Source: Streptomyces sp. NBC_00223 (GTDB taxonomy: Bacteria; Actinomycetota; Actinomycetes; Streptomycetales; Streptomycetaceae). From it: a stretch of 64,000 nucleotides of DNA. Below the pieces are notes generated by a model. It had not been told where the DNA came from, ran no database searches, and saw only the letters and a program-made list of their open reading frames with translations. Shown here piece by piece: positions 1 through 64,000 of this stretch (within the stretch, counting starts at the first letter, position 1; each line of letters opens with the position of its first letter). The stretch lies in assembly GCF_036199905.1 (NCBI RefSeq), contig NZ_CP108109.1:4201501-4265500 (forward strand), in the 5' to 3' direction. The position numbers and the translations under genes are program-made.

Positions 1-97
1 GCTGCGTACGTAGACGGCCGGTCGGGGGACGGACATGAGCGCGGCCTAATGGTCCAGACCATTGACCCCCAAGGCTGCCGGGCGTCACGATCCAGCC

Positions 98-538
98 ATG
101 TTCACGGCTGATCGATCTTCCCTACGATTCCGCGCGCCGCTGCGGGCGGCGGCCGCTTCCGCGCTGGTCGTGTCGTCCCTGCTCCTCGCAGGATGCGGTG
201 GCGGCGGCGATGACGGCAAGGCCACGGCCGCCCCTTCCCCCTCCGCCCCGGCCGACGACTTCGGCTGTCTGTCACCCGAACAGGCGAAAGCGGGCTCGGT
301 GACCTTCCGGAGCGCCGACGGGCAGGACGTCGGGGCCTTCGCGACCGGCACCGGCGACACCGCGCTCGTCCTCGCCCACCAGGCCGACGGCGATGTCTGC
401 CAGTGGGTGCCGAAGGCGCTCGACCTGGCCGAGGACGGCTACCGGGTCGTCGGCGGCTCGAACCACGGCGTCGGCATGCTGGCCGATCCGGCGAACTACG
501 CGCTGGTCGAGGCGTTCCTGAAGAAGTACGGCGGCTGA
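98..538 (+). pseudogene. Internally deleted alpha/beta-hydrolase-like lipoprotein
   Basis: The 146-residue product starts at the second in-frame ATG, which puts a basic n-region and hydrophobic core (about residues 10-34) ahead of a lipobox (LLAGC). It should be an exported, lipid-anchored protein. The stretch beginning VTFRSADGQ and running through LVLAHQADGDVCQWVP matches the N-terminal half of secreted alpha/beta hydrolases. The text then jumps from GYRVV straight to GGSNHGVGML, which normally surrounds the catalytic His near the C-terminus. The nucleophile elbow (GxSxG) and acid region, roughly 130 residues, are absent although the frame is kept. It is probably a decayed, catalytically dead gene that may still be translated. 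No partner gene is obvious; it converges on bkdR. Confidence 0.7.
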
Positions 539-568
539 CGGGGGCCGCCCGGCCCGGCCGTCGGCGGC

Positions 569-1051
569 TCAGTCCCCGACGACCAGGTCGGTCTCCTCGA
601 AGACCAGCAGCGTACGGCTGCTGAGCACTTCCTCGATGGCCTGGATCCGGGTCAGCACGAGTTCGCGCAGACTGCGGTTGTCCACCGTGTGCACCAGCAG
701 CAGGACATCGAAGTCCCCGCTCACCAGCGCGATGTGGACCACACCCGGAAGAGTGACGAGTTTTTCCCGGACGGTCCGCCAGGAGTTCTGGACGATCTTG
801 AGCGTGATGTACGCGGAAGCGCCGTGGCCCGCCCGCTCGTGGTCGATACGCGCGGTGAAACCTCGGATCACTCCGTCCTCGATCAGCCGATTGATCCGGG
901 CGTACGCGTTCGCCCGGGACACGTGTACCCGCTCGGCCACGGAGCGTATCGAGGCCCGGCCGTCCTCCTGGAGCAGCCGCAGGATCGTGCGGTCGATCGG
1001 GTCCAGAGGTCGGACCCCCTGTTCGTCTTCGGCCATCTGTTCTCTCGCCAT
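569..1051 (-). CDS. bkdR: BkdR-like Lrp/AsnC regulator
   Basis: This is a 160-residue Lrp/AsnC protein. An N-terminal winged HTH (LDPIDRTILRLLQEDGRAS, then VSRANAYARINRLIEDGVI) is followed by an RAM ligand-binding domain (ALVSGDFDVLLLVHTVDN). It is divergent from the keto-acid dehydrogenase operon starting at 1235. That is the arrangement of bkdR in S. coelicolor, where the regulator controls branched-chain dehydrogenase genes; the symbol rests on this context and family. Start choice is uncertain: ATGs at 1072, 1051 and 1036 are all in frame. I used 1051, which has a GGGAG about ten bases upstream. It likely senses branched-chain amino acids and acts in the 180-bp divergent promoter region. 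Confidence 0.85.
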   Translation of the reverse strand: MAREQMAEDEQGVRPLDPIDRTILRLLQEDGRASIRSVAERVHVSRANAYARINRLIEDGVIRGFTARIDHERAGHGASAYITLKIVQNSWRTVREKLVTLPGVVHIALVSGDFDVLLLVHTVDNRSLRELVLTRIQAIEEVLSSRTLLVFEETDLVVGD

Positions 1052-1153
1052 CCCCCCGGAGCTCCCTAGCATGGACGTACTGGCCCCATCTCAGGCTGTG
1101 CAGAACCGTTTGTCCACAGGCGCAATCACCCCGTAGCCAAAATGCCTCCGTCG

Positions 1154-1167
1154 ACCGAACAATCGGT
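1154..1167. promoter_or_regulatory. Inverted repeat in the bkdR/bkdA divergent promoter
   Basis: ACCGA-ACAA-TCGGT is a perfect 5-bp inverted repeat about 68 bases before the bkdA start. It sits in the only non-coding region shared by bkdR and the operon, so it is a candidate BkdR site. Lrp-family sites are degenerate and this could be chance. Confidence 0.3.
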
Positions 1168-1234
1168 TGGGAGAGCGAGACCCGCTCCCGCCCCCCGACT
1201 GCTTTCGGTCAACGATCACAAGGAGGTGCTCGCG

Positions 1235-2335
1235 ATGACCGTGCTGGACACCCCTGCTTGGCGCCCCCGCACCGATGCCGCGCCGCTGATGCCCGACCCG
1301 GAACCGTACCGGCTGCTCGGCACCCCCGACGCCGCCCGGCTCGACCCCGCCCTGCTCAGGACGCTGTACGGGCAGCTCGTCCGCGGCCGCCGCTACAACC
1401 AGCAGGCCACCGCCCTGACCAAGCAGGGCCGGCTCGCCGTCTACCCGTCGAGCACCGGCCAGGAGGCCTGCGAGGTCGCCGCCGCCCTCGCGCTGCGGCC
1501 GCAGGACTGGCTCTTCCCCAGCTACCGCGACACCCTCGCCGTGGTCGCCCGCGGGGTGGACCCGGTCGAGGTGCTGACCTTGCTGCGCGGCGACTGGCAC
1601 ACCGGCTACGACCCGCGTGCGCACCGGGTGGCCCCGCTGAGCACCCCGCTGGCCACCCAGCTGCCGCACGCTGTCGGCCTCGCCCACGCCGCCCGGCTCA
1701 GCGGGGACGACGTGGTCGCGCTGGCCATGGTCGGCGACGGCGGCACCAGCGAGGGGGACTTCCACGAGGCGCTGAACTTCGCGGCCGTCTGGCAGGCCCC
1801 CGTGGTCTTCCTCGTGCAGAACAACGGCTTCGCGATCTCCGTACCGCTCGCCAAGCAGACCGCCGCCCCGACGCTCGCCCACAAGGCGGTCGGCTACGGC
1901 ATGCCCGGGCGGCTGGTGGACGGCAACGACGCGGCGGCCGCGCACCAGGTGCTCGGCGAGGCCGTCGAGCGGGCCAGGGCGGGCGGCGGACCCACGCTCG
2001 TCGAGGCGGTCACCTACCGGATCGACGCCCACACCAACGCCGACGACGCCACCCGCTACCGCCACGACGACGAGGTCACCGCCTGGCGGGAGCACGACCC
2101 GATCACGCTGCTGGAGCGCGAGCTGACCGGGCGCGGTCTGCTCGACGACTCCCTGCGGCAGGCCGCGCGGGACGACGCGGAGACGATGGCGGCGTCCCTG
2201 CGCGAGCAGATGCACTCCGAGCCTCACCTCGACCCGATGGACCTGTTCGCGCACGTCTACGCCGAGCAGACCCCGCAACTGCGCGAGCAGGAGGCCCTGC
2301 TGCGGGCCGAGCTGGAAGCGGAGCGGCAGTCATGA
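1235..2335 (+). CDS. bkdA: Branched-chain keto-acid dehydrogenase E1 alpha (operon 1)
   Basis: E1alpha, 366 residues, performs thiamine-diphosphate-dependent decarboxylation of branched-chain 2-oxo acids with E1beta. The ThDP motif is visible at about residues 167-196 (GDGGTSEGDFHEA, then QNNGFAIS). The substrate loop YRIDAHTNADDATRYR follows and carries the position usually phosphorylated in mitochondrial homologues. The ATG at 1235 was chosen over upstream in-frame codons because it sits eight bases after a strong AAGGAGGT. The gene overlaps E1beta by four bases (ATGA), so translation is coupled. It supplies branched acyl-CoA primers for fatty acids and polyketides. Size and position fit the bkdABC operon of other streptomycetes rather than bkdFGH. 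Confidence 0.93.
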   Translation: MTVLDTPAWRPRTDAAPLMPDPEPYRLLGTPDAARLDPALLRTLYGQLVRGRRYNQQATALTKQGRLAVYPSSTGQEACEVAAALALRPQDWLFPSYRDTLAVVARGVDPVEVLTLLRGDWHTGYDPRAHRVAPLSTPLATQLPHAVGLAHAARLSGDDVVALAMVGDGGTSEGDFHEALNFAAVWQAPVVFLVQNNGFAISVPLAKQTAAPTLAHKAVGYGMPGRLVDGNDAAAAHQVLGEAVERARAGGGPTLVEAVTYRIDAHTNADDATRYRHDDEVTAWREHDPITLLERELTGRGLLDDSLRQAARDDAETMAASLREQMHSEPHLDPMDLFAHVYAEQTPQLREQEALLRAELEAERQS

Positions 2336-3363
2336 CCACCGCGACCCCCGCCGCCGACCGGGCAGCGGCGCCCGCCCGCAAGCCCGCCACCATGGCCCGG
2401 GCCCTCAACCAGGCGCTGCGCGACGCCATGGCCGCGGACCCCGCCGTCCATGTGATGGGTGAGGACGTCGGCGCCCTGGGCGGCGTCTTCCGGATCACGG
2501 ACGGGCTCACCAGGGACTTCGGCGAGAACCGCTGCACCGACACCCCGCTGGCCGAGGCCGGCATCCTCGGCGCGGCCGTCGGCATGGCGATGTACGGGCT
2601 GCGGCCGGTCGTCGAGATGCAGTTCGACGCCTTCGCCTACCCCGCGTTCGAGCAGCTGGTCAGCCATGTGGCCCGGATGCGCAACCGCACCCGGGGCGCG
2701 CTCCCGCTGCCCATCACCATCCGTATCCCCTACGGCGGCGGCATCGGGGGAGTCGAGCACCACAGCGACTCCTCCGAGGCGTACTACCTGCACACCCCCG
2801 GGCTGCACGTGCTCACCCCGGCGACCGTGGAGGACGCCTACGGGCTGCTGCGGTCGGCCATCGCCTCCGACGACCCGGTGGTCTTCCTCGAACCGAAGCG
2901 GCTGTACTGGTCCAAGGCCGACTGGTCGCCCGAGGAGCCCGGCGAGGTCGCGCCGATCGGGCGGGCCGTGGTGCGCCGCACCGGGCGCACGGCCACCCTG
3001 GTGACCTACGGCCCCTCGCTCCCGGTCTGTCTGGAGGCCGCCGAGGCGGCCAAGGCCGAGGGCTGGGACCTGGGCGTGGTGGACCTGCGCAGCCTCGTGC
3101 CCTTTGACGAGGAGACGGTCGCGGCGGCGGTGCGCGCCACCGGGCGCGCGGTCGTCGTCCACGAGTCGTCCGGTTTCGGCGGCGCGGGCGCGGAGATAGC
3201 CGCCCGGATCACCGAGCGGTGCTTCCACCACCTGGAGGCGCCCGTGCTGCGGGTCGCCGGATTCGACATCCCCTACCCGCCGCCGATGCTGGAGCGGCAT
3301 CACCTGCCCGGCGTCGACCGGATTCTCGACGCCGTCGGGCGCCTGCAGTGGGAGGAGGGGTGA
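2332..3363 (+). CDS. bkdB: Branched-chain keto-acid dehydrogenase E1 beta (operon 1)
   Basis: E1beta, 343 residues, forms the alpha2beta2 decarboxylase with the preceding gene. The conserved core is present: MGEDVGALGGVFRITDG near residue 40, PLAEAGILG, IPYGGGIGG and the VEHHSDSSEAYY loop. The C-terminal transketolase domain includes VVHESSGFGGAGAEIAARI. The start ATG overlaps the E1alpha stop and the stop overlaps the E2 start (TGATG), so the three genes form a tight, translationally coupled unit. About 20 extra Ala/Pro-rich residues precede the conserved ARALNQALRDAM start of the fold, unlike the operon-2 paralogue, which begins directly at that point. Confidence 0.94.
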   Translation: MTTATPAADRAAAPARKPATMARALNQALRDAMAADPAVHVMGEDVGALGGVFRITDGLTRDFGENRCTDTPLAEAGILGAAVGMAMYGLRPVVEMQFDAFAYPAFEQLVSHVARMRNRTRGALPLPITIRIPYGGGIGGVEHHSDSSEAYYLHTPGLHVLTPATVEDAYGLLRSAIASDDPVVFLEPKRLYWSKADWSPEEPGEVAPIGRAVVRRTGRTATLVTYGPSLPVCLEAAEAAKAEGWDLGVVDLRSLVPFDEETVAAAVRATGRAVVVHESSGFGGAGAEIAARITERCFHHLEAPVLRVAGFDIPYPPPMLERHHLPGVDRILDAVGRLQWEEG

Positions 3364-4802
3364 TGGCGGTCGTCAAGGAGTTCACGCTGCCCGACCTCGG
3401 CGAAGGGCTCACCGAGGCGGAGATCGTCCGCTGGCTGGTGGAGGTCGGCGAGGTCGTCGCCGTGGACCAGCCGGTGGTCGAGGTGGAGACGGCGAAGGCG
3501 GTCGTGGAGGTGCCCTGCCCGTACGGCGGGGTGGTCACCGCCCGCTTCGGCGAGGAGGGCGAGAACCTGGAGGTCGGACGCCCGCTGGTGACGGTCGCGG
3601 TCGGCTCCGGCACGCCCTCCCGCGCGGACGGCGGGACGGACGAGGGCGGCGGGACCGACGAGGGCTCGGGCAATGTCCTGGTGGGCTACGGCACCGGCAC
3701 GGCGGTGGCCCGGCGCAGAAACCGGGTACGGGCGGTGAGCGCGGTGGCCGGCCATGGGGTCACGGCGGCGCCCGGGGGCCCCGCGGCCCCTTCCGCAGCA
3801 CCGGCACCGGCGCAGGACCTGGCCCCGGCCCCTGCTGAGGCTCCGGCCCCCGCTTCCACCGAACCCGCGCCCCTGGCGCCGCGTGCGGAGGACGGCGGCC
3901 CGGTGGCCGTGATCTCGCCGCTCGTGCGGCGGATCGCCCGGGAGCACGGTCTCGACCTGCGGGAGCTGACCGGCTCGGGCCCCGACGGCCTGATCCTGCG
4001 GGCGGACGTCGAGCGCGCGGTCGCCGGTACGGACGCCCACGCACAGGCACAGGCCCAGGCCCCCGCCCCGGCGCAGGCCCCGGCCGGGTCGGTCGAGGAC
4101 GGCGCCGTGCGCGTCCCCCTGCGGGGCATACGCGGCGCGGTGGCGGACAAGCTGGCCCGCAGCCGCCGGGAGATCCCGGACGCCACCTGCTGGGTGGACG
4201 CGGACGCCACCGAACTGCTCGCGGTGCGGGCGGCGATGAACGCCGTGGGACAGGCCACGGGCGCCGAGCGGATATCGGTGCTCGCCCTGCTGGCCCGGAT
4301 CACGACGGCCGCCCTGGCGCGGTATCCGGACCTCAACGCCACGGTGGACACCGAGCGGCGCGAGATCGTACGGCTGTCGGCCGTGCACCTCGGCTTCGCC
4401 GCCCAGACCCCGCGCGGCCTGGTTGTGCCCGTCGTACGGGACGCGCAGGGCAGGACCACCGCGGAGCTGTCGGCGGAGATCGGCCGGCTGACGGAGGCGG
4501 CGAGGACCGGCTCCCTGACGCCCGCGGAGCTGACCGGCGGCACGTTCACGCTCAACAACTACGGGGTGTTCGGCGTCGACGGCTCGACGCCGATCATCAA
4601 CCACCCCGAGGCGGCGATGCTCGGCGTCGGCCGGATCGCGCCCAAGCCATGGGTGCACCAGGGCGAGCTGGCCGTGAGGAAGGTGGTGCAGCTGTCGTTC
4701 ACCTTCGACCACCGGGTGTGCGACGGCGGCACGGCGGGCGGCTTCCTGCGGTTCGTGGCCGACTGCGTGGAGAACCCCGCGGTGCTGCTCGCCTCGGTGT
4801 GA
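3363..4802 (+). CDS. bkdC: Branched-chain keto-acid dehydrogenase E2 acyltransferase (operon 1)
   Basis: This 479-residue E2 transfers the branched acyl group to CoA. Domains in order are: one lipoyl domain (residues 1-80, lipoyl Lys in VEVETAKAVVEVP), an Ala/Pro-rich linker, a peripheral-subunit-binding domain (about 187-222, from SPLVRRIAREHGL), a second Ala/Pro/Gln linker, and the catalytic domain ending in the HxxxDG motif (DHRVCDGG, near residue 449). The start overlaps the bkdB stop. No E3 lipoamide dehydrogenase lies in the window, so a shared E3 elsewhere is expected. This ends operon 1; mobA begins 46 bases later. Confidence 0.94.
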   Translation: MAVVKEFTLPDLGEGLTEAEIVRWLVEVGEVVAVDQPVVEVETAKAVVEVPCPYGGVVTARFGEEGENLEVGRPLVTVAVGSGTPSRADGGTDEGGGTDEGSGNVLVGYGTGTAVARRRNRVRAVSAVAGHGVTAAPGGPAAPSAAPAPAQDLAPAPAEAPAPASTEPAPLAPRAEDGGPVAVISPLVRRIAREHGLDLRELTGSGPDGLILRADVERAVAGTDAHAQAQAQAPAPAQAPAGSVEDGAVRVPLRGIRGAVADKLARSRREIPDATCWVDADATELLAVRAAMNAVGQATGAERISVLALLARITTAALARYPDLNATVDTERREIVRLSAVHLGFAAQTPRGLVVPVVRDAQGRTTAELSAEIGRLTEAARTGSLTPAELTGGTFTLNNYGVFGVDGSTPIINHPEAAMLGVGRIAPKPWVHQGELAVRKVVQLSFTFDHRVCDGGTAGGFLRFVADCVENPAVLLASV

Positions 4803-4848
4803 GCCGTACCGGACCGCGCCGTAACACGCCCGGGGGATACTCGCGGGC

Positions 4849-5562
4849 ATGACGAGGAGCTACGACGCGGTGGTGCTGGCCGGCGGCGCGGCCCGGCGGC
4901 TCGGCGGCGCGGACAAGCCCGCGCTGCCGGTCGGCGGGCACCCGCTGCTCGACCGGGTGCTCACGGCGTGCGCGGCCGCCGACCGCACGGTGGTGGTGGG
5001 GCCGCGCCGCCCCACCGCCCGGCCGGTCCTGTGGACCCGCGAGGAGCCCCCGGGCGGCGGTCCGCTGCCCGCGCTCGCCGCCGGGCTTGCTGCGCTCGAC
5101 CGGGACCGCCGCCCCGCCGCCGACGGCCCGGCCGCGCCCGGCCGGCCGGAGGTGGTCCTGATCCTGGCCGCCGACCTGCCGTTCCTGACGGCGGAGACCG
5201 TGGACGCCCTCGCCGACACGCTCACCGCCGCGCAAGGGCCGCGCGAGGAGCCAGGACCAGGACCGGCGTCAGGACCCGGAGCGGGAGGCGGGACAACGGA
5301 GTGGGAAGGGGTGATGCTCGTCGACCCCGGCGGACGGGACCAGCCGCTGGCGGCCGTGTACCGGATCGAGCCGCTGCGCCGCGAACTCGCCCTGCTCGGC
5401 GCCGAGCACGGCGGCCTGACCGGGCTGCCGCTGCGCCTGCTCACCGAGGAGCTGACCCTGCGCCGGATCGCCGACCCGACGGGGGACGCGTCCTTCGACT
5501 GCGACACCTGGGAGGACGTGGCGGTGGCGCGCGCCCGGCTGGACAACGGATCCGAGGGGTGA
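4849..5562 (+). CDS. mobA: Molybdenum cofactor guanylyltransferase
   Basis: This 237-residue nucleotidyltransferase fits MobA, which attaches GMP to molybdopterin to form the bis-MGD cofactor of DMSO-reductase-family enzymes. The signature loop LAGGAARRLGGADKPALP is at residues 10-28, the nucleotide-binding Asp region reads ILAADLPFL, and the C-terminal part has DQPLAAVYR. A Gly/Pro-rich insert near residues 130-150 is longer than in E. coli MobA. It precedes a DUF6457-like gene and moeA in the same direction, forming a short Mo-cofactor operon. A plain molybdopterin cytidylyltransferase is an alternative but fits the motif less well. Confidence 0.88.
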   Translation: MTRSYDAVVLAGGAARRLGGADKPALPVGGHPLLDRVLTACAAADRTVVVGPRRPTARPVLWTREEPPGGGPLPALAAGLAALDRDRRPAADGPAAPGRPEVVLILAADLPFLTAETVDALADTLTAAQGPREEPGPGPASGPGAGGGTTEWEGVMLVDPGGRDQPLAAVYRIEPLRRELALLGAEHGGLTGLPLRLLTEELTLRRIADPTGDASFDCDTWEDVAVARARLDNGSEG

Positions 5563-5603
5563 GCCTCACCGGCGCCGGGGCGCGGATCGGGGACCATGGG
5601 CGT

Positions 5604-5867
5604 GTGTTGGACGAATGGATCACAGCAGCCAAGACCGAACTGGGTATCGACCTGGACGTGGACATCCATGTCCTGCTCGATCTGGCCCGTGACGCGGCGC
5701 ACGGCGTCGCCCGTCCGGCCGCTCCACTGACCACCTTCCTCGTGGGTTACGCGGCGGCGCGGGCCGGCGGCGGCCCGGAGGCCGTGAAGGAGGCGGCGGC
5801 CAAGGCCGCGGCCCTGGCCAACCGCTGGGCCGAGGAGTCCGCCGGCGAATCGGACCCCGCGAGATGA
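5604..5867 (+). CDS. DUF6457-like small protein of the Mo-cofactor operon
   Basis: An 87-residue, Ala-rich, helical protein starting MLDEWITAAKTELGIDLDVD. It resembles the DUF6457 family, which travels with mobA and moeA in actinomycetes and has no proven function. The GTG at 5604 gives the usual family N-terminus; a GTG at 5559, overlapping the mobA stop, is an alternative that adds 15 residues. The stop overlaps the moeA start by four bases, so the two are coupled. A small helper in molybdopterin handling is plausible but is inference from context only. Confidence 0.75.
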   Translation: MLDEWITAAKTELGIDLDVDIHVLLDLARDAAHGVARPAAPLTTFLVGYAAARAGGGPEAVKEAAAKAAALANRWAEESAGESDPAR

Positions 5868-7363
5868 CCGGGCCCGGCGGCGACCCCGCCGACCGCGCGA
5901 TGGACGACGCCCTCGCCCTGGCCAACGACCGGCGCCGGGCGCCCGCCGCGGGCCGCCCGTCCGTCAACGACCCGCTGTCGGTGGCGCTCGGCCACGACGC
6001 CGACACGGTTCCCCGGCCGCCCACACCGACGCCCGCGCCCACCGCCCGGACTCCGGCCCCCGCCGAGGCCCCGGCGCCCCGCGCCCAAGCGTCGGCCGCC
6101 CGCGCCCAGACCCCCGACCCAACCCACGCGACCCGCGCAACCCACGCGATCCCCGCCACCCCCTGGCCCGAGGCGCGGCGGACCGCGCGGCTGGCGGCCC
6201 GGCGGCTGGGCGCGCGGGTGGTCCCGCTGGGGGAGGAGGCGCTGGGCATGGCGCTGGCGCGCGGGCTCGCCGCGCTGACCGACCTGCCGTCGTTCGACTC
6301 CTCGGCGATGGACGGCTGGGCCGTGGCGGGCCCGGGCCCCTGGCGGCTGAAGGGCCAACTGCTCGCGGGCCAGCGGGCGGTCGGCGCGCTGCTCGACGGC
6401 CACGCCGTCCGTATCGCCACGGGCGCGGCCCTGCCGCCCGGCGCGACCGCCGTGCTCAGAAGCGAGTACGGCAGGACCGAGCACCGCACCGACGGCGAGT
6501 GGCTGCGGGTGCGGCCGCCGCACACCGCGCCGACGCCGGGTCAGGAGGTGCGGCAGCGGGGCCAGGAGTGCCGCGGCGGCGACGAGTTGCTGCCCGCGGG
6601 CACGGTGGTGACGCCCGCCGTGCTGGGCCTGGCGGCGGCCGCCGGGTACGACGAGCTGACCGTCACCGCCCGGCCGCGGGTCGAGGTGCTGGTGCTCGGC
6701 GACGAACTGCTCGACCACGGGGTGCCGCGCTCCGGCCGGGTACGGGACGCGCTCGGCCCCATGCTGCCCTCCTGGCTGCGCGGGCTCGGCGCCGAAGTGA
6801 CCGCCGTACGCAGGCTGGTGGACGACGCCGAGGTGCTGCGCCGGGCGATCGCCGTGAGCTCCGCCGACCTGGTGGTCACGACCGGCGGGACCGCCGGCGG
6901 CCCGGTCGACCATGTCCACTCGGTGCTCGTCGCCATGGGTGCGAAACTGCTGGTCGACGGGGTCGCCGTACGCCCGGGCCACCCCATGCTGCTGGCCGAA
7001 CTCCCCTCCGGGAACGGTCATCTGATCGGGCTTCCGGGTAATCCGCTGGCCGCCGTGTGCGGGGTGCTGACGCTCGTCGGCCCCCTGCTGGGCACGCTCG
7101 CCGGCCGCCCCGCGCCGGCCCCGTACGCGGCGCCGCTCACCACGGATGTGCCGGGGCACCCGGTGGACACCAGACTGGTCCCGGTAGTCTTCGACGACGA
7201 GTCCGCCGCCCGCCCCCTGCACTTCGCGGGCCCGGCGATGCTCCGCGGACTGGCCGCCGCCGAAGGCATGGCGGTCATTCCGCCACATGGTGCCCGCGCA
7301 GGACAGGAGACGGCCGTGCTCGACACCGGAGTGCTCGGCCCGGCATGGGGGAACGCTCTGTGA
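5864..7363 (+). CDS. moeA: Molybdopterin molybdenumtransferase
   Basis: MoeA, 499 residues, inserts molybdate into adenylated molybdopterin. Visible motifs are SSAMDGWAV (domain with the MPT site, about residue 146), the GTP/MPT-binding loop TTGGTAGGPVDHV near residue 342, and LPGNPLAAV. About 100 N-terminal residues rich in Pro and Ala (APTPAPTARTPAPAEAPAP) are not part of the standard fold and make the protein longer than E. coli MoeA. The start overlaps the upstream gene and the stop overlaps the GTG of the channel gene, so four genes appear to be co-translated. Confidence 0.92.
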   Translation: MTGPGGDPADRAMDDALALANDRRRAPAAGRPSVNDPLSVALGHDADTVPRPPTPTPAPTARTPAPAEAPAPRAQASAARAQTPDPTHATRATHAIPATPWPEARRTARLAARRLGARVVPLGEEALGMALARGLAALTDLPSFDSSAMDGWAVAGPGPWRLKGQLLAGQRAVGALLDGHAVRIATGAALPPGATAVLRSEYGRTEHRTDGEWLRVRPPHTAPTPGQEVRQRGQECRGGDELLPAGTVVTPAVLGLAAAAGYDELTVTARPRVEVLVLGDELLDHGVPRSGRVRDALGPMLPSWLRGLGAEVTAVRRLVDDAEVLRRAIAVSSADLVVTTGGTAGGPVDHVHSVLVAMGAKLLVDGVAVRPGHPMLLAELPSGNGHLIGLPGNPLAAVCGVLTLVGPLLGTLAGRPAPAPYAAPLTTDVPGHPVDTRLVPVVFDDESAARPLHFAGPAMLRGLAAAEGMAVIPPHGARAGQETAVLDTGVLGPAWGNAL

Positions 7364-8439
7364 AGCTGCCCGGTCACGACGCCGCCGCGGGCCGCGCCGA
7401 GGTGACGCCTCGGGCCCAGACGGCGTTCCGCGTCCGCTTCCCGCGCCCGGCCGCGGGTCCGCTGCTCCAGGTCAGCCGCCGGCTGTTCCTCGCGCTGCTG
7501 GTGCTCGCCGCCACCGTGGTGATCGTGTACGCGGACCGGGGCGGCTACCACGACAACGCCAACGGCTCCGTGTCGTTCCTGGACTCGCTCTACTACTCGA
7601 CGGTGACGCTGTCGACGACGGGTTACGGCGACATCGTGCCGTACAGCACGGGTGCGCGGCTGAGCAACACCTTCCTGGTCACGCCGTTGCGCGTGATCTT
7701 CCTGATCATCCTGGTCGGCACCACCCTGGAAGTGCTGACCGAGCGCACCCGGGAGCAGTTCCGTCTCAAGCGCTGGAGGAGCACGTTGTACGACCATGTG
7801 GTGATCGTCGGCTATGGCACGAAGGGCCGTTCGGCGGCGCAGACCCTGATAGGGCGCGGTGTCCCGCAGAACCGGATCGTGATCGTCGACCCCAGCCCCA
7901 AGGTCGTGCAGGCCGCCGCGGACGAGGGCTTCGTGGCCGTGACCGGCGACGCGACCCGCAATGACGTGCTGCTGCGCGCGGAGGTCGAGCGCGCCAAGGA
8001 GATCGTGATCGCCGCGCAGCGCGACGACACCGCCGTCCTGGTCACGCTGACCGCCCGCCAGCTCAACAAGCGCGCCCACATCGTCGCCTCGGTCCGCGAG
8101 GAGGAGAACGCCCCGCTGCTGCGGCAGTCCGGCGCCAACGCGGTGATCACCAGCTCCAGCGCGGCGGGCCGGCTGCTCGGTCTTTCCATGCTCAGCCCGA
8201 GCGTCGGCCGGGTGATGGACGATCTGATCACCTACGGCAGCGGCCTCGACCTGATAGAACGCCCGGTGACCAAAGCCGAGGTCGGGAAGGCGCCCCGGGA
8301 GATCCAGGACCTGGTCGTCTCGATCAAGCGCGGCCACCGGCTGCTCGACCACGACGACCCCGAGGCCGGCGCGCTCCAGGCGACGGACCGGGTGATCGCG
8401 ATCCACCGCGCGGGCCCGGCGACCGCGCCTCTGGCGTAG
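7360..8439 (+). CDS. Two-helix K+ channel with RCK (TrkA-N) domain
   Basis: The 359-residue protein has TM1 (LFLALLVLAATVVIVYA, about residues 38-56), a pore loop with selectivity filter STTGYGDIVP (about 84-94), TM2 (VIFLIILVGTTLEVL), then a cytoplasmic RCK domain with the nucleotide motif VVIVGYGTKG. That is the MthK-like plan of a ligand-gated K+ channel. The GTG at 7360 is preferred over an ATG at 7345 because GGGGGAA lies just upstream of it. It overlaps the moeA stop (GTGA), an unusual coupling of an ion channel to Mo-cofactor genes. Confidence 0.88.
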   Translation: MKLPGHDAAAGRAEVTPRAQTAFRVRFPRPAAGPLLQVSRRLFLALLVLAATVVIVYADRGGYHDNANGSVSFLDSLYYSTVTLSTTGYGDIVPYSTGARLSNTFLVTPLRVIFLIILVGTTLEVLTERTREQFRLKRWRSTLYDHVVIVGYGTKGRSAAQTLIGRGVPQNRIVIVDPSPKVVQAAADEGFVAVTGDATRNDVLLRAEVERAKEIVIAAQRDDTAVLVTLTARQLNKRAHIVASVREEENAPLLRQSGANAVITSSSAAGRLLGLSMLSPSVGRVMDDLITYGSGLDLIERPVTKAEVGKAPREIQDLVVSIKRGHRLLDHDDPEAGALQATDRVIAIHRAGPATAPLA

Positions 8440-8453
8440 TCCCCACCGCATTC

Positions 8454-8469
8454 CGCGCCCATGGGCGCG
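8454..8469. terminator. Palindrome between convergent genes
   Basis: CGCGCCCATGGGCGCG is a perfect 16-bp palindrome just after the channel stop and before the convergent MFS gene. It could act as a weak bidirectional terminator, although the loop would have to open central pairs. Confidence 0.35.
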
Positions 8470-8552
8470 AACGCGGCTCGCCACCATGGCCGCGAACCCG
8501 GTTCCGCCGCCATGGAGGGCCACCGGGTGCGGCACCGGCCCGGCCGACAGGA

Positions 8553-10055
8553 TCAGCGGTCCCCGCCGGCCCCCGGAGGGCCGACCCGGGTCGCCCGCGC
8601 CCGCTCGCGAGGAGCCGGTACGCGCCCGCGCAGCGCGTCCCCGGTCCGGGGATGCAGCCGCGCCGCCCCCGCCACGGCCGCCAGCGCGGCGAGCGCGAGC
8701 AGGCAGAAGGCGACCCCGTACGACAGCGCCGCCGATGTACGGCCCAGGAGTCCGTCGGCGATCGGGCCGCCGAGCCGCAGCGCCACCGTGGCCGCCGCGA
8801 TGCCCAGGCCCGCTGCCATCTGGTTCGCCGTGGCGTTGAGCGTATTGGCGTCCCGCATCCGCTCCTGCGGGATGTCCGCGAAGGCGAGCGTCGAGTATCC
8901 GGTCAGACCGAGCGACCGGGCGGCGCCGCTCACCACCGCGATGGCGCCGATCAGCCAGAGCGGTGTGCCAGCGGTCAGAAAGGCGCAGCAGACCATCGAC
9001 CCGGCCAGCGCCACGCCCGAGACCACCAGCAGCGGCCGGTAGCCGAACCGGCCGAAGAGATAGGTGGTGGCCGGTTTGATCCCGATGTTGCCGACGAAGA
9101 CGAAGAGCACCAGCGACCCCGACCTGACCGCGCTCCAGCCGAACACCTCCTGGAAGAGCAGCGGCAGCAGGAAGGGCACCGACCCGACCGCGACCCAGAA
9201 CGCCGAACCGCCCGACACCGACGCCCGGAAGGACTGCGTCCGCAGCGTCCCCAGGTCGATCAACGGATCACCGGCACGCAGCAGATGACGGACCGCCAGC
9301 GCGAGCAGCAGCACCGAGGCGGCGCCGAAGGCCGTGGGCGCGGCCCACGAGCCGCCCGTCCCCGACAGCAGATGGCCGGTGTACGTGAGCGCGCCAAGCC
9401 CGGCCGACGTCCACACCACCCCGAGCCAGTCCAGCTTCGTCACCTCGGCCGCGGGCCCGCCCTCGATCAGCCGCCAGGCGACGGCGAAGGCCAGGATCCC
9501 CAGCGGGATGTTGATCAGAAAGAGCCAACGCCAGCTCGCGTAGGTGGTGATGACACCGCCGAGCAGCGGCGCGATCACGGGTGCGAGCAGCGCGGGCCAC
9601 ACGATGTACGACACGATCCGCGGCAGGTCCGGCTTGGCCACCCCGGACATCGCCACCAGCCGTCCGACCGGGACCATCATCGCCCCGCCCGCGCCCTGCA
9701 CCACCCGCAGCGCGACCAGGACGCCGAGGTCGGACGCGGCCGCGCAGGCCAGGGACGCGAGGGTGAACAGCGCGATCGCCGCCAGGAAGACCCGCCGGGC
9801 GCCGAAGCGCGCGGTGAGCCAGCCGCTCAGCGGTATCAGTACGGCGAGCGTCAGCAGATACGCCGTGATGACCAGGCCGATCGCGGTCGCGGACACCCCC
9901 AGTGAGGCGCCGATCCGCGGGGCGGCCGTGGACACGATGGTGCCGTCCAGGTTCTCCATGAAGAAGCAGCCCGCGACCAGGAGCGCGATACCGCGCTTCC
10001 GGGGGCTGATCCGATGCAGGTTGTCGATCACCCGTCCAGACTGCGGGCCGACCAC
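8553..10055 (-). CDS. DHA2-type MFS drug exporter
   Basis: About 500 residues with 12-14 predicted hydrophobic helices. The N-terminal signature MENLDGTIVSTAAPRIGASL and the loop SGWLTARFGARRVF are typical of the EmrB/QacA (DHA2) proton-coupled exporters, and the antiporter-type motif C region (LLAPVIAPLLGGVI) is present. It should expel cationic or hydrophobic compounds. The start is uncertain: GTGs at 10055 and 10031 and the ATG of MENLDG are candidates. It is divergent from a LysR gene at 10127 with a good LysR box between them, so that regulator probably controls it. The substrate cannot be predicted. Confidence 0.88.
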   Translation of the reverse strand: MVGPQSGRVIDNLHRISPRKRGIALLVAGCFFMENLDGTIVSTAAPRIGASLGVSATAIGLVITAYLLTLAVLIPLSGWLTARFGARRVFLAAIALFTLASLACAAASDLGVLVALRVVQGAGGAMMVPVGRLVAMSGVAKPDLPRIVSYIVWPALLAPVIAPLLGGVITTYASWRWLFLINIPLGILAFAVAWRLIEGGPAAEVTKLDWLGVVWTSAGLGALTYTGHLLSGTGGSWAAPTAFGAASVLLLALAVRHLLRAGDPLIDLGTLRTQSFRASVSGGSAFWVAVGSVPFLLPLLFQEVFGWSAVRSGSLVLFVFVGNIGIKPATTYLFGRFGYRPLLVVSGVALAGSMVCCAFLTAGTPLWLIGAIAVVSGAARSLGLTGYSTLAFADIPQERMRDANTLNATANQMAAGLGIAAATVALRLGGPIADGLLGRTSAALSYGVAFCLLALAALAAVAGAARLHPRTGDALRGRVPAPRERARATRVGPPGAGGDR

Positions 10056-10089
10056 CTTTGATCACAAGGTCCTGGTTGTCAAGTGACCC

Positions 10090-10104
10090 TTGCGTCGAAC
10101 GCAA
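10090..10104. promoter_or_regulatory. LysR-type box between MFS and lysR genes
   Basis: TTGCGT-CGA-ACGCAA is a perfect 15-bp inverted repeat containing the T-N11-A pattern of LysR sites, placed 23 bases before the LysR start. A second candidate, ACAA-N8-TTGT, lies about 20 bases to its left. Both fit autoregulation and control of the divergent exporter. Confidence 0.55.
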
Positions 10105-10126
10105 CGATGGATGCCACACTGGAGGA

Positions 10127-11089
10127 ATGCTCCTGCCGGACATGAACCTGCTGCCCGCCCTCGACGCCCTTCTGCGCGAAGGCGGAGTGACCGGGGCCGC
10201 GACCGTCATGAACGTCTCCCCGTCCGCGATGAGCCGCACCCTGGCCCGGCTGCGCCGCGTCGTGGGCGACCCGCTGCTCGTACCGTCCGGCCGCGGGCTG
10301 ACCCTCACCCCGCGCGCGCTTGAGCTGCGCCCCCAGGTCGAGGCCGCGCTCGCCCAGGCGCTCGCCGCGCTCCGGCCACCCCCGCCCGTCGACATCGCCG
10401 ACCTCCGGCGGGACTTCACCCTCCGTACGAACGACGGGGTGGCGGTCGTCCTCGGCCCGGAACTCACCGCGCGCGTCGCCCGCGAGGCCCCCGGCGTCCG
10501 GCTGCGCATCCTTCCCGAGGGAGACGAGAACCCCGCCGACCTGCGGGACCGGGTCGACCTCGACCTCGGCGCGCTGCCCGAACTCCCGCCGGACGTCCGC
10601 AGCATGTTCCTCTACGAGCACCAGTACGTGGCCGTCGTACGGTCGGACGCGCCCGTACGGTCGTCGGACCTTCGGCACGGCGCCGCGCCGCGCCTTCCCC
10701 TCACCCTGGAACGCTTCGCCGCGCTCCCCCACATCACGGCCTCCCGCCGGGGCCGCACCCACAGCGTCGTGGACGACCGGCTGCGTGAACTCGGGCTGAG
10801 CCGCCATGTGCTGGCCACCGTCCCGACCTTCAGCGCTGCCTGCTTCCTCGCGCTGGAATCGGCGGCGCTCGCCATCGTGCCCTCGGCCTTCGCGGACCGA
10901 GCCGCCCGGGTGATGCCGCTGACCGTGCACGACATCCCGCTGCGGCTGCCGCCCATGGAACTCGCCATGGCCTGGCACCTGCGGCACGACACCGACCCGG
11001 CGCACCGCTGGCTGCGCGACACTCTGGCGGGGATCACCCGGGCGGTGAACGGCGAAGGGAGCACCGGCCCGCGCGTTCAGCCGGAGTAG
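10127..11089 (+). CDS. LysR-family regulator of the divergent MFS gene
   Basis: A 320-residue LysR protein. The winged HTH at residues 6-65 reads LLPALDALLREGGVTGAA, then SPSAMSRTLARLRRVVGDPL; the remainder is the periplasmic-binding-like effector domain. The ATG at 10127 lies directly after GGAGGA, too close for that to be its own ribosome site; the ATG at 10142 is 16 bases from it. I kept 10127 because MLLPDMNLL is the usual beginning. It is divergent from an MFS exporter and probably senses its substrate. The quinone oxidoreductase starts ten bases after its stop and may be co-transcribed. Confidence 0.88.
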   Translation: MLLPDMNLLPALDALLREGGVTGAATVMNVSPSAMSRTLARLRRVVGDPLLVPSGRGLTLTPRALELRPQVEAALAQALAALRPPPPVDIADLRRDFTLRTNDGVAVVLGPELTARVAREAPGVRLRILPEGDENPADLRDRVDLDLGALPELPPDVRSMFLYEHQYVAVVRSDAPVRSSDLRHGAAPRLPLTLERFAALPHITASRRGRTHSVVDDRLRELGLSRHVLATVPTFSAACFLALESAALAIVPSAFADRAARVMPLTVHDIPLRLPPMELAMAWHLRHDTDPAHRWLRDTLAGITRAVNGEGSTGPRVQPE

Positions 11090-11099
11090 CCTCGCCTGC

Positions 11100-12056
11100 A
11101 TGTACGCGATCACGATTCCCCGGCCCGGCGGACCGGAGGCGCTGACCTGGGCAGAGGTACCCGATCCGGTGGCGGGCGACGGCGAAGTCGTCGTGGATGT
11201 GGCGGCGACGGCCGTGAACCGGGCTGACCTCCTCCAGCGCCAGGGCTTCTACGCGCCACCGCCCGGCGCCTCCCCCTACCCCGGCCTCGAATGTTCGGGG
11301 CGGATCGCCGAGGTCGGACCCGGTGTGACCGGGTGGTCGGTCGGCGACGAGGTGTGCGCCCTGCTCGCGGGCGGCGGCTACGCCCAGAAGGTGGCCGTCC
11401 CCATCGGCCAACTCCTGCCCGTCCCCAAGGGCGTCGACCTGGTCACGGCCGCGGCGCTGCCGGAGGTGACGGCCACCGTCTGGTCCAATGTGTTCATGGT
11501 CGCCCATCTGCGGCCGGGCGAGACGCTGCTGGTGCACGGCGGGTCCAGCGGTATCGGCACCATGGCGATCCAGCTCGGCAAGGCGGTCGGCGCGAAGGTC
11601 GCGGTCACGGCCGGCACCGCGGACAAGCTCGCCGCCTGCCGGGAGTTGGGCGCGGACATCCTCGTCAACTACCGCGAAGAGGACTTCACCGAGGCCGTCA
11701 CCCCCGATGTCATCCTCGACATCATGGGTGCGAAGTACCTCCAGCGGAACGTGGACGCGCTCGCCGTCAACGGCCGGCTCGTCGTCATCGGCCTCCAGGG
11801 CGGCGTCAAGGGCGAACTCAACCTCGGCACCCTGCTGGCCAAGCGCGCCGCCCTGGTCGCGACCTCCCTGCGCCCCCGTCCGCCCGCCGAGAAGGCCACG
11901 ATCGTGGGCGCGGTGCGCGAGCACGTCTGGCCGCTGATCGAGGCGGGTACGGTCCGCCCGGTCGTGGACCGCGCGCTGCCGCTCGCGGAAGCGGCCGAGG
12001 CCCACCGGATCGTGGACGCGAGCACACACATCGGAAAGGTGCTGCTCACGGTCTGA
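11100..12056 (+). CDS. NAD(P)H:quinone oxidoreductase (zinc-less MDR)
   Basis: This 318-residue medium-chain reductase matches the quinone oxidoreductase (PIG3/QOR) group. The N-terminal GroES-like domain (RADLLQRQGFYAPPPGASPY) lacks the zinc ligands of alcohol dehydrogenases. The Rossmann motif HGGSSGIGTMAIQLG starts near residue 142 and the NADPH-preferring pattern follows (TAGTADKLAACRELGAD). It probably reduces quinones or related enones in the cytosol. It is ten bases downstream of the LysR gene in the same direction, so the regulator may control its expression as well as the exporter. Confidence 0.9.
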   Translation: MYAITIPRPGGPEALTWAEVPDPVAGDGEVVVDVAATAVNRADLLQRQGFYAPPPGASPYPGLECSGRIAEVGPGVTGWSVGDEVCALLAGGGYAQKVAVPIGQLLPVPKGVDLVTAAALPEVTATVWSNVFMVAHLRPGETLLVHGGSSGIGTMAIQLGKAVGAKVAVTAGTADKLAACRELGADILVNYREEDFTEAVTPDVILDIMGAKYLQRNVDALAVNGRLVVIGLQGGVKGELNLGTLLAKRAALVATSLRPRPPAEKATIVGAVREHVWPLIEAGTVRPVVDRALPLAEAAEAHRIVDASTHIGKVLLTV

Positions 12057-12102
12057 TCATCCGACCGGGAGCCGCCCCCGCTCCGCCTGCCCGCCGCCCG
12101 CG

Positions 12103-12972
12103 ATGCCGGAAACATCGCCGCGTGTGACGCTGAGGACACTCAGGGTTCGGCGGGAGGCGGCGGACGTGCGGTGTGCGGCGGCGGGCAGGCGGCGAAGCGC
12201 CCTGCGGGCTGCGGTCACGACGGCGGCGGTACGCGTCGGCGCACCCGCGCTCGTCGCGGGCGCGCTGCTCGCGGCGGGCGTCCCGTCGGGGGCCGCCGGG
12301 CTGCCGCCCCCGTCGCCCGGTGCCTCGCAGGCCCCCACGCCGACCGTGCCCGTGCCCGACCCGCCGGTCGGCCGGCCCCCTTCCCCGACAGGTCCGTCCC
12401 CGACCCCCTCCCCGGCCGCGCACGATCCGGCCGGCTCGGTGGCGCCATCCGTTCCGCCGGTCGGCACGGTCCCCCTCACCCCGACGGCGACGCCCCCGGC
12501 CGCCGCGCCCGTCCCCGGCCCGCCGCCCACCGGGACCGCGAGCCCGAGTGCCGTTCCCTCCGCGCCCCCGCCCGCTCCCCCGACGCATGCCCCAAGGCCC
12601 CCGCGCCCGCCCCACCCGGCGGGCCCGCTGACGCCGCCACGGCCGTCCGGCCCCCCGACGTCCGGGGCCCGCCCGCAGGCACCGCCGTACGGCTGGGGCT
12701 ACGAGCAGGGCTACGGCCGGACGAGCAGCCCGAGCACGACGGACCGGACGGATCTGGCGCCCTCGCTCGTACCGGCCGCCGTCAGCCCCACCTCCGCCCC
12801 GGCGGAGGCTCCCGACGGTGCGGCCGAGCAGGTCCGGCAGCGGGACGACGCGCCGTCGGACCGGACGGACGGTCCCGCCCGGCGGGTGATGCGGGTGCTG
12901 CTGATCGGCGCCGGGCTGCTGCTGGTCGGGCTGGGCCTGGGGTTCCTGGCGCTGAGACTGCGGCGGACATGA
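12103..12972 (+). CDS. Pro-rich exported membrane-anchored protein
   Basis: I do not recognise a family. The 289-residue product has an Arg-rich N-terminus and a hydrophobic signal region (VGAPALVAGALLAAGVPSGA, about residues 46-65), about 190 residues dominated by Pro, Ala, Thr and Ser, and a C-terminal transmembrane helix (LLIGAGLLLVGLGLGFLAL) followed by RLRRT. This is the plan of a wall-spanning stalk anchored by its C-terminus, with the positive tail inside. The middle section is low-complexity and may be glycosylated. It lies alone between the oxidoreductase and the proteasome activator. Confidence 0.7.
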   Translation: MPETSPRVTLRTLRVRREAADVRCAAAGRRRSALRAAVTTAAVRVGAPALVAGALLAAGVPSGAAGLPPPSPGASQAPTPTVPVPDPPVGRPPSPTGPSPTPSPAAHDPAGSVAPSVPPVGTVPLTPTATPPAAAPVPGPPPTGTASPSAVPSAPPPAPPTHAPRPPRPPHPAGPLTPPRPSGPPTSGARPQAPPYGWGYEQGYGRTSSPSTTDRTDLAPSLVPAAVSPTSAPAEAPDGAAEQVRQRDDAPSDRTDGPARRVMRVLLIGAGLLLVGLGLGFLALRLRRT

Positions 12973-13119
12973 CCGGCGGGGCCGTGGGTACGCGCCCGGC
13001 CGGAGGGCGCCCACGGATCGCCCGGCCCACGGCCTTCGTTCGTACGCTCACCTGACGAGGGATGCTCCGGGGGCAGGCGGCCGGGCGCTCGCCCGGTGCG
13101 GGACAATGGAGGTATGGAG

Positions 13120-13671
13120 ATGCCGATGAACGAACGGTCGCCGGAGAACGCGCAGAATCCGCAGGTCCTGGTCGTCGGGCCCGACGGTATGGCGCTGGGC
13201 GGCGCACCCGCGGGTGAGGGGGAGGAGCGCCGTGAGATCCCGGTGACGGAGATGGTCGAGCAGCCGGCCAAGGTCATGCGGATCGGCAGCATGATCAAGC
13301 AGCTCCTGGAGGAAGTGCGGGCGGCTCCTCTCGACGAGGCCAGCCGGGTGCGGCTCAAGGAGATCCACGCCAGCTCGGTGAAGGAGCTGGAGGCCGGGCT
13401 CGCGCCGGAGCTGGTGGAGGAGCTGGACCGGCTGTCGCTGCCGTTCACCGACGACAGCGTGCCCAGCGAGGCCGAGCTGCGGATCGCCCAGGCCCAGCTG
13501 GTGGGCTGGCTGGAGGGTCTTTTCCACGGCATCCAGACCGCGCTGTTCGCCCAGCAGATGGCGGCCCGCGCCCAGCTGGAGCAGATGCGCCGCGCCCTTC
13601 CGCCGGGCGTCGGCGGCCACGACGACGAGCAGCACCCCCACCAGGGCGCGCACTCGGGCCCGTACCTCTAG
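13120..13671 (+). CDS. bpa: Bacterial proteasome activator (Bpa/PafE family)
   Basis: This protein, 183 residues from the chosen start, matches the ATP-independent proteasome activator of actinobacteria, which forms a dodecameric ring on the 20S core. The conserved helical core runs from VTEMVEQPAKVMRIGSMI through ELRIAQAQLVGWLEGLFHGI. The C-terminus is GPYL; the mycobacterial docking tail is GQYL, so the Tyr-Leu end that inserts into the alpha ring is kept. GGAGGT sits immediately before the ATG at 13114, which is too close; the ATG at 13120 has correct spacing and was chosen. No proteasome genes are in the window. Confidence 0.87.
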   Translation: MPMNERSPENAQNPQVLVVGPDGMALGGAPAGEGEERREIPVTEMVEQPAKVMRIGSMIKQLLEEVRAAPLDEASRVRLKEIHASSVKELEAGLAPELVEELDRLSLPFTDDSVPSEAELRIAQAQLVGWLEGLFHGIQTALFAQQMAARAQLEQMRRALPPGVGGHDDEQHPHQGAHSGPYL

Positions 13672-13711
13672 CGGGCCCCGCGCGGCCGGGCGCCGCGCGT
13701 CCCCGCACCAG

Positions 13712-13742
13712 CGCGCCCCCGCCGGGAAACGGCGGGGGCGCG
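13712..13742. terminator. Stem-loop terminator between bpa and the kinase
   Basis: A perfect 13-bp GC stem (13712-13724 with 13730-13742) closes a five-base GGAAA loop, 40 bases after bpa and 47 before the end of the convergent kinase gene. There is no T run, which is common in Streptomyces. Confidence 0.7.
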
Positions 13743-13788
13743 GGTGTCGGTACGGGAGATGCGGGAGGTGCGGGACGCGGTCGGGACG

Positions 13789-15525
13789 TCAGCTGGCGCC
13801 CTTGCCCGTGGAGACCGAGATCTGGATCTCGCCGTCCGTCTTCGGGTTGTAGTCGTCCAGGTACTTCGGCGACTGCGACACGACCGCGCCCTTGCCCCAC
13901 TGCTGCTCGTCCACGTAGTTGATGTGGTAACTCCAGTGGGCGGCCTTGACGCAGGCGACCACCGAGTCGACGTAGAGGAACTGGAAGTTCGGCATCGTCA
14001 CGATGTCGGGCTTGCCGGGGTTGATCAGGTCGTTGTGGGAGTTCGTGCACTTCTCCGGGTCGATGGTCCGGCTCTGGTCGCCCTTGACGACCTCGTCCGT
14101 GGCCTCCGCCTGGCTCGGGGTGGTCGCCGTGGTGGCGGCCGTGGTGACCGGCGGTGTGCTCTCGCCCGGGTCCGCGCTGTCGTCCGAGCCGCCCCGGGTC
14201 ATGGCGACGATGACCACGACGATCACCGCGATGGCCGCCACCGCGACCGTGGCGCCGATGGCGACGGTGGCGTTGGAGGACCTGCCACCGCGCCCGCCGG
14301 GCCCGCCCGGCCCTCCGACGCCGACCGGCCGCCGCTGTTGCGGCGGCACGGAGCCGGGACCGGGCTGCGGCGCCATGTACGCGGGGTTCGGCGGCGGTGT
14401 CGTGCCGTACGCGGAGTTGGGCGGCGGTGTCTGCGGGCCCTGCTGTGGATAGCCGTACGCCGACGGTATCGGGGTCGAGGGGCCGAAACCGCCCTGCTGC
14501 TGCGGCGGCGGCGCGTACGGCGTGTGGATCTGCGGCGGCGGGGTCCGCACCGGCCCCTGCGCGGGCGGGAAGACCGAGGCGGACACGGCCTCGCCCCGGC
14601 CGGTCGGCGCGGGACCGCCGGATATCCGCGGCGGGGTGCCCGCCTGCGTGGCCGCGAGCACCCGGTCGGTCTCGTCGTGCATCGCGTCGGCCGTCGGGAA
14701 GCGCTCGGCCGGGTTCTTCCGCAGCGCGCGGGCGACCAGCGCGTCCACGGCCGGACTCAGCGCCCGGTTGAAGGCGGACGGCGCCGGCGGGATCTCCTGC
14801 ACATGCTGGTACGCCATCGCCAGCGGTGAGTCCGCGTCGAACGGCAGCCGCCCGGTGAGGAGTTCGAAGAGCAGACAGCCGACCGAGTACAGATCGGACC
14901 GCTCGTCCACCCCGCGGCCAAGCGCCTGTTCGGGGGACAGATACTGCGGGGTGCCGACCACCATGCCGGTCTGCGTCATCGAGGTCACCCCCGACTGCAT
15001 GGCCCGCGCGATGCCGAAGTCCATGACCTTGACCACGCCGCGCTTGGTGATCATCACATTGCCGGGCTTGATGTCCCGGTGCACCAGGCCCATTTCATGG
15101 CTGACGGCGAGCGCGGCCAGTACGTCGCCGGTGATCCGCAGCGCCTTGTCGGCGGGCATCGCCCCGAGCCGGGCGATGTCCGCGGCGAGCACGTCACCGA
15201 GCGGACTGCCCTCGACGTACTCCATGACGATGTACGGCACATGGTGGCCGTCGATCGTGTCCTCTCCGGAGTCGAAGACGGAGACGATGTTGGTGTGGTT
15301 GAGCTTGGCGACGGACTGCGCCTCGCGGCGGAAGCGTTCGCGGAAGGACTGCTCGTTGCCGAGGTTGGTGTGCAGGGTCTTGACGGCCACCGGCCGGTCG
15401 AGCACGGTGTCGTGAGCCAGGTGCACCGACGCCATACCGCCCCGGCCGAGCAGGTCGCGCAGTACGTACCGCCCGCCGCCGACCGAGCGCCCCCCGTACT
15501 CGCCCTGCGTGGCGTCCCCGCTCAT
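13789..15525 (-). CDS. Membrane Ser/Thr protein kinase with degenerate PASTA domain
   Basis: A 578-residue PknB-type kinase. The kinase domain spans about residues 20-285 with GRGGMASV, the ATP-binding Lys49 (VAVKTL), HRDIKPGN, DFG (VMDFGIAR) and YLSPEQ. A Pro/Gln/Tyr-rich juxtamembrane region and a single transmembrane helix (about 420-440) follow. The external C-terminal domain (MPNFQFLYVDSVVACVKAA, then GAVVSQSPKYLDDY and EIQISVSTG) keeps the outline of one PASTA unit but is strongly diverged. It is divergent from a second kinase (286-bp gap). Muropeptide-type sensing is possible but unproven. Confidence 0.93.
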   Translation of the reverse strand: MSGDATQGEYGGRSVGGGRYVLRDLLGRGGMASVHLAHDTVLDRPVAVKTLHTNLGNEQSFRERFRREAQSVAKLNHTNIVSVFDSGEDTIDGHHVPYIVMEYVEGSPLGDVLAADIARLGAMPADKALRITGDVLAALAVSHEMGLVHRDIKPGNVMITKRGVVKVMDFGIARAMQSGVTSMTQTGMVVGTPQYLSPEQALGRGVDERSDLYSVGCLLFELLTGRLPFDADSPLAMAYQHVQEIPPAPSAFNRALSPAVDALVARALRKNPAERFPTADAMHDETDRVLAATQAGTPPRISGGPAPTGRGEAVSASVFPPAQGPVRTPPPQIHTPYAPPPQQQGGFGPSTPIPSAYGYPQQGPQTPPPNSAYGTTPPPNPAYMAPQPGPGSVPPQQRRPVGVGGPGGPGGRGGRSSNATVAIGATVAVAAIAVIVVVIVAMTRGGSDDSADPGESTPPVTTAATTATTPSQAEATDEVVKGDQSRTIDPEKCTNSHNDLINPGKPDIVTMPNFQFLYVDSVVACVKAAHWSYHINYVDEQQWGKGAVVSQSPKYLDDYNPKTDGEIQISVSTGKGAS

Positions 15526-15811
15526 CGGTACCGCTACCCCCTGGAAGTGCTATCGGGACACACTTGTCCCCGAGCCCGCCCGCCAAGTCTGGTCGATCGC
15601 ACCGGCACGTCAAGTTCGTTGACCATCTCGTCACCTGATGCGCATCGTCCGCGCACAAAGCCGGGACCGCTTGTCACAGCCTTGTTCCGGGCCGCCCCCG
15701 CCCGCTGGACCGGCCGGTACGGACGGCGAAAAGCGGTACGGTGGCGCACCAGGGCACACCTCCCGCGCCCGCACACGACGATGGACGAACGACGGCGAGG
15801 ACCGAGGACTG

Positions 15812-17359
15812 ATGGTCGACCCGAACGAGACGACCGCCGCCACCGGAGCGCCGGAGAGCTCCGGCCAGTGGGGTGTGGGCACCCTGGTCGGCGAAGGCCG
15901 TTACCGGCTCACCGGCAAGCTCGGCCGGGGCGGTATGGCCGAGGTGTTCGCCGCCGAGGACGTACGGCTCGGCCGGATCGTCGCGGTGAAGCTGCTGCGG
16001 ACGGATCTGGCGGAGGACCCGGTCTCCAAGGCCAGGTTCGCCCGCGAGGCACAGGCCGTCGCGGGCCTGAACCACCACGCGGTCGTCGCCGTCTACGACT
16101 CGGGCGAGGACCGTACGGCCACCGGTACCGTCCCCTACATCGTCATGGAGCTGGTCGAGGGCCACACCATCAAGGACCTGCTCACCGGGCCCACCCCGCC
16201 GCCGGTCGACCAGGCGCTGGTCATCGTCTCCGGGGTGCTGGAGGCGCTCGCCTACAGCCATGAGCACGGCATCGTGCACCGGGACATCAAGCCCGCCAAT
16301 GTGATCATCACTATGACCGGCGCGGTCAAGGTCATGGACTTCGGCATCGCCCGCGCCCTGCACGGCGCCGCGAGCACCATGACGCAGACCGGCATGGTCA
16401 TGGGCACCCCGCAGTATCTGTCGCCGGAGCAGGCGCTCGGCAAGACCGTCGACCACCGCAGCGATCTGTACGCGACCGGCTGTCTGCTCTACGAACTGCT
16501 CGCGCTGCGCCCGCCGTTCACCGGGGAGAGCCCGCTGTCGGTGGTCTACCAGCATGTCCAGGACGACCCGACGGTCCCCTCGCAGGCCAATGAGCGGGTG
16601 CCGCCGGAGCTGGACGGGATGGTGCTGCGGGCGCTGGCCAAGCAGCCCGAGGATCGTTTCCAGAACGCCGAGGAGATGCGGGCCGTCGTCGGCTACGCCC
16701 ACCAGGCGCTCACCCAGCAGGGCGGCTGGACCGGCGGCATGTGGAACACCGGCGCCGTCACCGCCGTCGCCCCCCGGACGCAGTACCCCACGAGGCCGAC
16801 CGTCGTCGCCCAGGGCGGCGCCCACAGCGGCAACACCGCGGAACTCGGCCCGCCGCTGCTCGCCGGCCTGTCCGGCGGCGGCCACGACGACGTGCACGGC
16901 TACGACGGGCGTCCCCCGTCCGGTGGCGGTGGCAACCCCTGGCTCAAGCCGGTGCTCTTCGCGATCGTCGCGATTGTCGTCATCGCCCTGGGCGTCTTTC
17001 TGGCGACCCGCGGCGACGGCGACGGCGGGGGCACGCCCTCGGACACCACCTCGCCGACAGCCACGCAGGAAACCGCCGGTCAGCCCGACGACGAGCCCAC
17101 CGGCGAGCCGACGGGCAACGGCGAGCTGAACACGAACCCGACGGGTATCGAGACGCGGACGGCCACCGAGACCCCCACCACGACGGCGCCGACCACCACC
17201 CCGCCGCCGTCGGCCACCACGACCCCGCCGACCAAGGCGCCGACGAGTCCGCCCACCACCGCGCCCACGACCCCGCCGGCCACCGACCCGACGATCCCGA
17301 CGGACCCGCCCACGGACCCGGCCGACGGCGGCGCCGACGGCGGCCCGGCGACCCCGTAG
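15812..17359 (+). CDS. Membrane Ser/Thr protein kinase with Thr/Pro stalk
   Basis: A 515-residue kinase paralogous to the divergent one. Catalytic motifs are GRGGMAEVF, Lys60 (VAVKLL), HRDIKPANVI, DFG (VMDFGIAR) and YLSPEQALGK. A transmembrane helix at about 380-400 (VLFAIVAIVVIALGVFLAT) leads to about 110 external residues made almost wholly of Thr, Pro, Asp and Gly, with no PASTA unit. The ATG at 15812 was chosen because the conserved N-terminus (GVGTLVGEGRYRL) follows soon after. Both kinases share one divergent promoter region and probably are co-regulated. Confidence 0.93.
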   Translation: MVDPNETTAATGAPESSGQWGVGTLVGEGRYRLTGKLGRGGMAEVFAAEDVRLGRIVAVKLLRTDLAEDPVSKARFAREAQAVAGLNHHAVVAVYDSGEDRTATGTVPYIVMELVEGHTIKDLLTGPTPPPVDQALVIVSGVLEALAYSHEHGIVHRDIKPANVIITMTGAVKVMDFGIARALHGAASTMTQTGMVMGTPQYLSPEQALGKTVDHRSDLYATGCLLYELLALRPPFTGESPLSVVYQHVQDDPTVPSQANERVPPELDGMVLRALAKQPEDRFQNAEEMRAVVGYAHQALTQQGGWTGGMWNTGAVTAVAPRTQYPTRPTVVAQGGAHSGNTAELGPPLLAGLSGGGHDDVHGYDGRPPSGGGGNPWLKPVLFAIVAIVVIALGVFLATRGDGDGGGTPSDTTSPTATQETAGQPDDEPTGEPTGNGELNTNPTGIETRTATETPTTTAPTTTPPPSATTTPPTKAPTSPPTTAPTTPPATDPTIPTDPPTDPADGGADGGPATP

Positions 17360-17380
17360 CCGCCGTACACGATCCCTGAC

Positions 17381-17410
17381 CGCCCGGCTGAGGACGCCTT
17401 CAGCCGGGCG
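17381..17410. terminator. Bidirectional terminator
   Basis: CGCCCGGCTGA (17381-17391) pairs perfectly with TCAGCCGGGCG (17400-17410) across an eight-base loop, between two convergent genes. TTCTAG follows on the plus strand. It should serve both the kinase and the phosphotransferase gene, whose stop codon it nearly touches. Confidence 0.8.
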
Positions 17411-17412
17411 TT

Positions 17413-18432
17413 CTAGTCGGTGAAGGCGTCCCGGACCGCCCCGAACTCCTGCGTCCACCACACCGCGAGCGCGGAGGCGGCCGGGAAGAGCGGGTCGGAG
17501 CGCTGATCGCGCCGCTGGTAGCGCCAGTGCAGCATCCAGAAGTCGTTCAGCCGCTCCCACCACACCCGGTGCACGGCGGCGGCCACCTCCGCGACGGCGA
17601 TCCCCGCCGCCCGCCGGTACGCGCGGGCGTACTCCCGTACCTTCCCCAGGTCGAGACAGCCGTCCACCGGGTGCACGAAGAAGATCGCGGCCGCCCTGAC
17701 CGCTTCCTCCGCGCGCGGGCGTACGCCCAGGCGGTCCCAGTCCACGATCGCGGCCGGCTCCTCGCCGCGGTAGAGCAGGTTGAGCGGGTGGAAGTCGCCG
17801 TGCACCCAGCCGCTGACCTGCCCTTCCGCGGCGGGCGGCCGCCGGTGGGCGTGGCGCCTCAGCAGCGAGCGGCGCTCCAGCAGCCGGTGCTCGGCCAGCT
17901 CGTCGAAGGAGTCGTACGGCCGGTGTCCGCGGACCAGCGCGAGCAGTTGGTCGATCTGGGCGTGGGTACGGCCCGGGTCGGCGCTCGGATGGCGCCCGGC
18001 GTGCGCGGGCGGCTGGACCCGGGCGAGGCCGGTGTGCACCCGGCCGAGCAGGTCGCCCAGCCGCTGCGACTGGACCTCGCTGAGTTCGGTGCCCTCGCGG
18101 TGTCTGCCGTCGATCCAGGGGAACAGCGCGTAACCGTGGCCGCCGATCGTGGCGACCGTGTGCCCGTCCTCGTCCGCGAGCGGCGCGGCGGCCGGTACAC
18201 CCAGTCTGACCAGGCCCCTTGTCGCCCGGTGCTGCCGCACGATGATCCCCGGATCGGCCGTATCCGGGGCAATGTATTGCTTGAGGAAGAAAACACCCCT
18301 GGTAGTGGTGATCCGCCAGCCCTGGTTGAGCAAGCCCTGGGGGACTGGATCGCAGGTCAGCGGGGTACCCGCATGCTCGTAGCGGCGCAGCAGAGCGGTC
18401 AGCGCGGGCGGCCGCTTTGCCGTGCCCTTCAC
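17413..18432 (-). CDS. APH/CotS-fold phosphotransferase
   Basis: A 339-residue small-molecule kinase of the aminoglycoside phosphotransferase fold. The Brenner motif is complete (VHGDFHPLNLLY), followed by the metal-binding Asp motif AIVDWDRLGV; the N-lobe Lys is in GVFFLKQYI. Spore-coat CotS/YtaA-like and homoserine-kinase-like enzymes have the same plan, so the substrate is unknown and antibiotic resistance should not be assumed. It is transcribed toward the kinase gene and ends at a shared terminator. The promoter lies in the 150-bp gap before the response-regulator gene. Confidence 0.8.
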   Translation of the reverse strand: MKGTAKRPPALTALLRRYEHAGTPLTCDPVPQGLLNQGWRITTTRGVFFLKQYIAPDTADPGIIVRQHRATRGLVRLGVPAAAPLADEDGHTVATIGGHGYALFPWIDGRHREGTELSEVQSQRLGDLLGRVHTGLARVQPPAHAGRHPSADPGRTHAQIDQLLALVRGHRPYDSFDELAEHRLLERRSLLRRHAHRRPPAAEGQVSGWVHGDFHPLNLLYRGEEPAAIVDWDRLGVRPRAEEAVRAAAIFFVHPVDGCLDLGKVREYARAYRRAAGIAVAEVAAAVHRVWWERLNDFWMLHWRYQRRDQRSDPLFPAASALAVWWTQEFGAVRDAFTD

Positions 18433-18585
18433 GCGGCTCAGCGTAGATCACCAAAAGGACGCGATCACGCGGAGTGGCGCCGGGTGGTCGCCACCTGGTA
18501 ATGGCGGCCCATGATCATGTGCGCCCCGCGGCCGGGTCGCGCGCCCCCGCCCGTCCGGCGCGCCCCCGGGCCCCGCCGTATGCCC

Positions 18586-19368
18586 TCAGCGCTCCCCGTG
18601 CGAGGCGTCGCCGCCTCCGCCGCCGCCTCGGCCTCCGCCCCCGTGCGTCCGCGTCGTGTACACGTCCGCGAGCGGCGACCGCGGCTCCATCCCCAGTTTG
18701 GTCAGCAGCGACGCGACCTGCTTCTTCACGGCCTTCTCTGCCAGCCCCAGCCGCTCCCCGATCTGGAGGTTGGTCAGCCCCTCGCCGATCAGGTCCAGGG
18801 TCCGCCGCTCCACGTCCGTCAGCCCGGCGGCCCCCGAACGGGCCTCCCGGCCCGGGGAGGCCCCGGGAGCCTCGGCCTCGCCGGCCGGCCCGGTGGCGGC
18901 CCCGGCCCGGGTGCCCCCCTTCCGCAGCCGTTCCAGCACCTCGCGCGCCGCCGACGGGTCGAGCAGCGACTTCCCGGTGGCCACGGCCCTGACCGCCGCG
19001 GTCAGCTCGTCGCCGCGGATCACCTTCGGCACGTAACCGGACGCGCCCGCCATGACCGCGTCGAAGACCGCCTCCTCGTCCGCGTAGGAGGTCAGCATCA
19101 GGCACTTCACCGACGGGTCGTGCGAGCGGATGTCGCGGCACACCTCGACCCCGCTGGCGTCGGGCAGCCGTACGTCCAGCAGTGCGACATCCGGGTGTAC
19201 GGCGGGGATGCCGGCCATCGCCTCGGCCGCGTTCGCCGCCTCGCCGACGATCTCGATGCCGGAGCCGTCACCGTCCTCGCGCCCGCCGGACAGCAGGTGG
19301 TGAACGCCTCGCCTGACCACCTCGTGATCGTCGAGCAGGAATACCCGGATACTTCCGTTTCCGTCCAC
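18586..19368 (-). CDS. Orphan NarL/LuxR-type response regulator
   Basis: A 260-residue regulator. The receiver domain (residues 7-130) has the acidic pair DD at 13-14, phospho-acceptor Asp65 in VALLDVRLPD, and the Lys of GYVPKVIRG. An unusually long Ala/Gly linker precedes the LuxR HTH (LTDVERRTLDLIGEGLTNLQ, then ERLGLAEKAVKKQVASLLTK). The tail is a Gly-rich, His-containing low-complexity stretch. No histidine kinase is adjacent. It is divergent from the second dehydrogenase operon with a 320-bp gap. S. coelicolor has an orphan regulator in the same neighbourhood (SCO3818, from memory). Confidence 0.9.
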   Translation of the reverse strand: MDGNGSIRVFLLDDHEVVRRGVHHLLSGGREDGDGSGIEIVGEAANAAEAMAGIPAVHPDVALLDVRLPDASGVEVCRDIRSHDPSVKCLMLTSYADEEAVFDAVMAGASGYVPKVIRGDELTAAVRAVATGKSLLDPSAAREVLERLRKGGTRAGAATGPAGEAEAPGASPGREARSGAAGLTDVERRTLDLIGEGLTNLQIGERLGLAEKAVKKQVASLLTKLGMEPRSPLADVYTTRTHGGGGRGGGGGGDASHGER

Positions 19369-19688
19369 GCTCCCAGCGTCGCACTCCCGTGATCTCCTCG
19401 CCTCTTACGGACTGTCCGTTTCCGGGATACGGTGCCGTTGTCCCGGCGATGGCCTGCGGTAACGCGCACTTACTAGGAGATCCAAGCAAAACCGCAGGTC
19501 AGAAACTGTGCGCTACGCGTACGCAGAGGTCTTCCGTTATAGGTAACGTCTGAGTTGCAGGCCACTCGCCAGGGCACTGTCACGCCTGGCTCGGCCATGC
19601 CGCACACACCCCGTGCGTCACGTCGGACCAGGTGAGCCGCACTGGTCGCCCGGCGGATCCCGGGGGCCGGACAGACGGAGGAGCGAAC
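19369..19688. other. Divergent regulatory region, response regulator / dehydrogenase operon 2
   Basis: A 320-bp gap without a gene. It holds two perfect inverted repeats: ACGGAC-T-GTCCGT at 19407-19419, near the response-regulator start, and CGTTA-TAGG-TAACG at 19535-19548, in a locally AT-rich patch. The latter could be an operator or overlap a promoter of the dehydrogenase operon. I see no small ORF or RNA gene that I can support. Confidence 0.5.
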
Positions 19689-20864
19689 GTGAGCGTGAAG
19701 AGCACTGCCGCTGGGGGCCCCCCCGCCAAGGGCAGGGGGAGGACCACCCGCGGTGGCGCGAAGCGCCGTGGGGGCGAGCCCGGGCTCGTACAGCTGCTGA
19801 CCCCCGAGGGCGAGCGCGTCGAGCACAGCGAGTACTCCATCGACCTGACGCCGGAAGAGCTGCGTGGCCTGTACCGCGACATGGTGCTGACCCGCCGTTT
19901 CGACGCCGAGGCGATCACCCTGCAACGGCAGGGAGAGCTGGGGCTGTGGGCCTCACTGCTGGGCCAGGAGGCCGCCCAGATCGGTTCGGGACGGGCCACC
20001 CGCCCGGACGACTATGTCTTCCCGACCTACCGCGAGCACGGGGTCGCCTGGACCCGTGACGTGGACCCGCTGAACCTGCTGGGCATGTTCCGCGGGGTCA
20101 ACCACGGGGGATGGGACCCCAACGAGAACAACTTCCAGCTGTACACGATCGTCATCGGCTCGCAGACCCTGCACGCCACCGGCTACGCCATGGGCGTCGC
20201 CAAGGACGGCGCGGACTCGGCGGTCATCGCGTACTTCGGCGACGGCGCGTCCAGCCAGGGCGACGTCGCGGAGGCGTTCACCTTCGCGGCCGTCTACAAC
20301 GCGCCCGTGGTGTTCTTCTGCCAGAACAACCAGTGGGCGATCTCCGAGCCGACCGAGAAGCAGTCCCGGGTGCCGATCTACCAGCGCGCGGCCGGCTACG
20401 GCTTCCCCGGCGTCCGGGTCGACGGCAATGACGTGCTCGCGGTCCTCGCGGTCACCCGGGCGGCCCTGGAGCACGCCCGCAGTGGTCAGGGCCCGATGCT
20501 GGTCGAGGCGTTCACCTACCGGATGGGCGCGCACACCACGACCGACGACCCGACCCGCTACCGCAGCGACGAGGAACGCGAGGAGTGGGCGTCGAAGGAC
20601 CCGATCGAGCGGCTGCGCGTCCACCTCGACAAGGAGGGCGTGGCCGACGAGGCGTTCTACGCCGATCTGGCGGCCGAGAGCGACGCGCTCGCCAAGCGGG
20701 TGCGCGAGGGTGTGCGGAACATGCCGAACCCCGACACCATGGCGATCTTCGAGAACGTCTACGCCGACGGGCACGCGCTCGTCGACGAGGAGCGCGCGCA
20801 GTTCGCCGCCTACCAGGCCTCTTTCGAGGACGCGGCCGCGCACGGCAACGGAAAGGGGCACTGA
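19689..20864 (+). CDS. bkdF: 2-oxo-acid dehydrogenase E1 alpha (operon 2)
   Basis: A second E1alpha, 391 residues. The ThDP motif is GDGASSQGDVAEAF ... QNNQWAIS and the loop YRMGAHTTTDDPTRYR is intact. The GTG at 19689 follows GGAGGAG with good spacing; the first 25 residues are Lys/Gly/Arg-rich and not conserved. Annotators may call it pyruvate dehydrogenase E1alpha, but the location about 15 kb from a bkdR-linked operon and the sizes of its partners match the bkdFGH operon described in S. avermitilis (memory-based). It decarboxylates branched-chain 2-oxo acids with the next gene. Confidence 0.92.
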   Translation: MSVKSTAAGGPPAKGRGRTTRGGAKRRGGEPGLVQLLTPEGERVEHSEYSIDLTPEELRGLYRDMVLTRRFDAEAITLQRQGELGLWASLLGQEAAQIGSGRATRPDDYVFPTYREHGVAWTRDVDPLNLLGMFRGVNHGGWDPNENNFQLYTIVIGSQTLHATGYAMGVAKDGADSAVIAYFGDGASSQGDVAEAFTFAAVYNAPVVFFCQNNQWAISEPTEKQSRVPIYQRAAGYGFPGVRVDGNDVLAVLAVTRAALEHARSGQGPMLVEAFTYRMGAHTTTDDPTRYRSDEEREEWASKDPIERLRVHLDKEGVADEAFYADLAAESDALAKRVREGVRNMPNPDTMAIFENVYADGHALVDEERAQFAAYQASFEDAAAHGNGKGH

Positions 20865-20865
20865 C

Positions 20866-21840
20866 ATGACCCAGATGGCCATCGCCAAGGCCCTCAACGA
20901 GTCGTTGCGCAAGGCGCTCGACAGCGACCCGAAGGTCCTCATCATGGGTGAGGACGTCGGCCGGCTCGGCGGCGTCTTCCGGATCACCGACGGTCTGCAC
21001 AAGGACTTCGGGGAGGGCCGGGTCATCGACACCCCGCTCGCCGAGTCCGGCATCGTCGGCACCGCGATCGGTCTGGCCCTGCGCGGCTACCGCCCGGTCG
21101 TGGAGATCCAGTTCGACGGCTTCGTCTTCCCCGCGTACGACCAGATCGTCACCCAGCTGGCCAAGATGCACGCCCGCGCGCTCGGCAAGGTCAAGCTGCC
21201 GGTCGTCATCCGCATCCCGTACGGCGGCGGCATCGGCGCGGTCGAGCACCACAGCGAGTCGCCCGAGACGCTCTTCGCGCACATTCCGGGCCTGAAGGTC
21301 GTCACGCCGTCCAACCCGAACGACGCCTACTGGATGCTCCAGCAGGCCATCGAGTGCGACGACCCGGTGATCTTCTTCGAGCCGAAGCGGCGCTACTGGG
21401 ACAAGGGCGAGGTCGACACCTCCGCCGTCCCCGGCCACCTGCACAAGGCGGTCGTGGCCCAGCAGGGCACGGATCTGACCCTCGCCGCCTACGGGCCGAT
21501 GGTGAAGGTGTGCCTGGAGGCGGCGGCCGCGGCCGCGAACGAGGGCCGGAGCCTGGAGGTGGTGGACCTGCGGTCGCTGTCTCCGATCGACTTCGACACC
21601 ATCCAGGAGTCCGCCGAGAAGACCGGCCGGCTGATCGTGGTGCACGAGGCCCCGGTGTTCTACGGCGCCGGAGCCGAGATCGCCGCCCGGATCACCGAGC
21701 GCAGCTTCTACCACCTGGAGGCCCCGGTGCTGCGGGTGGGCGGCTTCCACGCGCCGTACCCGCCGGCCCGCCTGGAGGAGGAGTACCTCCCGGGCCTGGA
21801 CCGCGTACTCGACGCCGTCGACCGCGCGCTGGCGTTCTGA
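20866..21840 (+). CDS. bkdG: 2-oxo-acid dehydrogenase E1 beta (operon 2)
   Basis: E1beta, 324 residues, starting one base after the E1alpha stop. Core motifs are MGEDVGRLGGVFRITDG, PLAESGIVG, IPYGGGIGAVEHHSESPE and VVHEAPVFYGAGAEIAARI. The length equals that remembered for BkdG (about 325), whereas the operon-1 subunit is about 20 residues longer at its N-terminus. E1alpha-E1beta-E2 order is the same in both operons, so they are likely ancient duplicates rather than a recent copy: the protein sequences differ throughout. Confidence 0.94.
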   Translation: MTQMAIAKALNESLRKALDSDPKVLIMGEDVGRLGGVFRITDGLHKDFGEGRVIDTPLAESGIVGTAIGLALRGYRPVVEIQFDGFVFPAYDQIVTQLAKMHARALGKVKLPVVIRIPYGGGIGAVEHHSESPETLFAHIPGLKVVTPSNPNDAYWMLQQAIECDDPVIFFEPKRRYWDKGEVDTSAVPGHLHKAVVAQQGTDLTLAAYGPMVKVCLEAAAAAANEGRSLEVVDLRSLSPIDFDTIQESAEKTGRLIVVHEAPVFYGAGAEIAARITERSFYHLEAPVLRVGGFHAPYPPARLEEEYLPGLDRVLDAVDRALAF

Positions 21841-21850
21841 GGAGAGGGTT

Positions 21851-23257
21851 GTGACAGTCATGACCGCACAGGCACAGCGCTTTCGCGAGTTCAGGATGCC
21901 CGACGTCGGCGAGGGGCTGACGGAGGCGGAGATTCTCAAGTGGTACGTCGCCGTCGGTGACACGGTCACCGACGGGCAGGTGATCTGCGAGGTGGAGACG
22001 GCCAAGGCGGCCGTCGAGCTGCCGATCCCGTACGACGGGGTGGTCAGCGAGATCCGCTTCGACGAGGGCACGACGGTGGACGTCGGCACGCCGATCATCG
22101 TGGTGGACGCGGGGGAGTCGGCCGGGGGCGCGCCCGCGGCCGAAGTGCCGCAGCAGGCGGCCCCGCAGGGGCCCGCGACCGTGGAGCCCGAGCCGCAGCC
22201 GGAGACCAAGCGGCAGGCGGTGCTGGTGGGTTACGGGGTCGCGCCGTCGTCCACGACCCGGCGACCGCGCAAGTCGGCCACCGCGGCGCAGGGTCCCGCG
22301 ACCGCGGAACCCCAGCCCACGGCTCCGCCGGCCGCGCAGGCGCCCGCGCCCGCCGGGCTCAACGGCCACGACCGCAAGGAACGGCCGCTCGCCAAGCCGC
22401 CCGTGCGCAAGCTGGCCAAGGACCTGGGCATCGACCTGGCCACGGTCGTTCCCACCGGCCCCAACGGCGTGGTGACCCGCGAGGACATCCGCGCGGCCGC
22501 CGCGCCGCCCGCCCCGCTGCCACCGGTGGCCGCCGCCATCCCCGCCGGTGACCACGCGCGCGAGACCCGGGTGCCGATCAAGGGTGTCCGCAAGGCCATC
22601 GCCCAGGCGATGGTCTCCAGCGCCTTCACCGCGCCGCACGTCACGGAGTTCGTGACCTTCGACATCACGCGGTCGATGAAGCTGGTCCAGGAGCTCAAGG
22701 CCGACCCGGCCTTCGCCGGCCTCAAGGTCAGTCCGCTGCTGCTGGTCGCCAAGGCCCTGCTGGTCGCCATCAGGCGGCACCCCGAGGTCAACGCGGCCTG
22801 GGACGAGGCCAATCAGGAGATCGTCCACAAGTCGTATGTGAACCTGGGGATCGCCGCGGCCACCCCGCGTGGCCTGATCGTGCCCAACATCAAGGACGCG
22901 CACGACAAGACGCTGCCCGAACTGGCCGCCGCCCTCGGCGAATTGGTCGGCACCGCGCGCGAGGGCAAGACCTCGCCCGCAGCGATGCAGGGCGGCACGG
23001 TCACCATCACCAACGTCGGTGTCTTCGGCATCGACACCGGTACGCCGATCCTCAACCCCGGGGAGTCCGCGATTCTCGCCTTCGGCGCGGTCCGGGAACA
23101 GCCGTGGGTGCACAAGGGGAAGGTGAAGGTCCGTCAGATCACCACCCTGGCGCTCTCCTTCGACCACCGGCTGGTCGACGGCGAACTCGGCTCACGGGTG
23201 CTGTCCGACGTGGCCGCGATCCTGGAGCAGCCCAAGCGGCTGCTCACCTGGGCATAG
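21851..23257 (+). CDS. bkdH: 2-oxo-acid dehydrogenase E2 acyltransferase (operon 2)
   Basis: E2, 468 residues: a single lipoyl domain (Lys in VEVETAKAAVELP), a Pro/Ala/Gln linker, a subunit-binding domain (PPVRKLAKDLGIDL, then PTGPNGVVTREDI) and the catalytic domain with HxxxDG (FDHRLVDGELG). The GTG at 21851 has GGAG six bases upstream; an ATG at 21860 is also possible. The linker segment after the lipoyl domain contains VLVGYG, which the operon-1 E2 shares. A strong terminator follows within 20 bases, so the operon ends here, without E3. Confidence 0.94.
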   Translation: MTVMTAQAQRFREFRMPDVGEGLTEAEILKWYVAVGDTVTDGQVICEVETAKAAVELPIPYDGVVSEIRFDEGTTVDVGTPIIVVDAGESAGGAPAAEVPQQAAPQGPATVEPEPQPETKRQAVLVGYGVAPSSTTRRPRKSATAAQGPATAEPQPTAPPAAQAPAPAGLNGHDRKERPLAKPPVRKLAKDLGIDLATVVPTGPNGVVTREDIRAAAAPPAPLPPVAAAIPAGDHARETRVPIKGVRKAIAQAMVSSAFTAPHVTEFVTFDITRSMKLVQELKADPAFAGLKVSPLLLVAKALLVAIRRHPEVNAAWDEANQEIVHKSYVNLGIAAATPRGLIVPNIKDAHDKTLPELAAALGELVGTAREGKTSPAAMQGGTVTITNVGVFGIDTGTPILNPGESAILAFGAVREQPWVHKGKVKVRQITTLALSFDHRLVDGELGSRVLSDVAAILEQPKRLLTWA

Positions 23258-23276
23258 CGCCCTTCGGCGCGAAGGA

Positions 23277-23312
23277 ACGGAGGGCCGGACGTGTGGACGT
23301 CCGGCCCTCCGT
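23277..23312 (+). terminator. Terminator of dehydrogenase operon 2
   Basis: ACGGAGGGCCGGACG (23277-23291) pairs perfectly with CGTCCGGCCCTCCGT (23298-23312) across a six-base TGTGGA loop, 20 bases after the E2 stop. A 15-bp stem of this strength is a convincing terminator. Confidence 0.88.
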
Positions 23313-23360
23313 CTGCGTGTTGACCGTACGGGCCCGCCGGTCTGTGCTGCCATCGGCCGT

Positions 23361-23555
23361 ATGGTCGTCTCCGTCTCCGTCGTCCTGTTTCTGGCGCTCA
23401 TGGCCGTGCTGCTGATGCGCAACCGGTCGCTCAAGCCGAGCCACGCGGTGCTCTGCGCGCTGATCGGCTTCTGCCTCGCCTCCACCGGCCTGGCGCCGAC
23501 GATCCAGTCCACCCTGGTCTCGACGGCCGACCTGGTCAGCACCATCAGGCCCTGA
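23361..23555 (+). CDS. Small two-helix membrane protein
   Basis: A 64-residue hydrophobic protein. Helix 1 (VSVVLFLALMAVLLM) is separated by RNRSLKPSH from helix 2 (AVLCALIGFCLASTG), with a polar tail ending TADLVSTIRP. I recognise no function; similar short proteins occur in streptomycetes, some encoded on mobile plasmids. It lies alone between a terminator and a DinB-like gene. The ATG is preceded only by GGCCGT, so ribosome binding looks weak. Reading frame and hydrophobic pattern argue that it is real. Confidence 0.65.
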   Translation: MVVSVSVVLFLALMAVLLMRNRSLKPSHAVLCALIGFCLASTGLAPTIQSTLVSTADLVSTIRP

Positions 23556-23710
23556 CCCCGCCGCCGCTCAGCCACTCGGCGCGCCCAACTCCCGCACGAA
23601 GACATCGGCGTGGGCGCTCGCCGGTACGCTCGATGCCCCCTGGTACGTTCCCCCCACCTTGCCCATGCCCGCGCTGTCCCACAGCGGCAGGCGAAAGGAC
23701 CGGTGGACCG

Positions 23711-24241
23711 GTGACGATCGAGCACGGCTGGCAGAGCCTGACGCTGACCCTTTTCCGGCGGGTCCGCCGTGAGTTCGTCGCGGCCGTCGAGGGCCTGACC
23801 GACACCGCTCTGGAGCATCGGCTCACCCCGGCCACCAACAGCGTCGGGTGGCTCGCCTGGCACATCGCCCGGGGCCAGGACCGCAATCTGTCCGAGCTGA
23901 CCGGCTTGCCGCAGCTCTGGCTGACCGACGGCTGGGCGGACCGGTTCGGGCGCCCGGCCGATCCGGCCGACACCGGATTCGGTCACTCGGCCGCGGCGGC
24001 CGCCGCCTTCCGGAGTCCCGGCGGGGCCACGCTGCTCGCCTACCAGGAGGCCGCGCACGGCATCGCCGAGCGCTGTCTCGCGGCCGCGCCCGACGGAGAC
24101 CTCGGGCGGGTGGTGGTCAGCGTCACGCTGGGGAACGCGCACAGCGTGGCGGACCGGCTGGGCGGCCAACTGGACGACTGCTTCGCCCACCTGGGGCAGA
24201 TCGCGCTGTTGGAGTCGCTCAGGGCCGGGGACCCCAGGTGA
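23711..24241 (+). CDS. DinB/DUF664-type mycothiol-transferase-like protein
   Basis: A 176-residue four-helix-bundle protein. The motif WLAWHIARGQDRNL carries the first metal His of the DinB/DUF664 superfamily, and the C-terminal helix has DDCFAHLGQIALL with another. Family members use mycothiol or bacillithiol as thiol cofactors. The GTG at 23711 is used because the conserved start (WQSLTLTLFRRVRREF) follows it. Its last 23 bases overlap the convergent signal-peptidase-like gene. The substrate is unknown. Confidence 0.78.
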   Translation: MTIEHGWQSLTLTLFRRVRREFVAAVEGLTDTALEHRLTPATNSVGWLAWHIARGQDRNLSELTGLPQLWLTDGWADRFGRPADPADTGFGHSAAAAAAFRSPGGATLLAYQEAAHGIAERCLAAAPDGDLGRVVVSVTLGNAHSVADRLGGQLDDCFAHLGQIALLESLRAGDPR

Positions 24242-24938
24242 CGGTGGGGGTGGGGCGGGGGGTGCGGCGGACGCGGCGGGTGCGGGACCAGAGGACGAGG
24301 GACGTGACCAGGGACGCGAAGGCGGTCAGCGCGGCCAGGAGCATCACCACGAAGTACGGCACCAGCGCGTTCACACCGGGCTGGGCCCGGCCGATCACCT
24401 CTGCCACCGGGACGGTTCCGTCGTGCTTGGACAGGTGCATGCGCGAGTCGACCGAGTCGGTCCGGTCGTCGGCGAGCAGGAAGATCCGCCCCTGCGGGAC
24501 CCGTATGTCCACGGCATACGGGCCGTTGGAGACACCGCGGTAGAGATACGGCTCGTCGACGTCCTCGCCGTTGACCTGGAGCGGGCCGCCCGCGCCCAGG
24601 ACGACATGGTCGCCGCCCACGCCGATCACCCGCCGCAGCGTGTTCATGGGGTCCGGGTTCCAGCCCGTGATGGAGACGTAGACCACGTCCCCGCGCCGGA
24701 CGCCGGCGCCGCCGCCCTTCCGCACGGCCACCTCGGTACCGGCCGGGAAGGTCGGCCGCATCGTGCCGCTGGTGGTCCGCAGCACCTTGTACCGCTCCCG
24801 CGACAGACCGAAGGCGCCGCCAGCCACCAGCACGCCCACCAGGGTGATCACCAGGGCGACCACCAGCTCATGGCGCACCGGCCGCGCCGCCGCCGGAACC
24901 TCCACGCCCTCGCCCACGTGCTCTTTCGTGTCCGACAC
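24219..24938 (-). CDS. Signal peptidase I homologue with altered catalytic dyad
   Basis: A 239-residue S26-family membrane protein. Helix 1 (LVVALVITLVGVLVAGGAF) precedes box B, read here as TTSGTMRPTF: the nucleophile Ser of the usual SGSM is Thr59. Box D, usually KRVIG with the general-base Lys, reads RRVIGVGGD, with Arg102 in place of Lys. Box E (LADDRTDSVDSR) is intact and a second helix lies near the C-terminus (FVVMLLAALTAFASLVTSL). It keeps the fold but may not cleave signal peptides. GTG 24938 follows a GGGAAGGGCGGG; longer starts would put Arg-rich junk in front. It overlaps the convergent gene by 23 bases. Confidence 0.82.
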   Translation of the reverse strand: MSDTKEHVGEGVEVPAAARPVRHELVVALVITLVGVLVAGGAFGLSRERYKVLRTTSGTMRPTFPAGTEVAVRKGGGAGVRRGDVVYVSITGWNPDPMNTLRRVIGVGGDHVVLGAGGPLQVNGEDVDEPYLYRGVSNGPYAVDIRVPQGRIFLLADDRTDSVDSRMHLSKHDGTVPVAEVIGRAQPGVNALVPYFVVMLLAALTAFASLVTSLVLWSRTRRVRRTPRPTPTVTWGPRP

Positions 24939-25009
24939 GTTCCCGCCCTTCCCCCGCCGCCCGCTCACCGGGCGGCATCCGGAGGGCATCGTAGGGCCGC
25001 CTCCCGGAA

Positions 25010-25041
25010 CGTCCGAATCGCGGACCGTCCGAATCGCGGAC
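25010..25041. repeat. Perfect 16-bp tandem duplication
   Basis: CGTCCGAATCGCGGAC occurs twice head to tail (25010-25025 and 25026-25041), followed by a further CGTC. Each unit contains an inverted repeat GTCCG-N5-CGGAC. It lies between the signal-peptidase-like gene and the GntR gene, just upstream of the GntR promoter region. Confidence 0.85.
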
Positions 25042-25054
25042 CGTCTTACGCCGG

Positions 25055-25086
25055 GATACATGTTGTATCTATGATGTGCGCATCAT
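25055..25086. promoter_or_regulatory. Two adjacent palindromes over the gntR start
   Basis: GATACA-TGT-TGTATC (25055-25069) is a perfect inverted repeat of the kind bound by FCD-type GntR proteins, and ATGATG-TGCG-CATCAT (25071-25086) follows after one base, running into the start codon. Both are AT-rich islands in GC-rich DNA. Autoregulation of the gntR-MFS operon is the likely role. Confidence 0.6.
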
Positions 25087-25756
25087 GGATGCCACCGTCG
25101 CCGCGCCGCCCGCCGCCCCCAAGTCACCGCCCGCCGCCGAGCGGGTCTACCTCCACGTCAAGTCCGGTGTGCTCGACCGCAGTTACGAGGGCGGCACGCT
25201 GCTGACCGAAGGGGACCTCGCCGACGCGGTCGGGGTGTCCCGTACGCCCGTGCGCGAGGCGCTGCTGCGGCTGGAGGCGGAGGGCCTGCTCAAGCTCTAC
25301 CCGAAGAAGGGCGCCCTGGTGCTGCCGGTCTCCGCGCAGGAGATCGCCGACGTCGTGGAGACCCGGCTGCTGGTCGAGCGGTACGCCGTGGCCAAGGTGG
25401 TCGGCGCGGCGCCCGCCGAGCTGATCACACGGCTGGAGGACTCGCTCGCCGAGCAGCGCGGCCACGCGGAGGCCGGCGACCTCGCCGCCTTCGCCGTGGC
25501 CGACCGCTGCTTCCACGCCGAGATCGTCCGCGCGGCCGGCAACCGTATCCTCGCCCAGCTCTACGACCAGCTGCGCGACCGGCAGTTGCGGATGGGCGTG
25601 GCCACCATGCACGCCGTGCCCAGCCGGGTCGCGAAGAACATCTCCGAGCACGCCGAGATCCTCGAAGCCCTGCGCGGCGGCTCCGCCGACACCGCCGCGC
25701 GGCTGGTGGACCGGCATGTGTCCTGGGTCAAGACGCTGGCCCGGGGCGAGTCGTGA
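25085..25756 (+). CDS. GntR/FadR-type (FCD) repressor
   Basis: A 223-residue regulator. The winged HTH reads LTEGDLADAVGVSRTPVREA and the C-terminal all-helical FCD domain includes ADRCFHAEIVRAAGNRILAQ and a late NISEHAEILEAL, which carry the Asp/His metal ligands typical of organic-acid-sensing members. The ATG at 25085 was preferred; a GTG at 25076 adds three residues. Palindromes overlap the start, so it probably represses its own promoter. The stop overlaps the start of the MFS gene (GTGA), which marks that transporter as its target. Confidence 0.88.
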   Translation: MDATVAAPPAAPKSPPAAERVYLHVKSGVLDRSYEGGTLLTEGDLADAVGVSRTPVREALLRLEAEGLLKLYPKKGALVLPVSAQEIADVVETRLLVERYAVAKVVGAAPAELITRLEDSLAEQRGHAEAGDLAAFAVADRCFHAEIVRAAGNRILAQLYDQLRDRQLRMGVATMHAVPSRVAKNISEHAEILEALRGGSADTAARLVDRHVSWVKTLARGES

Positions 25757-27066
25757 CCGGGAGACCGATACCGGGCGACCCACCGGGAGGGCGTCGCGCC
25801 GTACTCGTGTGGGGCGTCGGCACCCTCGTCTACCTCGTCGCCGTCGTGCACCGCACCAGCCTCGGTGTGGCCGGGATCGACGCCGCCGACCGCTTCCACA
25901 TCGGCGCCTCCGCGCTGTCGTCCTTCTCGATCCTCCAGGTGCTGGTCTACGCGGGCATGCAGATACCCGTCGGCCTGATGGTGGACCGGCTCGGCACCAA
26001 GCGCGTACTGATGCTCGGTGCGGTGCTCTTCACCGCCGGGCAGGGGGCGTTCGCGCTGTCCCACTCGTACGGGATGGCGCTCGGCGCCCGCGCGGTGCTC
26101 GGCTGCGGCGACGCGATGACCTTCGTGAGCGTGCTGCGGCTCGGCTCGCGGTGGTTCCCGGCCCGGCGCGGTCCGCTGATCGCGCAGGGCGCCGCGCTCT
26201 TCGGCGTCGCGGGCAATCTGATCTCGACCGTCGCCCTGTCCCGGCTGCTGCACTCCGCAGGGTGGACGCCGACCTTCCTCGGCACGGCGCTGGGCGGCGC
26301 CCTCGTGCTGATCCTGGTCGCCGTCTTCCTCAAGGACCACCCGGAGGGATACGAGCCCGCGCCCGCGGAACACGCCGGAATGGCCTACGTACGGCGGCAG
26401 ATCGCCGACTCCTGGCGCGAACCCGGCACCCGGCTGGGCATGTGGGCGCACTTCACCACCCAGTTCTCCGGGATGGTGTTCCTGCTGCTGTGGGGGATGC
26501 CCTATCTGGTCGAGGACCAGGGGCTCTCGCGCGGCGCGGCCGGCGGGCTGCTCACCCTCGTGGTGGTGGCGAACATGGTCTTCGGGATGCTCTTCGGGCA
26601 GCTGATCGCCCGTCACCACGAGGCCAGGATGCCGCTGACCCTCGGGGTGATCGGCGCGACGGCGGTCATGTGGGTGGTGGTGCTCGGCTGGCCGGGCGGC
26701 CACGATCCGCTGTGGCTGCTGGTCGTGCTGTGCGTGGTGCTCGGCGCCTGTGGGCCCGGCTCGATGATCGGCTTCGACTTCGCGCGGCCCGCCAATCCGC
26801 CCGAGCGCTTCGGGACGGCCTCCGGGATCGTCAACATCGGCGGTTTCACCGCGTCCGTGATCACGCTCTTCGCGATCGGTGTGCTGCTGGACGCGACCGG
26901 CGACAACTACCGCATCGCCTGGAGCAGCGTCTTCGTCCTCCAGGCCGTCGGCACCACACAGATCCTGCGGCTGCGGCGGCGCAGTGAGCGGCTGGAGCGG
27001 GAGCGGATCGCGGTCAGCCGCGTGGAGAGCGTGCACCGCTCGGACCGGGCGGCGGTCAGCGACTGA
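25753..27066 (+). CDS. MFS transporter co-expressed with the GntR regulator
   Basis: A 437-residue 12-helix MFS protein. The loop motif MVDRLGTKRVLMLG (motif A) is at about residues 76-89; the N-terminal segment YLVAVVHRTSLGVAG is typical of anion or organic-acid MFS carriers. The GTG overlaps the GntR stop. The C-terminus is a charged Arg/Glu tail. Regulation by an FCD-GntR suggests uptake of a small carboxylate, but the substrate is inference. The gene converges on a histidine-kinase-like gene 22 bases away. Confidence 0.86.
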   Translation: MTGRPIPGDPPGGRRAVLVWGVGTLVYLVAVVHRTSLGVAGIDAADRFHIGASALSSFSILQVLVYAGMQIPVGLMVDRLGTKRVLMLGAVLFTAGQGAFALSHSYGMALGARAVLGCGDAMTFVSVLRLGSRWFPARRGPLIAQGAALFGVAGNLISTVALSRLLHSAGWTPTFLGTALGGALVLILVAVFLKDHPEGYEPAPAEHAGMAYVRRQIADSWREPGTRLGMWAHFTTQFSGMVFLLLWGMPYLVEDQGLSRGAAGGLLTLVVVANMVFGMLFGQLIARHHEARMPLTLGVIGATAVMWVVVLGWPGGHDPLWLLVVLCVVLGACGPGSMIGFDFARPANPPERFGTASGIVNIGGFTASVITLFAIGVLLDATGDNYRIAWSSVFVLQAVGTTQILRLRRRSERLERERIAVSRVESVHRSDRAAVSD

Positions 27067-27088
27067 ACCCCTGGGCGGGACCGAGTCC

Positions 27089-28696
27089 TCAGCGGGAGGG
27101 CGCCGACGGGTCTTCCCTCGGCGGCCGCGGCCGCGGCGGCCCGTCCCCCGACGGCTCCAGCCACGCGGCCGGCGGATCGGCGGCCAGGTCGTCGTGGCGC
27201 GAGGCGCCCAGCGAGTGCCCGCGCGCCCGCCGCGGCAGCGGCCCGGCCACGGGCCCCGGGACCGCCCCCGGCACCGGCCCCGCCGCCTGTCCCGGCACCT
27301 GCGCCGAGGCGCCCGCCGCGGGCCCGGCCGCCTCGGCGACCGGCCCGCCGCCGTCCGCGTACCGCCCCGCGCCGGCGCCCGGCTCCTCCACCGCGCCCGG
27401 CGTGACGATCCCCGGCGGGATCAGCACCACCGCCGCCGTACCGCCGAGCGACGACGGCCGGAAGGTCACCCGCAGCCCGTACGTCCCGGCCAGGCAGCCG
27501 ACGACCGCGAGACCGAGCCGCGGACCCGACAGCGCCCGCGCGTCCAGCGGGTCGCCGGAGACCAGCTTCTGCGCCCGGGCCAGGGTGTCGTCCGGCATCG
27601 CGGCCCCGGCGTCCTCGACGACGACGTACACGCCCGCGTGCGACTCCCGCACCCGCACATGGACTTCACGGGAGTGCGGGGAGAACGCGCAGGCGTTGTC
27701 CATGAGTTCGGCCAGCGCGTGCATGACGCCCTCGGCCGCGTCACCCGCCACCGCCGCCGTACCGGCCGGGTGCAGCCGCACCCGCCGCCAGCCGTCGATC
27801 CGGGCCGAGGCGCCGCGCAGCACGGAGCCGATCATCACCGGCTCGGCCCAACTGCGGGCGGGCGGCGACCCGGTGAGCACCGCGATGCGGTCGGCCAGGC
27901 GGCCGGCCTGCGCGGTGCGGTGGTCGAGGCGCAGCAGATCGCCGAGCACCTGGTCGCGGTGCCGGCGTTCCATCTGCCGCAGATCGGCCAGGGTGGCCGC
28001 GGTGAGCGCCCTTATCCGGCCCGCGGTGGTCGCGCACGCGGCCGTCCCCGCGGCCCGCATCCGCTCGGCGGCGCCGATCTCGCGGACCACCACGTCGAGC
28101 AGCCGCTGATGGGCGACCCCGGTGGGCCGCGGCAGCCCGGCCAGCACGTCCTCGGCCGAACCGCCCGCCCGCAGCCCCTCCAGCGCCAGCGGCACGGTCA
28201 CCTCGGCCAGTCGCGCGGTCTCGCCCTCCAGCACCGCCGCCCTGGCCGTCTCCGTGCGCAGCGCGGCCCGCAGCGACGCCTCGGCCTCGGCCGCCGTACG
28301 CCGCCGCACCTCCGCGTAGCGCACCGCCCGCCGGGCCGCGTCGAGTTCGATCGCCGCGCGCTTGGCCGCGACGGCGTGCGCGGTGGCCGTACGGGCCGCC
28401 TCGGCGCGCAACGCGTCGGTACGGTGGCGCAGTTCACGGGTCAGCCGGTGCCGGGACATGGCCAGTGCCACGGCGACGCCGAGCAGTACCGCGGCCAGCG
28501 CGCCCGCGGCGGTGACCACCGGGCGGTCCCCGGCGGTCGCGCGGACCGCCGCCCAGGCGCAGGCCGCGCCCGCCGCCATGGCGGCGGCCAGCGGTGGTCC
28601 CACCGTCCGGACGGCGGACCGCTCACGCGAACCGCCGTCCGGAACGGGCGCGGCGGAGGCCGACGGGCCGGATAACGGAGAGCCTTGGGCTGACAT
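27089..28696 (-). CDS. Conservon-type sensor ATPase (histidine-kinase-like)
   Basis: A 535-residue membrane protein. Two short hydrophobic segments (about 35-95) precede a long Ala/Arg-rich coiled-coil stretch and a GHKL ATPase domain. The LLRLDHRTAQAGRLADRI segment matches the dimerisation region of CvnA/nitrate-sensor-like kinases of streptomycetes, and the ATP site shows ELMDNACAFSP and VEDAGAAMPDD. About 110 Pro/Ala/Gly residues follow. The ATG at 28696 was chosen for its GAGGT nine bases upstream; longer forms are Arg-rich. No cvnB-D genes (roadblock, DUF742, GTPase) follow, so this is a solitary member. Confidence 0.78.
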   Translation of the reverse strand: MSAQGSPLSGPSASAAPVPDGGSRERSAVRTVGPPLAAAMAAGAACAWAAVRATAGDRPVVTAAGALAAVLLGVAVALAMSRHRLTRELRHRTDALRAEAARTATAHAVAAKRAAIELDAARRAVRYAEVRRRTAAEAEASLRAALRTETARAAVLEGETARLAEVTVPLALEGLRAGGSAEDVLAGLPRPTGVAHQRLLDVVVREIGAAERMRAAGTAACATTAGRIRALTAATLADLRQMERRHRDQVLGDLLRLDHRTAQAGRLADRIAVLTGSPPARSWAEPVMIGSVLRGASARIDGWRRVRLHPAGTAAVAGDAAEGVMHALAELMDNACAFSPHSREVHVRVRESHAGVYVVVEDAGAAMPDDTLARAQKLVSGDPLDARALSGPRLGLAVVGCLAGTYGLRVTFRPSSLGGTAAVVLIPPGIVTPGAVEEPGAGAGRYADGGGPVAEAAGPAAGASAQVPGQAAGPVPGAVPGPVAGPLPRRARGHSLGASRHDDLAADPPAAWLEPSGDGPPRPRPPREDPSAPSR

Positions 28697-29011
28697 CAGT
28701 CGGTACCTCATGGCGGGGCCCGCGAGCCGACCGCCGTGCCGGGGCGTTGACCTGCCGGCGGCGTACGCGGGTGGCGTGCGGGCGCCGGCGTTCAAGCGGT
28801 GCGGGTGAGTGCGCCTCACCCTACTCGCCCGCCCCCGCTCTCCCACCGGGAACCCCGGTCCTGCGTGGTCGGCCGGTCACTGCCCGTACAATGACCGGCC
28901 TTCCCTCAACTCTCCTGGTCCCTCACCCCGGTTGGCGACCGCGACGGCCCGGTCGGACCCCGAGGACGCGCGGTCGGCGACCGCGGAGGCCCAACCGGCC
29001 TCCGCGGTGGC

Positions 29012-29839
29012 TCAGTTGGTGACCGCGATATTGGCCAGGATCGACTCCGCCAACTCCGGGTCGCCCTCGACCTTCAGCCGCTCGTCACGGACCGCCGCGG
29101 GCTTGACCCGGCCCGCGAGCAGCCGCAGGAAGGTCTCCCAGTCGACCACGAAGGTCACCGCGGGGCCGAGCGAGACCGCCGAGTCGATGGAACCGCGGCC
29201 CTCCGCGTTGACCCGTACGGTCCGCATGAACTCCAGCGGGCCGTGCACGTCGAAGACCACCGCGGAGCCGGGCTTGGCCCCCGCGTCGTGCGCGACCAGC
29301 TTCGGCAGCGCGCCCAGCAGCCGGTCGCGGGCGAACACGGCGGCGGGCGAGGCGAGGTTGCCCGGAGTGTCGAGCGCCCGGCGCAGATCCTGCTCGTGCA
29401 CCCACACGTCGAACACCCGCCCCCACAACTGGTCTTCGAGGGTGGTCTGCCCGCCGCTGATCGCGCGCACGTCGGCGTCGGGCTGCCGGGACTCGTTCCG
29501 CAGCTGCCGGGAGCGGCGGATGATCGTGTACTCCAGCTCCGAGGTCATCTCGGGCGCGGTGTGGTGCCGCCTGATGTCGACCGGGACCTCGGTGTAGCGG
29601 GCGGTCTCACTGGTGATGTGCCGCAGATCGCTGGGCAGGCTGTGGATCGGACGGGGATCGCCCAGCAGCTCGCACTCGAAGCCGATGATGTGGGACACGA
29701 CGTCACGTACCGACCAGTAGGGGCACTCCGTGGGGCGGTTCCACTCCCCCTCGGTCAGCGGCGACACCAGTTCGTTGATGGACTCTATTGAGTGGGTCCA
29801 GGCGTCGATGTACGGCTGGAGCTTGCTGTGGACGGTCAC
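29012..29839 (-). CDS. Maleylpyruvate-isomerase-family mycothiol-dependent enzyme
   Basis: A 275-residue two-domain protein. The N-terminal DinB-like domain has the metal His motifs SVRDVVSHIIGFE and DVWVHEQDLRRAL; the C-terminal SCP2-like domain runs to the end (VTFVVDWETFLRLLAGR). This is the MDMPI family, whose best-known member isomerises maleylpyruvate with mycothiol. The substrate here is unknown. The start is GTG (29839). It is divergent from a carbon-nitrogen hydrolase with a 133-bp gap. Confidence 0.85.
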   Translation of the reverse strand: MTVHSKLQPYIDAWTHSIESINELVSPLTEGEWNRPTECPYWSVRDVVSHIIGFECELLGDPRPIHSLPSDLRHITSETARYTEVPVDIRRHHTAPEMTSELEYTIIRRSRQLRNESRQPDADVRAISGGQTTLEDQLWGRVFDVWVHEQDLRRALDTPGNLASPAAVFARDRLLGALPKLVAHDAGAKPGSAVVFDVHGPLEFMRTVRVNAEGRGSIDSAVSLGPAVTFVVDWETFLRLLAGRVKPAAVRDERLKVEGDPELAESILANIAVTN

Positions 29840-29972
29840 GGGACCCCTCGACGGTCGGTGCGCGGTCGTGGTGGTTGGCGCCTAAGTTACGCTGCGCGCG
29901 GGCGCCCACGCAGTGCTTTCGAGTGACGATGGTAGGCCCGGCTTGACGACCCAACGTATGGGCGGTGTACAG

Positions 29973-30764
29973 ATGCGCGCAACGCTGATGCAGATCGATG
30001 TGGACCCGAAGGAGTCGGCCGGCGACCGCCGGGACCGAGTGGCGGCTCTCGTACGCGGCCAGGTGGGCACGGATCTTGTCGTGCTGCCGGAGCTGTGGCC
30101 GGTCGGCGCGTTCGCCGTTGACGACTTCGCGGCGGCCGCGGAACGCGCGGTTGACGGCCCGACAGCCACCGCTATGGGCGCCGCCGCGCGCGCCGCGGGG
30201 GTGTGGCTGCACGCCGGTTCGGTGGTGGAACGCGACCTGGACGGATCGCTCTACAACACCTCGCTGCTCTTCGGACCCGACGGAGAGCTGCGGGCGACCT
30301 ATCGCAAGATCCACCGTTTCGGCTTCGACGAGGGCGAGGCGGTGCTGATGTCGGCGGGCACCCGGATCGTCACCGCGCGCCTCCCGGAGACCGTGCTCGG
30401 CCTCGCCACCTGCTACGACCTGCGCTTTCCCGAGCAGTTCCGGCTGCTGACCGCCGCCGGGGCGCAGATGCTGGTGCTTCCCGCCGGGTGGCCGGCCCGG
30501 CGGCTGGCGCACTGGCGGGTGCTGGTCCAGGCGCGGGCCGTCGAGTCGCAGGCGTATGTCCTGGCGTGCGGCACGGCGGGGACGCACGCCGGGGTGGAGC
30601 AGGCCGGGCACAGCATGGTGGTGGACCCGTGGGGCGAGGTGCTCGCCGAGGCGGGCCCCGGCGAGCAGGTGCTGACCGTCGAAATCGACCCCGCCCGGGT
30701 GACGGCCACCCGGGCGGATTTTCCGGTGCTGCGCGATCGCGTGCTGGGGCTGCCGACGCCGTAG
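29973..30764 (+). CDS. Carbon-nitrogen (nitrilase-superfamily) hydrolase
   Basis: A 263-residue cytosolic amidase-like enzyme. The Glu-Lys-Cys catalytic triad is complete: LVVLPELWPVG, YRKIHRFGF and ATCYDLRFPE. The sequence after Cys (LLTAAGAQMLVLPAGWP) and the C-terminal VDPWGEVLAEAG are typical of omega-amidase or NIT-like members. The ATG at 29973 was chosen since the fold starts RATLMQIDVDP; an ATG at 29958 is possible. A strong terminator begins at the base after its stop. Repair of deaminated metabolites is one known role in the family. Confidence 0.88.
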   Translation: MRATLMQIDVDPKESAGDRRDRVAALVRGQVGTDLVVLPELWPVGAFAVDDFAAAAERAVDGPTATAMGAAARAAGVWLHAGSVVERDLDGSLYNTSLLFGPDGELRATYRKIHRFGFDEGEAVLMSAGTRIVTARLPETVLGLATCYDLRFPEQFRLLTAAGAQMLVLPAGWPARRLAHWRVLVQARAVESQAYVLACGTAGTHAGVEQAGHSMVVDPWGEVLAEAGPGEQVLTVEIDPARVTATRADFPVLRDRVLGLPTP

Positions 30765-30798
30765 CCGGTCCGGCCGCGGCGGATCGCGGCCGGACCGG
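30765..30798. terminator. Bidirectional terminator
   Basis: CCGGTCCGGCCGCG (30765-30778) pairs perfectly with CGCGGCCGGACCGG (30785-30798) around a six-base loop, directly after the hydrolase stop and before the end of the convergent LURP-one-like gene. Confidence 0.82.
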
Positions 30799-30834
30799 GG
30801 GCCGGGGGAGGCCGGGGGCGCGCGGCCGCCGGAT

Positions 30835-31050
30835 TCACCTCTCCCCGTGCTCTTTTTCTTCGTGTTCGCGCTCCACCAGACGGTCGACGCACACCGCGAT
30901 GGCGATCAGCATCGACGCGTCTGTGTTCTCCCGGTTCTCCCGCAGCCGCAGCACCTTGCCGTCGACGAAGAACGCCCGGCGGCCGGACTCGTCCTCGATC
31001 CAGTAGTCGTCGCCGATCGCGAACATCTTCTCCCGCACCACGTATTTCAT
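30835..31050 (-). pseudogene. LURP-one-like protein with the middle deleted
   Basis: The 71-residue product begins MKYVVREKMFAIGDDYWIED and ends DASMLIAIAVCVDRLVE, which are respectively the first strand-turns and the last helix of actinomycete LURP-one/tubby-fold proteins of about 160 residues. Roughly 90 residues between LRLRE and NTDAS are missing while the frame is preserved. The junction contains a 9-bp tandem repeat, CGGGAGAAC twice. The beta-barrel cannot close, so the product is probably non-functional. No ribosome site is evident before the ATG at 31050. Confidence 0.72.
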
Positions 31051-31090
31051 GAGGGAATGCCTACCCCCGGTGATGCTGTTGGATGGGGAT

Positions 31091-32953
31091 ATGACTGCAC
31101 GTGCACGCGTCCGGGCCCCCGAGCTGATCGGCAAGGGCGGCTGGCTGAACACAGGCGAGAACCAACCCACCCTCGCCGACCTGCGGGGATCCATCGTGAT
31201 CCTCGACTTCTGGACCTTCTGCTGTGTCAACTGTCTGCATGTGCTCGACGAGCTGCGGGAGCTGGAGGAGCGGCACCGGGACACCCTGGTGATCGTCGGT
31301 GTGCACTCCCCCAAGTTCGTGCACGAGGCGGAGCACCAGGCGGTCGTCGACGCGGTGGAGCGCTACGAGGTGCACCACCCGGTGCTCGACGACCCGGAGC
31401 TGGCCACCTGGCGGCGGTACGCGGTGCGGGCCTGGCCCACGCTGGTCGTCATCGACCCCGAGGGATACGTCGTCGCGCAGCACGCGGGCGAGGGCCACGC
31501 GCACGCGCTGGAGAAGCTCATCACCCGGCTGGAGCAGGAGCACGCCGCCAAGGGCACGCTGCGGCGCGGCGACGGCCCCTACGTACCGCCCGAGCCGGTC
31601 TCGACCGATCTGCGCTTCCCGGGCAAGGGCGTCGCGCTGCCGGGCTCGGGCCACTACCTGGTGTCGGACTCCACCCGGCACGCGCTGGTGGAGCTGGCCG
31701 CCGACGGCGAGAGCGTCGTACGGCGGATCGGCACCGGTACCCGCGGGCTGGTGGACGGGGACGCGGCGACCGCCCGGTTCAGCGAACCGCAGGGCCTCGC
31801 GCTGCTGCCCGACGGAAGCGTGATCGTCGCCGACACGGTCAACCACGCGCTGCGCCGGCTGGACGTCGAGAGCGGCCGGGTCACCACCGTCGCCGGTACC
31901 GGCAAGCAGTGGTGGCAGGGCTCGCCGACCACCGGTCCGGCCCGCGAGGTGGATCTGTCCTCGCCGTGGGACGTGGCCTGGTTCGACGGCCGGGTGTGGA
32001 TCGCGATGGCCGGCGTCCACCAGCTGTGGACGTACGACCCGGCCACCGAGCGGGTCGAGGTCGCGGCGGGCACCACCAACGAGGGCCTGGTCGACGGGCG
32101 CGCGGGCGACGCCTGGTTCGCGCAGCCGTCCGGGCTGTCCGCGACCGGCGGCGAGGGCGAGAACGCCCGGCTGTGGATCGCCGACTCCGAGACCTCGGCG
32201 CTGCGCTGGGTCGAGCGGGCCACGGACGGCGACGGCCATGTGGTCCGTACGGCCGTCGGCAAGGGGCTGTTCGACTTCGGCCACCGTGACGGCCCGGCCG
32301 GACAGGCGCTGCTCCAGCACCCGTTGGGCGTCACCGCGCTGCCGGACGGCTCGGTCGCGGTCAGCGACACGTACAACAACGCGCTGCGGCGGTACGACCC
32401 GGTGAGCGGTGAGGTCACCACGCTGGCGACGGATCTGCGCGAGCCGTCCGACGCGATGGTGGTGGACGACGACATCGTGGTGGTGGAGTCCGCCCGGCAC
32501 CGGCTGACCCGGCTGCACCTGCCCGAGGAGGCGGTGCGCGTGGAGCCGGTCGCCCACCGTACGCAGCGGGCCGCCACCGAGGTCACGGCCGGGGCCTTCC
32601 GGCTGGACGTGGTCTTCTCCGCGCCCGCCGGGCAGAAGCTGGACGAGCGGTACGGCCCCTCGACCCGGCTGCTGGTCGGCGCCACCCCGCCGGAGCTGCT
32701 GGCGGAGGGCGCGGGCAAGGGCACGGATCTGTTCCGTGACCTCGTCCTCGACCCCTCGGTGCCCGAGGGTGTGCTGCATGTCTCGGCGATGGCCGCCTCC
32801 TGCGACGACGACGCTGACAACGAATATCCGGCCTGCCATGTGCATCAGCAGGACTGGGGTGTTCCGGTGCGGATCACGGTGGACGGCGACTCCCGGCTGG
32901 CCCTGGTGCTCGCCGGCATGGACGAAGGGCCGCGGGAGTCACCGGCTCAGTAA
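31091..32953 (+). CDS. NHLRC2-like thioredoxin/beta-propeller protein
   Basis: A 620-residue protein. The N-terminal thioredoxin-like domain (residues 1-160) has FWTFCCVNCLHVLDEL, whose CCxNC replaces the classic CxxC and matches human NHLRC2 (CCINC). Six NHL-type propeller blades follow (for example GLALLPDGSVIVADTVNHAL and GVTALPDGSVAVSDTYNNAL), then a C-terminal beta domain with Cys in SCDDDADNEYPACHVH. The ATG at 31091 sits after GGATGGGG. No signal peptide, so it acts in the cytosol; substrates are unknown. It overlaps the convergent membrane gene by seven bases. Confidence 0.88.
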   Translation: MTARARVRAPELIGKGGWLNTGENQPTLADLRGSIVILDFWTFCCVNCLHVLDELRELEERHRDTLVIVGVHSPKFVHEAEHQAVVDAVERYEVHHPVLDDPELATWRRYAVRAWPTLVVIDPEGYVVAQHAGEGHAHALEKLITRLEQEHAAKGTLRRGDGPYVPPEPVSTDLRFPGKGVALPGSGHYLVSDSTRHALVELAADGESVVRRIGTGTRGLVDGDAATARFSEPQGLALLPDGSVIVADTVNHALRRLDVESGRVTTVAGTGKQWWQGSPTTGPAREVDLSSPWDVAWFDGRVWIAMAGVHQLWTYDPATERVEVAAGTTNEGLVDGRAGDAWFAQPSGLSATGGEGENARLWIADSETSALRWVERATDGDGHVVRTAVGKGLFDFGHRDGPAGQALLQHPLGVTALPDGSVAVSDTYNNALRRYDPVSGEVTTLATDLREPSDAMVVDDDIVVVESARHRLTRLHLPEEAVRVEPVAHRTQRAATEVTAGAFRLDVVFSAPAGQKLDERYGPSTRLLVGATPPELLAEGAGKGTDLFRDLVLDPSVPEGVLHVSAMAASCDDDADNEYPACHVHQQDWGVPVRITVDGDSRLALVLAGMDEGPRESPAQ

Positions 32954-33183
32954 CGGCCGCCCGGGTAGTAGCGCTCCTCCACGACGGGCGGCACGTCGCC
33001 GTCCGCCGTCGGGGGTATCCGCCGGCGTTTGAAGATGCTCACATAGGCGGCCAGTCCGATCATGCCCACGGCCATCATGATCAGGCCGAGCAGATCCAGG
33101 TTGACGCCCTTCGCGTGCCAGTCCGTGGCGAAAGTGACGATCGCGCCGATCGCGATCAGGATGATGCAGCCTCCGATGCCCAC
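32947..33183 (-). CDS. DUF6458-like small membrane protein
   Basis: A 78-residue protein with two helices (IGGCIILIAIGAIVTFAT and GLIMMAVGMIGLAAYVSIF) joined by DWHAKGVNLD, then a basic and Tyr-rich tail. This layout matches the DUF6458 family, common in actinomycetes and of unknown role. The start codon is GTG (33183). Its stop lies inside the end of the convergent NHLRC2-like gene. Confidence 0.78.
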   Translation of the reverse strand: MGIGGCIILIAIGAIVTFATDWHAKGVNLDLLGLIMMAVGMIGLAAYVSIFKRRRIPPTADGDVPPVVEERYYPGGRY

Positions 33184-33283
33184 AACGCCCGCCTCCCTCA
33201 GTCGATGTGACGGTCATGCGGTCATCGGCTCGCCTACCCCGGTCCCCGATGTCCACGCTGCCGCCGCGTCGCGGGTCCGGCAA

Positions 33284-34591
33284 TCAGCCCTGGAGGAACG
33301 CCTTGAGCGCGTTCGCCAGCAGGAACGGGTCGTCGGCGCCGCACAGTTCGCGGGCGGAGTGCATCGACAGGATCGGGACACCGATGTCGACGGTGGTGAT
33401 GCCGTGCCGCGCGGCCGTGATCGGACCGATGGTCGTCCCGCACGGCATCGCGTTGCTGGACACGAAGTGCTGGAAGGGCACGCCCGCGCGCTCGCACGCG
33501 GCGGCGAAGATCCCCCGCCCGGCTCCGTCCGTGGCGTAGCGCTGGTTGACGTTCGTCTTGAGGATCGGCCCGCCGTTCGCCCGCGGGTGGTGCGTCGGGT
33601 CGTGCCGCTCGGCGTAGTTGGGGTGCACGGCGTGGCCGACGTCGGAGGAGACACAGACCGAACCGGCCAGCGCCCGCAGCCGGTCCTCGGACGTTCCGCC
33701 GCGGGCCAGCACCGAGCGCTCCAGGACGTTGCCCAGCAGCGGCCCCTGGGCGCCGGTGTCGGACTCGCTGCCGTTCTCCTCGTGGTCGAAGGCGGCCAGC
33801 ACCGGGATGTACGGCAGGGGGGCGGGTCCGGTGGCGACCGCGGCGAGCGCGGCCACGCAGGCGTGCACGGACAGCAGATTGTCCAGCCGCGGCGACGCGA
33901 ACAGCTCGCGGTCCCGGCCGAGATACGCGGGCGGCTGCACATCGTGCGTCATCAGGTCCCAGCCGACGACCTCGCGCGCGGCCACCCCCGCCTCGGCGGC
34001 GAGGAAGTCGATCAGATCGCCGTCGTCCGCCTCGCCCAGCCCCCACAGCGGCTGGAGGTGCCGCTGCTTGTCCAGCAGCAGCCCGTTGTCGGTGACCCCG
34101 CGGTCGAGGTGGATCGCGAGCTGGGCGACCCGCAGCAGCGGCCGGTCCACGTTCACCAGCACGGCGGAGCCGTCGCGCAGGCTGAGCCGCCCGGCCAGGC
34201 CCAGATCGCGGTCGAGCCAGCTGTTGAGCAGCGGGCCGCCGTAGACCTCCACGGCCACCTGCCGCCAGCCGGCGGAGCCCATATCCGGGCGCGGCTTGAC
34301 CCGCAGGTTCGGCGAGTCGGTGTGCGCGCCGATCACCCGGTACGGCGTCTCGGGCCGCGCGCCCTCCGGCACGTACCAGGCGACGATCGCGCCGCCGCGC
34401 AGTACGTACCTGCCGCCGGGCCCGCCCTCCCACCGCTCCGACTCCTCGACCTGACGGAACCCGGCCTTCTCCAGCCGCGCCGCCGCGGCCGCCACCGCGT
34501 GGTACGGAGAGGGGCCGGCCTGGACGAACAGGGCGAGATCATCGGTGTGGGTGCGGTCGAAGCCATGGTGCTGAAGGTGCTGAGGGTTCAT
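33284..34591 (-). CDS. apeB: M18-family aspartyl aminopeptidase
   Basis: A 435-residue metallopeptidase of the M18 family, which removes N-terminal Asp/Glu. Binuclear zinc ligands are visible: His in IGAHTDSPN, Asp/Glu in SPRLDNLLS and AAFDHEENGS, and the C-terminal His in ILSMHSARE. The PSPYHAV segment near the N-terminus is characteristic. The ATG at 34591 (MNPQHL) is used; an ATG at 34603 would add four residues. It is separated from the upstream acyl-CoA dehydrogenase by a strong terminator and is therefore its own transcription unit. Confidence 0.9.
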   Translation of the reverse strand: MNPQHLQHHGFDRTHTDDLALFVQAGPSPYHAVAAAAARLEKAGFRQVEESERWEGGPGGRYVLRGGAIVAWYVPEGARPETPYRVIGAHTDSPNLRVKPRPDMGSAGWRQVAVEVYGGPLLNSWLDRDLGLAGRLSLRDGSAVLVNVDRPLLRVAQLAIHLDRGVTDNGLLLDKQRHLQPLWGLGEADDGDLIDFLAAEAGVAAREVVGWDLMTHDVQPPAYLGRDRELFASPRLDNLLSVHACVAALAAVATGPAPLPYIPVLAAFDHEENGSESDTGAQGPLLGNVLERSVLARGGTSEDRLRALAGSVCVSSDVGHAVHPNYAERHDPTHHPRANGGPILKTNVNQRYATDGAGRGIFAAACERAGVPFQHFVSSNAMPCGTTIGPITAARHGITTVDIGVPILSMHSARELCGADDPFLLANALKAFLQG

Positions 34592-34637
34592 GACCGCCAG
34601 CATAGATTCGGCCGCCGGGACGACCCACAGGGATGCC

Positions 34638-34670
34638 GGAGTGCCGTCACCGGACGGGTGACGGCACTCC
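34638..34670 (-). terminator. Terminator of the acyl-CoA dehydrogenase gene
   Basis: GGAGTGCCGTCACC (34638-34651) and GGTGACGGCACTCC (34657-34670) form a perfect 14-bp stem with a five-base loop, between two same-strand genes and after the acyl-CoA dehydrogenase stop. Confidence 0.85.
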
Positions 34671-34738
34671 TGGACTCTTCTTCCAACCCTCTTCCGCTCC
34701 CCCTCCCGCGCTGTTCTTGGCGGCGTCGGGGCCGTGGG

Positions 34739-36565
34739 TCAGAAGGACTCCTCCGGCAGGTCCATGACGTCCAGGGTGACGGCCTCGGCCAGCGCGCGCT
34801 GGGTGCCGACACCGGGCAGGATGTCGGTGGCGAAGAACTTCGCCGCGGCGATCTTGCCGGTGTAGAAGGCGGCGTCCTTCGGCGAGGCGTCCGGCAGCTT
34901 GGCCGCGGCCACGCTCGCGCCGCGCAGCAGCAGATAGGCGATCACCACGTCGCCGGAGGCGAGCAGCAGCCGGGTGGAGTTCAGCCCCACCTTGTAGATG
35001 GAGCGGACGTCCTGCTCGGTGGCCGCGAGGTCGGCGAGCATCGTGCCGACGATCGCCTCCAGGTCCACCGCGGCCTTGGCGAGCTGGTCGCGGGCGGCGG
35101 CCAGTTCCTCGCCGCCGGTGGCCTCGGCGAGGAACTTCTTGATCTCCTCGCTCAGGCCGGTCAGCGCCTGCCCCTGGTCGCGGACGATCTTCCGGAAGAA
35201 GTAGTCCTGGCCCTGGATCGCGGTCGTGCCCTCGTAGAGGGTGTCGATCTTGGCGTCCCTGATGTACTGCTCGACCGGGTACTCCTGGAGGTATCCGGAG
35301 CCGCCGAAGGTCTGGAGCGACTGGGCGAGCTGTTCATAGGACTTCTCCGAGCCGTAGCCCTTGACGATCGGCAGCAGCAGATCGTTGAGCCCGTGCAGCT
35401 GCCCGGCGTCCTCGCCCGCGGCCTCGGCGGCCTGGATCGCGTCCTGGACGGAGGCGGTGTAGAGGACGAGGGCGCGCATGCCCTCGGCGTACGCCTTCTG
35501 CGTCATCAGCGAGCGGCGTACGTCGGGGTGGTGGGTGATGGTCACCTTGGGCGCGGTCTTGTCCATGAACTGCGCCAGGTCCGGGCCCTGCACCCGCTCC
35601 TTGGCGTACTCCAGCGCGTTGAGGTAGCCGGTGGACAGGGTGGCGATGGCCTTGGTGCCGACCATCATGCGGGCGAACTCGATGATCCGGAACATCTGCC
35701 GGATGCCGTCGTGCCTGCCGCCGATCAGCCAGCCCTTGGCGGGGTGTTTGTCGCCGAAGGTCATCTCGCAGGTGTTCGACGCCTTGAGGCCCATCTTGTG
35801 CTCGACGTTGGTGGCGTGGACGCCGTTGCGCTCGCCCAGCTCACCGGTCTCGGGGTCGAACTCGTACTTGGGGACCATGAACAGCGACAGGCCCTTGGTG
35901 CCGGGGCCCGCGCCCTCGGGACGGGCCAGCACGTAGTGGATGATGTTCTCGGCCAGGTCGTGCTCGCCCGAGGTGATGAAGCGCTTGACGCCCTCGATGT
36001 GCCAGCTGCCGTCCTCCTGCTCGACGGCCTTGGTGCGGCCGGCCCCGACGTCCGAGCCCGCGTCCGGCTCGGTGAGGACCATCGTGGAGCCCCACTGCTT
36101 CTCGACGGCGAGGGCGGCGATCTTCTTCTGCTCCTCGGTGCCCTCGTCGTAGAGGATGCCGGCGAAGGCCGGGCCCGAGGAGTACATCCAGATCGCCGGG
36201 TTCGCGCCGAGCACCAGCTCCGCGTACGACCAGATCAGTGAGCGCGGCGCGGTGGTGCCGCCGATCTCCTCGGGCAGCCCCAGCCGCCAGTACTCGGCCG
36301 CCATGAAGGACCGGTAGCTCTTCTTGAAGCTCTCCGGGAGCGGCGCGGTGCCGGTCTCGGGGTCGAAGACCGGCGGGGTGCGGTCGGCGTCGGCGAAGGA
36401 CTCGGCCAGCTCGGTCTCGGCCAGGCGTGCCAGCTCACCGAGGATGTCCTTCGCGGTCTCCACGTCCATCTCCGCGAACGGACCGGTGCCGTAGAGCTGG
36501 TCGCGGCCGAGGACCTCGAAGAGGTTGAACTCGATGTCGCGGAGGTTCGACTTGTAGTGGCCCAT
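34739..36565 (-). CDS. Long-form acyl-CoA dehydrogenase (FadE5-like)
   Basis: A 608-residue FAD-dependent beta-oxidation enzyme of the long bacterial type. Motifs are [10 protein letters not shown], the FAD/substrate segment [25 protein letters not shown], and the catalytic-base region [13 protein letters not shown] near residue 440; the C-terminal extension (about 470-608) is typical of the FadE5 group. The start [19 protein letters not shown] is conserved in the family. It is divergent from the SseB gene with an AT-rich palindrome between them, a possible TetR-type fatty-acid operator. Confidence 0.93.
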
Positions 36566-36658
36566 GACGACGGCTCCGTCTCGCTGCTGCTGCTGTCACA
36601 ACCGGTCGGGGGTGTGAATCGGGGGGTGAAGGGGACAAGTGGTCGTACAAAATCATGC

Positions 36659-36670
36659 TACCCGTCGGTA
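36659..36670. promoter_or_regulatory. Inverted repeat in the acyl-CoA dehydrogenase promoter
   Basis: TACC-CGTC-GGTA lies in an AT-rich patch 94 bases upstream of the dehydrogenase start. TACC-N4-GGTA sites are used by some TetR-type fatty-acid regulators, so this is a candidate operator; no regulator gene is adjacent. Confidence 0.35.
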
Positions 36671-36748
36671 ATAAGACGCAACCCCTCGCCCGGTCGATGT
36701 GACGACTTACTCGTCCCGGCGGTTGCGGGCTTCGTTAGGCTGGGGGCC

Positions 36749-37216
36749 GTGTACGGCTACGAGCAGAGTGTGAACGCCGGTCCCGGCGGCCCGGTCCCGG
36801 GGTCCGCACCCATGTCCGGCGGCTATCCGGAGCCGTCGCCCGCCTATCCCGAGCCGTCCCCGCCGTCGCTGGCCGACGCGGTGCGCGCCTTCACCACCGG
36901 CTCGATGTCGGCCGAGGACTTCCAGGCGATCTTCGCCACCTCCAAGGTGTACTGCCCGCGCGGTGAGAACCCGGGCTTCCTGGCGCTGCACGACACCCAG
37001 CAGCCGGTCATCCCGATGTTCACCTCCCTCAAGGAGCTGCGCCGGTACGCGGGCAAGGAGTCCAAGTACTTCGTGATCACCGGGGCCGAGGTGCTTGACC
37101 TGCTGCCGACCGGGTACGGCTTCGTGCTCGACATCGACGGGCAGCACCGGATGGTCTTCGACGCCAAGGCGGTCGAGCAGATGGTCGACTTCACCATGCG
37201 CCGGATGTACGGCTGA
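36749..37216 (+). CDS. SseB-like protein
   Basis: A 155-residue protein. Residues 1-35 are Gly/Pro/Ser-rich (PEPSPAYPEPSP), then a compact alpha/beta domain of the SseB family (GSMSAEDFQAIFATSKVYCP, then PMFTSLKELRRY and GFVLDIDGQHRMVF). Family members are accessory proteins of unknown biochemistry. The GTG at 36749 follows GGGGG; a second GTG at 36770 is in frame. It is divergent from acyl-CoA dehydrogenase. Confidence 0.82.
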   Translation: MYGYEQSVNAGPGGPVPGSAPMSGGYPEPSPAYPEPSPPSLADAVRAFTTGSMSAEDFQAIFATSKVYCPRGENPGFLALHDTQQPVIPMFTSLKELRRYAGKESKYFVITGAEVLDLLPTGYGFVLDIDGQHRMVFDAKAVEQMVDFTMRRMYG

Positions 37217-37260
37217 GCCGTCTCCCCCCGGAAGTGGGTGACGGAATAGTCACGCCTTGC

Positions 37261-37281
37261 TAGATGTTAAGCCTTCAACTA
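37261..37281. promoter_or_regulatory. AT-rich imperfect inverted repeat before the pirin gene
   Basis: TAGATGTTAA-N-CTTCAACTA is an imperfect dyad in an AT-rich island 35-55 bases before the pirin start. TTCAACTA-type arms recall MarR operators at redox-responsive streptomycete genes. No MarR gene is adjacent. Confidence 0.35.
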
Positions 37282-37314
37282 AATTGGACGCGAAGCATCC
37301 TGAAGGAGGCCGTC

Positions 37315-38277
37315 ATGCCCGCCGTGACCGTAGAGAACCCACTGACCCTGCCGCGGGTCACCGCGCCCGCCGAGGCGCGGCCGCGCCCGGCGCTGGCCGT
37401 CACCACCGCGCCCAGCGGCCTGGAGGGCGAGGGCTTCCCGGTCCGCCGCGCCCTCGCGGGCATCGACTACCGGCACCTCGACCCGTTCATCATGATGGAC
37501 CAGATGGGTGAGGTGGAGTACGCGCCGGGAGAGCCCAAGGGCACCCCCTGGCACCCGCACCGCGGCTTCGAGACCGTCACGTACATCATGGACGGCACCT
37601 TCATCCACCAGGACTCGCACGGCGGTGGCGGCACCATCACCAACGGCGACACCCAGTGGATGACCGCCGGGTCCGGGCTGCTGCACATCGAGACGCCGCC
37701 GGAGTCGCTGGTGATGAGCGGCGGCCTCTTCCACGGCCTCCAGCTGTGGGTGAACCTCCCCAAGGCCGACAAGATGATGGCGCCCAAGTACCAGGACATC
37801 CGGGCCGACGGCCTCAAGCTGCTCACCTCGGGCGACGGCGGCGCGCTGATCCGGCTGATCGCGGGCGACCTCGGGGGCCACCCGGGTCCGGGCTCGACCC
37901 ACACCCCGATCACGATGATCCATGTCTCGGTCAGCCCCGGCGCCGAGGTCACGCTGCCCTGGCGGGCCGACTTCAACGCGCTGGCCTACGGGCTCGCCGG
38001 GCGCGGCTTCGCAGGTCCCGAGTCCCGTCCGTTCCGGATGGGCCAGGCGGTCGTCTTCGGCAAGGGCGACGCGCTCACCCTGCGGGCCGCGGAGACCCAG
38101 GAGTCCCGCTCGCCCAACTTCGAGGTCGTGCTGCTCGGCGGCCTGCCCATCCGCGAGCCGATGATGCAGTACGGCCCGTTCGTCATGAACACCCACGCCG
38201 AACTGGCCCAGGCCTTCGACGACTTCCAGGCCGGCCGGCTGGGCACGATCCCCGCGGACTCCCCGTACGGGAAGTGA
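37315..38277 (+). CDS. Pirin-family bicupin
   Basis: A 320-residue bicupin. The metal-binding cupin has PWHPHRGFETVTYIMDG and HQDSHGGGGTI, with the downstream GSGLLHIETPP and LFHGLQLWVNLP of pirins; the second cupin is partly degenerate. Some pirins have quercetinase activity, others bind regulators. The ATG at 37315 has a strong GAAGGAGG upstream. It is monocistronic, ending 21 bases from a convergent phosphatase gene. An AT-rich dyad suggests control by a redox or phenolic sensor. Confidence 0.9.
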   Translation: MPAVTVENPLTLPRVTAPAEARPRPALAVTTAPSGLEGEGFPVRRALAGIDYRHLDPFIMMDQMGEVEYAPGEPKGTPWHPHRGFETVTYIMDGTFIHQDSHGGGGTITNGDTQWMTAGSGLLHIETPPESLVMSGGLFHGLQLWVNLPKADKMMAPKYQDIRADGLKLLTSGDGGALIRLIAGDLGGHPGPGSTHTPITMIHVSVSPGAEVTLPWRADFNALAYGLAGRGFAGPESRPFRMGQAVVFGKGDALTLRAAETQESRSPNFEVVLLGGLPIREPMMQYGPFVMNTHAELAQAFDDFQAGRLGTIPADSPYGK

Positions 38278-38298
38278 GCCCGGTCGCCGCCCGGCGGT

Positions 38299-40356
38299 TC
38301 ACCGCTCGGACTGCTGCCTGACCTCGTAGAGCTCGAACCAGATGCACTTGCCGTCGCCTCGGGGGTCGACCCCCCAGGAGTCGGCGAGCTCCTCCATCAG
38401 CAGCAGACCGCGGCCGGAGGAGGCCATCTCGCCGGGGGAGCGCCGGTGCGGCATCTCGTCGGAGCGGTCGGCGACCTCGATGTGCAGCCGCCGGGTGCCG
38501 GGCATCCCGGTGACGTGGGCGATCAGCACCGCCTCGTCGTCGGTGTGCACCAGCACATTGGTGACCAGCTCGGAGACCAGCAGCACCGCGGACTCCAGCT
38601 GGTCGGGCGAGGTCCAGTCGTGCAGCAGCTCCCGGATGTCCTCCCGGGCCGAGTGGACCAGCCCGGGGTCGGACTGCGCGACGGTGATGACCGTACGGCG
38701 GACCGGGACCGCGCAGGTGGGGCCGTCCGGGTCACGCCGCAGCAGCAGGAGGGCGATGTCGTCCTCGCGGCGGTCGGTCAGCGGGCCGGTCGTGTGATGG
38801 GAGGCCGGGCCGTGCACGGCCCGGACCATGGAGTCGGCCAGCCCCTCCAGATCGTCGGCGTTGCCGTTCTCGAAGACTTGCCGCAGCCGGTCCCAGCCGG
38901 TCTCCAGGTCGTGGCCGCCGGTCTCGATCAGCCCGTCGGTGCACAGCATCAGCACTTCACCCGGCTCCAGGACCAGCCGGGTGGTGGGGTAGTCGGTGTC
39001 GGGCGCGACACCGAGCGGGAGACCGCCGGGCGTACGGCGGATGATCGTCGTGCCGTCGCCCAGCCGGATCGCCGGCTCCGGGTGGCCGGCCCGGGCGACG
39101 TCGAGAGTGCCGTCGGCCGGGTCGACCTCCAGATAGAGGCACGTCGCGAACCGTACGTCGTCCGTCTGGGACTCCTCGGCGAGGCCGGCCAGGAAGCGGG
39201 AGGTCCTGGAGAGCACCGCGTCGGGCCCGTGCCCCTCGGCCGCGTACGCGCGCAGCGCCACCCGCAGCTGGCCCATCAGCCCGGCGGCCCGTACGTCATG
39301 GCCCTGGACGTCGCCGATCACCAGCGCGGTACGGCCCGAGGGCAGGGCGATCACGTCGTACCAGTCGCCGCCGACCTGGAGGCCGCCGCCGGTGGGGACG
39401 TAGCGGGCCGCGACCGCCATACCGGTGATGCCCGGCTCGCGGGCCGGCAGCATCGTCCGCTGCAAACCGTCGGAGAGCGCCCGCTCGGACTCGTGCAGAT
39501 GGGCGCGGGACAGCGCCTGGGCGAGCATCCGGGCGACGGTGGTCAGCACCGAGCGCTCGTCCGGCGTGAACTCCACCGGGTCGCGGAAGGCCGCCATCCA
39601 CGCGCCGATCGTGACCCCGGCCACCACCAGCGGCAGATACGCCCACGACCTGCGCCCGTACGGCTTGACCATCGGCCAGGTGACCGGGAACCGCTGCTCG
39701 TACGACTCCGGGCTCGGCAGGTACACCGCCTGCCCGGCGCGGACCACCGCGGCGGCCGGATAGTCGGTGGTCAGCGGCATGTCCATCATGAAAGCCGAGA
39801 CGGACTCCTGCCCGTGGTGACCGATCATCGTCAGCCGGTCGCCGGTCACCGCGAAGACGGCCAGCCCGTCCGGGGTGAAGCCGGGCATCGACAGGGTCGC
39901 CGCCACCCGCAGCACCTCCGCCGTGGAATCCGCCTCGGCGAGCGCGCGCCCGGCGTCCAGCAGGAACGCCTCCCGGGCGCGCCGCAGACCCCAGCTGCGG
40001 CTGTCCGTGGTGTCGTCCGCCGAAGCGCGCACTTCGCAGGCGGTGCCGGAGACCAGCCTCCCCTGCGGCCGCACCCGGATGCGCAGCGTGCGCAGTACGG
40101 CCCCCTCCTCGTCCACCACCCGCACCGGCGCCTCGGCCACCGTGCCGTCCGCCCTGGCCAGTGAGATCTCCCAGGCCAGGCTCGCGTAGTCGGTGGCGTG
40201 CAGACGCTCCTTGACGGCCGAGGTGGCGATCGTGCAGGCACCGCCGGACAGTCCCAGCAGCCGGACCATCCGGTTGTCCAGCGTCGCGGTGCCGGTCGAC
40301 CAGTCCCACTGCCACAGGCCGCAGCCCACTGCCGCAAGGACGTCCTCGGTGCGCAT
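38299..40356 (-). CDS. PAS-GAF-SpoIIE phosphatase with C-terminal anti-sigma-type ATPase
   Basis: A 685-residue multidomain regulator. In order: PAS-like (1-110, [20 protein letters not shown]), GAF (about 130-290), SpoIIE/PP2C phosphatase (about 315-530; [19 protein letters not shown] and late [10 protein letters not shown] provide metal Asp residues) and a GHKL ATPase of the RsbW/SpoIIAB type (about 550-680; [25 protein letters not shown]). It both dephosphorylates antagonists and may phosphorylate them. The ATG at 40356 lacks a clear ribosome site and may be leaderless. STAS protein at 46967 is one possible partner. Confidence 0.9.
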
Positions 40357-40374
40357 TTTTACAGTTTATGTGGA

Positions 40375-40403
40375 TTGACCCGATGTGGGGCAACGTATAC
40401 CGA
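40375..40403 (+). promoter_or_regulatory. Candidate aspS promoter
   Basis: TTGACC (40375-40380) is followed after 17 bases by TACCGA, about 90 bases upstream of aspS and divergent from the phosphatase gene. This resembles a housekeeping (HrdB-type) promoter but is only a motif match. Confidence 0.4.
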
Positions 40404-40494
40404 TGGGGCACCGGCCCGGCGCGCCGGTAGGCTGTGCGAGGCCGCTGGCCCGGCCACCCCCCATCCCGAACCACACCAGCGTCGAGGACGAATG

Positions 40495-42264
40495 ATGCAC
40501 CGGTACCGGTCCCACACCTGCGGCGAACTGCGCGCCACCGACGTCGGCTCCGACGTCCGCCTGTCCGGCTGGCTGCACAATCGCCGCGATCTGGGCGGCA
40601 TCCTCTTCGTCGACCTGCGTGACCACTACGGCTTCACCCAGCTCGTCGTCCGCCCCGGCTCCGCGGTGTACGACCAGCTCAGCGGCCAGTCCAAGGAGTC
40701 CGTGGTCCGCGTCGACGGCCGGGCCGTGGCCCGCTCGGCGGAGAACGTCAACCCGGAGCTGCCGACCGGCGAGGTCGAGGTCGAGGTGACCTCCCTGGAG
40801 GTGCTGGGCGCCGCCGACCCGCTGCCGTTCCCGGTCTTCCCCGAGGACAACGCCAACGAGGAGATGCGGCTCACCAACCGCTTCCTCGACCTGCGCCGCC
40901 AGCGCATGCACCGCAACATCATGCTGCGCACCCAGGTCATCTCCTTCCTGCGCCGCGAGATGACCGCGCTCGGCTTCAACGAGATGGCCACCCCGATCCT
41001 GTCGGCCACCTCGCCCGAGGGCGCCCGTGACTTCCTGGTGCCCTCCCGGGTGCACGCCGGCCGCTTCTACGCGCTGCCGCAGGCCCCCCAGCAGTTCAAG
41101 CAGCTGCTGATGATCTCCGGCTTCGACCGCTACTTCCAGATCGCGCCCTGCTTCCGTGACGAGGACTCCCGCGCGGACCGCTCGCCCGGCGAGTTCTACC
41201 AGCTCGATGTCGAGATGAGCTTCGTCGAGCAGGAGGACGTCTTCGGGGTCATCGAGAAGGTCATGACCGACCTCTTCAACGAGTACGGCGGCGGCCGTAC
41301 CGTCACCTCGCCCTTCCCGCGGGTCCCGTTCCGCGAGTCGATGGTCAAGTACGGCAACGACAAGCCCGATCTGCGCACCTCGCTGGAGCTCGTCGACGTC
41401 TCCGCGATCTTCGCCGGATCCGGCTTCAAGGCCTTCGCGGACAAGCACGTCCGCGCGCTCGCGGTGCCCGACACGGCCGAGCAGCCGCGCAAGTTCTTCG
41501 ACTCGCTCGGCGAGTACGCGGTCTCGCTCGGCGCGAAGGGCCTGGCCTGGGTGCGGGTCGGCGACGACAACGCGCTCACCGGGCCGATCGCGAAGTTCCT
41601 CACCGAGGAGAACGTGGCCGCGCTCGTCACCGCGGTCGGGGCCAAGCCCGGCACGGCGATCTTCTTCGGGGCCGGCGAGTTCGACGAGGTCTCGAAGATC
41701 ATGGGGCCGGTGCGGGTCGAGGCGGCCAAGCGCGCGGGCCACTTCGAGGAGAACGTCTTCCGCTTCTGCTGGATCGTGGACTTCCCGATGTTCGAGAAGA
41801 ACGAGGACACCGGCGCGATCGAGTTCTCGCACAACCCGTTCTCGATGCCGCAGGGCGGGCTCGAAGCGCTGGAGACCAAGGACCCGCTGGACATCCTGGC
41901 CTGGCAGTACGACATCGTCTGCAACGGCATCGAGCTGTCCTCCGGCGCCATCAGGAACCACGAACCCGCGGTGATGTACAAGGCGTTCGAGATCGCCGGG
42001 TACTCGCGGGAGACGGTCGAGGCCGAATTCGGCGGCATGCTGCGGGCGTTCCACTTCGGCGCGCCGCCGCACGGTGGGATCGCGCCGGGCGTGGACCGTA
42101 TGGTCATGCTGCTCGCGGACGAGCCCAACATCCGGGAGACGATCGCGTTCCCGCTCAACCAGAACGCGCAGGATCTGCTCATGGGGGCGCCCTCGGAGGT
42201 CGAGGAGGCGCGGCTGCGCGAGCTGCACATTCAGCTGCGCAGGCCGGCCCCCAAGACCCCCTGA
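40495..42264 (+). CDS. aspS: Aspartyl-tRNA synthetase
   Basis: A 589-residue class II synthetase that charges tRNA-Asp. The OB-fold anticodon domain ([20 protein letters not shown]) precedes the catalytic core with class II motif 2 ([20 protein letters not shown]) and motif 3 ([14 protein letters not shown]); the bacterial GAD insertion lies between. Two adjacent ATGs (40492, 40495) follow GAGGACGA; the second gives the conserved [13 protein letters not shown] terminator-like structure and two copies of a dispersed repeat follow. Confidence 0.97.
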
Positions 42265-42298
42265 CCCGCGGTCCGCTTCCCCCGCCCACCTCGACCCG

Positions 42299-42380
42299 CC
42301 CCGCCGGCCCGGCTTCTCCTCCGCCTCAATCGCCGGCGGGGCTGGTCTGTCGCCTCAGTCGCCGGCGGGGCTCGTTTTTT
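42299..42380 (+). terminator. aspS terminator built from dispersed repeats
   Basis: CCCCGCCGGC (42299-42308) can pair with GCCGGCGGGG at either 42332-42341 or 42361-42370; the second arm is followed by CTCG and six T. The alternative pairing means two nested hairpins ending in a real T tract, unusual in this GC-rich DNA. Confidence 0.65.
42322..42379. repeat. Two 29-bp copies of a Streptomyces intergenic repeat
   Basis: CGCCTCAATCGCCGGCGGGG begins at 42322 and its one-base variant CGCCTCAGTCGCCGGCGGGG at 42351. Sequences of this type (complement GCCCCGCCGGCGATTGAGGC) recur between genes in Streptomyces genomes; this statement is from memory. Confidence 0.7.
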
Positions 42381-42446
42381 CGGCGGTCCGCAGCATCCAC
42401 GCGCGGGTGCGCCCGCCACGGGCAGCCGCGTGCCTGCGCCGGCGTG

Positions 42447-42986
42447 TCAGTCCTTGCGCTGGAACTCCTCTGTCGGGATGGCGACCGTGATGCCCTCCGG
42501 GAGGGGGAGGGGGACGGTCTCGCCGTAGATGAACTTCTGGTGGTTCTGGTACGTGCCGCCCTCGGGCCGGGTGTAGAGCAGGCACTCGGCGCGGAAGGGG
42601 TCGATGAGCAGATAGACGGGGACGCCGTAGGTCGCGTACTGGAGGAACTTGATCTCGTAGTCGTTGACGTCCTCCTTCGTGGACACGATCTCCACGGCGG
42701 CGAGCAGATCCTCGTACGAGTACGGCGTCGCGGCTCCCTCCTCCACGACCGCGATGTCCGGGCAACGGCCGCCCTCGCCGGGGAAGGTGAACAGCACGTC
42801 GGACAGGATCTGCCGTCGGCCGATTCCGGCGGCACGCAGGGCGTCATGGACCTCGAAGATGGTCCAGCTCTGCACATTGCTCTGCGGCGTCACGATGATC
42901 CGCCCCCCTACGACCTCGACCTTGAAACCCTCGAGATCCGTGGCCATGTGCTCGGCCTTGCCGTTCAGGACATCCGTCCACGTCAT
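42447..42986 (-). CDS. Uma2-family PD-(D/E)XK nuclease-like protein
   Basis: A 179-residue protein of the Uma2 (DUF820) family. The PD-(D/E)XK core is visible: CPDIAVVEE (Asp), VEIVSTKEDVNDYEIKFLQY (Glu and Lys), then YGVPVYLLIDP. Such proteins are abundant in streptomycetes and cyanobacteria and have no clear role. The ATG at 42986 was chosen for the AGGAGG six bases upstream; a start at 43004 adds six residues. It lies between aspS and metG, probably as a monocistron. Confidence 0.85.
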   Translation of the reverse strand: MTWTDVLNGKAEHMATDLEGFKVEVVGGRIIVTPQSNVQSWTIFEVHDALRAAGIGRRQILSDVLFTFPGEGGRCPDIAVVEEGAATPYSYEDLLAAVEIVSTKEDVNDYEIKFLQYATYGVPVYLLIDPFRAECLLYTRPEGGTYQNHQKFIYGETVPLPLPEGITVAIPTEEFQRKD

Positions 42987-43047
42987 CGCGGGCCTCCTGG
43001 GCATATCCGTCTCCCGTGATCAGACAGTACCGTACGTAGCAGCGTGA

Positions 43048-44778
43048 CTACGCAGCTACTTCGGGGTCGCCGCCGAAGCGGGTGGTGTAGGAGTCGAGGT
43101 CTTCTTCCGTGATCTTGGCGAAGAGGACCGGGGGGACCGTGAAGGGCGTGCCGGCCGGGACCGCGGTGAGGGCGCGGGCCTCCTCCGGGGTGATCCAGGG
43201 CGCGTCGTCCGAGGGCAGCGCGAAGGCCGACCGCATGGCGGCCGCGGAGGACGGGATGAAGGGCGCGGAGACCACCGCGTAGAGCCGGATCAGATTCATC
43301 GCCGTGCGCAGCGTGAGCGCCGCGCCCTCGGGATTCGTCTTGATCTCCAGCCAGGGGGCCTTCTCCTCCAGGTAGGAGTTGCCCGCGCTCCACAGCGCCC
43401 GCAGCGACTGGGCCGCCTTGCGGAACTGGACGGCCTCCAGATGCCCCTCGTACTCCGCGAGCAGCCCGGCGATCTGCTCGCCGAGCTTGGCCTCGGCGTC
43501 CCCGGCGACGCCGCCCGCGGGCACCTCGTCCCCGAACCGCTTGCGCGAGAAGGACAGCACCCGGTTGACGAAGTTGCCGAGGGTGTCGGCGAGGTCCTTG
43601 TTGACGGAGGACGCGAACAGCTCCCACGTGAAGGACGTGTCGTCGGACTCCGGCGCGTTGGCGATCAGGAAGTAGCGCCAGTAGTCGGCCGGCAGCAGCT
43701 CCAGGGCCGCGTCGGTGAAGATGCCGCGGCGCTGCGAGGTGGAGAACTTCCCGCCGTAGTAGTTGAGCCAGTTGAACGCCTTGACGAAGTCGACCTTCTT
43801 CCACGGCTCGCGGGTGCCCAGCTCGGTCGCCGGGAACATCACGGTGTGGAAGGGGACGTTGTCCTTCGCCATGAACTGGGTGTAGCGGACGGTGTCGTCC
43901 GCCTCGTACCACCACGACTTCCAGTCCCGCGTCTCGCCGGCGGGCGCGGCGTCCGCCCACTCCTTGGTGGAACCGATGTACTCGACCGGGGCGTCGAACC
44001 AGACATAGAAGACCTTGCCCTCGGCGGCCAGTTCGGGCCAGGTGTCGGCGGGGACGGGGACACCCCATTCGAGGTCGCGGGTGATCGCCCGGTCCTGGAG
44101 CCCTTCGGTGAGCCACTTGCGGGCGATCGAGGACGCCAGGGTCGGCCAGTCCTCGCTGTTGGCGTCGATCCACGCCTCGACCTCGCCGGCCAGCTTCGAC
44201 TGGAGGAGGAAGAGATGCTTGGTCTCGCGGACCTCCAGGGCGCTGCTGCCGCTGATCGCCGAGCGCGCGTCGATCAGATCGGTCGGGTCGAGCACCCGGG
44301 TGCAGTTCTCGCACTGGTCGCCGCGCGCCTTGTCGTAGCCGCAGTGCGGGCAGGTGCCGACGATGTAGCGGTCGGGCAGAAAGCGCTCGTCGGTCAGCGA
44401 GTAGACCTGGCGGATCGCCCGCTCCTCGATGAAGCCGTTCTCCTGGAGGCGGCGGGCGAAGCGCTGGGTGATGTCGACGTTCTGCGCCGAGGAACTGCGG
44501 CCGAAGTAGTCGAAGGACAGCTCGAAGCCGTCGTAGATCGCCTTCTGCGCGTCGTGCGCCTGGGCGCAGAAGACGTCGACCGGCAGTCCGGCCTCCTTGG
44601 CGGCGAGTTCGGCGGGAGTGCCGTGTTCGTCGGTCGCGCAGATGTAGAGCACCTCGTGGCCGCGCTGGCGCAGATACCGCGAGTAGACGTCCGCCGGGAG
44701 CATGGACCCCACCATGTTGCCCAGGTGCTTGATCCCGTTGATATAGGGCAGGGCGGAGGTGATGAGGTGACGAGCCAT
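43048..44778 (-). CDS. metG: Methionyl-tRNA synthetase
   Basis: A 576-residue class I synthetase that charges initiator and elongator tRNA-Met. The HIGH signature is HLGN (residues 18-21), a zinc knuckle has two Cys pairs (CPHC, CENC), and the KMSKS loop is KFSTS at 344-348, so the second Lys is Thr. The anticodon-binding helical domain (about 400-560) lacks a C-terminal tRBD. The variant loop is known to me in other actinomycete MetRS. The ATG has GGGAGCAG ten bases upstream. Loop changes of this sort can alter ATP turnover and inhibitor sensitivity. Confidence 0.95.
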
Positions 44779-44924
44779 TGCAGGCTGCTCCCATTTCGTT
44801 GCGCGGAGTGAATAAAGCGTCTACGGACTGTCAATATCGTATCCGACCGAACGGGCGTATCCGTCGTGGTTTTCCGCCCCCCGGACGGGCTGTACGGTCC
44901 CCCCTGAAGATCACCCCGCGTGAC

Positions 44925-44958
44925 TGCACGTGCACATGCACGTGCACATGCACGTGCC
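44925..44958. promoter_or_regulatory. Three 12-bp-spaced TGCACGTGCA palindromes
   Basis: TGCACGTGCA is at 44925-44934 and 44937-44946 and, with one change (final C), at 44949-44958: 10-bp palindromes with a strict 12-bp period, ending 55 bases before the DUF397 start. A related array lies between the ATPase and XRE genes. They look like a cooperative operator. Confidence 0.75.
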
Positions 44959-45013
44959 TCCCTTACGAGTTATCATCTCCGGTACCAGACAAGGCACTTG
45001 GTAGGAGTGGCTG

Positions 45014-45250
45014 ATGCGCCGGACGCACAATGGAATGGCCGCAGCGGACCTTGCGGACGCGGTCTGGCAGAAGAGCGCCCACAGCAATGCCAATGGAACG
45101 TGCATGGAGTTCGCGGCGCTGCCCGACGGCGAGGTCGCCGTGCGCAATTCACGCTTTCCGGACGGTCCCGCGCTGATTTACACCCGGGCCGAGATCGAAT
45201 CGATGATCATCGGTGTGAAGGCAGGCGAATTCGACCATCTTGCGCTGTAA
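45014..45250 (+). CDS. DUF397 protein
   Basis: A 78-residue DUF397 protein (WQKSAHSNANGTCMEFAALP, then VAVRNSRFPDGPAL). DUF397 genes in streptomycetes are paired with XRE-DUF5753 regulators and work as antagonists in at least some cases. Here the XRE partner is at 45962, with an anti-sigma-like ATPase between them on the other strand. The ATG at 45014 follows TAGGAG with seven bases spacing. The operator array upstream links it to that regulator. Confidence 0.9.
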   Translation: MRRTHNGMAAADLADAVWQKSAHSNANGTCMEFAALPDGEVAVRNSRFPDGPALIYTRAEIESMIIGVKAGEFDHLAL

Positions 45251-45300
45251 CGGTCGGAAGTAATGGCGACATAAGGGCCGGTAATCCCGGCCGTCGGCCG

Positions 45301-45780
45301 CTAATCCCGGCCGCCGCCGGGCGCGAGGAAGAGTGCCCAGACGACTTTTCCGGCCCCGCTCAGCGGGTGCCAGCCCCAGTTCTCGCTGAACGAGTCGACC
45401 AGGTGCAGTCCGCGGCCGGTCTCGGCCACGAAATCGGGGTCCTTGGTGACCGGCGCGACCCCGCTGGGGTCACGCACCGCACACACCACCCGTGAGGTCC
45501 ACCGGACCAGGCTCAGCCGTACGGGCGCGCCGGCGGTACCGACCGGCACCGCGTAGCGCAGCGCGTTGGTGACGAGTTCGGAGGCGACCAGCTCCATGGA
45601 GTCGCGCAGCCCGGAAAGGTCCCAGCGCTGCAACGTACTGCGGGTGAACTGGCGTGCTTCGCGCACCGATTCGAGGGCGGCGGGGAGTTCGCAGGTCGCT
45701 CCGTTGCCGGCGGCGAGCCGCTCGGGCGCGAGCACACCCTGCCATAACGGCTCCAGCACGGCCGCGGCCTCAGCCCTCAT
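45301..45780 (-). CDS. RsbW-like ATP-binding protein
   Basis: A 159-residue GHKL ATPase of the SpoIIAB/RsbW anti-sigma type. Boxes N (LVASELVTNALRYAV), G1 (AVRDPSGVAP) and G2 (ETGRGLHLVDS) are visible. The ATG at 45780 follows CGGGGGC; a longer form starting at 45858 would run through the operator array and was rejected. In streptomycetes these proteins accompany DUF397/XRE pairs, as in whiJ- and aba-type loci. It lies convergent to DUF397 and divergent from XRE. Confidence 0.85.
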   Translation of the reverse strand: MRAEAAAVLEPLWQGVLAPERLAAGNGATCELPAALESVREARQFTRSTLQRWDLSGLRDSMELVASELVTNALRYAVPVGTAGAPVRLSLVRWTSRVVCAVRDPSGVAPVTKDPDFVAETGRGLHLVDSFSENWGWHPLSGAGKVVWALFLAPGGGRD

Positions 45781-45835
45781 ACGTGCCCCCGAAGTATCTG
45801 CACAGCCACCATGCTCATGGATCAGTACCCCGCGA

Positions 45836-45882
45836 TGCAAGAGCGTCTGCACGTGCATCTGCAAGGAATTGATGCACGTGAC
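45836..45882. promoter_or_regulatory. TGCA-type operator array between ATPase and XRE genes
   Basis: TGCAAGAGCG (45836), TGCACGTGCA (45848), TGCAAGGAAT (45860) and TGCACGTGAC (45873) are spaced 12, 12 and 13 bases. Two are full or near palindromes and two are half-sites. The array starts 56 bases upstream of the ATPase start and ends 80 bases upstream of XRE. Confidence 0.65.
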
Positions 45883-45961
45883 GATGGAGAGTGACGGAAT
45901 GGGTACTGCGCGCAGTGCATTAGTGGCAGACTGCTGATGAGCTAAGGGCGGAGCGTGACCT

Positions 45962-46828
45962 ATGAGCGCAGGGCAGCCGGGAGGCGGGTCCATCGTGCGA
46001 CGAATGCTGCTCGGAGCGCAGCTGCGGCGGCTGCGTGAGTCCAGGGGCATCACCAGGGAGGACGCGGGCTACTCGATCCGCGCCTCCGAGTCGAAGATCA
46101 GCCGCATGGAGCTGGGCAGAGTCAGTTTCAAGGAGCGGGACGTCGCCGACCTGCTGACCCTGTACGGCGTCAGCGAGGAGGGCGAGCGACTGGCCATGCT
46201 CGGCCTGGTCCGGGAGGCCAACGCGGCCGGCTGGTGGCACGGATACGGCGAGGTGATGCCGACCTGGTTCCAGACGTACGTCGGTCTGGAGGAGTCGGCG
46301 GCGCTCATCCGTGTCTTCGAGGTCCAGTTCGTGCACGGCCTTCTCCAGACCGAGGAGTACATAAGGTCGGTGATCCGGCTTGGTCATCCCGAGGCAGCCG
46401 AACCCTGGGTGGAAAGACGAGTCGGTCTACGCCTGGAGCGGCAGAAGCTCCTCGTGTCGGAGCGGGCACCCCACTTCGTCGCGGTGATGGACGAGGGCGC
46501 GCTGCGACGGCCGTTCGGCGGCCGCGAGGTGATGCGCGACCAGGTCCGCCACATCCTGGAGGCCGCCGAGGCGCCCAATGTGGACGTACGGATCCTGCCG
46601 TTCTCGACCGGCGGGCACGCGGCGGGCGGCGGTCCCTTCACCCTGCTGAGCTTCCCCGAGTCCGACCTGCCCGACCTGGTCTATCTGGAGCAGCTCACCG
46701 GGGCGCTCTACATCGACAAGCACGACGAGGTCGTGGAGTACACCAAGGCGATGGACGCGCTCGACCGGGTGGCCCTGACCCCCGCCGAATCCGTGGACTG
46801 GCTGAATTCCCTCCAGCGCGAGCTGTGA
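45962..46828 (+). CDS. XRE-DUF5753 regulator
   Basis: A 288-residue regulator. The helix-turn-helix (LGAQLRRLRESRGITREDAG, then SIRASESKISRMELGRVSF) is followed by the DUF5753 domain (IRVFEVQFVHGLLQTEEYIR, RILPFSTGGHAAGGGPFTLL). This is the WhiJ-like class controlling development or secondary metabolism in Streptomyces; the actual function here is not known. It is divergent from the ATPase gene and probably binds the TGCACGTGCA sites in both promoters. The ATG start has no strong ribosome site. Confidence 0.9.
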   Translation: MSAGQPGGGSIVRRMLLGAQLRRLRESRGITREDAGYSIRASESKISRMELGRVSFKERDVADLLTLYGVSEEGERLAMLGLVREANAAGWWHGYGEVMPTWFQTYVGLEESAALIRVFEVQFVHGLLQTEEYIRSVIRLGHPEAAEPWVERRVGLRLERQKLLVSERAPHFVAVMDEGALRRPFGGREVMRDQVRHILEAAEAPNVDVRILPFSTGGHAAGGGPFTLLSFPESDLPDLVYLEQLTGALYIDKHDEVVEYTKAMDALDRVALTPAESVDWLNSLQREL

Positions 46829-46966
46829 CGCGGAGTAACCGCGATCCGCACCCGTACGGGTGAATAACCACCCCCGGTACCCTCGGTGCCCTCCCGTGTG
46901 TCGCGTCCGCGTGGATACGGTTACCGTAGGTCACTCAGGGGGCCGATGTGACGAGAGGGATTCGGG

Positions 46967-47365
46967 TTGCAGCAGGGGGAACAGCGGCCGGAGCAGGCGA
47001 GCCGGCCCGGTGACGGCGTCCCGCCGCCGACCCCGTACGCCCGCACCCACCGGCGGGGCGGGGCGGTCGTCGTGGAGTTGCGCGGCGAGATCGACCTGGG
47101 CAGCGCCGGGCAGGTGGACCCGCATCTGACGGCCGCGGCGCTCTGGCCGCAGCCGCTGCTGGTCGTCCTCGACCTCGGCGCGGTGGAGTTCATCGACTGC
47201 TACGGCCTGTCGCTGCTGGTCCGCGCCCGGCACCAGGTGCTGGACAACGGCGGCCGGGTGCGGATGGTCTGCGTCCACCGGCCGACCAGGAAGCTGCTCG
47301 CCCTGACCGGACTCGACGGGCTCTTCCACCCGGTCCGCACGCTCGACGAAGCGCTCCTGCCGTAA
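46967..47365 (+). CDS. STAS-domain anti-sigma antagonist with Tyr at the phospho-Ser site
   Basis: A 132-residue STAS protein with about 25 extra N-terminal residues. The core is VVVELRGEIDLGSAGQV, then LVVLDLGAVEFIDCYGLSLL. In SpoIIAA-type antagonists the second residue of DSSG/DCSG is the regulated Ser; here it is Tyr79 (DCYG). The start is TTG, chosen because GAGAGGGA lies six bases upstream and no ATG or GTG in frame does better. The stop codon falls within the first unit of a 15-bp tandem array. A phosphorylation-blind antagonist is possible. Confidence 0.8.
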   Translation: MQQGEQRPEQASRPGDGVPPPTPYARTHRRGGAVVVELRGEIDLGSAGQVDPHLTAAALWPQPLLVVLDLGAVEFIDCYGLSLLVRARHQVLDNGGRVRMVCVHRPTRKLLALTGLDGLFHPVRTLDEALLP

Positions 47366-47515
47366 GCCGGGAGTCCGTGAGCCGGGCTCCCGTAAGCCCC
47401 GCTCCTGTACGCCTCGCACCCGTAAGCACGGCTCCCGTACGCCCCCGCCCGTAAGCGCGGCTTCCGTAAGCCCCGGAGCGGGTAAGTCCGCCGCCCGTAA
47501 GCCCGGCGGCCGTAA
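47360..47515. repeat. 15-bp degenerate tandem array
   Basis: About ten units of the form CCGTAAGCCCGGCTC run head to tail from the STAS stop codon to 47515; most are exactly 15 bp, one is 14. The opposite strand reads as pentapeptides such as LTGAR and LTDSR. The remaining gap to 47719 contains no gene that I can see. Confidence 0.8.
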
Positions 47516-47719
47516 TCGGGGAAATGCCGGAAAGGCTTCCCCGGTCGTCACGCTTCTCGCATTTGCGGTTACTCACATTCTCGGCGCGTACAGTGGCCGC
47601 CGGTCTTCCGCCCGTACCCCGGTGGTTGGTGTGACCGGCGTCATACATTCGGGCCGGGGCAAGTGATAAATGTGGGGCCTCGTCGTGTGCGCGAAAGCCA
47701 CCGGACCGAAGGTGTGGGA

Positions 47720-49180
47720 ATGGGCGTTCGTGCGCGCAAGCGCAAGCGCAGCAAGAAGCGCTGGATCACCGCGATCGTGGTGTCCTTCGTCGTGCTGGTG
47801 GCCGGCGCGGCGGGCGCGGTCTATCTCAAACTGAACGCGAATATCGACACCTTCGACGCGGCCGGACTCAGCAAGGACCGCCCCAAGGCGGCGCAGGCGG
47901 ACGCGAACGGTGACAAGCCCGTCAATGTCCTGCTGATCGGCTCCGACTCCCGCTCCGGCGAGAACGCCAAGCTCGGTGGTGCCAAGTCCGGCCCGATCGG
48001 CCGCTCGGACACCACGATCGTGCTGCACATCTACCCCGACCACAAACACGCGGTCGGGATCTCCATACCCCGTGACTCACTGGTCGAGATACCCAAGTGC
48101 CTGCTGCCGGACGGCAGCTGGTCGCCGGACCAGCCGAGTGCGATGTTCAACTCCGCGTTCTCCGTGGGCGACACCGCCAAGGGCAACCCGGCCTGCACCC
48201 AGAACACCGTCGAGAAGCTGTCCGGCCTGCGGATCGACCACACCATGGTGGTCGACTTCGCCGGGTTCGCGGCCATGACCTCCGCCGTGCACGGCGTCGA
48301 GGTGTGCGTGCCCAATGACATCCACCAGGGCGATCTGAACCCCAATCTCCGCTACAAGGGCTCGGTCGTCCTGAGCAAGGGCATGCAGAATCTCTCCGGC
48401 CAGAAGGCCCTGGACTACGTCCGTATCCGGCACGGCATCGGTGACAACTCCGACGTCGGCCGGATGCTGCGCCAGCAGGCGTTCCTGTCCGCGCTGATCA
48501 GCAAGGTCAAGGGCGAGGGCATGGACCCGACCACCCTGCTGCCGCTGGCGAACGCGGCCACCAGCTCGCTCACCGTCGACCCCGGTCTGGGCACCGCTGC
48601 CAAGCTGGTGTCCTTCGGGCTGTCGCTCAAGAACATCGACCTGAAGAACATCCAGTTCATCACCGCGCCCTGGAAGTACGCCGGCGCGCGGATAGACCTG
48701 GTCCACCCGGACGTCGACGACCTCTTCGCGGAGCTGCGGGCCGACCGCACCCTGGAAGGCGTCAACGCCTCGGGCAAGGTCACCCCCAAGCCCACCCCGA
48801 CGCCGACCGTCGACGGCACCGGCATCGCCGTCACCGTCTTCAACGGCACGACCACCGACGGCCTGGCGGGCAAGGCCGCGGACAAGCTCACGGCGGACGA
48901 CTTCACCGTCACCGGCACCGCGACCGCCAAGTCGCAGGACCACCCGACGACCCGCATAGAGTACGGATCCGCGAACGCCACCGGGGCCAAGTCGCTCGCG
49001 ACGCTCTTCCCCGGCGCCCAGCTCGTGCCGCTGGACATCAGCGGCATCAATCTCGTGGTCGGCCAGGACTTCGCGAAGAGCGCGGAGAAGACGGCGACCC
49101 CCAAGGCGCTGCCGAAGACCGTCACCGAGCAGGCCCGCGCCGCGGACGCCGACCCCTGCTCCAAGCTCTCCTACGGGTGA
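47720..49180 (+). CDS. LytR-CpsA-Psr (LCP) wall polymer ligase
   Basis: A 486-residue LCP protein attaching anionic glycopolymers to peptidoglycan. A basic N-terminus (RARKRKRSKKRW) and one transmembrane helix (IVVSFVVLVAGAAGAVYL) lead to the LCP domain with VNVLLIGSDSRSG, GRSDTTIVLHI, ISIPRDSLVEIP and LDYVRIRHG (Asp and Arg pyrophosphate ligands). A Pro/Thr linker and LytR_C domain (GIAVTVFNGTTTDGLAG) complete it. The ATG at 47720 was chosen over a GTG at 47663, as the basic TM anchor follows at once. Confidence 0.93.
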   Translation: MGVRARKRKRSKKRWITAIVVSFVVLVAGAAGAVYLKLNANIDTFDAAGLSKDRPKAAQADANGDKPVNVLLIGSDSRSGENAKLGGAKSGPIGRSDTTIVLHIYPDHKHAVGISIPRDSLVEIPKCLLPDGSWSPDQPSAMFNSAFSVGDTAKGNPACTQNTVEKLSGLRIDHTMVVDFAGFAAMTSAVHGVEVCVPNDIHQGDLNPNLRYKGSVVLSKGMQNLSGQKALDYVRIRHGIGDNSDVGRMLRQQAFLSALISKVKGEGMDPTTLLPLANAATSSLTVDPGLGTAAKLVSFGLSLKNIDLKNIQFITAPWKYAGARIDLVHPDVDDLFAELRADRTLEGVNASGKVTPKPTPTPTVDGTGIAVTVFNGTTTDGLAGKAADKLTADDFTVTGTATAKSQDHPTTRIEYGSANATGAKSLATLFPGAQLVPLDISGINLVVGQDFAKSAEKTATPKALPKTVTEQARAADADPCSKLSYG

Positions 49181-49193
49181 GCCGGGCCGGTGG

Positions 49194-49634
49194 TCAGCTC
49201 GCCACGTCCCGGTGCGCGGTGACCCGGTCGACCCGGCCGCGTACCAGGTACTCCTCGGGTGTGGCGTTGCGCGCGCCGAACTCCTCGCCGCGCTCGGGGC
49301 CCATGTAGCGGGTCCCGATCCGGATCGCCCAGGTCTTCAGCGGGGCCAGGTCCTCGACGAGTTCGGCCGTGCACTCCAGCAGCACGAAGGAGTACGGCGG
49401 CCGCTCGTCGTCCACGCACAGCGCGAAGCGCGGGTCGCGGCGCAGTGCCCGGCCCTTGAGCGAGTCGCGTCCGGTGTTGAACACCACGACCGGGTTGCCG
49501 AGGTCGGTGTCGTCCAGCTGGAACCAGACGGGGGTCACATGCGGGCGGCCGTCCTTGCGCGTGACGGCGAGCTTGCCGGTGCGGGTGCCGGTCGTTGCGA
49601 AGGAACGCCATTCGGCGTCAGTCATCTGCTCCAT
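49194..49634 (-). CDS. FMN/F420-binding split-barrel (PPOX-class) oxidoreductase
   Basis: A 146-residue pyridoxamine-oxidase-fold protein. WRSFATTGTRTGKLAVTRKD, then PHVTPVWFQLDD and RDPRFALCVDDERPPY match the PPOX-class F420- or FMN-dependent reductases of actinomycetes. The cofactor cannot be told from the sequence alone. The stop lies 13 bases from the end of the convergent LCP gene. Confidence 0.85.
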   Translation of the reverse strand: MEQMTDAEWRSFATTGTRTGKLAVTRKDGRPHVTPVWFQLDDTDLGNPVVVFNTGRDSLKGRALRRDPRFALCVDDERPPYSFVLLECTAELVEDLAPLKTWAIRIGTRYMGPERGEEFGARNATPEEYLVRGRVDRVTAHRDVAS

Positions 49635-49790
49635 GCCCGCCAGGCTAGGTCAGCGGAGGCGGCCCGGCCCGTTGTGACGGCGGTGTCGGAGGGGCGGCTG
49701 TGGCGGGTGGGTGAGGATCACCCGGTCGAGGTGTCTTCGTTCCGGCCTCTTGGCGGGCGGCCGTCCCGGTGCTTCAATGCTCTCCATTGA

Positions 49791-49807
49791 TTAGGAACCT
49801 TTCCTAA
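49791..49807. promoter_or_regulatory. CsnR-like operator before the chitosanase gene
   Basis: TTAGGAA-CCT-TTCCTAA is a perfect 7-bp inverted repeat 52 bases before the chitosanase start. It matches the AGGAAA/TTTCCT-type box of the ROK repressor CsnR at chitosanase genes (recalled, not searched). Confidence 0.75.
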
Positions 49808-49858
49808 CCTAGCTTCCCGCAGGGGTCGTTCGACCGACGGCCGGAAACGGAGACGCAC

Positions 49859-50752
49859 ATGCAGCACTCCCCCCGCACCCCCACCGGGGCTCCCCTCCAC
49901 CGCCGCTCCCGCCGCCGGATCGCCATGATCGCCGCCGTCGGCGTACTCGCCGCGGGCGGTGCCTCGCTCTCGCTGGCCGCCACGAGCGACGCGGCCACCG
50001 TCCACCCGGCCGCCGTCACGCCGAAGGCGAGCGCCGCGGGTCTGGCCGACCCGCACAAGAAGGAGATCGCGATGGAGCTGGTCTCCTCCGCGGAGAACTC
50101 CTCGCTCGACTGGAAGGGCCAGTACAAGTACATCGAGGACATCGGCGACGGCCGCGGCTACACCGCGGGCATCATCGGCTTCTGCTCGGGCACCGGCGAC
50201 ATGCTCGACCTCGTCCAGCACTACACCGACCTGGAGCCGGGCAACGGCCTGGCCAAGTACCTGCCCGCGCTGAAGAAGGTCAACGGCTCGGACTCGCACT
50301 CCGGCCTCGGCTCGGCCTTCGAGAGCGCGTGGAAGACCGCCGCCAAGGACACCGTCTTCCAGACCGCGCAGAACGACGAGCGCGACCGGGTGTACTTCAA
50401 CCCGTCGGTCGACCAGGCCAAGTCCGACGGCCTGGGCACGCTGGGCCAGTTCATCTACTACGACGCCATCGTCATGCACGGCCCCGGCGACGACTCGACC
50501 AGCTTCGGCGGCATCCGCAAGACCGCGATGAAGAAGGCCAAGACGCCGGCCCAGGGCGGCAACGAGACCACCTACCTCAACGCCTTCCTCGACGCCCGCA
50601 AGGCCGCGATGAAGACCGAGGACGCCCACGACGACACCAGCCGCGTCGACACCGAACAGCGGGTCTTCCTCCAGGCGGGGAACCTCAACCTCGACCCGCC
50701 GCTGAAGTGGAAGACCTACGGCGACTCGTACCAGATCCTCACCCTGCCGTAG
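49859..50752 (+). CDS. csnA: Secreted GH46 chitosanase
   Basis: A 297-residue GH46 endo-chitosanase. A twin-arginine-containing leader (RRSRRRIAMIAAVGVL) precedes a cleavage region near residue 46; some Streptomyces chitosanases use Tat export. Catalytic Glu79 (SSAENSS) and Asp97 (EDIGDGRGYT) keep the 18-residue spacing of the classic Glu22/Asp40 pair. The C-terminal RVDTEQRVFLQAGNL is conserved. A CsnR-like operator upstream indicates induction by chitosan oligosaccharides. It is followed by a strong terminator, so it is monocistronic. Confidence 0.96.
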   Translation: MQHSPRTPTGAPLHRRSRRRIAMIAAVGVLAAGGASLSLAATSDAATVHPAAVTPKASAAGLADPHKKEIAMELVSSAENSSLDWKGQYKYIEDIGDGRGYTAGIIGFCSGTGDMLDLVQHYTDLEPGNGLAKYLPALKKVNGSDSHSGLGSAFESAWKTAAKDTVFQTAQNDERDRVYFNPSVDQAKSDGLGTLGQFIYYDAIVMHGPGDDSTSFGGIRKTAMKKAKTPAQGGNETTYLNAFLDARKAAMKTEDAHDDTSRVDTEQRVFLQAGNLNLDPPLKWKTYGDSYQILTLP

Positions 50753-50776
50753 CCGCGCGGTCTCCGGCCCTGTGTC

Positions 50777-50815
50777 CGGCCCGCCGTCGTGAGCCCTCGA
50801 TACGACGGCGGGCCG
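50777..50815 (+). terminator. Chitosanase terminator
   Basis: CGGCCCGCCGTCGT (50777-50790) pairs perfectly with ACGACGGCGGGCCG (50802-50815) across an 11-base loop, 25 bases after the chitosanase stop. Confidence 0.82.
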
Positions 50816-50892
50816 TTCCGTGTCCCCGGCGGCGGGAGCGGTCCGGGTCCGGGGCTTGCGATGGAGCGCACTCCAAGGTGTTGGCTGGGGCG

Positions 50893-51903
50893 ATGGAGTA
50901 CACGCAGCTCGGACGCACCGGGCTCAAGGTCAGCCGTCTCGTGCTGGGCACGATGAACTTCGGGTCGCAGACCGACGAGCCGGACTCGCACGCGATCATG
51001 GACGCCGCCCTGGAGGCGGGCGTCAACTTCTTCGACACCGCGAACATCTACGGGATCGACGAGCGCAAGGGCCTCACCGAGGAGATCCTCGGCAGCTGGT
51101 TCGCGCGCGACCCCGGCCGCCGCGACAAGGTGGTGCTGGCCACCAAGCTCTACGGGAACATGACGAACGACGGGACCCCCTGGTACGAGGAGTCCTGGCC
51201 CAACCACCACCGGCTGAGCGCCCTGAACATCCGCCGCGAGGTCGAGGCGAGCCTGCGCAGGCTGGGCACCGACCACATCGACGTCTACCAGTTCCACCAC
51301 ATCGACCGGGCCACGCCGTGGGAGGAGATCTGGCAGGCGATCGACGTCCTGATCCGCCAGGGCAAGATCCTCTACGCCGGATCGAGCAACTTCGCCGGGT
51401 GGCATCTCGCTCAGGCCAACGAGGCCGCCGCCAGGCGCGGTTCGCTCGGCCTGGTCAGCGAGCAGTGCCTGTACAACCTCGCCGAGCGCAGCGCCGAGAC
51501 CGATGTGATCCCGGCGGCCCGGGCGTACGGCCTCGGCGTCATCCCGTGGTCGCCGCTGCACCAGGGGCTGCTCGGCGGGGCGCTGCGCAAGGAGCGCGAG
51601 GGCGGCGGCGCCCGGACCTCGGGCGGCCGCTCGGCCGCCGGTCTCGCCGATCCGGCGGTACGGGCGCGGGTGGAGGCGTACGAGGAGCTGTGCGACAAGC
51701 ACGGCCTCGCGCCCGGTGAAGTGGCGCTCGCCTGGCTGCTCACCCGGCCCGGGGTGACCGGGCCGATCGTCGGGCCGCGGACCGCGGAGCAGCTGGAATC
51801 GGCGCTGCGGGCAGTGAGGTTGACGCTGTCCGCCGAGCTGCTGGACGCGCTGGACGGGATCTTCCCGGGGCCGGGTCCGGCGCCGGAGTCCTTCGCCTGG
51901 TAG
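50893..51903 (+). CDS. Aldo/keto reductase
   Basis: A 336-residue NADPH-dependent AKR of the potassium-channel-beta-like group. The catalytic tetrad is visible: Asp and Tyr in NFFDTANIYG, Lys in VVLATKLYG, His in VYQFHHIDRA. The NADPH-binding end is GVTGPIVGPRT. The ATG at 50893 gives the standard MEYTQLGRTGLKVS start. It stands alone after the chitosanase terminator; substrate not predictable. A second, unrelated AKR lies at 61985. Confidence 0.92.
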   Translation: MEYTQLGRTGLKVSRLVLGTMNFGSQTDEPDSHAIMDAALEAGVNFFDTANIYGIDERKGLTEEILGSWFARDPGRRDKVVLATKLYGNMTNDGTPWYEESWPNHHRLSALNIRREVEASLRRLGTDHIDVYQFHHIDRATPWEEIWQAIDVLIRQGKILYAGSSNFAGWHLAQANEAAARRGSLGLVSEQCLYNLAERSAETDVIPAARAYGLGVIPWSPLHQGLLGGALRKEREGGGARTSGGRSAAGLADPAVRARVEAYEELCDKHGLAPGEVALAWLLTRPGVTGPIVGPRTAEQLESALRAVRLTLSAELLDALDGIFPGPGPAPESFAW

Positions 51904-51988
51904 CGGGCCCTCCGCCTTTGGGCCGAGCGGGCGCAAGTGCCCCGGCGGCGGCCGCGGTTCGGGCGGCCGCCCCGGGGGACTCCTGGCG

Positions 51989-52801
51989 TCAGGTCGTCGC
52001 GGTCGGGGTGGCGCCGGCCGGGCCGCCGGAGGGACGCTGCGGCAGCAGGGCCTTGCAGGTGTCGTACGCCTTCGCCGTCTTCGGGTCGGAGGTGTCGAAC
52101 CCGCCGCGGAAGCCGCCGAAACCCCCGCCGCCGCGGCCGTTGGTCGCGCCCGGCGACGGCGTGGGCAGCACGACCCCGTGGTCCTTGAGGCAGCTGGTGA
52201 ACGCCTGGAAGGCGCTGTTGTTCGCGCCGCCCTGCCCGCCGCCCTGTCCGTCGAACTTCGGCTGGAGCGACTTGCAGGCATCCAGCGCCTTCTGGGTGGC
52301 CGCGTCCGGCGAGGCCCCGCCGAAGCCCGGGAAGCCGCCACCGCCGCCGAAGCCGCCACCACCGCCGCCGAAGCCGCCGCTGGGCCGCCCGGAGCCGCCC
52401 TGCCCGCCGCGGAAGCCGCCGCCTCCCGGGCCCCCGGACTCACCGGGGGAGCGCCGGGCGAACGTCGGGATCTTCAGGCCGTGCTGCGACAGACAGGTCC
52501 GGTACGCCTCCATGGACTGCTCACCCGTGCCCGTCCCCTTGCCGGCGTCGGACGGAGCGCCGGACGCCGAGCCGGACGGTTTGGCCTGCGCGGAGGACGA
52601 GCCCGAGGAACAGGCGGTGAGCAGCAGCGCCCCCGACGCGAGCAGGGCGACCCCCGCTCCGGCCCGCAGCGCGTTGCGCCCGGCGGCCGTGAGCCGCCGG
52701 TCCGTACCGGGTGCGCCGCCGCTGCCGCGCGAATCGCCGTGTCCGTCAGTGTGCGGCGCGTCCGTCAGCGGTGCGGACGGCCGGCCGGTGGTCCAGGTCA
52801 T
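51989..52801 (-). CDS. Gly-rich lipoprotein with duplicated Cys motifs
   Basis: A 270-residue lipoprotein of unknown function. A basic N-terminus, hydrophobic core and lipobox-like LLTAC (Cys near residue 64) lead to two copies of a Cys-pair module: YRTCLSQHGLKIP with ALDACKSLQP, then FTSCLKDHGVVLP with AYDTCKALLP. Between and inside the copies are long Gly/Phe tracts (GGFGGGGGGFGGGGGF). The ATG at 52801 has GAGGAG nine bases upstream. It is divergent from the MacA/MacB-type operon, whose adaptor and last gene carry similar tracts. Confidence 0.75.
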   Translation of the reverse strand: MTWTTGRPSAPLTDAPHTDGHGDSRGSGGAPGTDRRLTAAGRNALRAGAGVALLASGALLLTACSSGSSSAQAKPSGSASGAPSDAGKGTGTGEQSMEAYRTCLSQHGLKIPTFARRSPGESGGPGGGGFRGGQGGSGRPSGGFGGGGGGFGGGGGFPGFGGASPDAATQKALDACKSLQPKFDGQGGGQGGANNSAFQAFTSCLKDHGVVLPTPSPGATNGRGGGGFGGFRGGFDTSDPKTAKAYDTCKALLPQRPSGGPAGATPTATT

Positions 52802-53107
52802 GTCCGTGGTCTCCTCGGGAAGGCGCTGCAATGAGAGATGCCGCCCGCGTGCGCGCGCGGGACACGGACAGCACGCAGGCGACGGCCAGACTGAACCGCA
52901 CGCAGGTGGGGACTGTCGGGGACCGAGCTGTGAGTTTCCGGGGAATCCCGGCCCGCCCGGCGCCCCGGAACCGCGTGCTCCGGACCTTTTCGCCGGAAAC
53001 GGACCGTTTCGCCGGGTGTCCCGAAGGTGTACGGGAGGTGCCGGTTCCCAGGGAACTCCCAGGGTTCTCCCAGGGCTTCAAAGGCGGCGGCGGCCAGGAT
53101 GCGCGCC

Positions 53108-54460
53108 ATGAAGGTGCTCCCACGGCGGCGCAGGGCCGTCCTGATCAACTCGGTGCTCGGCGTGGTGGTCCTCGCGGCCGCCGGCGGCGCCTACGCGGCG
53201 GTGCACGACGACGGCGACAAGTCCCCGAACACCGGTGGCGCGCGGGTGGTGACCGTCTCCCGGGGCACGGTGCAGGCCACGGTCTCCGGCTCGGGCACCC
53301 TCTCCTCCCCCAGCGACGCGGGTCTGAACTTCACCACCGGCGGCACCCTCACCGAGGTCAAGGTCAAGCCGGGCGACAAGGTGAAGAAGGGCCAGGTGCT
53401 GGCCAAGGTCGACCCGACCTCGGCGGAGGCGGCCCTCCAGCAGGACGAGGCCTCACTGACCGCCGCCGAGGCCAATCTGACGAAGGTCGAGGAGGGCGAG
53501 CTGCCGGCCTCGACCGGTGCGAACTCCGGCTCCGCCGGCTCTTCCGGGGGTCGCGGCGCCGAGGCGGCGACCCCGACCCCGGACCCCACGCCCACCGTGG
53601 ACCCGGCCCAACTGGCCCAGGCGCAGGCCCAGGTGACGCAGGCGGAGAACGCCGTGGCCGCCGACCGGCGCGCGGTGGACGGCTGTGTGCTCAAGGCCCC
53701 GGTGTCCGGCACGGTCGCCTCGGTGGCGGCCGCCAAGGGCGACACGGTCTCGGGGACGGGCGGCAGCGGCTCCGGCGCCGGTTCCGGCTCGGGCAGCGGC
53801 GGTTCGTCGAGTTCTTCCTCCTCGTCCTCCGGCACGCTCAGCGGTTTCGTCGTGCTGACCAACCCCAGCGGTATGCAGGTCACCGCGGACTTCTCCGAGG
53901 CCGACTCGCTGAAGGTCAAGCCCGGCCAGACCGCCACCGTCACGCTGAACGCCGAGTCCGGCACCGTGCTGGACGCCAAGGTGCTTTCGGTCAGTTCGCT
54001 CCCGGTCAGCAGTTCGGGCAGCGGCTCGTCGGGCAGCGCCGTGCAGTACGCGGCCACGCTCGGCATCACCAGTGACACGTCGAATCTGCGGACCGGGCTG
54101 AGCGCCAGCATCCAGGTCGTCACCGGTACGGTCAGCGACGCGCTCAGCGTGCCGACCGCCGCGGTCTCCGGCACCGGCGCGGCCCGTACCGTCCTGGTGG
54201 TCAACGCGGACGGCTCCACGACCCGGACCGATGTCACCGTGGGCGTCGAGGGCGACAGCACCGACCAGATCACCGGCGGCCTCAAGGAAGGCCAGCAGGT
54301 GCAGATCCCGACGGTCGCCTCCTCGGGCAACGGCGGCTTCCCGAGCGGCGCCTTCCCCGGCGGTATCGGCGCGGGCGGCGGCCGGTTCGGCGGCGCGGGC
54401 GGCGCCGGCGGCTTCCGGTCCGCGGGCGGCGGCTTCGGCGGCGGAGGTGGCCGCGGATGA
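53108..54460 (+). CDS. MacA-like efflux adaptor (membrane fusion) protein
   Basis: A 450-residue HlyD/MacA-type adaptor. A TM anchor (LINSVLGVVVLAAAGGAYA) is followed by a lipoyl/barrel-sandwich half (TGGTLTEVKVKPGDKVKKGQ), a short coiled-coil region (SAEAALQQDEASLTAAEANL), the second half (VLKAPVSGTVASVAAAKGD), a Gly/Ser insert with nine Ser in a row, then the beta-barrel and a Gly/Phe-rich tail (about 420-450). The ATG at 53108 was chosen over one at 53099. The stop overlaps the ATPase start (ATGA). It connects the permease to an unknown substrate. Confidence 0.88.
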   Translation: MKVLPRRRRAVLINSVLGVVVLAAAGGAYAAVHDDGDKSPNTGGARVVTVSRGTVQATVSGSGTLSSPSDAGLNFTTGGTLTEVKVKPGDKVKKGQVLAKVDPTSAEAALQQDEASLTAAEANLTKVEEGELPASTGANSGSAGSSGGRGAEAATPTPDPTPTVDPAQLAQAQAQVTQAENAVAADRRAVDGCVLKAPVSGTVASVAAAKGDTVSGTGGSGSGAGSGSGSGGSSSSSSSSSGTLSGFVVLTNPSGMQVTADFSEADSLKVKPGQTATVTLNAESGTVLDAKVLSVSSLPVSSSGSGSSGSAVQYAATLGITSDTSNLRTGLSASIQVVTGTVSDALSVPTAAVSGTGAARTVLVVNADGSTTRTDVTVGVEGDSTDQITGGLKEGQQVQIPTVASSGNGGFPSGAFPGGIGAGGGRFGGAGGAGGFRSAGGGFGGGGGRG

Positions 54461-55338
54461 CACCGGCCCTGAGCAGGCGGCTGGGCCTGGGCCGGACCGG
54501 ACTCCACCGCCGGGCGGACGTCCCCGACGAGCCGGCGGAGAGCCCATGGGGTCCCGCGCCGGTCATCGAGGTGCGCGCGCTGCTGAAGACGTACGGGCAC
54601 GGCGACGCCACCGTCCGCGCGCTGGGCGGTCCGGTGGACCCGGCGACCGGTGAGTCGCCGGGCGTCGACCTGGTGGTCGAGCAGGGCGACATGGTCGCGG
54701 TCATGGGCAGTTCGGGCTCCGGCAAGTCCACCCTGATGAACATCCTTGGCTGCCTCGACGTCCCGACCTCCGGCCGCTATCTGCTGGACGGCATCGACGT
54801 CGGCGGGCTGGACGAGCACCAGCTCTCGCTGGTCCGCAACCGCAAGATCGGCTTTGTCTTCCAGTCGTTCAACCTGGTGCCGCGCACCCCCGCGCTCGCC
54901 CAGGTCGAACTGCCCCTCGCCTACGCCGGGGTGAAGTCCGCCGAGCGGCGGCGGCGCGCGCTGGCCGCGCTCGCCCTGGTCGGCCTCGCCGACCGCGTCG
55001 ACCACCGGCCCAACGAACTGTCGGGCGGCCAGCAGCAGCGGGTCGCGGTGGCCCGCGCGCTGGTCACCGCCCCGGCGATGCTGCTCGCCGACGAGCCGAC
55101 CGGAAACCTGGACAGCCACAGCACCGAGGACGTGCTCGCCATCATCGACCGGCTCAACGCCTCCGGGCGGACCGTCGTCCTGATCACCCACGAGGACGAG
55201 GTGGCCCGGCACGCCAAGCGGGTCATCCGGCTGGTCGACGGCCAGGTCGTCGAGGACGTACGGCAGGCCGCCGCGGACGCACCGCACACCAGCCGGAGCG
55301 GGTCCCGCGCGCTGACCGGCGGAGGTGCCTCCCGGTGA
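54457..55338 (+). CDS. MacB-type ABC transporter ATP-binding protein
   Basis: A 293-residue ATPase of the MacB/LolD (FtsE-like) family. Walker A (GSSGSGKSTLMNILG), Q-loop (FVFQSFNLVPRT), signature (LSGGQQQRVAVARAL), Walker B (MLLADEPTGNLD) and H-loop (ITHEDE) are all intact. About 35 unusual N-terminal residues (RRLGLGRTGLHRRADVPDEP) precede the usual start, and an ATG-free region prevents a shorter choice. It overlaps its neighbours at both ends. Confidence 0.94.
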   Translation: MTPALSRRLGLGRTGLHRRADVPDEPAESPWGPAPVIEVRALLKTYGHGDATVRALGGPVDPATGESPGVDLVVEQGDMVAVMGSSGSGKSTLMNILGCLDVPTSGRYLLDGIDVGGLDEHQLSLVRNRKIGFVFQSFNLVPRTPALAQVELPLAYAGVKSAERRRRALAALALVGLADRVDHRPNELSGGQQQRVAVARALVTAPAMLLADEPTGNLDSHSTEDVLAIIDRLNASGRTVVLITHEDEVARHAKRVIRLVDGQVVEDVRQAAADAPHTSRSGSRALTGGGASR

Positions 55339-56543
55339 ACCCCTTCGAGACGCTGCGGTTCGCCTTCGGCGGGCTCGCCGCCAACAAGGTCCGCTCCGCG
55401 CTGACGATGCTCGGGGTGCTGATCGGCGTGGCCGCGGTCATCATCCTGCTCGCGGTCGGCAACGGCTCCTCGCAGTCCGTCAAGGACTCGATCGAGAAGC
55501 TGGGCACCAACTCGCTGACCGTCTCCTCGGGCGGCGGCTTCGGCTCCTCCGGGGCCACCAGCACCAAGCCGCTCACCGTGGACGACGCGCGGGCGCTGGC
55601 CGACCCGGCCGACGCGCCCGACATCGACTCGGTGGCGCCCGAGGTCACCACCTCGCAGACCGCGCTGTACGAGGGCACCTCGCACACCGTCGGCCAGGTC
55701 GTCGGCACCTACCCGGCGTACTTCAAGGCGTCCAACAGCAAGGTCGCCAAGGGTGACTACTTCAGCGCCGACGACGTGCTCAACTCCCGGAAGGTGGCGG
55801 TGATCGGCTCGACCACGGCCACCGATCTGTTCGGGGCGGTCAGCCCGGTCGGCAAGAAGATCGTCCTGGGCGGGACCCCGTTCACCGTGGTCGGTGTGCT
55901 GGAGACCAAGGGCGGTACCGGCTTCCAGGACCCGGACGACACGGTGGTCGCGCCGCTGCCGACCGTGCAGAACGCCTTCACCGGCTTCGGCCCGATCAGC
56001 CAGATCCTCGTCGAGGCCAAGTCCGCGGACGCCACCACGCCGGCGCAGAACGAGATCACCACCGTGCTGATGGGCACCCACGGCATCAAGAACGCCAACG
56101 CGCTGGACTTCCGGGTCAGCAGCCAGGCGTCCCTGCTGGACACCCAGGCCGACACCAACAAGACCTTCACCGTCCTGCTCGGCGCGGTCGCCGCGATCTC
56201 GCTGCTGGTCGGCGGGATCGGGATCACCAACATCATGCTGGTCACCGTGACCGAGCGGACCCGGGAGATCGGCATCCGCAAGGCGATCGGGGCGCCCAAG
56301 GGCGTCATCCTCGGGCAGTTCCTGGCCGAGTCGACCCTGCTGTCGCTGGTCGGCGGCGGGCTCGGGGTGCTGGCCGGGCTGATCGGCTCACGCTTCACCA
56401 TCGTCGGCATCAAACCGGTGATCATCCCGGAGTCGGTGTGGGGCGCGTTCGCCATCGCCGTCGCCATCGGGCTGTTCTTCGGCAGCTACCCGGCCAACCG
56501 CGCGGCGAGTCTGCGGCCCATCGAGGCCCTGCGGCACGAGTGA
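55335..56543 (+). CDS. MacB-type ABC permease
   Basis: A 402-residue permease of the MacB/FtsX fold: TM1 near residues 15-40 (SALTMLGVLIGVAAVIILL), a large external MacB-PCD domain (to about 270), then three C-terminal helices including LLVGGIGITNIMLVTVTERTR and a last SVWGAFAIAVAIGLFFGSYP. The GTG start overlaps the ATPase stop. Mechanotransmission exporters of this type move lipoproteins, peptides or antibiotics; the cargo here is unknown. Confidence 0.93.
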   Translation: MNPFETLRFAFGGLAANKVRSALTMLGVLIGVAAVIILLAVGNGSSQSVKDSIEKLGTNSLTVSSGGGFGSSGATSTKPLTVDDARALADPADAPDIDSVAPEVTTSQTALYEGTSHTVGQVVGTYPAYFKASNSKVAKGDYFSADDVLNSRKVAVIGSTTATDLFGAVSPVGKKIVLGGTPFTVVGVLETKGGTGFQDPDDTVVAPLPTVQNAFTGFGPISQILVEAKSADATTPAQNEITTVLMGTHGIKNANALDFRVSSQASLLDTQADTNKTFTVLLGAVAAISLLVGGIGITNIMLVTVTERTREIGIRKAIGAPKGVILGQFLAESTLLSLVGGGLGVLAGLIGSRFTIVGIKPVIIPESVWGAFAIAVAIGLFFGSYPANRAASLRPIEALRHE

Positions 56544-56572
56544 CTTCACTAAGAGACAAGGGAGAAGCCGAG

Positions 56573-57352
56573 ATGGCGCGACGCCGCACCGAGCTTGTCA
56601 AGGCCGACGCCGACACGGACCTGCTGCCGCGCGTCACCGAGCCCCGGCCGGACACCGCGCCCGGGGTCGGGGAGATCGAGGTACTGGAACGGGGCGAGAT
56701 CCTGGAGAGTCCCACCGGGGTGCTCGCCGAGCGGCCGGAGGACATCCTGGCCGAGCCGCCGGACGCGCGGGACATCTCCGCCGAGCTGGCGGCCCCGCCG
56801 CGGCGCAAGCTGCCGTGGCTGACGCTGCTGCTGTCGGCGGGCGTGGTGGCCGCGGGCGCCTTCTCGGTCGGCGCGCTGGTCGAGAAGCACCACCTCCAGA
56901 ACTCCCCGACGGCCGGCCGCGGCTTCAGCTTCCCGACGGCGGGCGCGACCGGCGGCGCGGGCGGCGGCCGTACGTTCGGCGGCTTCGGCGGAGGTACGGG
57001 TACGGGCGCGGGCGCGGGTACCGGCTCGGGTACGGGGGCGGCCGGCGCCCTGACCGTCGGCACGGTCAAGCTGGTGGACGGCAGCACGATCTATGTCACC
57101 GACGCGCAGGGCAACATCGTCAAGATCACCACGGGCAAGTCCACGAAGGTGACCGAGTCCAAGGAGGGCAAGGTCTCCGACCTCAAGGCCGGGCAGAGCG
57201 TCACCGTCCTCGGCAGCAAGAACGCCGACGGCGACATCGCGGCCACCACGGTCACCCAGGGCAGCGGCGCCCCGGGCGGGTTCGGCGGCTTCGGAGGGTT
57301 CGGCGGAGGCGGTACGGGCCGCGCGGGCGCCACCGGGGGTACCGGAAACTGA
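56573..57352 (+). CDS. DUF5666-like envelope protein
   Basis: A 259-residue protein. A cytoplasmic N-terminus of 80 acidic residues precedes one TM helix (LTLLLSAGVVAAGAFSVGAL, about 83-103), a Gly-rich linker, a small beta domain (VGTVKLVDGSTIYVTDAQGN, then DLKAGQSVTVLGSKNADGDI) that resembles DUF5666, and a Gly/Phe tail (GGFGGFGGFGGGG). The ATG at 56573 follows GGGAGAAG. It ends the MacA/MacB-type operon, so it likely serves the exporter. Confidence 0.75.
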   Translation: MARRRTELVKADADTDLLPRVTEPRPDTAPGVGEIEVLERGEILESPTGVLAERPEDILAEPPDARDISAELAAPPRRKLPWLTLLLSAGVVAAGAFSVGALVEKHHLQNSPTAGRGFSFPTAGATGGAGGGRTFGGFGGGTGTGAGAGTGSGTGAAGALTVGTVKLVDGSTIYVTDAQGNIVKITTGKSTKVTESKEGKVSDLKAGQSVTVLGSKNADGDIAATTVTQGSGAPGGFGGFGGFGGGGTGRAGATGGTGN

Positions 57353-57395
57353 TCCTCCGCTTACGCTGCCAGGGCGTACGGTACGGCTCCGGAAC

Positions 57396-57410
57396 GTACG
57401 ACGGTCGTAC
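57396..57410. promoter_or_regulatory. 15-bp palindrome before the response-regulator gene
   Basis: GTACGAC-G-GTCGTAC is a perfect 7-bp inverted repeat 110 bases upstream of the response-regulator start, in a stretch with further GTACGG repeats. It may be the binding site of that regulator (autoregulation). Confidence 0.4.
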
Positions 57411-57519
57411 CGTATGACCGTGAGTCCGAGTGGGCCACCGTCGGCGGTGGGCGAACCACCGTCCCCGTACCGCCGCGCGTGCGGTGCCGTACGACCGACC
57501 CCGGAGGGGAGGAGCGCTC

Positions 57520-58263
57520 ATGGACACGCCCGAGGCCAGTCTGCTGGTCGTCGACGACGAGCCGAACATCAGGGAACTGCTCTCCGCGTCCCTGCGGTTC
57601 GTCGGCTTCAAGGTCGTCTCCGCCGCGTCCGGCGCCGACGCGCTGGCCGCGGTCGCCCGTGAGCGGCCCGACCTGGTCGTGCTCGACGTGATGCTCCCGG
57701 ACATGACCGGCTTCGCCGTCGTACGGCGGCTGCGCGAGGAGTCCGGGCCGCACGCGCGGTCCGCCTCCGGCGCGCCCGACCGGCTGCCCGTGCTCTTCCT
57801 CACCGCCAAGGACGGCGTCGAGGACAAGATCAGCGGGCTGACGGCGGGCGGCGACGACTACGTCACCAAGCCGTTCAGCCTGGAGGAACTCATCGCCCGC
57901 ATCCGGGCGATACTGCGCAGGACCGGCGGCCCGACCGACGACGGTCGGCTCGTCGCGGGCGATCTGGAACTCGACCCGGTCGGCCACCAGGTGCTCCGCG
58001 GCGGCCGGCCCGTCTCGCTGTCCCCCACCGAGTTCAAGCTGCTCGCCTATCTGATGGCCAACACCGACCGGGTCGTCTCCAAGCTGCAGATCCTCGACCA
58101 CGTGTGGGCGTACGACTTCGGCGGCGACCTCAGCATCGTCGAGTCGTACATCTCGTACGTCCGCCGCAAGGTGGACTCCGGCGCGGACGGCGCGCCCAAG
58201 CTGATCCACACCGTGCGGGGCGTCGGCTATGTGCTGCGCCGCCCCGCGCCCGGCCAGGACTGA
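57520..58263 (+). CDS. OmpR-type response regulator
   Basis: A 247-residue regulator. The receiver domain has DDEPN at its start, phospho-acceptor Asp56 (VVLDVMLPDM), Thr in LFLTAKD and Lys in DYVTKPFSLEE; the winged-helix DNA-binding domain runs from ELDPVGHQVLRGGR to GYVLRRP. A 13-residue insert (GPHARSASGAPDR) lies before the fourth receiver strand. The ATG follows GGAGGGGAGGAG. It is four bases upstream of its cognate kinase and downstream of the exporter operon, which it probably controls. Confidence 0.95.
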   Translation: MDTPEASLLVVDDEPNIRELLSASLRFVGFKVVSAASGADALAAVARERPDLVVLDVMLPDMTGFAVVRRLREESGPHARSASGAPDRLPVLFLTAKDGVEDKISGLTAGGDDYVTKPFSLEELIARIRAILRRTGGPTDDGRLVAGDLELDPVGHQVLRGGRPVSLSPTEFKLLAYLMANTDRVVSKLQILDHVWAYDFGGDLSIVESYISYVRRKVDSGADGAPKLIHTVRGVGYVLRRPAPGQD

Positions 58264-58266
58264 GCC

Positions 58267-59811
58267 GTGCGCCGGGCGCCGCTGTCCGCGTTCCGCCCGT
58301 CGGCGCTGTCGCTGCGGGCCCGGCTGGTGCTGCTGTCGATGGTGCTGGTGCTGCTGGGCCTCGCGGTCAGCGACACCGTGGTGCTCGGCTCGGTGCGCGG
58401 CCAGCTCGTCGAGCGGGTCGACCAGCAGCTCCAGCGGTACGGTCAGCCGCTCGCCCAGCGGCTCGGCACCGAGGGCATCCCGCCGCCGAGGGCGGACCGG
58501 CCGGACGGCGCCAGGCCGTGGCTGCCGAGCCAGTTCGTGGTGGCCTTCGCGGCGGCCGACGGGCGGATCGCCGAGCAGTTCCGGCTGCCGGTGGCCGTGG
58601 GCGACCCGCGGCCGCTGTGGCCCGCGATGGACGCGACCGAACTCCGGGCGCGGCTCGACAAGCCCTTCGACGTCGCCAGCGACCACGGCGGCGGGCGCTG
58701 GCGGGTGCTGATCGTGCCGGTGGACCCGGTGGACACCGCCGGCCGGGCCGTACCGCCGGGAGCCGTCGCCCGCTACGGCACGACCGTGCTGCCCGCAGGG
58801 ATCGTGGTGGCCGCCTCCCTGGACGAGGTGTCGTCCACCACGAGCAGGCTGAGCACCGGCTTCTGGTTGATCGGGGCCGTGGTTGCGGCCCTGCTCGGGG
58901 TGGCGAGCTGGTTCGCGGTCCGGGCCGGGCTGCGGCCGCTGCGGCGGATCGAGGCGACCGCCGCCGAGATCGCCGCGGGCCGCCCGCTGTCCCACCGGAT
59001 GCCCGAGGTGTCCCCGCGGACCGAGGCCGGGCGGCTGTCGTACGCGCTCAACGGCATGCTCGCGCAGATCGAGTCCGCGTTCGCCGCGCGCGCCGAGTCC
59101 GAGGAGCAGATGCGGCGGTTCGTCGCCGACGCCAGCCATGAGCTGCGCACCCCGCTGGCCGGCATCCGGGGCTTCGCCGAGCTGTACCGGATGGGCGCGC
59201 TGCCCGACGAGGCCGACGTCAAGCGGACGATGGCCCGGATCGAGAGCGAGTCCGTACGGCTGGGCGGTCTGGTCGAGGATCTGCTGACGCTGGTGCGGAT
59301 GGACGAGCAGCGGCCGGTGCAGCTTGCGCCGATGGATCTGCGCACGCTCGCGGTGGACGCGCTGCACGACACGACCGCGCTCGACCCGACCCGCGAGGTC
59401 TCCCTCACCGGGCCGGGCGGCCCCGGCACCCCGCCGGGTCCTGCGCCCGTGCTCGGCGACGAGGCCCGGCTGCGGCAGGTCGTCACCAACCTCGTCGGGA
59501 ACGCGGTCGCGCACACGCCGCCGGGCACGCCGGTACGGATCGGTGTCGGTACGCAGGCGGGCAGCGGGGTGCTCGAAGTCGCGGACGCCGGGCCGGGGTT
59601 GACCGCCGCGCAGGCCGCGCGGGTCTTCGAGCGCTTCTACCGGGTGGACGCGTCGCGCAGCCGCCAGCAGGGCGGGGGCGCGGGCCTCGGGCTGGCCATC
59701 GCCTCGGCGCTGGCGACGGCGCACCACGGCCGGGTCGAGCTGGACACGGCGCCCGGCGAGGGCGCGACCTTCCGCCTCCGCCTCCCCTCCGCCCGCCAAC
59801 CCCCCTACTGA
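58267..59811 (+). CDS. Sensor histidine kinase
   Basis: A 514-residue membrane kinase. TM1 (VLLSMVLVLLGLAVSDTVVL), an external sensor of about 160 residues, TM2 (WLIGAVVAALLGVASWFAV), a HAMP domain, the dimerisation box with His291 (DASHELRTPLAGIRGF) and the ATPase (VTNLVGNAVAHTP, ADAGPGLTAAQA, GAGLGLAIASAL). The GTG start is three bases after the regulator stop. The external sensor matches no family that I recognise. It forms a two-component pair with the preceding gene. Confidence 0.94.
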   Translation: MRRAPLSAFRPSALSLRARLVLLSMVLVLLGLAVSDTVVLGSVRGQLVERVDQQLQRYGQPLAQRLGTEGIPPPRADRPDGARPWLPSQFVVAFAAADGRIAEQFRLPVAVGDPRPLWPAMDATELRARLDKPFDVASDHGGGRWRVLIVPVDPVDTAGRAVPPGAVARYGTTVLPAGIVVAASLDEVSSTTSRLSTGFWLIGAVVAALLGVASWFAVRAGLRPLRRIEATAAEIAAGRPLSHRMPEVSPRTEAGRLSYALNGMLAQIESAFAARAESEEQMRRFVADASHELRTPLAGIRGFAELYRMGALPDEADVKRTMARIESESVRLGGLVEDLLTLVRMDEQRPVQLAPMDLRTLAVDALHDTTALDPTREVSLTGPGGPGTPPGPAPVLGDEARLRQVVTNLVGNAVAHTPPGTPVRIGVGTQAGSGVLEVADAGPGLTAAQAARVFERFYRVDASRSRQQGGGAGLGLAIASALATAHHGRVELDTAPGEGATFRLRLPSARQPPY

Positions 59812-59854
59812 CGCGACCCCCCTCGGGCCGACCTTTCCGGCGGCGTACGGGTGC

Positions 59855-59906
59855 CGGCCGTATCACTCGGTGTGTTCCACGTGGAACACACCGAGTGATA
59901 CGGCCG
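59855..59906. terminator. 52-bp perfect palindrome with a near-parS core
   Basis: Bases 59855-59880 and 59881-59906 are exact reverse complements with no spacer. It sits between two convergent genes and would work as a bidirectional terminator. Its centre, TGTTCCACGTGGAACA, differs from the Streptomyces parS consensus TGTTTCACGTGAAACA at one position per arm. Confidence 0.7.
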
Positions 59907-59940
59907 TACGCGGGCCGGGGCCTCCGGGCGGTTCGGCAGG

Positions 59941-60249
59941 TCAGGGGAGGGGGTGGTTCAGGCAGGGGGCGTGGTCGAGCTGTTCGAGCAGGGCGACGCG
60001 TTGGCCCGGGGTGAGGTCGCCGGCCAGGTCAGTGTCGCCGATACGGGCGCGTACGAGGAATTCCAGGCCGGTCGGGGCGCTGACGCCGGGCAGCGCGTGG
60101 ACCAGGGCGGCGACGGGGATCCCGGCGGCGTCCTCGTCCCCCGCGGCGGCCCGCCGCAGTACGCGGGACAGCCCCGGCACCCCCTCCGCGACGACCTCGC
60201 TCAGCACGAGCGCTCTGCGGTGTCTGGCGTCCGAGCCGGACGGCGTCAT
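59941..60249 (-). CDS. mIHF-like small DNA-binding protein (divergent)
   Basis: A 102-residue protein with no assigned family that I can name with certainty. PVAALVHALPGVSAPTGLEF followed by LVRARIG resembles the KVSALLESLPGVGKVRAKQI core of actinobacterial integration host factor, and the later LTPGQRVALLEQL lines up with its last helix (LGSNQIASLEREF). The Lys/Arg-rich N-terminal helix of true mIHF is weaker here. The ATG at 60249 follows GAGGTG. Direct repeats TTTACGCAC precede it. Function by similarity is inference. Confidence 0.6.
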   Translation of the reverse strand: MTPSGSDARHRRALVLSEVVAEGVPGLSRVLRRAAAGDEDAAGIPVAALVHALPGVSAPTGLEFLVRARIGDTDLAGDLTPGQRVALLEQLDHAPCLNHPLP

Positions 60250-60267
60250 GACTCCACCTCGCTCCTT

Positions 60268-60297
60268 TTTACGCACATTTACGCACTTTATGCATGA
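60268..60297. promoter_or_regulatory. 10-bp-period direct repeats upstream of the mIHF-like gene
   Basis: TTTACGCACA (60268) and TTTACGCACT (60278) are followed by TTATGCATGA (60288): three units, one helical turn apart, AT-rich, beginning 19 bases upstream of the start on the minus strand. They overlap where the promoter should be. Confidence 0.6.
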
Positions 60298-60490
60298 GCG
60301 TACGCCTGCGGCGGAGGCGGTCAACCGGGACGTAGATGGTGACCGAGTGTGGCTCCGAGGCTCCTTTGCGTGGTGACGTGGGGAGGGGTGGAGGGATTTG
60401 CTCCGTTTCCGAGCGCGTGGAACGGAAAGACGCGACAAAGGAGCCCCGAGTCGCGGGGCGCCCGCGACGACGGCGACGGAGGTGAGGGTC

Positions 60491-60892
60491 GTGGCGAATG
60501 GGAACGGGTCCAGCCGATCCGTGGGCACGCTGGTGAAGGACGGGACCGAGCAGCTCTCGGACCTGATCCGGCAGGAGCTGCGGCTGGCACAGACCGAGCT
60601 GACGCGGAAGGGCAAACGTGCCGGGATCGGCGGCGGTCTCTTCGGCGCCGCGGGGCTGATGGCCTTCTTCGGCCTGGCCGTACTGATCTTCGGCGCCATC
60701 GCCGCCCTCGCGATGCCGCTGCCGCTGTGGGCCGCGGCGCTCATCGTGGCGGGCGGTCTGATGCTGCTCGCGGGGGTCATGGCGCTGATCGGGAGGCACG
60801 AGGTCAAGCGGGCGGTGCCGCCCGTGCCGGGCGAGGCGATGGGCAGCATGCGGCACGACCTGGAGACGATCAGGGAGAGGGCGAAGCGATGA
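60491..60892 (+). CDS. Holin-like (DUF1469) membrane protein
   Basis: A 133-residue protein of the phage_holin_3_6/DUF1469 superfamily: an amphipathic N-terminal helix (LVKDGTEQLSDLIRQELRLA), then two helices (FGAAGLMAFFGLAVLIFGAI and LWAAALIVAGGLMLLAGVMA) and a charged tail. Despite the name, chromosomal actinomycete members are housekeeping envelope proteins. The GTG at 60491 has GGAGG seven bases upstream; the long upstream open frame was rejected. The stop overlaps the DUF3618 start. Confidence 0.85.
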   Translation: MANGNGSSRSVGTLVKDGTEQLSDLIRQELRLAQTELTRKGKRAGIGGGLFGAAGLMAFFGLAVLIFGAIAALAMPLPLWAAALIVAGGLMLLAGVMALIGRHEVKRAVPPVPGEAMGSMRHDLETIRERAKR

Positions 60893-61362
60893 CGCGCGAC
60901 AACGGTCACACCCCCGGCGTGGTGAGCGCCGACCCCGTACTCGCCGAGCTGGAACGGGAGATCGCCGAGACGCGGGCGCGGCTCGGCGCGACCGTCGAGG
61001 AGCTGGCCGCGAAGGTGGATGTGCCCGCGCGGGCGAAGGCGAAGGCGCAGGAGACGGCGGAGCGGTTGCGGGGGTCCGCGACGAAGGCGGAGGACCGGGT
61101 GCGGCAGTCCGCGGTGGGCCTGAAGTCCCGGTTGCCCGGCGGGGGCGCCGGTCACCGTGCGATCGGGGCCGGGTCCGGCCCCGCCGCCCTGGGTTCCGGC
61201 TCCCACCTGGCCGAGGTCGGGCACGACGCCGTGGCACGTACGGGGGCCCGGCTGAGCCGCGTCTCCGACGACCAGTGGCGCCATGTCTACCTGCCGGCGG
61301 CGGCCGCGACGGTCACGGTCGGCGCGGTAGCGGCCCTGAGCTGGGCCCGTCACCGCACGTGA
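60889..61362 (+). CDS. DUF3618-like envelope protein
   Basis: A 157-residue protein. The N-terminal segment LAELEREIAETRARLGATVE is the DUF3618 signature, continuing as a basic Ala-rich helix (VPARAKAKAQETAERLRG), a Gly/Ser linker and a C-terminal hydrophobic helix (YLPAAAATVTVGAVAALSW). Such genes follow holin-like genes in actinomycetes; both products probably act at the membrane together. It overlaps the upstream gene by four bases (ATGA). Confidence 0.85.
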   Translation: MTRDNGHTPGVVSADPVLAELEREIAETRARLGATVEELAAKVDVPARAKAKAQETAERLRGSATKAEDRVRQSAVGLKSRLPGGGAGHRAIGAGSGPAALGSGSHLAEVGHDAVARTGARLSRVSDDQWRHVYLPAAAATVTVGAVAALSWARHRT

Positions 61363-61411
61363 GCCCTCGCGGCGCGGACCAGTAGGGGCGCCGCGCCCCT
61401 CGGCGCGAGCC

Positions 61412-61753
61412 GCTGCGCGAGGCTGCTGCCGGGTTGGGCACCGCCGGGTCGGTACAGTCCGCGTCCCGCCGCGGCGGCGGGGAGAGGGTGGGCGCCGACC
61501 TTGGCGTGACGACCTTGCGGGGTTCGCTGCGCGAGCTGACCCCGGGTCGGGCACCGCCGGGTCGGCCCTGTTCGCGTCCCACCGTGGCGGCGGGGGGATG
61601 GTGGGCGCCGACCTCGGCTTGACGACCTTGCGGGGTTCGCTGCGCGAGGCTGCTGCCGGGTCTGGCACCGCCGGGTCGGTCCCATTCGCGTGCCGCCGTC
61701 GCGGCGGGGAGAGGGTGGGCGCCCATCTTGGCGTGACGACTCTGCGGGGCCGC
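61412..61753. repeat. Three tandem 113-114-bp repeats
   Basis: Units start with GCTGCGCGAG at 61412, 61526 and 61639 (period 114 and 113). Each contains CACCGCCGGGTCGG, GGTGGGCGCC and GACGACCTTGCGGGG-type blocks. The 622-bp gap between the DUF3618 and AKR genes is otherwise empty; long open frames on both strands here are by-products of the repeat. Confidence 0.88.
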
Positions 61754-61984
61754 TCGCCGGGCGATGACGAATTCGGCGACGTAGGGGCGCGTCAGCGCGA
61801 GGGCAGGGCGGGCGTTCGCTCTTTTTTCGCCGCCGCGGTGGGACGCGGGAGGGGCCGGATCGGCGGTGCCGGGCTTGGCGGGTGCTCGCGCAGCGGGCTC
61901 GCGCTGCCTGGCCTTGGGGTGCGCGTCGTCGCGGAACGTGGGCTCGCGGGGAAAGGCCGGAGGCCGAACTCGTAGCATCGGGGG

Positions 61985-62968
61985 ATGGAACAGCGACCAC
62001 TGGGCAAGACCGGCCGGAACGTCTCCGTCGTCGGACTGGGGACATGGCAACTGGGCTCCGACTGGGGTGACGTCCGCGAGGAGGACGCCATCGCCGTACT
62101 GGACGCCGCCGTCGACGCCGGCGTCACCTTCTTCGACACCGCCGACGTCTACGGCGACGGCCGCAGCGAGCAGCTGATCGGCCGCTACCTCCGCGACCGC
62201 CCCGCCGCGGACATCTTCGTCGCCACCAAGATGGGCCGCCGCGCCGACCAGCTCCCGGAGAACTACTCCCTCGACAACTTCCGTGCCTGGAACGACCGTT
62301 CCCGCGCCAACCTCGGCGTCGACACGCTCGACCTCGTACAGCTGCACTGCCCGCCGACCCCCGTCTACTCGACCGACGCCGTCTTCGACGCGCTGGACAC
62401 CCTCGTCGCGGAGAAGCGGATCGCCGCCTACGCGGTCAGTGTCGAGACCTGCGCCGAAGCCCTCGCCGCCATCGCCCGCCCGGGCGTCGCCAGCGTGCAG
62501 ATCATCCTCAACCCGTTCCGGCTCAAGCCGCTTGAGGACGTCCTGCCCGCCGCCGCGGAGGCGGGCGTCGGCATCATCGCCCGCGTCCCCCTCGCGTCCG
62601 GCCTGCTCAGCGGCAAGTACACGCGCGAGACCGTCTTCGCCGCGAACGACCACCGGACGTACAACCGGCACGGCGAGGCGTTCGACCAGGGCGAGACCTT
62701 CTCCGGCGTCGAGTACGACACGGGCCTGGAGGCGGCCGCCGAGTTCGCCGAACTCGCCCCGGAGGGTGCGACGTCCGCGCAGACCGCGCTGCGCTGGATC
62801 ATCCAGCAGCCCGGCGTCACCTCGGTCATCCCGGGCGCCCGCTCGGTGGAGCAGGCCCGCGCCAACGCGAGCGCCGCCGCGCTGCCGCCGCTGCCGGACA
62901 CGACGCTGGCCGCCGTACGCGACCTGTACGACCGCCGTATCCGCGCCCAGGTGCACGCCCGCTGGTGA
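61985..62968 (+). CDS. Aldo/keto reductase
   Basis: A 327-residue AKR. The tetrad is intact: Asp and Tyr in TFFDTADVYGDG, Lys in FVATKMGR, His in DLVQLHCPP; cofactor contacts are at TSVIPGARSVEQA. It resembles the YdjG/IolS-like NADPH reductases. The ATG at 61985 fits the usual MEQRPLGKTGRNVS start. It stands alone downstream of the repeat array. It is not a close copy of the AKR at 50893. Confidence 0.92.
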   Translation: MEQRPLGKTGRNVSVVGLGTWQLGSDWGDVREEDAIAVLDAAVDAGVTFFDTADVYGDGRSEQLIGRYLRDRPAADIFVATKMGRRADQLPENYSLDNFRAWNDRSRANLGVDTLDLVQLHCPPTPVYSTDAVFDALDTLVAEKRIAAYAVSVETCAEALAAIARPGVASVQIILNPFRLKPLEDVLPAAAEAGVGIIARVPLASGLLSGKYTRETVFAANDHRTYNRHGEAFDQGETFSGVEYDTGLEAAAEFAELAPEGATSAQTALRWIIQQPGVTSVIPGARSVEQARANASAAALPPLPDTTLAAVRDLYDRRIRAQVHARW

Positions 62969-63095
62969 CGGACGCGGCCAACGGCAGGCCGCACGGCCGC
63001 ACCCGCAAGCCGCACCCGCAGGTCGTACCCAAAGCTGTACCCAAAGCCGTACCCACCGGGCACCCCGCCCGGCGGGTACGGCTACCGTCTTGCGA

Positions 63096-63548
63096 ATGAC
63101 CACCTTCACTGACGATCACGCCGAATTCCCGGGCGCCGCCGGCCCGTACGCCACCACCGAGGCCGACCCGAACGCCGTGGGCCGGGTCCGCACCGAATAC
63201 TCCCCGGTCCACGACGGCGACCCCGACCCGGGCGAGATCGTCTGGACCTGGGTCCCGTTCGAGGAGCGGGACGGGCGCGGCAAGGACCGCCCGGTGCTCG
63301 TCGTCGCCCGGGAGAGCGGCGGCACGCTGCTGGCCGTGCAGCTCTCCAGCAAGCGGCACGACCAGGACCGCGAGTGGGTCGGGATCGGCGCGGGCCCCTG
63401 GGACCGCGAGGGCCGCGACTCCTGGGTCTCCCTCGACCGGGTGCTGCGCCTGCACGACCAGGGCATGCGCCGCGAGGCCTGCGCCCTGGACCGCGCCCGC
63501 TTCGACCTCGTGGTGGACCGCCTCAAGGAGTTGTACGGCTGGTCGTGA
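63096..63548 (+). CDS. PemK/MazF-like toxin-fold protein, long form
   Basis: A 150-residue protein. The MazF-like core begins near residue 47 (PGEIVWTWVPFEERDGRGKD, then RPVLVVARESG and LLAVQLSSK) and continues with SWVSLDRVLRLHDQGMRREA. An extra 45 N-terminal residues precede it. There is no antitoxin gene next to it, unlike in classical mazEF, so it may be a house-kept relative rather than a toxin. RNase activity is not assured. Confidence 0.82.
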   Translation: MTTFTDDHAEFPGAAGPYATTEADPNAVGRVRTEYSPVHDGDPDPGEIVWTWVPFEERDGRGKDRPVLVVARESGGTLLAVQLSSKRHDQDREWVGIGAGPWDREGRDSWVSLDRVLRLHDQGMRREACALDRARFDLVVDRLKELYGWS

Positions 63549-63580
63549 CCGGCCGTGCCCCCCGGCGTCCGCTGCCAACG

Positions 63581-63640
63581 CCAACTTACGGCGGACGCCG
63601 CCAACTTCCGGCGTCGGCCGTCAACTCCCGGCGGACGCTG
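63581..63640. repeat. Three 20-bp tandem repeats upstream of the transporter leader
   Basis: CCAACTTACGGCGGACGCCG, CCAACTTCCGGCGTCGGCCG and TCAACTCCCGGCGGACGCTG occupy exactly 20 bases each, ending 24 bases before the structured leader. They may contain promoter or operator elements. Confidence 0.75.
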
Positions 63641-63663
63641 GTGAGCGGCCGCGCCGGAGCGTA

Positions 63664-63737
63664 AGGTCGTCCCCGGTGTGCCGGGAAGTCTGGTCGGCGG
63701 TCGCTTCGGCGACCCCTGCCGCCGGACCGAGGGACCT
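63664..63737 (+). ncRNA. Structured 5' leader, candidate riboswitch
   Basis: A three-way-junction-like fold can be drawn: P1 AGGTC (63664-63668) with GACCT (63733-63737); P2 CCCGG-TGTG-CCGGG (63672-63685); P3 GGTCGGC (63692-63698) with GCCGGACC, one bulged base (63721-63728), enclosing GGTCGC-TTCG-GCGACC (63699-63714). The GAGGGA (63729-63734) that could serve the following GTG at 63741 is partly inside P1. The class is unknown to me; ion-sensing motifs linked to transporter genes are possible. Confidence 0.5.
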
Positions 63738-63740
63738 CCC

Positions 63741-63797
63741 GTGCTCGAACTCACCGCCGCCGCAAGCCTGATACCCCACCCGGCGCACCCCGCGTGA
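63741..63797 (+). CDS. 18-codon leader ORF overlapping the transporter start
   Basis: GTG at 63741 lies seven bases after GAGGG and opens an 18-codon frame (MLELTAAASLIPHPAHPA) whose TGA overlaps the GTG of the transporter (GTGA). It would couple transporter translation to its own. No family; a regulatory leader peptide or simply a coupling device. Not confirmed. Confidence 0.4.
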   Translation: MLELTAAASLIPHPAHPA

Positions 63798-64000
63798 GCG
63801 GCTGGCAGGCGTGGGCGGCCCTCGCGGTCTTCGCCGGCGCGTACGTCCTGATCGTCACCGAGTGGGTGCACCGGGTGGCCGCCGCGCTCGGCGGCGCGGC
63901 CGCGATGCTGGCGCTGCGGGCCACCGACGCCGACGCGGCCTTCTTCTCCACCCGCGCGGGCATCGACTGGAACGTCGTCTTCCTGCTGCTCGGCATGATG
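63794..64000 (+). CDS. SLC13/ArsB-family ion transporter (5' part only)
   Basis: The first 69 codons of a membrane transporter, truncated by the window end. The sequence starts GWQAWAALAVFAGAYVLIVT and continues EWVHRVAAALGGAAAMLALR, then GIDWNVVFLLLGMM. The EWVHRV and NVVFLLLGMM patterns are typical of the ion-transporter (ArsB/SLC13/CitMHS) superfamily, which exports arsenite or imports Na+/dicarboxylate or similar ions. The GTG start overlaps the small leader ORF. The family is clear, the substrate is not. Confidence 0.75.
   Translation, partial: MSGWQAWAALAVFAGAYVLIVTEWVHRVAAALGGAAAMLALRATDADAAFFSTRAGIDWNVVFLLLGMM

What the first reader, a model, noticed from the sequence alone, without database searches (positions are those of the whole stretch)
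24219..24938. Signal peptidase homologue lacking both canonical catalytic residues
In type I signal peptidases the nucleophile is the Ser just before Met in SGSM and the general base is the Lys of KRVIG. Here these are Thr59 (SGTM) and Arg102 (RRVIG). Box E (DDRTDSVDSR) and membrane helices are kept, so the fold is maintained by selection. It may be a pseudo-peptidase binding signal sequences or pre-proteins, or use an unusual Thr/Arg mechanism.
Basis: partly seen in the sequence, partly recalled or inferred. Interest (0 to 1): 0.6.

Follow-up and report, generated by a model that had tools for sequence, protein, structure and literature searches.

The report
Probably dead signal peptidase paralogue
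A membrane protein with the fold of the enzyme that trims export signals off secreted proteins has lost the residues that do the cutting, and it belongs to a large family of such probably dead enzymes in Streptomyces-type soil bacteria whose job is still unknown.

Summary
The minus-strand ORF 24219-24938 encodes a 239-residue type I signal peptidase (SPase I, Pfam PF10502) homologue with Thr59 for the Ser nucleophile and Arg102 for the Lys base. AlphaFold gives the SPase fold with two membrane helices (mean pLDDT 90). This is not a private mutation. A tree with the catalytic columns masked puts the window in a 69-row clade of Streptomycetaceae (100/100). Lys survives in 9 of 69 rows and Ser in 45 of 69, against 182/182 and 181/181 in the canonical Sips, while fold positions stay invariant. 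The two orthologues at the same locus read Ser/Met and Asn/Met. The host keeps four canonical sip genes elsewhere. Most likely it is a catalytically dead SPase paralogue that still uses its remodelled cleft to bind exported polypeptides, like Streptococcus SipA. Lack of SPase chemistry is very likely; the binding role is inferred. Against it: the gene evolves fast, sits in a variable slot, occurs there in 3 of 35 congeneric genomes, and has no conserved partner. A Thr/Arg mechanism is unsupported. Dead SPases are known in Firmicutes, so this is a new variant of a known kind.

The parts
24219..24938 (-). CDS of the S26-family (type I signal peptidase) homologue, 239 aa, GTG start
   Evidence: codon usage score 123 with an in-house gene caller, which extended the start to 24968
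24798..24881 (-). N-terminal membrane helix, residues 20-47
   Evidence: hydropathy; helix 22-49 in the AlphaFold model
24762..24764 (-). Thr59 codon (ACG), position of the catalytic Ser
24633..24635 (-). Arg102 codon (CGG), position of the catalytic Lys
24441..24473 (-). box E, ADDRTDSVDSR, with Ala156 in place of the invariant Gly
24285..24380 (-). C-terminal membrane helix, residues 187-218
   Evidence: hydropathy; helix 189-224 in the model
24219..24284 (-). basic, Pro-rich, predicted cytoplasmic tail ending TVTWGPRP plus stop; a short Pro/Trp tail recurs in the clade
23711..24241 (+). convergent neighbour, DinB_2 / mycothiol-transferase-like protein, overlaps the S26 gene by 23 bp; not part of the conserved locus
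25076..25756 (+). divergent neighbour, GntR-family regulator with FCD domain; conserved right border of the variable slot

Best explanation
The gene encodes a membrane-anchored paralogue of type I signal peptidase that no longer cleaves signal peptides. Shown by sequence: the nucleophile, the general base and the Gly beside the base are all replaced, and loss of the dyad recurs across a whole clade. Shown by prediction: the SPase fold, with its beta-rich core outside the membrane and a helix at each end. Inferred: the protein keeps a modified peptide-binding cleft and works by binding, not cutting. It would hold or shield an exported polypeptide as it leaves the translocase, as S. pyogenes SipA is proposed to do, while the four canonical Sip enzymes of the same genome do the cutting. 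The client is unknown. Lack of SPase activity: about 0.9 likely. The binding role: about 0.6 likely, given that it is dead.
For: Thr59, Arg102 and Ala156 in the sequence. The clade is one side of a branch at 100/100 with the three catalytic columns masked, 69 clade rows and 14 outgroup rows. Retention in the clade against canonical rows: Lys 9/69 v 182/182; Ser 45/69 v 181/181; helper Ser (E. coli Ser278 position) 52/69 v 184/184. In the same rows M60, G83, R103, D110, E129, Y131, V147, P148, D157, R159, D164 and G174 are 69/69. Positions lining the S1 pocket are remodelled: Pro at residue 56 kept in 10/68 v 181/181, and the residue at the Leu95 position is aromatic in 66/69 but aliphatic in 181/181; Pro87 and Leu95 line S1 in E. 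coli (PMC2259416, passages). Model mean pLDDT 90.1; best matches SpsB 4wvi Z 16.9 (rmsd 2.0, 129 residues) and SipA 4n31 Z 16.7 (rmsd 3.9, 134 residues). [quoted passage not shown] Crude omega in the clade is near that of canonical Sips, median 0.54 (176 pairs) v 0.46 (1332 pairs). In 26 of 62 clade neighbourhoods the gene lies at one conserved Streptomyces locus beside CDF and manA. Four canonical sip genes stay in the own genome.
Against: No client or partner gene is conserved: the window gene stands alone between unrelated genes. It is 43-48% identical to its orthologues, while the genes of the conserved block next to it are 70-91% and the three canonical Sips compared in the same genomes 63-85%, so constraint on this gene is weak. 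Its pairwise omega to the two orthologues is 0.67 and 0.89, though inflated by saturation and GC bias. An intact frame alone is weak evidence: 20% of neutral simulations had no stop. Nine of 69 clade rows keep Lys and 8 of 69 keep both Ser and Lys, so not every member need be dead. The S1 pocket changes could also mean that the cleft no longer binds signal peptides.
Confidence: 0.6

Rival explanations
1. It is a decaying accessory paralogue. Once the Lys was lost, the clade drifted under weak constraint and the window copy has no important function; its intact frame and fold are remnants.
For: Fast evolution against neighbours and canonical Sips, loss of two positions that are at least 95% conserved in the clade (G156, G202), patchy presence at a variable slot, 3 of 35 genomes.
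Against: 27 of 29 clade-conserved positions are kept; omega in the clade is close to that of canonical Sips; 26 of 62 neighbourhoods show one retained locus across many Streptomyces species; twelve fold positions are 69/69.
Confidence: 0.27
2. It is an active protease with another mechanism: Thr59 as nucleophile, with Arg102, a substrate group or another residue as base.
For: Thr can act as a nucleophile in other hydrolases (recalled); Ser57 and Ser162 are kept in the window protein; 8 of 69 clade rows keep Ser and Lys.
Against: T/R occurs once in 69 rows. Position 59 is A, N or G in 22 of 69 rows. Arg is not a plausible general base at neutral pH (established chemistry). Ala156 replaces the Gly beside the base. 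No Lys or His conserved in the clade but absent from canonical Sips was seen.
Confidence: 0.05
3. It is a regulator or decoy of the canonical Sip enzymes, for example by forming heterodimers or by competing for pre-proteins at the translocase.
For: Same fold as SPases and membrane helices at both ends; coexists with four canonical Sips in the own genome.
Against: No data on interaction; the gene is far from the sip cluster (C1:4.23 Mb v 6.31 Mb) and clade members were seen in a minority of the genomes searched.
Confidence: 0.12

Closest known systems
SipA (LepA) of Streptococcus pyogenes pilus loci, PDB 4n31 / 4k8w
   Same: SPase I fold; both catalytic residues replaced (Asp48, Gly85); box E Gly replaced (Asn140); membrane anchored; no peptidase activity found (PMC4049620, passages; section 9).
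   Different: SipA lies in a pilin-sortase locus; the window gene does not. The replacing residues differ. The window protein has a second, C-terminal membrane helix, which is not described for SipA in the passages read. Sequence identity 22-25% to 4n31.
SpsA of Staphylococcus aureus
   Same: SPase I paralogue lacking the two conserved catalytic residues beside an active enzyme in the same genome; dispensable (PMC12445088, passages).
   Different: Sits beside the active spsB gene (recalled), whereas the window gene lies about 2 Mb from the sip cluster. No function is assigned to SpsA in the passages read.
SipW/X/Y/Z of Streptomyces lividans (canonical SPases; PMC8724576, passages)
   Same: Closest active paralogues; same S26 domain, box C and box E; membrane helices at both ends (recalled for S. 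lividans).
   Different: Canonical rows keep Ser and Lys in every row with a residue (181/181 and 182/182) and form the other side of the tree.
186 phage repressor CI (LexA-like superfamily)
   Different: A repressor of the other family in that superfamily; a parallel, not a close relative.

Membership tests
Type I signal peptidase S26A, as an active enzyme | Ser nucleophile in box B (SxM) | tested here: not met
   Thr59
Type I signal peptidase S26A, as an active enzyme | Lys general base in box D | tested here: not met
   Arg102
Type I signal peptidase S26A, as an active enzyme | Invariant Gly of box E beside the base | tested here: not met
   Ala156; Gly in 184/184 canonical rows
Type I signal peptidase S26A, as an active enzyme | SPase I fold and membrane anchor | tested here: met
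   predicted model and matches to SpsB, SipA and E. coli SPase; hydropathy
Type I signal peptidase S26A, as an active enzyme | Cleaves pre-proteins | not testable with these tools
   needs an assay
Catalytically dead SPase I homologues (SipA/SpsA kind) | SPase fold with both dyad residues replaced | tested here: met
Catalytically dead SPase I homologues (SipA/SpsA kind) | Pilin/sortase locus (SipA proper) | tested here: not met
   13 neighbour proteins in 17-33 kb were scanned with Pfam; 12 gave matches, none of them a sortase or pilin; the 64-aa protein at 23361 gave none
Catalytically dead SPase I homologues (SipA/SpsA kind) | Binding function without cleavage | not testable with these tools
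   needs cleavage and binding assays
Streptomycetaceae clade of dyad-degenerate S26 proteins (defined here) | Groups with the clade when the catalytic columns are left out | tested here: met
   69 rows, 100/100; window with two orthologues 100/97
Streptomycetaceae clade of dyad-degenerate S26 proteins (defined here) | Aromatic residue five positions after the nucleophile site | tested here: met
   Phe64 in the window; Y/F in 66 of 69

The most novel reading that the evidence does not exclude
Streptomycetaceae carry a previously undescribed family of membrane-anchored pseudo-signal-peptidases. An ancestral paralogue lost its general base, kept the fold, and rebuilt the S1 end of its cleft with a conserved aromatic residue to become a binding factor for exported proteins. 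In some lineages it took up particular clients (for example beside RHS-nuclease/SUKH genes), and a few lineages may have regained the Lys, so that the family moves between dead and armed states.
Probability: 0.3. Interest if true: 0.65.

Novelty: new variant of a known kind. Interest (0 to 1): 0.42.

Why it matters
Dead signal peptidases are known to me mainly from single Firmicute proteins. A whole clade in genetically tractable antibiotic producers, with members that have lost both, one or neither dyad residue, makes it testable what a signal peptidase fold does without catalysis. It also warns annotators: this gene passes the curated cut-off of 'signal peptidase I' although it almost surely is not one, which matters for work on protein secretion.

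Tried and rejected
Sequence error or private mutation: rejected, because the same positions are changed in independent genomes. Thr/Arg catalysis: considered and not supported (see rivals). A new general base elsewhere: looked for a Lys or His conserved in the clade but not in canonical rows and saw none. Operon or partner logic at the window locus: rejected. The slot between the bkd operon plus a 64-aa gene and gntR-MFS holds different genes in different genomes, or none, and the MST-like neighbour gave no match in the two orthologous loci. RHS/SUKH association: seen for a few Ala/Gln or Ala/Arg members (Pfam on one locus) but not for the window. dN/dS for the window gene itself: uninformative because of saturation. 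The neutral-stop argument was too weak to use. The Trp-containing tail motif is enriched (40 of 69 clade v 17 of 184 canonical), but the looser count of any Trp in the last 16 residues also catches membrane-helix ends of canonical rows (27 of 184), so no function is claimed. The genome-contig scan with the single protein found nothing. In one search many weak rows (flagellar, LexA, others) were read as common arrangements or the wider superfamily and not pursued.

Literature: the searches listed no paper that I recognised as being about this clade; the library holds open-licence PMC papers only, so absence there is weak.

Sampling caveats: rows were gathered by similarity to the window protein or its relatives, so the residue counts are not population frequencies. 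ORFs under 140 or over 450 aa and duplicates were dropped before the tree (280 names, 253 kept, 251 with residues at either site).

Full report
What is there. The minus-strand ORF 24219-24938 encodes 239 residues from a GTG start. It scores 74.9 bits against PF10502 Peptidase_S26 and 68.2 bits against the equivalog TIGR02227 signal peptidase I, both above the curated cut-offs, so automatic annotation would call it signal peptidase I. Thr59 (codon ACG) and Arg102 (codon CGG) stand at the nucleophile and base positions. The box E Gly is Ala156. PMC4049620 (passages) states that a side chain at this Gly in E. [quoted passage not shown]

Fold and topology. Hydropathy gives membrane helices at about residues 20-47 and 187-218. 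AlphaFold2 on a 57-row alignment (window, 38 other clade rows and 18 canonical rows) gives mean pLDDT 90.1 with helices 22-49 and 189-224 around a beta-rich domain. Foldseek and VIA-align place it with SpsB (4wvi, Z 16.9, rmsd 2.0 over 129 residues), SipA 4n31 (Z 16.7, rmsd 3.9 over 134) and E. coli SPase (1t7d, Z 15.7, rmsd 2.0 over 130).

The window genome. The own genome (one contig, 7.96 Mb) has four canonical S26 genes in a cluster at C1:6310750-6314009, the window gene, and one weak sixth match. The genus matches species that NCBI names Actinacidiphila and some named Streptomyces, inferred from identical S26 matches in named contigs.

Relatives. A genus search covered 35 genomes. The ten best loci other than the window (L008-L017) carry S, A, N or T at the Ser position and mostly M, E, Q, R or L at the Lys position; two of the ten carry K. 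With named contigs and 249 family genomes, 253 distinct S26 proteins were aligned, 251 with residues at either site. A FastTree of the 251 rows splits them into 69 rows with the window and 182 rows that are all Ser/Lys apart from one gap at the Ser position. IQ-TREE with positions 59, 102 and 162 masked, on 69 clade and 14 outgroup rows, keeps the clade at 100/100 and the window with its two orthologues at 100/97. On that tree the presence of Lys needs at least 7 changes and of Ser at least 12, so losses (or regains) recurred; the direction is not resolved.

Which positions gave way. In the clade the Lys position is Q38 R10 K9 E5 L3 and others, of 69; the Ser position is S45 A18 N3 T2 G1; the helper Ser is S52 A17. 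The matching canonical counts are 182/182, 181/181 and 184/184. Twelve fold positions named in the evidence field are 69/69. Of the 40 columns that are at least 90% one residue in canonical rows, the Lys column is the second least retained; the others most changed are residues 143, 87, 56, 168 and 88. Residue 56 (E. coli Pro87) and residue 64 (E. coli Leu95, by counting from the aligned Ser) line the S1 pocket according to PMC2259416 (passages). So the S1 end of the cleft is rebuilt, not only disarmed. A further 30 loci from an order-level search (293 genomes) gave 14 repeats of known rows, one without a pattern hit, and 15 new ones, of which 13 lack Lys and 2 are Ser/Lys; these were not placed on a tree.

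Where the genes lie. Of 69 clade proteins, 63 had a neighbourhood of 5 kb or more and 62 could be read. In 26 the gene faces a CDF transporter gene with manA next to it, mostly with sahH or a PTS gene on the other side where the contig reaches; this is one conserved Streptomyces locus, mostly Ser/Gln. These gene names are my reading of the sequences; Pfam was run on the PTS protein of one locus only. Other members lie in varied places. Four are near a large RHS-like gene and five near a SUKH-like gene; Pfam confirmed RHS repeats, a nuclease domain and SUKH for one of these loci. The window type lies between the bkd operon plus a 64-aa gene and a gntR-MFS pair. That border is conserved in the genus (gntR in 35 of 35 genomes), but the interval varies: in 8 of the 30 loci fetched the 64-aa gene lies within 140 bp of gntR, and other genes fill it elsewhere. 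The S26 gene was found there in the window, G009 and G034 only. Clade members of any kind were seen in 13 of 35 congeneric genomes and in at least 33 of 249 family genomes; both are lower bounds from best hits.

Constraint. The window S26 protein is 43-48% identical to the two orthologues, the genes of the conserved block beside it 70-91% (a kinase gene further out matched at 55-58% outside the block), and the three canonical Sips compared in the same genomes 63-85%. Crude NG86 omega has median 0.54 in the clade (176 pairs) and 0.46 in canonical Sips (1332 pairs); I take strong GC bias to inflate both. The window keeps 27 of 29 positions that are at least 95% conserved in the other 68 rows. 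The family is therefore constrained about as canonical Sips are by this measure, but the window copy evolves fast and its own omega cannot be read (0.67 and 0.89, saturated).

Mechanism. Shown: loss of nucleophile, base and adjoining Gly in this protein, and loss of the base in most of the clade. Predicted: fold and topology. Inferred: no signal peptide cleavage (about 0.9), and a role in binding exported polypeptide at the outer face of the membrane (about 0.6 given deadness). The precedent is SipA, essential for pilus polymerisation without peptidase activity (PMC4049620: abstract and passages; section 9). SpsA of S. aureus is a second inactive paralogue, dispensable (PMC12445088, passages).

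Verdict. The reading as a pseudo-peptidase is favoured, the Thr/Arg enzyme is not. As a kind it is known; the actinobacterial clade, its recurrent loss of the base and its aromatic S1 residue are new to the searches I made, in a library of open-licence papers only.

Noticed in passing
window 25060-25090: TTGTATCTATGATGTGCGCATCATG around the start of the gntR gene; a GATG...GCATCA core was found in 26 of the 30 loci fetched. It looks like a promoter with a leaderless start and an operator for the regulator itself.
   Followed up: partly
window 23361-23555: 64-aa membrane protein with no Pfam match, conserved at 48-79% identity near gntR and, where held, the bkd E2 gene in other genomes of the genus.
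   Followed up: no
window 23258-25075: Variable gene slot in the genus between the bkd operon and gntR-MFS: empty, or holding different genes in different genomes.
   Followed up: partly
L063, L164, L155, L044, L093: Ala/Gln or Ala/Arg clade members beside SUKH-like genes, four of them also near an RHS-like gene; RHS, nuclease and SUKH domains confirmed for L164 only. A possible client link.
   Followed up: partly
L071, L081, L136, L140: A well-supported group with both Ser and Lys nested among Ser/Gln rows: either a regained Lys or repeated losses around it.
   Followed up: no
L006 (own genome C1:5703457-5703621): Sixth S26 match of the genome, a short protein with GPSMAPT and VKR, so Ser and Lys are present; resembles nickel superoxide dismutase maturation proteases (recalled, not tested).
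   Followed up: no
window 23711-24241: DinB_2/mycothiol-transferase-like gene convergent with and overlapping the S26 gene by 23 bp; no match in the two orthologous loci.
   Followed up: no

Follow-up and report, generated by a model that had tools for sequence, protein, structure and literature searches.

Paired arrays with a 12-bp step as probable operators of a WhiJ-like XRE regulator at a conserved DUF397/HATPase locus

WhiJ9, a WhiJ paralogue of S. venezuelae, binds three direct repeats as measured by SPR, activates iosA from 113 bp upstream and probably represses itself (PMC10294661). For WhiJ, the model of Ainsa 2010, as cited in passages of PMC6262351 and PMC4255298, holds that the DUF397 partner keeps the repressor off DNA. 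The AbaA-like gene SCO3423 has a TTA codon and adjoins SCO3421, a widespread WhiJ paralogue (PMC4255298), and a 29-base sequence with a sigma-E site has been published for SCO3424 (PMC6767563). The XRE/DUF397 pairs Scr1/Scr2, which belong to the same domain families as the proteins described here, were studied by overexpression for antibiotic production, and the parts of the two papers drawn on here describe no operator (PMC6262351, PMC10364602); a toxin-antitoxin function was not supported for them (PMC6262351). Streptomycetes have many WhiJ/BldB/AbaA-type clusters, yet the literature searched yielded a defined DNA site for just one member of the family.

The locus presented here lies in a 64-kb stretch of DNA from Streptomyces sp. 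NBC_00223 (hereafter the window), and its features are collected in Table 1. It has the composition of a WhiJ-type cluster, the DUF397 and AbaA-like ATPase genes adjoining the XRE gene, and the XRE protein has the domain arrangement of the WhiJ family, with an N-terminal HTH_31 and a C-terminal DUF5753 both matched above the Pfam cut-offs. XRE scored 376.6 bits (cut-off 350) with NCBIfam NF058600, the Sco1979 family, a model that cannot decide between SCO1979 and SCO3421 because several paralogous XRE clades also score above its cut-off. The predicted structure of XRE has a mean pLDDT of 90.7, and its HTH domain resembles, in predicted fold, those of ClgR and restriction controller proteins. 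Part of the C-terminal DUF5753 model shows a weak likeness to the phospholipase-D fold (NgoAVII R-protein, SauUSI), these matches having probabilities of 0.97-0.99, E-values >0.03 and a query TM of about 0.35-0.38. A sequence search of the PDB gave no relative of XRE or DUF397, PADLOC gave no match to a defence system, and HATPase has a weak match to NCBIfam RsbA that falls below the cut-off. In total, the genome holds 38 DUF5753 and 47 DUF397 matches.

Table 1. Coordinates of the features of the locus, counted from the first base of the window.
Feature	Position	Strand	Description or evidence
Array 1	44925..44958	+	three 10-bp TGCACGTGC(A/C) units, 12-bp period, 5' of DUF397
TATCAT, candidate -10 of the DUF397 promoter	44971..44976	+	conservation; putative promoter function
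DUF397 gene, BldB-like small protein, SCO3424-type	45014..45250	+	Pfam PF04149, E=7e-17
HATPase_c_2 gene (HATPase), AbaA-like, anti-sigma-type, SCO3423-type	45301..45780	-	Pfam PF13581, E=1e-13
TTA leucine codon, HATPase codon 12	45745..45747	-	sequence
Array 2	45836..45882	+	four TGCA[AC]G units; core TGCAAGNGC-NN-(N)TGCACGTGCA; between HATPase and XRE
XRE-DUF5753 regulator gene (XRE), WhiJ-like, SCO3421-type	45962..46828	+	Pfam HTH_31, E=1e-15; DUF5753, E=9e-61

TTA codons make translation dependent on bldA, a developmental tRNA. The DUF397 and XRE genes have no TTA codon. All 30 Actinacidiphila loci have the HATPase TTA, as do 17 of 20 loci from Streptomyces and 17 of 26 from other genera, and among the matches listed it is codon 12. 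Its conservation suggests that translation of HATPase, the output gene, is tied to bldA. A STAS-domain gene (46967-47365, +) lies directly 3' of XRE and is near XRE in 19 of the 36 loci checked; its product could form a partner-switching pair with the anti-sigma-type HATPase. A Uma2-family gene with a putative restriction endonuclease fold (42447-43004, -) adjoins metG. Regulation of metG was considered as a role for array 1 and rejected, array 1 being kept where metG was not found in the surrounding stretch.

Array 1 is made of TGCACGTGCA (44925-44934), TGCACGTGCA (44937-44946) and TGCACGTGCC (44949-44958), joined by the linkers CA and CA. The units of array 2, TGCAAGAGCG, TGCACGTGCA, TGCAAGGAAT and TGCACGTGAC, start at 45836, 45848, 45860 and 45873, with spacings of 12, 12 and 13 and the linkers TC, TC and TGA. 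These positions agree with an earlier sequence-only reading of the same DNA, which had described three units with an exact 12-bp period and four sites in the second array; of these four, just one is a complete TGCACGTGCA, and the other three have the TGCA[AC]G half in common with it. That reading had also pointed to a matched distance of about 56 bases between each array and a start codon. Indeed, 55 bases separate array 1 from the DUF397 ATG (45014, +) and array 2 from the HATPase ATG (first base 45780, -), but the match is not kept outside Actinacidiphila: array-to-start distances are tight within this genus and variable in others, array 2 lying 53-58 bp from HATPase in Actinacidiphila and up to 229 bp elsewhere (53-229 overall), so the equality of the two distances is coincidental. 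Its suggestion that the sites occupy one DNA face does not hold, because with 10.5 bp per helical turn a step of 12 bp makes about 1.14 turns and rotates each unit by about 51 degrees. Since TGCA is self-complementary, the palindrome and direct-repeat readings are inseparable by sequence, as are binding of a dimer to a palindrome and of a monomer to a direct repeat; the conservation pattern fits direct repeats of one orientation, some units having an additional inverted half.

Chains of at least three TGCA[AC]G units with steps of 11-13 bp occur in the window only as arrays 1 and 2, and 300 first-order Markov shuffles of the window produced none. Single TGCACGTGCA-like sites (at most 2 mismatches) are only mildly enriched in the window, with 53 found vs 36.6 +/- 6.1 expected, and periodic clustering is thus the significant feature. 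In the whole 7.96-Mb genome, TGCA-N8-TGCA-N8-TGCA is present at four places, two of which are the arrays, and a degenerate pattern of two units, allowing one mismatch, detected the arrays and two further places. Arrays of this type are essentially confined to this locus, which argues for a dedicated rather than a global regulator. Across the genome contigs, the exact array-1 pattern was found in 29 stretches, mostly from Actinacidiphila or Streptomyces and the remainder from unrelated taxa. A search of Rfam for an RNA element gave no match over 44700-46050, and a literature search for TGCACGTGCA gave no relevant bacterial paper among the matches listed.

Both arrays are conserved, being present in all 30 Actinacidiphila orthologous loci. 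When these were aligned by anchoring on the heptamer TTAT(C/G)AT, array 1 had a mean identity of 94.5%, its upstream flank one of 69.6% and its downstream flank one of 59.4%. For array 2, identity is 96.8% over the first 22 bp vs 71.5% and 69.6% for the flanks, and its second half is less conserved (80.8%). The exact pattern TGCACGTGCNNNTGCANG was found in 35/35 Actinacidiphila genomes, nearly always at the XRE/DUF397/HATPase locus. In a wider set of 83 genomes, covering Actinacidiphila, other Streptomycetaceae genera and one other family, array 2 (called from its core with at most 4 mismatches, at most 350 bp from HATPase) is present in 83/83 and array 1 in 82/83. The gene order DUF397/HATPase/XRE is kept in most of these genomes, and the orientation of array 2 relative to HATPase is constant among the matches listed. 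In some loci of other genera, the array-2 core is surrounded by extra sites in the HATPase-XRE interval, e.g. GTGCACGTGCACCATGG and GGATGCACGTGCATCC. The sequence-only reading had proposed one regulator for both genes, most likely the adjacent XRE, and had named the loss of the arrays from orthologous loci with the three genes as what would speak against it; the arrays and the three genes are kept together in 82-83 of the 83 genomes, which supports the proposal, as do the rearranged loci and the XRE paralogues described below.

In five genomes, a second XRE (56-60% identical) is encoded at another chromosomal place beside its own HATPase and DUF397 genes, which are separated by about 7 units of 12 bp, as in the run TGCAAGCACA-TC-TGCAATTACA-GT-CGTAAGTGCA-AG-GGTAAGTACA-TC-TGCACGTGCA-TC-TGCACGTGCA. 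An XRE clade of 44-48% identity, to which the paralogue at 7.55 Mb of the same genome belongs, has TGCAATTGCA-TC-GGGAATTGCA-TC-CGCAAGTGCG upstream of its own DUF397. A clade of 42-44% identity has a different dyad, CTGTAATTTACAG, and not a 12-bp array; in this clade, a conserved GGCAAGGTCC-N4-CTGTAATTTACAGAATC replaces the 12-bp array upstream of XRE. The recognition-helix regions also differ by clade, being IRASESKISRMELGRVSFK (at least 90% per position in 78 orthologues), IR(G/A)SHAKISRLELGRVGYK, IRAHASKISRMETAHVSLK and LDVTHATIRRMEKAEVGLK, and operator and recognition helix vary together among XRE paralogues (44-60% identical). Strong arrays accompany 15 of the 22 XREs with a DUF397/HATPase neighbour vs 0 of the 8 without (Fisher p = 0.002, for XREs at least 51% identical, with kin sequences uncorrected for phylogeny and a score threshold set post hoc). 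Autocorrelation on 30 XRE paralogues of the same genome gave no 12-bp signal, a result that is uninformative for lack of power because array 2 itself was missed too. As a tentative generalization, the WhiJ family may share an operator grammar in which half-sites at a 12-bp step stand 5' of the DUF397/ATPase partners, each paralogue having its own half-site and helix. Such a grammar is seen in three clades (TGCACGTGCA; long runs of TGYANNTRCA; TGCAATTGCA/CGCAAGTGCG) and is not universal, the fourth clade having its different dyad. If it were true, many insulated copies of one switch could run in one genome.

We consider it very probable that the adjacent WhiJ-like XRE has its cognate operators in the two arrays, at the DUF397 and HATPase promoters, with a preference for repression of both genes, relieved by DUF397. 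Seven genomes of two other genera have the order XRE>, <DUF397, <HATPase, and in these rearranged loci DUF397 and HATPase each keep an upstream array and XRE has none, so the arrays mark the DUF397 and HATPase promoters. Given this arrangement, it is improbable that array 2 serves mainly for XRE autoregulation and not for HATPase control, although in the usual gene order it lies between the two genes and WhiJ9 is a probable self-repressor (PMC10294661); the distances of array 2 do not discriminate between XRE and HATPase, both being constant within Actinacidiphila. Concerning the direction of control, TTAT(C/G)AT 3' of array 1 is 97.6% conserved vs 65.5% for the linker from the array to the -10 (30 loci, anchored on this heptamer), and TATCAT/TATGAT downstream of array 1 recurs across genera. 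If TTAT(C/G)AT is the -10, array 1 would cover the -35/spacer region, and in the rearranged genera TATCAT lies 5' of array 1; both positions fit repression better than activation. The same binder on the same operators could instead activate DUF397 and HATPase by substituting for a missing -35, as a sigma-70 promoter scan found no promoter and no TTGACA-type -35 at either gene, the distance from array to -10 is constant within Actinacidiphila, and WhiJ9 activates iosA (PMC10294661). Nevertheless, we regard activation as rather unlikely, since it would hardly work from an array downstream of TATCAT, if TATCAT is the -10, and since the distance from the last array-1 unit down to the -10 takes two values across genera, about 16 or 22 bp. 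In the preferred mode of repression, which is drawn from operator position, XRE would sit along the half-sites spaced by 12 bp and both promoters would be repressed. DUF397 protein, as it accumulates, would bind XRE and take it off DNA, much as in the model published for WhiJ/SCO4542, and this release could create a positive-feedback, self-reinforcing switch turning on DUF397 and HATPase, with the TTA codon placing HATPase translation under an additional gate, the bldA tRNA.

The binder itself is most likely XRE, the best candidate for both arrays given its place and its paralogues. It can be argued that the arrays serve some other, global transcription factor as operators and that XRE adjoins them by chance, the E-box-like core CACGTG being a generic motif and XRE a candidate binder. 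This is very improbable: such arrays are found at one locus only in 7.96 Mb, XRE paralogues elsewhere have related arrays beside their own partners, and no strong arrays accompany the related XREs that have no partner genes. Finally, array 1 reads in this genome as a 6-bp repeat of the hexamer TGCACR, and could be taken for a functionless simple tandem repeat. This reading appears hardly credible and already disfavoured, as the flanks diverge around a constant number and phase of units, substitutions fall mostly in linker positions, and array 2 does not have the form of a simple repeat.

The published 29-base sequence of SCO3424 has an exact match in one of the genomes compared, G249 (locus L236, position 3723), about 200 bp 5' of DUF397 (match from 3937), where DUF397 with its arrays is followed by HATPase and XRE. 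The best XRE of G249 is 66% identical and the next best 46%. On the basis of this match and of the TTA codon, which the AbaA-like gene of SCO3421-SCO3424 in S. coelicolor shares with HATPase (PMC4255298), the window locus is probably the ortholog of SCO3421-SCO3424. The sigma-E-site sequence shortly 5' of the DUF397 array in G249 is a hint of envelope-stress input in some streptomycetes. No description of arrays at SCO3421-SCO3424 was found in the literature searched, PMC4255298 and PMC6767563 among it. For one of the most widespread clusters, an operator defined by sequence and conserved throughout the family offers targets for binding, footprinting and reporter assays, and the arrays point to the partner genes as targets and hint at how parallel copies of the cluster could stay separate.

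Compared with the described systems, the locus encodes the same three protein types as WhiJ/SCO4542/SCO4544 of S. coelicolor, where, in the model given in the passages of PMC6262351 and PMC4255298, a DNA-binding repressor is freed by its DUF397 partner. Few streptomycetes have whiJ itself, whereas the window-type locus is widespread, and those passages leave the WhiJ operator undefined. The likeness to the iosA-whiJ9 operator is closer in its layout: a WhiJ-family XRE, three direct repeats of about 10 bp adjoining the regulator gene and a neighbour as the target, the WhiJ9 repeats having been assayed on 34-bp oligonucleotides, which is the length of array 1 (PMC10294661). At the arrays too, at least three repeats stand beside regulator and target. 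The two differ in that the WhiJ9 repeat is CGXXCTCAAC, with a spacing unstated in the text of PMC10294661, and in that binding was measured for WhiJ9, while here the comparison draws on genes and sequence. The array units are of the TGCA[AC]G type and do not match CGXXCTCAAC; the tandem WhiJ9 consensus had no match in the genome of the window and scattered matches in many genomes, none identified as whiJ9. This mismatch is expected, because CGXXCTCAAC is specific to the WhiJ9 paralogue. Taken together, the array pair appears to be a real, dedicated and deeply conserved operator pair of the direct-repeat kind bound by WhiJ9, and is suggestive of a wider family grammar.
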